From NCBI GenBank assembly GCA_018260755.1, contig JAGTWP010000053.1, positions 1 through 8,845 on the forward strand: a stretch of 8,845 nt of DNA, given 5' to 3'. A program made the translations under genes and the position numbers. This document shows, in pieces, positions 1 to 8,845 of this stretch (its first letter is position 1; the number at the start of each line of letters is the position of its first letter). This stretch comes from Candidatus Altarchaeum sp. (GTDB taxonomy: Archaea > Altiarchaeota > Altiarchaeia > Altiarchaeales > Altiarchaeaceae). The notes below the pieces were generated by a model. That model did no database searches. It was not told where the DNA came from and saw only the letters and a list, made by a program, of their open reading frames with translations.

Positions 1-141
1 CTTATTACACAAGAATACGATCTACTTTGTAGGTAGGTTATTATAGCAGTCTAATAATTTATATTAAAACTGCGTAAGTCCTATAATTATTAAAAGAAAT
101 CTTATACTTTCCTGTATTGTAATTTAAAAGGATTATCATAC

Positions 142-149
142 TTTATATA
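142..149 (+). promoter_or_regulatory. Putative archaeal TATA box for the glycan operon
   Basis: The octamer TTTATATA fits an archaeal TATA element. Its centre at about 146 predicts a transcription start near 172, only about 5 bases before the ATG at 177 and about 60 before the ATG at 233. If correct, the small ORF at 177 would be read from a nearly leaderless transcript. No clear purine-rich BRE sits directly upstream. In a genome this AT-rich, TATA-like strings are common, so spacing is the main support. Confidence 0.5.
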
Positions 150-176
150 ACGATAAAAAAATTAGATACTAAAAAA

Positions 177-236
177 ATGACGCCAAAGTTAGAAGAAATT
201 TATAAAGAAGCGATAAAATTAAAGCAAAAAGAATGA
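177..236 (+). CDS. Possible 19-residue leader ORF overlapping the membrane glycosyltransferase start
   Basis: ATG at 177 opens a 19-codon frame ending in TGA at 234-236, so its stop overlaps the ATG of the next gene (233-235) in an ATGA junction. The peptide (MTPKLEEIYKEAIKLKQKE) is highly charged and likely helical, with no membrane segment. It lies about 30 bases downstream of the TATA box, so it would be the first ORF on the transcript with almost no leader. The same ATGA overlap joins the next two genes, which makes translational coupling plausible. I do not recognise the peptide. It could be a leader ORF, a small protein, the remnant of a larger gene, or a chance frame; length alone cannot decide. 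Confidence 0.35.
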   Translation: MTPKLEEIYKEAIKLKQKE

Positions 237-2515
237 AAATTTCAATAGAGAATGTACTCGTCCTTTATTTAATTGTTGGAATTATTATTTGTAATTTATT
301 GCCCCTCCCAGAAATGGTAAAAGGATTTTTTGGTATGTTTTCTTTCTTAGCCATTCCATATCTTATTGGCAATATTATATTTTTCAAGAGGGTGTCTTTT
401 AGAGAATGGAGAAATAAATTGGACATTTTAAGCTATTCTTTTCTTTCATGGTCATTTGGAACAATTGTAATAGTTTTAGCAATGACAACATTATATGCGA
501 TTAATTTATTCGACATTTTTTGGTTCACATTTTGTTTGTTATTATTTATTGCATTTTCGTATTTATATTACTTTTACCCCAAAAACAACACAAACTATTT
601 AAACCTGTCTACAAAAAGAGCAATTAATGTTTTATTATTATTTATTTTGTCTATTTCAGTATCTCTTACGATATGGCATTTTAATCCGTTCCCGCTATGG
701 GTTGAAGGGGATTTTTTTAATGGGCACAACCCTCTTGCGTGGTATATTGTAGATTACAATCAAATTTTTAGAAGTTTTGCATATATAGACAGTTTTTCTA
801 TTTTAACAGCGATTAACTCATATTTGTTTAATTGTGATACTTTTACTTCTGGTTGGATGTATGCACATTTTCTTTTTCCATTCATTTTTTTACTTGGACT
901 TTATTATTTTCTAAGAAGTTTTAAAATAAAAAAAGGGATAATATTTTTAATAATATGGTGTAGCATATTGATATTTGCAACAAGAGGGATAGGATCTCCA
1001 TTCCATTCTTCACCAAAAACGATAATTTTTCTTTTAACTCCTTTTGTGTTGGGTTTTTTAAATACATACATAACACCTATGCTCAACAATAATGAAATTA
1101 AAGGTAATCAATTAGTAATTTCATTCCCTGTTCTTGGATTTGTCATTTTGATTGCGTTTAGTATTATGTCAAGTCAAGTTTTTAACCTTCCAGCAATAGG
1201 GCCAATTCATTATCTTTTCATCTCTTTAATTTTCATATCTCAAATTTCTATATTTTTATTTGTGTTGAAAAATAAAAAAAATTTAAAAGATTATTATCTC
1301 TTTTTATTTATTATAATTAGTATATTGATATTTAATCATATTCTTATGGGGTTGTTAGTTAGTGTTATTGCTGTAGCATATCTCTTTTTTATATTTTTTT
1401 CACATAATTATCCGAAGAAAAATAAAATTTTTAGCATACTTTTTATTGTTTTAGTTATTCTACTCATAATTTCTCAAAATTATGGCTTAATAAGTATAGC
1501 AAAAGGAAACTTTTTAATACCTAGCACAGAAACTATGAGTATCTTTGAGCAAAATTTTGGTGACAGATTAAATAATTTAATAGGGGTATTTAGTAAAAAA
1601 TCTTTTTTTGAGAAATCAATAGAGGATATTGGCATTGTTATATTTTTCTGGTTTTTTTTCATTATAGGTGTATCATATTCAATCTTTAAATCGCTAAATA
1701 ATTTTTTAGCGGTTCTTGAAACTCTTTTACTTGCGATTTTAATATTTTTATTCATTCTTGATGTTGGAGTATTCAGAGAAATAGTATTAATATATGCAAT
1801 AGTTATTTTATTTATTTCCATAGGTATTCAAATATCTTATAACTTTTTGATACGAGGAGAAAATATTATTGCAAAAGTAATAAAACCTGCTTTTTTGTTA
1901 ATTGTTGCAGTAATTTTTATGATATATAGTGTCGGGCCATCGATTTCTTGTATAGATAAATGGACAAGTGGTGGCGGAGATTATAGTGGTATAGTTCTTT
2001 ATGAATATGAAACTGCAAATTGGATAAAAAACCACATATCAAAAAGCACTATTCTTATGGGTGATTTTAGCCGGGAGAAACATATTTCATCAATTTCGCA
2101 CATAAGACAACCATTAATGGAGGTAGATGCAATGAAAGAATATGTCTATAATTTATTACTCCCAGAAGACCCCGCAGAAAGTTATGATAAAATTAAAGAA
2201 TTCACAAAAAATGAATCTCTAACTAAATTTTATGGACCTTGTTGGGCAAATGTACCAGGCGTGTGTATAAGAAATTTTTCATATGAGTGGATGAAACGAG
2301 AACCACCTATAAACTCATCAGTAATTGTTATTACTGCATATACAATAAAATATATGAAGGAAAAAGAAGGGGAAAATTTTGATAAAAACAAGTTTTTAAA
2401 CAAATTTTCGGATAAAATTTATTTTACACCATTGTATAATAACAGTAAAATTTATATCTTTGGCGTAAATCCGAAACCAGGAATTCCATTTAAAATTCAG
2501 AACAATTCAAAATGA
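233..2515 (+). CDS. Polytopic membrane protein, probable GT-C-type glycosyltransferase
   Basis: A 760-residue protein of about 15 hydrophobic helices spread over residues 8-568, followed by a soluble C-terminal region (about 570-760). Many helices plus a C-terminal soluble domain is typical of GT-C enzymes, which transfer sugars from polyprenyl-phosphate donors on the outer membrane face. The C-terminal domain opens with ETANWIKNH (592-600) and a following GDF (610-612), a pattern common in such proteins. An acidic EGD (158-160) in a loop after about helix 5 could be a metal or donor site, but I cannot align it to the first-loop DxD of the family. The WWDYG signature of AglB oligosaccharyltransferases is absent. 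The start at 233 is supported by the ATGA overlap with the small ORF. Its stop overlaps the next ATG in the same way, so the genes are probably co-translated. A Wzy-like polymerase is the main alternative, though it would be unusually long. Membrane location is firm, specificity unknown. Confidence 0.6.
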   Translation: MKISIENVLVLYLIVGIIICNLLPLPEMVKGFFGMFSFLAIPYLIGNIIFFKRVSFREWRNKLDILSYSFLSWSFGTIVIVLAMTTLYAINLFDIFWFTFCLLLFIAFSYLYYFYPKNNTNYLNLSTKRAINVLLLFILSISVSLTIWHFNPFPLWVEGDFFNGHNPLAWYIVDYNQIFRSFAYIDSFSILTAINSYLFNCDTFTSGWMYAHFLFPFIFLLGLYYFLRSFKIKKGIIFLIIWCSILIFATRGIGSPFHSSPKTIIFLLTPFVLGFLNTYITPMLNNNEIKGNQLVISFPVLGFVILIAFSIMSSQVFNLPAIGPIHYLFISLIFISQISIFLFVLKNKKNLKDYYLFLFIIISILIFNHILMGLLVSVIAVAYLFFIFFSHNYPKKNKIFSILFIVLVILLIISQNYGLISIAKGNFLIPSTETMSIFEQNFGDRLNNLIGVFSKKSFFEKSIEDIGIVIFFWFFFIIGVSYSIFKSLNNFLAVLETLLLAILIFLFILDVGVFREIVLIYAIVILFISIGIQISYNFLIRGENIIAKVIKPAFLLIVAVIFMIYSVGPSISCIDKWTSGGGDYSGIVLYEYETANWIKNHISKSTILMGDFSREKHISSISHIRQPLMEVDAMKEYVYNLLLPEDPAESYDKIKEFTKNESLTKFYGPCWANVPGVCIRNFSYEWMKREPPINSSVIVITAYTIKYMKEKEGENFDKNKFLNKFSDKIYFTPLYNNSKIYIFGVNPKPGIPFKIQNNSK

Positions 2516-3768
2516 AAATTGAAAATATTATAAGAAACCAAATGTGTTGCGGTTGCGGAACCTGTGCAGGAATTTGTCCAAAAGAAGCAATAGAAATGAA
2601 AATAAATGAAAGAGGATTTTATGTACCTTTCATAGATAAGAAAAAATGTACTGCTTGTGATATGTGCAACAAAGTTTGCCCGCAAGTTAATAAAATATCT
2701 GATTTTAGTAAGTTAAATGAATTTGTATTTGAAAAAATACCCGATAAAGTTATTGGAAATTATGTAAATTGTTATACGGGATATTCTACTGATGAAAATT
2801 TGAGATTTGAAGCATCGTCCGGAGGAATGGTGACACAAATTTTAATTTCTGCATTAGAAGAAGGAATTATTAATGGAGTGCTTGTAACGAGAATGAAAAA
2901 AGACGATCCTTTGATTTCAGAACCATTTATAGCAAGAACAAAAGAAGAAATATTGTCTGCAATGGGTTCCAAGTATTGTCCAGTCCCAGCAAACATTATG
3001 TTAAAGGAGATAATGAAGTCAAAAGATGGCGATAAATTTGCTATTGTTGGACTGCCTTGTCACATTATAGGAATAAGAAATGTGGAAATGTTAATTCCAA
3101 AATTAAAAGAAAAAATAGTATTGCACTGTGGAATATTTTGTGGAGAGACAAGATCATTTATAGGAACAGAATTCTTACTTAAAAAGAATAACCTCAAAAA
3201 AGAAGATGTTATTTCTATAAAATATAGGGGGAAAGGATGGCCAGGATATTTGCAAATCAAAACAAGAAGTATATTGAATAAAATTATTTTATCATCTTAT
3301 TATTATTATGGTGGGTTATTCGGAATGTTTTTCAAAAACAATGCTTGCCTTTCATGTAACGATTATTCTAATGAATTTGCGGATATTTCATTTGGTGATG
3401 CTTGGAGAATAGAAAAAGAATATACAAACGGAACTTCCCTGATAGTTACAAGAACAAAATTTGTAGATGAAGTATTAAATAAATTTTATTCAGAAAAGAA
3501 GGTATTTATAAAAAAATTGGATATTGATCAATTTATATCTTCACATACACATATAACCTTTAAGAAAAAATTACCTGTAAAAATCAGTAAAATTTTTCAA
3601 TATAAAAAAAGCGAACTTATGGAGGTTTTTTGTTCATTTCCTTTTTTGAATCATTTTTCTACCCATCCAAATAAAACTATAAGAGAAATACTTATCCAAT
3701 TTTTAGATTTGCTGATTTTAATTCAATCAAAATTAATAAATATGGTAAAATGGTTCATAAAAAAATAA
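2512..3768 (+). CDS. FrhB-like protein (F420 hydrogenase/dehydrogenase beta family) with 2[4Fe-4S] ferredoxin domain
   Basis: A 418-residue soluble protein. The N-terminus is a bacterial-type ferredoxin with two complete [4Fe-4S] motifs: C12-x2-C15-x2-C18-x3-C22-P and C46-x2-C49-x2-C52-x3-C56-P. The rest matches the FrhB/FdhB-like flavin family: EASSGG (100-105), GSKYCP (152-157), VGLPCH (179-184), HCGIFCGE (205-212), YRGKGWPG (238-245), and C279-x2-C282 leading into ADISFGDAW (290-298). In methanogens FrhB binds FAD and [4Fe-4S] clusters and passes electrons to F420. Relatives of this fused form are common in exopolysaccharide clusters, often beside pyruvyl transferases, where their reaction is not established. 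A redox step in sugar or lipid-carrier processing is inference. The ATG overlaps the previous stop (ATGA) and the TAA shares its last A with the next ATG. There is no Shine-Dalgarno motif, so translation probably depends on coupling. Confidence 0.9.
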   Translation: MKIENIIRNQMCCGCGTCAGICPKEAIEMKINERGFYVPFIDKKKCTACDMCNKVCPQVNKISDFSKLNEFVFEKIPDKVIGNYVNCYTGYSTDENLRFEASSGGMVTQILISALEEGIINGVLVTRMKKDDPLISEPFIARTKEEILSAMGSKYCPVPANIMLKEIMKSKDGDKFAIVGLPCHIIGIRNVEMLIPKLKEKIVLHCGIFCGETRSFIGTEFLLKKNNLKKEDVISIKYRGKGWPGYLQIKTRSILNKIILSSYYYYGGLFGMFFKNNACLSCNDYSNEFADISFGDAWRIEKEYTNGTSLIVTRTKFVDEVLNKFYSEKKVFIKKLDIDQFISSHTHITFKKKLPVKISKIFQYKKSELMEVFCSFPFLNHFSTHPNKTIREILIQFLDLLILIQSKLINMVKWFIKK

Positions 3769-5107
3769 TGAATAAAAAAAATATATTGTTGCTCGGCACA
3801 AATCCTTTTGCTTTAAATAGAGGATGTACAGCAATGTGTATGTCATCTATTGAAATAATAAAAAAATATCTTCCAGAATCATTGCTTACTATTGGTGGTT
3901 ATTCACTAGAATATGGGGATCCAAATGCATCATTATATGTGCAAAAATATGGAAATCGTCAAGACATTAAGATAGATGTATCTAATGTATCTAAGAACGG
4001 CATGTTTGATAAAATTAAAAAAATAAAAAAATACATCCTTGTAATTAGTAGTCTGATAAAACTAAATTTTGCAGTTGATTTATGTTTATTGTGGAGATTT
4101 TTTAAGTATTTTGGAATTGACACAAGTAAAATTTTCTGCAAAAATAAAATATTCAAACAATTTTATAACACCGATATTATTGTAGACTTAAAATGGGGCG
4201 ATCAATTTACAGATATTTATGGCCTATTTAATACATTTGTATGGTTTCACGAATCTATAATTCCAATACTTTTAAATAAACCATACATCCTTTTTCCACA
4301 AACAATAGGCCCTTTCAAAAACAGATTTATATATTTCCTTGCTAAATTTATATTAGATAGAACAAAGATAATTATAGTGCGAGAGAGAAAAAGTGAAAAA
4401 TATATTTTTAAGATGGGAGTAGATCGTAAGAAAATATTCTTAATACCCGATACTGCATTTTATTTAGATCCGATTGCATCGGAAGATGTGGATATTATAC
4501 TAAATAAAGAAAATGTATGTGTTGATCCAAATTCTACAAGGATTGGAATTACCTTGAGGTATGTTGGAACAGCCGGACAGGATAAATTAACACACGAAAA
4601 TTATATTAAAATTATGGTTCAAATTGCAGAATATATGCAAAAAAGTATGGTTGTGCTATTTTACTTATTCCTCATGACGGAGTAGAAACTTCAAAACGAG
4701 TTTATGAAGAATTTCTCAACAAGATAGGAAATAAAAAAAATATATTCTATTTAAAAAACAAGGATTATTCAACGGAAGAATTGCGAGGGATTATAGGAAA
4801 ATGCGATATGCTTATAAGTTCTTATATGCATGCTAATGTAGCAGCTTTATCAATGCATGTTCCAACGATAAACTTTGCATATAGTTATAAAGCAATAGGT
4901 GTATTCGGAGTTTTAGGATTAGAAAAATATGTGTTAAATTTAAAAGATTTAACTTATGAAAAAACAATTTCTGCAATCGAAGAAATAGGGAGCAATCGAG
5001 AAAAAATAAGGAAAGAATTAGAAGCAAGAATGCAGGAAGTAAAAAAACAAGTCATGTTTGCAGGTGAATTGGTTAAGAAAGTTTTAGACGAGCAAGAATC
5101 CATATAA
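3768..5107 (+). CDS. Polysaccharide pyruvyl transferase family protein, interrupted by a frameshift
   Basis: This family transfers pyruvate from phosphoenolpyruvate to a sugar of a surface glycan as a ketal, adding negative charge. As given, the gene is in two frames: 3768-4685 and a frame open from 4610 to 5107. Adding one A to the six-A run at 4639-4644 restores a 446-residue protein. Family marks lie on both sides of the break: an N-terminal NILLLG strand (5-10), DIIVDLKWGD (136-145), FPQTIGPF (176-183), VRE (204-206), IPDTAFYLDP (226-235), then SSYMHANVAALSMHVPTINFAYSYKA (about 351-375 in the repaired protein). In the last motif the residue two before His355 is Tyr353, where the family normally has Arg. 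ATG 3768 is preferred over the in-frame ATG at 3750 because it forms a TAATG junction with the previous stop and begins just before the first beta strand. Either a sequencing indel or real inactivation is possible. The 3' end overlaps the convergent flippase by 35 bases. Confidence 0.85.
4639..4645 (+). other. Frameshift site in the pyruvyl transferase gene (A6 run followed by G)
   Basis: The upstream frame reads CAA AAA AGT and stops at TAG 4683-4685. The downstream frame reads AAA AAG TAT and carries the conserved C-terminal half. One extra A gives CAA AAA AAG TAT GGT, joining the halves as EYMQKKYGCAILL without disturbing the family pattern. Although the bases spell A AAA AAG, the heptamer is in phase with the downstream frame, not the upstream one, so it is not a canonical -1 slippery site. 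No obvious downstream stem was seen. A homopolymer sequencing error or a single-base deletion is most likely. Confidence 0.85.
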
Positions 5108-6332
5108 TTCCAATTAGTTGCCCAATCAACCACCCATATCCAACACCCAACAATCCGAAATAAAACATAAGCAAGGTTCCAAATATTATTGCAGGTATTG
5201 TTATCAAAAAATTGAAGATTATTGTTTCTTTCATTTTCTTTTTTATAAGTAACTCAACTAAATAAATTTTATTTACTACAAAAAAGTAAACAGAAATTGT
5301 AAAGACGTACAACAAATCTAATGAATTTAAATATGCTTCTCCAAATAAAGAAAAAATAAATCTTCCAAATAAAAATACGCCAAAAATACTGATTGTAGCA
5401 ATTATTAATGAAGATTTTAGTCCTTTATTTCTCTTTTTTTTTATTTCATTCATATTATAAGAACCCTCTATAAAAAAAGACGTTATTGTTGACATAAGAA
5501 AAGTAGTAATTAGTGAAAATATTGTCCATGCAATAAAAAAATATGCAGTCATTTCTGCAGAGAGAATATTAAGTATAAATATCGGAAGCAGCAAACCAAA
5601 AAGCCCGGAAGCAATTGATGAAAAATAATTTGTAAGGATATAATTAAAATTTTGCTTTATAATATCAAAATTTATATTCAATTTGAAATTTATTAATCTT
5701 GCTTTGTATAAAAGAAATAAAGAAATAAAAACACCTAATAATATTCCAATTTCGGTAGAATAGAAAATTCCCATATACAAAAAAGAAACAAATAAAGGCA
5801 ATAGAATGATTTTTCCGACATTTATTGATATATTTCCTATAAGGATGTATTTTGTCCTGTTGAATGCCATGAATATTCCGTTAAAAAGTGCAGCTACCGT
5901 AGAAAAAATTGAAAACAAAATAAAAATAAATCCATAAAACAAATTTTCTTTTAAGAAAATTAATTTTGAAGAAAAAATCTCTATAAAAGACACAAAAATA
6001 AAAGACATAATTAATACCATAAAACAACTTATCATAAGAAAGGAAAATACTAATTTATTTTTATCTAATGAGGATGCAGAAGGAACAAGTTTTATTAGTA
6101 CATTGCTAAATCCACTAGTCATAGAAAATAAGATTATCAAACTTATTGCAGAAAACATTGCAGAATATATTCCTACATCATATGATGAATAAAAGTGAGT
6201 TGCTATAATTAAAAATATAAAACCAAATAATCCGCTAACAATATTGGAAAGCATCAGATAAAATGAATTTTTATACAAATTATCAGCATAAAGACCTTTT
6301 ATAATTTTTTTATAATTTTCAATTGTTTTCAT
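5073..6332 (-). CDS. Oligosaccharide flippase family membrane protein (Wzx-like, MOP superfamily)
   Basis: A 419-residue protein made almost entirely of hydrophobic helices; I count about 12, at roughly 22-42, 53-80, 95-118, 128-155, 162-187, 192-210, 230-252, 262-285, 305-330, 335-358, 370-392 and 395-415. The N-terminal arrangement, an amphipathic lead-in then NSFYLMLSNIVSGLFGFIF (22-40), is typical of Wzx/polysaccharide-synthesis transporters. So are the loop SYDVGIYSA (50-58) and the mid-protein FGEAYLNSLDLL (330-341). Such proteins flip lipid-linked oligosaccharides across the membrane and are usually 400-480 residues long, so this looks complete. It is transcribed opposite to the glycan genes. 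Its stop lies 35 bases inside the 3' end of the pyruvyl transferase gene, and its start faces the surface-protein gene across a short divergent promoter region. Substrate cannot be told from sequence, but the context points to the glycan built by the adjacent operon. Confidence 0.85.
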   Translation of the reverse strand: MKTIENYKKIIKGLYADNLYKNSFYLMLSNIVSGLFGFIFLIIATHFYSSYDVGIYSAMFSAISLIILFSMTSGFSNVLIKLVPSASSLDKNKLVFSFLMISCFMVLIMSFIFVSFIEIFSSKLIFLKENLFYGFIFILFSIFSTVAALFNGIFMAFNRTKYILIGNISINVGKIILLPLFVSFLYMGIFYSTEIGILLGVFISLFLLYKARLINFKLNINFDIIKQNFNYILTNYFSSIASGLFGLLLPIFILNILSAEMTAYFFIAWTIFSLITTFLMSTITSFFIEGSYNMNEIKKKRNKGLKSSLIIATISIFGVFLFGRFIFSLFGEAYLNSLDLLYVFTISVYFFVVNKIYLVELLIKKKMKETIIFNFLITIPAIIFGTLLMFYFGLLGVGYGWLIGQLIGIIWILARLKLS

Positions 6333-6402
6333 TCTAATTTATTTTTGTTTTTAATCTTTAAGGATTAATTTATAATTTTAAATTTAGTTTATAATTTATA
6401 AT
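6333..6402. promoter_or_regulatory. Divergent promoter region between flippase and surface-protein genes
   Basis: Seventy bases, nearly all A and T, separate two divergent starts. TTTATAATTT occurs at 6369-6378 and again at 6388-6397, 19 bases apart. On the plus strand the first copy predicts a transcription start near 6399, making the surface-protein mRNA essentially leaderless at ATG 6403. On the minus strand the same element reads AAATTATAAA and could serve the flippase, leaving a leader of about 15 bases. The second copy may be a TATA decoy or operator, but base composition alone can produce such repeats. Neither gene has a Shine-Dalgarno motif. Confidence 0.5.
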
Positions 6403-8460
6403 ATGTCTAAAAATTTATCAAAAATAGGAGCAGTATTTTTTGTAGCAACAGCCATTATATTATTGTTATTTTATGGAAATCCAAATCCTCCGCCGATTAT
6501 TGAAGAAGGAAATTTAAAATTAGTAGCATATAAAGATGTCAAAATGTCAAATATTGATTTCTTTAAAAATAATAAGTGTATATTATCCTTTAATCCATGG
6601 GAAATGCAAATAAAATACAAAGGAGAGTCTAAACGAATTTTTGGATACGCAAGTAACATAACCTTATTCAACGGAAATGATTCAAAGAAAGTAGAGGTTA
6701 AAGGCAATAAAATGATAATAACCTACTTCAACGATAAAAAAGATCCGAAAGAAGTAAGTATTATTTTTGTGCTGAACAACAACACACTGGAATGTAGAAT
6801 TAACGGAAACTTTTCAGAGCAGGAAAAATTTAAAGGGATAATATATGGTTATTATTTTAACAAAAACTATGAGGAATTTATAACTCCTTCTGATGATGTA
6901 ATAAAGAACGAAGGAAATGAAAGTTATACATGGCAAGGAGGAATTCAGATTCCAAAAACAAGCAAAAATTATCAGTTAATGCTTTCAAATGAAACAATGC
7001 TGAATGTAAGTGGGAACTTTACAAGTATTTTGAATTCACCAAGATGGCGGGTATCTTATTTTTATGTTAATCCGAATGAAACCCTGACAATCAAAGTTCA
7101 AGAACCGATAGAGTTAAATTTAACAAAGACAGGATTGTCATTAAGAACAGGTGAAAATTTAAATGCACCTTCAATTGGATTTTACAATGGAAGCAAAAAG
7201 GTCTTAATTTTTAATTCAGGGGAAATGCAGATAAAATACAAAGGAATATCTAAAAGGGTTTTTTCTTATTCTTCAAATGCAACATTATTTAATGGAAGTG
7301 ATTCAAAAATTACAAAGATTGATGGAAATAAGCTTATAGTTGCTTATTTCAATAAGGCAAAGGATCCAAGCGAGATACGACTTATCTTTGAGTTGAACAA
7401 TGATGCAGCAAATTACAAAATTGAAGGTAATTTTTTAAATCCGGAGAATTTTGAACAAATAAATTATGGATATATATTTGGAAATTTAAAATACAATAAG
7501 ATTATAACTCCTTCCGATGATTTAATAAAGAACGAAGGAATCGAAAGTTATACATGGCAAGCAGGAATTCAGATTCCAAAAACAAGCAAAAATTATCAGT
7601 TAATGCTTTCAAATGAAACGATGCTGAATGTAAGTGGGAACTTTACAAGTATTTGGAATTCACCGAGATGGCGGGTCTCTTATTTTTATGTTAATCCGAA
7701 TGAAACCCTTACAATCAAAGTTCAGGAACCGATAGAGTTAAATTTCCCCCAAAACTATCCCCTAACCGTCTCAACCTCTTCAACAATTTCCGATGGAATC
7801 CATATTTATAAAAACGGAACTCAAATTTTATATCTATCTCCATGGGAAACAGTATTTAAACACGATGGAAGAACCCAAAGATTACTTAACACAAAAAAGT
7901 ATGATGAAGATTATCCAAACAAATTAATCTTTAATTACAACAATTCTGAAAAAATAACAAAAATTTCAGAAATTAAAAATGCTAATAATAAAACAATCGG
8001 TTATGAAATGAATGTTTCATGGGTTAATGAAAGCAAAGAGATTCAGGAGATTGGATTTAACATAAAGAACTATGAAAATAAAAGTTATGCTGAAATCAAA
8101 TACTTTTACAGAACAAAAAATGTTTATGTGAATTTAGAACCATTATTCTATGGAATATCTTTTGATAAAAATAAGTTTAAATATGTAAAGGTATTAAGAA
8201 ATAGTGAAATAACCGGAAATATAAAAAGAAATCCAATAGAAAACGAAAAGAAGGGCTATCTTAATTTTGCAGGATGCGAACAAGGAAAATGCGATAAAAT
8301 AATATCGGATCAGTGGTTTATTGATAAAGGAAATAAAACACCTGAAAAGGCAGTTGAAATCAAAGGAAATTTCAGCAGAATAGAGCATTACTTTACATAC
8401 AATCTTGTCCGATTTTACATGAATGATTTTAAAGAACCGTTAAAAATTTATGTAGAATAA
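6403..8460 (+). CDS. Signal-anchored surface protein with three related modules, sequon-rich
   Basis: A 685-residue protein of unknown function. A short basic N-terminus and hydrophobic stretch (about 8-24) followed by a proline-rich linker (NPNPPP, 26-31) look like an uncleaved signal anchor, placing the rest outside the cell. The exterior holds three related modules, about 45-240, 252-448 and 460-685. Each begins with a PWE/SGE-type strand (PWEMQIKYKG 65-74, SGEMQIKYKG 272-281, PWETVFKHDG 480-489) and ends with a GNF segment and a strand-rich tail. Modules 1 and 2 share 80 residues (160-239 and 368-447) with only four differences; the third is diverged and has a C625/C630 pair. About 25 N-X-S/T sequons fall in the exterior part, suggesting N-glycosylation. 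Strand-rich repeats suggest a beta-sandwich surface or adhesive role, but I recognise no named family and see no catalytic motif. Confidence 0.8.
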   Translation: MSKNLSKIGAVFFVATAIILLLFYGNPNPPPIIEEGNLKLVAYKDVKMSNIDFFKNNKCILSFNPWEMQIKYKGESKRIFGYASNITLFNGNDSKKVEVKGNKMIITYFNDKKDPKEVSIIFVLNNNTLECRINGNFSEQEKFKGIIYGYYFNKNYEEFITPSDDVIKNEGNESYTWQGGIQIPKTSKNYQLMLSNETMLNVSGNFTSILNSPRWRVSYFYVNPNETLTIKVQEPIELNLTKTGLSLRTGENLNAPSIGFYNGSKKVLIFNSGEMQIKYKGISKRVFSYSSNATLFNGSDSKITKIDGNKLIVAYFNKAKDPSEIRLIFELNNDAANYKIEGNFLNPENFEQINYGYIFGNLKYNKIITPSDDLIKNEGIESYTWQAGIQIPKTSKNYQLMLSNETMLNVSGNFTSIWNSPRWRVSYFYVNPNETLTIKVQEPIELNFPQNYPLTVSTSSTISDGIHIYKNGTQILYLSPWETVFKHDGRTQRLLNTKKYDEDYPNKLIFNYNNSEKITKISEIKNANNKTIGYEMNVSWVNESKEIQEIGFNIKNYENKSYAEIKYFYRTKNVYVNLEPLFYGISFDKNKFKYVKVLRNSEITGNIKRNPIENEKKGYLNFAGCEQGKCDKIISDQWFIDKGNKTPEKAVEIKGNFSRIEHYFTYNLVRFYMNDFKEPLKIYVE
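6880..7121 (+). repeat. Near-identical intragenic repeat, copy 1
   Basis: This 242-base block encodes residues 160-239 of the surface protein and matches 7504-7745 at an offset of 624 bases, in frame. I count 11 mismatches by eye, about 95% identity. The flanking module sequence to the left is clearly less similar, so the boundary is sharp. Confidence 0.9.
7504..7745 (+). repeat. Near-identical intragenic repeat, copy 2
   Basis: Partner of 6880-7121, encoding residues 368-447. Differences from copy 1 are six synonymous third-position changes and four amino acid changes (V165L, N172I, G179A, L210W in copy 1 numbering). The right edge coincides with a change to C-rich codons at the linker to the third module. 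Confidence 0.9.
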
Positions 8461-8472
8461 TTTCTTTTTAGA

Positions 8473-8845
8473 ATGAAAGACAATTTTGAAATTTTGTTTT
8501 ATCTTTCGGCAGTTTTGTCAATTATTGGGGTCTTACTTCTTGCATACATCTCTCCTTTAATAAATCCTCCTTTAAAGCAGATAGAAGAAATTTCTCACGC
8601 GGATATTGAAAAGAATGTCTATGTTGAAGGAACAATTGAAGAAATCAAGAAACAAAAGGATAAATCAACGGCGTTGAAATTTTATAACACAACGACGGAA
8701 ATTTACCTTCCGAAAAACATACAGCTCAATTTTAAAAAGGACGATAGGATAAGGGCTTTAGGGACAGTAACAATTTATCAGGGCGGACTGGAAATTACAC
8801 CCAACTTCCCCTCGTTAAACGTAATTTTTACTTGTAATTTTTTAA
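8473..8845 (+). CDS. Membrane-anchored OB-fold protein, N-terminal part (runs off the window)
   Basis: ATG 8473 opens a frame that stays open to the window edge for 124 codons, so the 3' end is missing. The N-terminus has one hydrophobic helix (about residues 8-29, FYLSAVLSIIGVLLLAYISP) acting as a signal anchor. After it, a strand-rich region of roughly 70 residues fits an OB fold of the nucleic-acid-binding type: NVYVEGTIEEIKK (46-58), a strand pair near ALKFYNTTTEIYLP, then KKDDRIRALGTVTIYQGGLEI (about 89-109). The order VxGxI, gD-x-V, G-x-V-x-x-Y-x-G is the usual OB pattern. Anchored OB proteins of this type occur in archaea with unknown roles; a ligand cannot be inferred. It starts 12 bases after the surface-protein stop, so the two are probably co-transcribed. 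No Shine-Dalgarno motif precedes it. Confidence 0.65.
   Translation, partial: MKDNFEILFYLSAVLSIIGVLLLAYISPLINPPLKQIEEISHADIEKNVYVEGTIEEIKKQKDKSTALKFYNTTTEIYLPKNIQLNFKKDDRIRALGTVTIYQGGLEITPNFPSLNVIFTCNFL

Follow-up and report, generated by a model that had tools for sequence, protein, structure and literature searches.

Background

In methanogens, one domain of mtrA-1 and mtrA-2 has long been homogenised by conversion, whereas the adjoining part has not (PMC4632066). Tandem modules with near-identical DNA are also known from the Periscope Proteins of bacterial surfaces, and their number has been proposed to vary by intragenic recombination (PMC8201768). The hami of Altiarchaea are built from an S-layer-like protein, the hamus subunit being a 97-kDa Thr/Gly-rich protein with an S-layer-like N-terminus (PMC4460559). 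Viruses attach to the cells of Altiarchaeum (PMC8324899), and it has been suggested that they host an episymbiont (PMC6792436).

Here I describe a gene for a predicted surface protein in a metagenome-assembled genome (MAG) of Candidatus Altarchaeum (1.32 Mb in 78 contigs, 85% complete). The window, the whole stretch of 8,845 nt that was analysed, is an entire contig of this assembly (G000:C9). The nearest parallel to the gene is the mtrA-1/mtrA-2 pair, as in both cases neighbouring copies in archaea share a domain that appears repeatedly converted in separate lineages, next to a part that stays distinct. However, mtrA-1 and mtrA-2 are two separate genes for a conserved enzyme, whereas the repeats described here lie within one surface-protein gene and the edges of the tract vary. 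The tandem surface modules with near-identical DNA also recall the Periscope Proteins, which one locus of a relative (C134 of HURL_140) resembles; those proteins occur in other phyla, though, and the window has two modules of which only part of one is homogenised. The mechanism is already known, and what is new here is the protein family in which concerted evolution is seen. A genus-specific, uncharacterised family of predicted surface proteins in the hook-bearing, biofilm-forming Altiarchaea would hereby join the cases of this process.

Genomes and loci compared

The source genome was compared with those of Candidatus Altarchaeum sp. HURL_140 (G003; EF-2 94% identical to that of the source), Altiarchaeales archaeon A3 (G001) and Ca. 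Altarchaeum CG2_30_32_3053 (G002; EF-2 of the latter two 87-88% identical). The loci examined were C72 and C134 of HURL_140, C7 and C20 of A3, and the locus of CG2_30_32_3053. Contigs of the relatives end inside repeats, which makes the module copy numbers there unsafe.

Results and discussion

The gene (6403-8460, forward strand) encodes a protein of 685 aa with 26 N-glycosylation sequons (N-X-S/T). It starts with a signal/transmembrane segment (6403-6492), a conserved anchor with 89-93% nucleotide identity to HURL_140 C134 and A3 C20, which is followed by module 1 (6493-7122) and module 2 (7123-7746) of about 208 aa each, and by a terminal domain (7747-8460), a distant third module (hhalign 94.5%) with 84% amino acid identity to its counterpart in HURL_140 C134. 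Judging from these features, the product is a predicted membrane-anchored, sequon-rich protein, probably located at the cell surface. Searches of Pfam and NCBIfam gave nothing above the cut-off and no confident family, a sequence search of the PDB gave no significant match, and a fold search of the PDB gave no match at E <= 1e-3, from a poor model built on window sequences only (module pLDDT 55, with 57-84 in the front and mostly under 42 in the back; the full protein was predicted with pLDDT 31). A profile search found the family confined to Candidatus Altarchaeum (4 of 29 genomes of the class, 1 of 20 genera) with no homologs in the remaining 25 genomes, and a protein search found none outside the genus among 147 relatives. 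A peptide-pattern search of genome contigs also returned no homolog, but this is a weak test, which missed genomes known to hold the family as well. Within the libraries searched, the protein family is undescribed.

The protein shares with the hamus subunit and S-layer proteins a signal/membrane segment, glycosylation sites, a predicted beta-rich structure, the same genus and the presence of several homologous open reading frames per genome. However, nothing was found that links it to the hami, with which it was compared by description, and no S-layer family was matched in Pfam or NCBIfam.

A repeat search of the window returned one family of 244 nt, located at 6878-7121 in module 1 and at 7502-7745 in module 2, with 95.1% identity and a spacing of 624. 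The fronts of the same modules (6493-6877, linker and body, and 7123-7501) are only 59.8% identical. This contrast is also seen at silent sites, as the fronts are saturated (pS 0.71-0.73 over 126 codons, dN 0.44), whereas the block has 7.0 differences in 49.3 synonymous sites (pS 0.14, dS 0.157, dN 0.026; Fisher test for front against back, p = 5e-10). The best single breakpoint is at 6878 (support 6878-6882, 4 nt; log-likelihood gain 58), and none of 20,000 shuffles of the polymorphic columns reached the observed block. The earlier note, made from the bare sequence, had placed the block at 6880-7121 and 7504-7745 with about 95% identity, which agrees with the present analysis to within 2 nt at its start and exactly at its end, and the synonymous comparison of the modules that it called for gave clearly unequal divergence, with a dS of 0.16 in the block beside the saturated front. 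Of the two abrupt edges it had described, the left one, at ITPSDD, is sharp indeed (6878-6882), but the right one is merely the module boundary: one copy is followed by the linker of module 2 and the other by the terminal domain, and the modules of the relatives likewise end at ...ELNL, before another module's linker or the terminal domain. As the right edge coincides with the end of the repeat unit, it needs no special event, and the left edge alone calls for an event within the module.

A back half that is simply far more constrained, with no recombination involved, is a most improbable explanation of this pattern. The back is somewhat better conserved between species (70% vs 57% nucleotide identity between module 1 of the source and HURL_140 C134), but silent differences fall along with the others (pS 0.14 vs 0.73), and the same region has a pS of about 0.3-0.7 between lineages. 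The silent sites reject constraint as the sole cause, barring strong selection at the RNA or DNA level on exactly this stretch.

An assembly chimera of strains or paralogs could be suspected in a MAG of this fragmentation and completeness, with related contigs ending inside repeats and with populations of Altiarchaeum that are reported to be strain-rich (PMC6792436). However, the longest exact run between the two block copies is only 57 bp, which makes a collapse of two copies during assembly unlikely, and similar patterns recur in assemblies made independently; I regard a chimera as very unlikely. A third copy of the block, which could have been the donor, was searched for in the 85% complete source genome and none was found, which likewise speaks against a chimera.

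The relatives show homogenised modules of their own. In HURL_140 C72 two modules are 100% identical across a stretch of 541 bp that ends at a scaffold gap; identity begins abruptly just before ILTFSPEV, and the first ~25 residues are unrelated. In A3 C7 the contig ends 109 nt into the shared stretch, over which modules 1 and 2 are 96% identical; identity begins at nearly the same place as in HURL_140 C72. For both blocks, 0 of 20,000 column shuffles reached the observed value. HURL_140 C134 carries a 642-bp unit five times without a difference, except at two bases where the last copy ends. In all three of these loci the homogenised stretch includes the front, and the left edge in the window differs from those in HURL_140 C72 and A3 C7. 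The five modules of HURL_140 C134 (L019 4660-8673) form one open frame of 1338 aa, a copy number which is unsafe and not to be trusted without long reads.

These blocks are specific to their lineages, in the comparison of related genomes that the earlier note had proposed as a check for concerted evolution. In the back part, dS is 0.16 between the two modules of the source and 0.43 between its module 1 and module 1 of A3 C7; similarly, it is 0.00 between the two modules of HURL_140 C72 and 0.6 between this locus and CG2_30_32_3053. Paralogs within a genome are closer than orthologs at silent sites too, which is the pattern expected under concerted evolution, here for the back part.

The linkers show a different history. 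Across species, the linkers of module 2 share a mean nucleotide identity of 65% and those of module 1 of 73%, against 42% between the two kinds, and the grouping of linkers by module position ranks first of 56 labelings. As the module 2 linkers, the ~25 first residues, are alike across species, the two modules predate the split of the lineages and module 2 is old. The suggestion of a recent copy consequently fails for module 2 as a whole, and a recent duplication of the entire module is ruled out by this orthology. Module bodies group by genome and linkers by module position, so that in module 2 the linker is older than the body it precedes; the flanking linkers thus keep their positional orthology, as concerted evolution by gene conversion requires. 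The three loci offer a clear comparison, in which linkers track species history and module bodies track the genome, and the divergence of such repeats is no measure of how long ago they were duplicated.

Module 1 of the source matches module 1 of A3 C7 throughout (77% nucleotide identity in the front and 84% in the back), whereas for module 2 of the source the match is confined to the back (81%, against 60% in the front), which makes module 2 a mosaic. Phylogenetic trees agree, as the front tree joins module 1 of the source with module 1 of A3 C7 (93/94) and the back tree joins the two modules of the source (88/90), although AU tests on these short segments gave p values of 0.073 and 0.107, above 0.05. 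The silent divergence between the two module 1 sequences itself differs between front and back (30/52 vs 16/48, p 0.017), suggesting further recombination.

Of the 12 differences within the block, the outgroup base is found in module 1 at 10, in module 2 at one and in neither at one. This excess of changes on the side of module 2 (10:1) points to module 1 (6878-7121) as the probable donor and module 2 (7502-7745) as the probable recipient, but it is larger than an equal clock would predict. Part of the tract may therefore be unconverted, and the differences at 6891, 6898, 6917, 6918 and 6938, close to the left edge, may have survived from the old module 2. Alternatively, constraint on module 2 may be weaker, or the sequence may have been donated by a relative of module 1 instead of module 1 itself.

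Taken as a whole, it is probable that the back ~244 bp of module 2 were overwritten from module 1 by intragenic recombination, and that such overwriting recurs. A membrane-anchored surface protein would have held two modules of long standing in tandem beside a third, diverged one, and the back part of module 1 would then have been copied over that of module 2 by homologous recombination within the gene, either as gene conversion or as an equivalent pair of unequal exchanges. Recurring in each lineage with varying left ends, such events would make the modules evolve in concert. My inference of conversion rather than crossover is tentative. Gene conversion or homogenising exchange, as the earlier note had proposed, is supported as a class of process, with which the blocks in the relatives agree.

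An array that grew to at least three modules by unequal crossing over and then shrank, leaving module 2 with a back of the module 1 type, would yield the same end product as conversion. The number of modules does vary among loci (one in CG2_30_32_3053, two in the source and five in HURL_140 C134, counted in short-read assemblies and across loci and species), and the five exact copies in the latter could be the trace of such growth. However, this route requires two exchanges and a return to two modules, and the five-copy array is untrustworthy in a short-read MAG; I consider it unlikely.

The neighbourhood of the gene bears on a further alternative. Upstream, on the reverse strand, lies a flippase gene of the polysaccharide synthesis (MOP) type (5073-6332), which is conserved next to the gene, in the same divergent orientation, in HURL_140 C134, A3 C20 and A3 C7; it is 85-86% identical to those of HURL_140 C134 and A3 C20. 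Between the source and HURL_140 C134, pS is 0.18-0.31 in the flippase and 0.19 in the signal segment, but 0.81 in the module front, 0.65 in the module back and 0.36-0.64 in the terminal domain. Between the source and A3 C20, the corresponding values are 0.16-0.27 in the flippase, 0.14 in the signal segment and 0.83 in the modules (37 codons). Along the locus, silent divergence from HURL_140 is low in 5073-6492, high in the modules and intermediate in the terminal domain (6499-8457). Fast protein evolution would hardly account for saturated silent sites in the modules beside flanks of this kind; the pattern suggests, from few genomes, that old module alleles were exchanged or kept between lineages.

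The modules are a divergent island between conserved anchors, and foreign module sequence would therefore enter or persist at the locus. This keeps alive the explanation that module 1 was recently duplicated and the front of one copy then replaced by that of a diverged allele. However, the linker of module 2 is the orthologous one, so that an import must have carried the linker along in register, and no sequence was found from which the module 2 body could have come; such an import seems rather improbable. The same island is the basis for a wider and equally doubtful reading, in which this glycan-cluster and surface-protein locus is a diversification system: modules from a divergent pool would be inserted between two conserved anchors, one formed by the flippase with the signal segment and the other by the terminal domain, and conversion would then spread them along the array. 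If true, a non-pathogenic archaeon would undergo changes that resemble antigenic variation and are directed against viruses or episymbionts.

With overwriting by intragenic recombination as the preferred explanation, the front in the window is the old and unconverted part, in module 2 including the body behind the linker. Its orthologs have a dN of 0.164 and a dS of 1.13 (module 1 of the source vs that of A3 C7), and of 0.114 and 0.57 (CG2_30_32_3053 vs module 1 of HURL_140 C72); the resulting dN/dS of about 0.15-0.2, from pairwise comparisons only, indicates purifying selection. The earlier note's idea of a diversifying front beside a homogenised back finds no support in these values, and the front is itself homogenised in relatives. 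Antigenic variation would entail diversifying selection on the variable part, whereas the pairwise ratios are low, and silent donor cassettes, of which no further block copy was seen in the 85% complete genome. With viruses that attach to the cells and a proposed episymbiont, selection on surface modules would be plausible, and the module region is a candidate for a variable contact site for viruses or symbionts.

Some other observations concern the family and its surroundings. On contig C162 of A3 (L022 2049-6187) there are two disrupted remnants of the terminal domain with other genes between them, and a third fragment at the contig end, so that the family also decays. In the window, a gene for a WcaK/CsaB-like polysaccharide pyruvyl transferase (3750-5107) is split into two frames (3750-4685 and 4781-5107), which may reflect either a genuine frameshift or a mistake in the assembly; an intact relative of 431 aa is present in A3 C20. 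For a 760-aa multi-pass membrane protein (233-2515), without a match in Pfam or NCBIfam, each of the Altarchaeum loci compared contains a counterpart, but the identity is only 26-31%, as against the 85-86% of the flippase in HURL_140 C134 and A3 C20.
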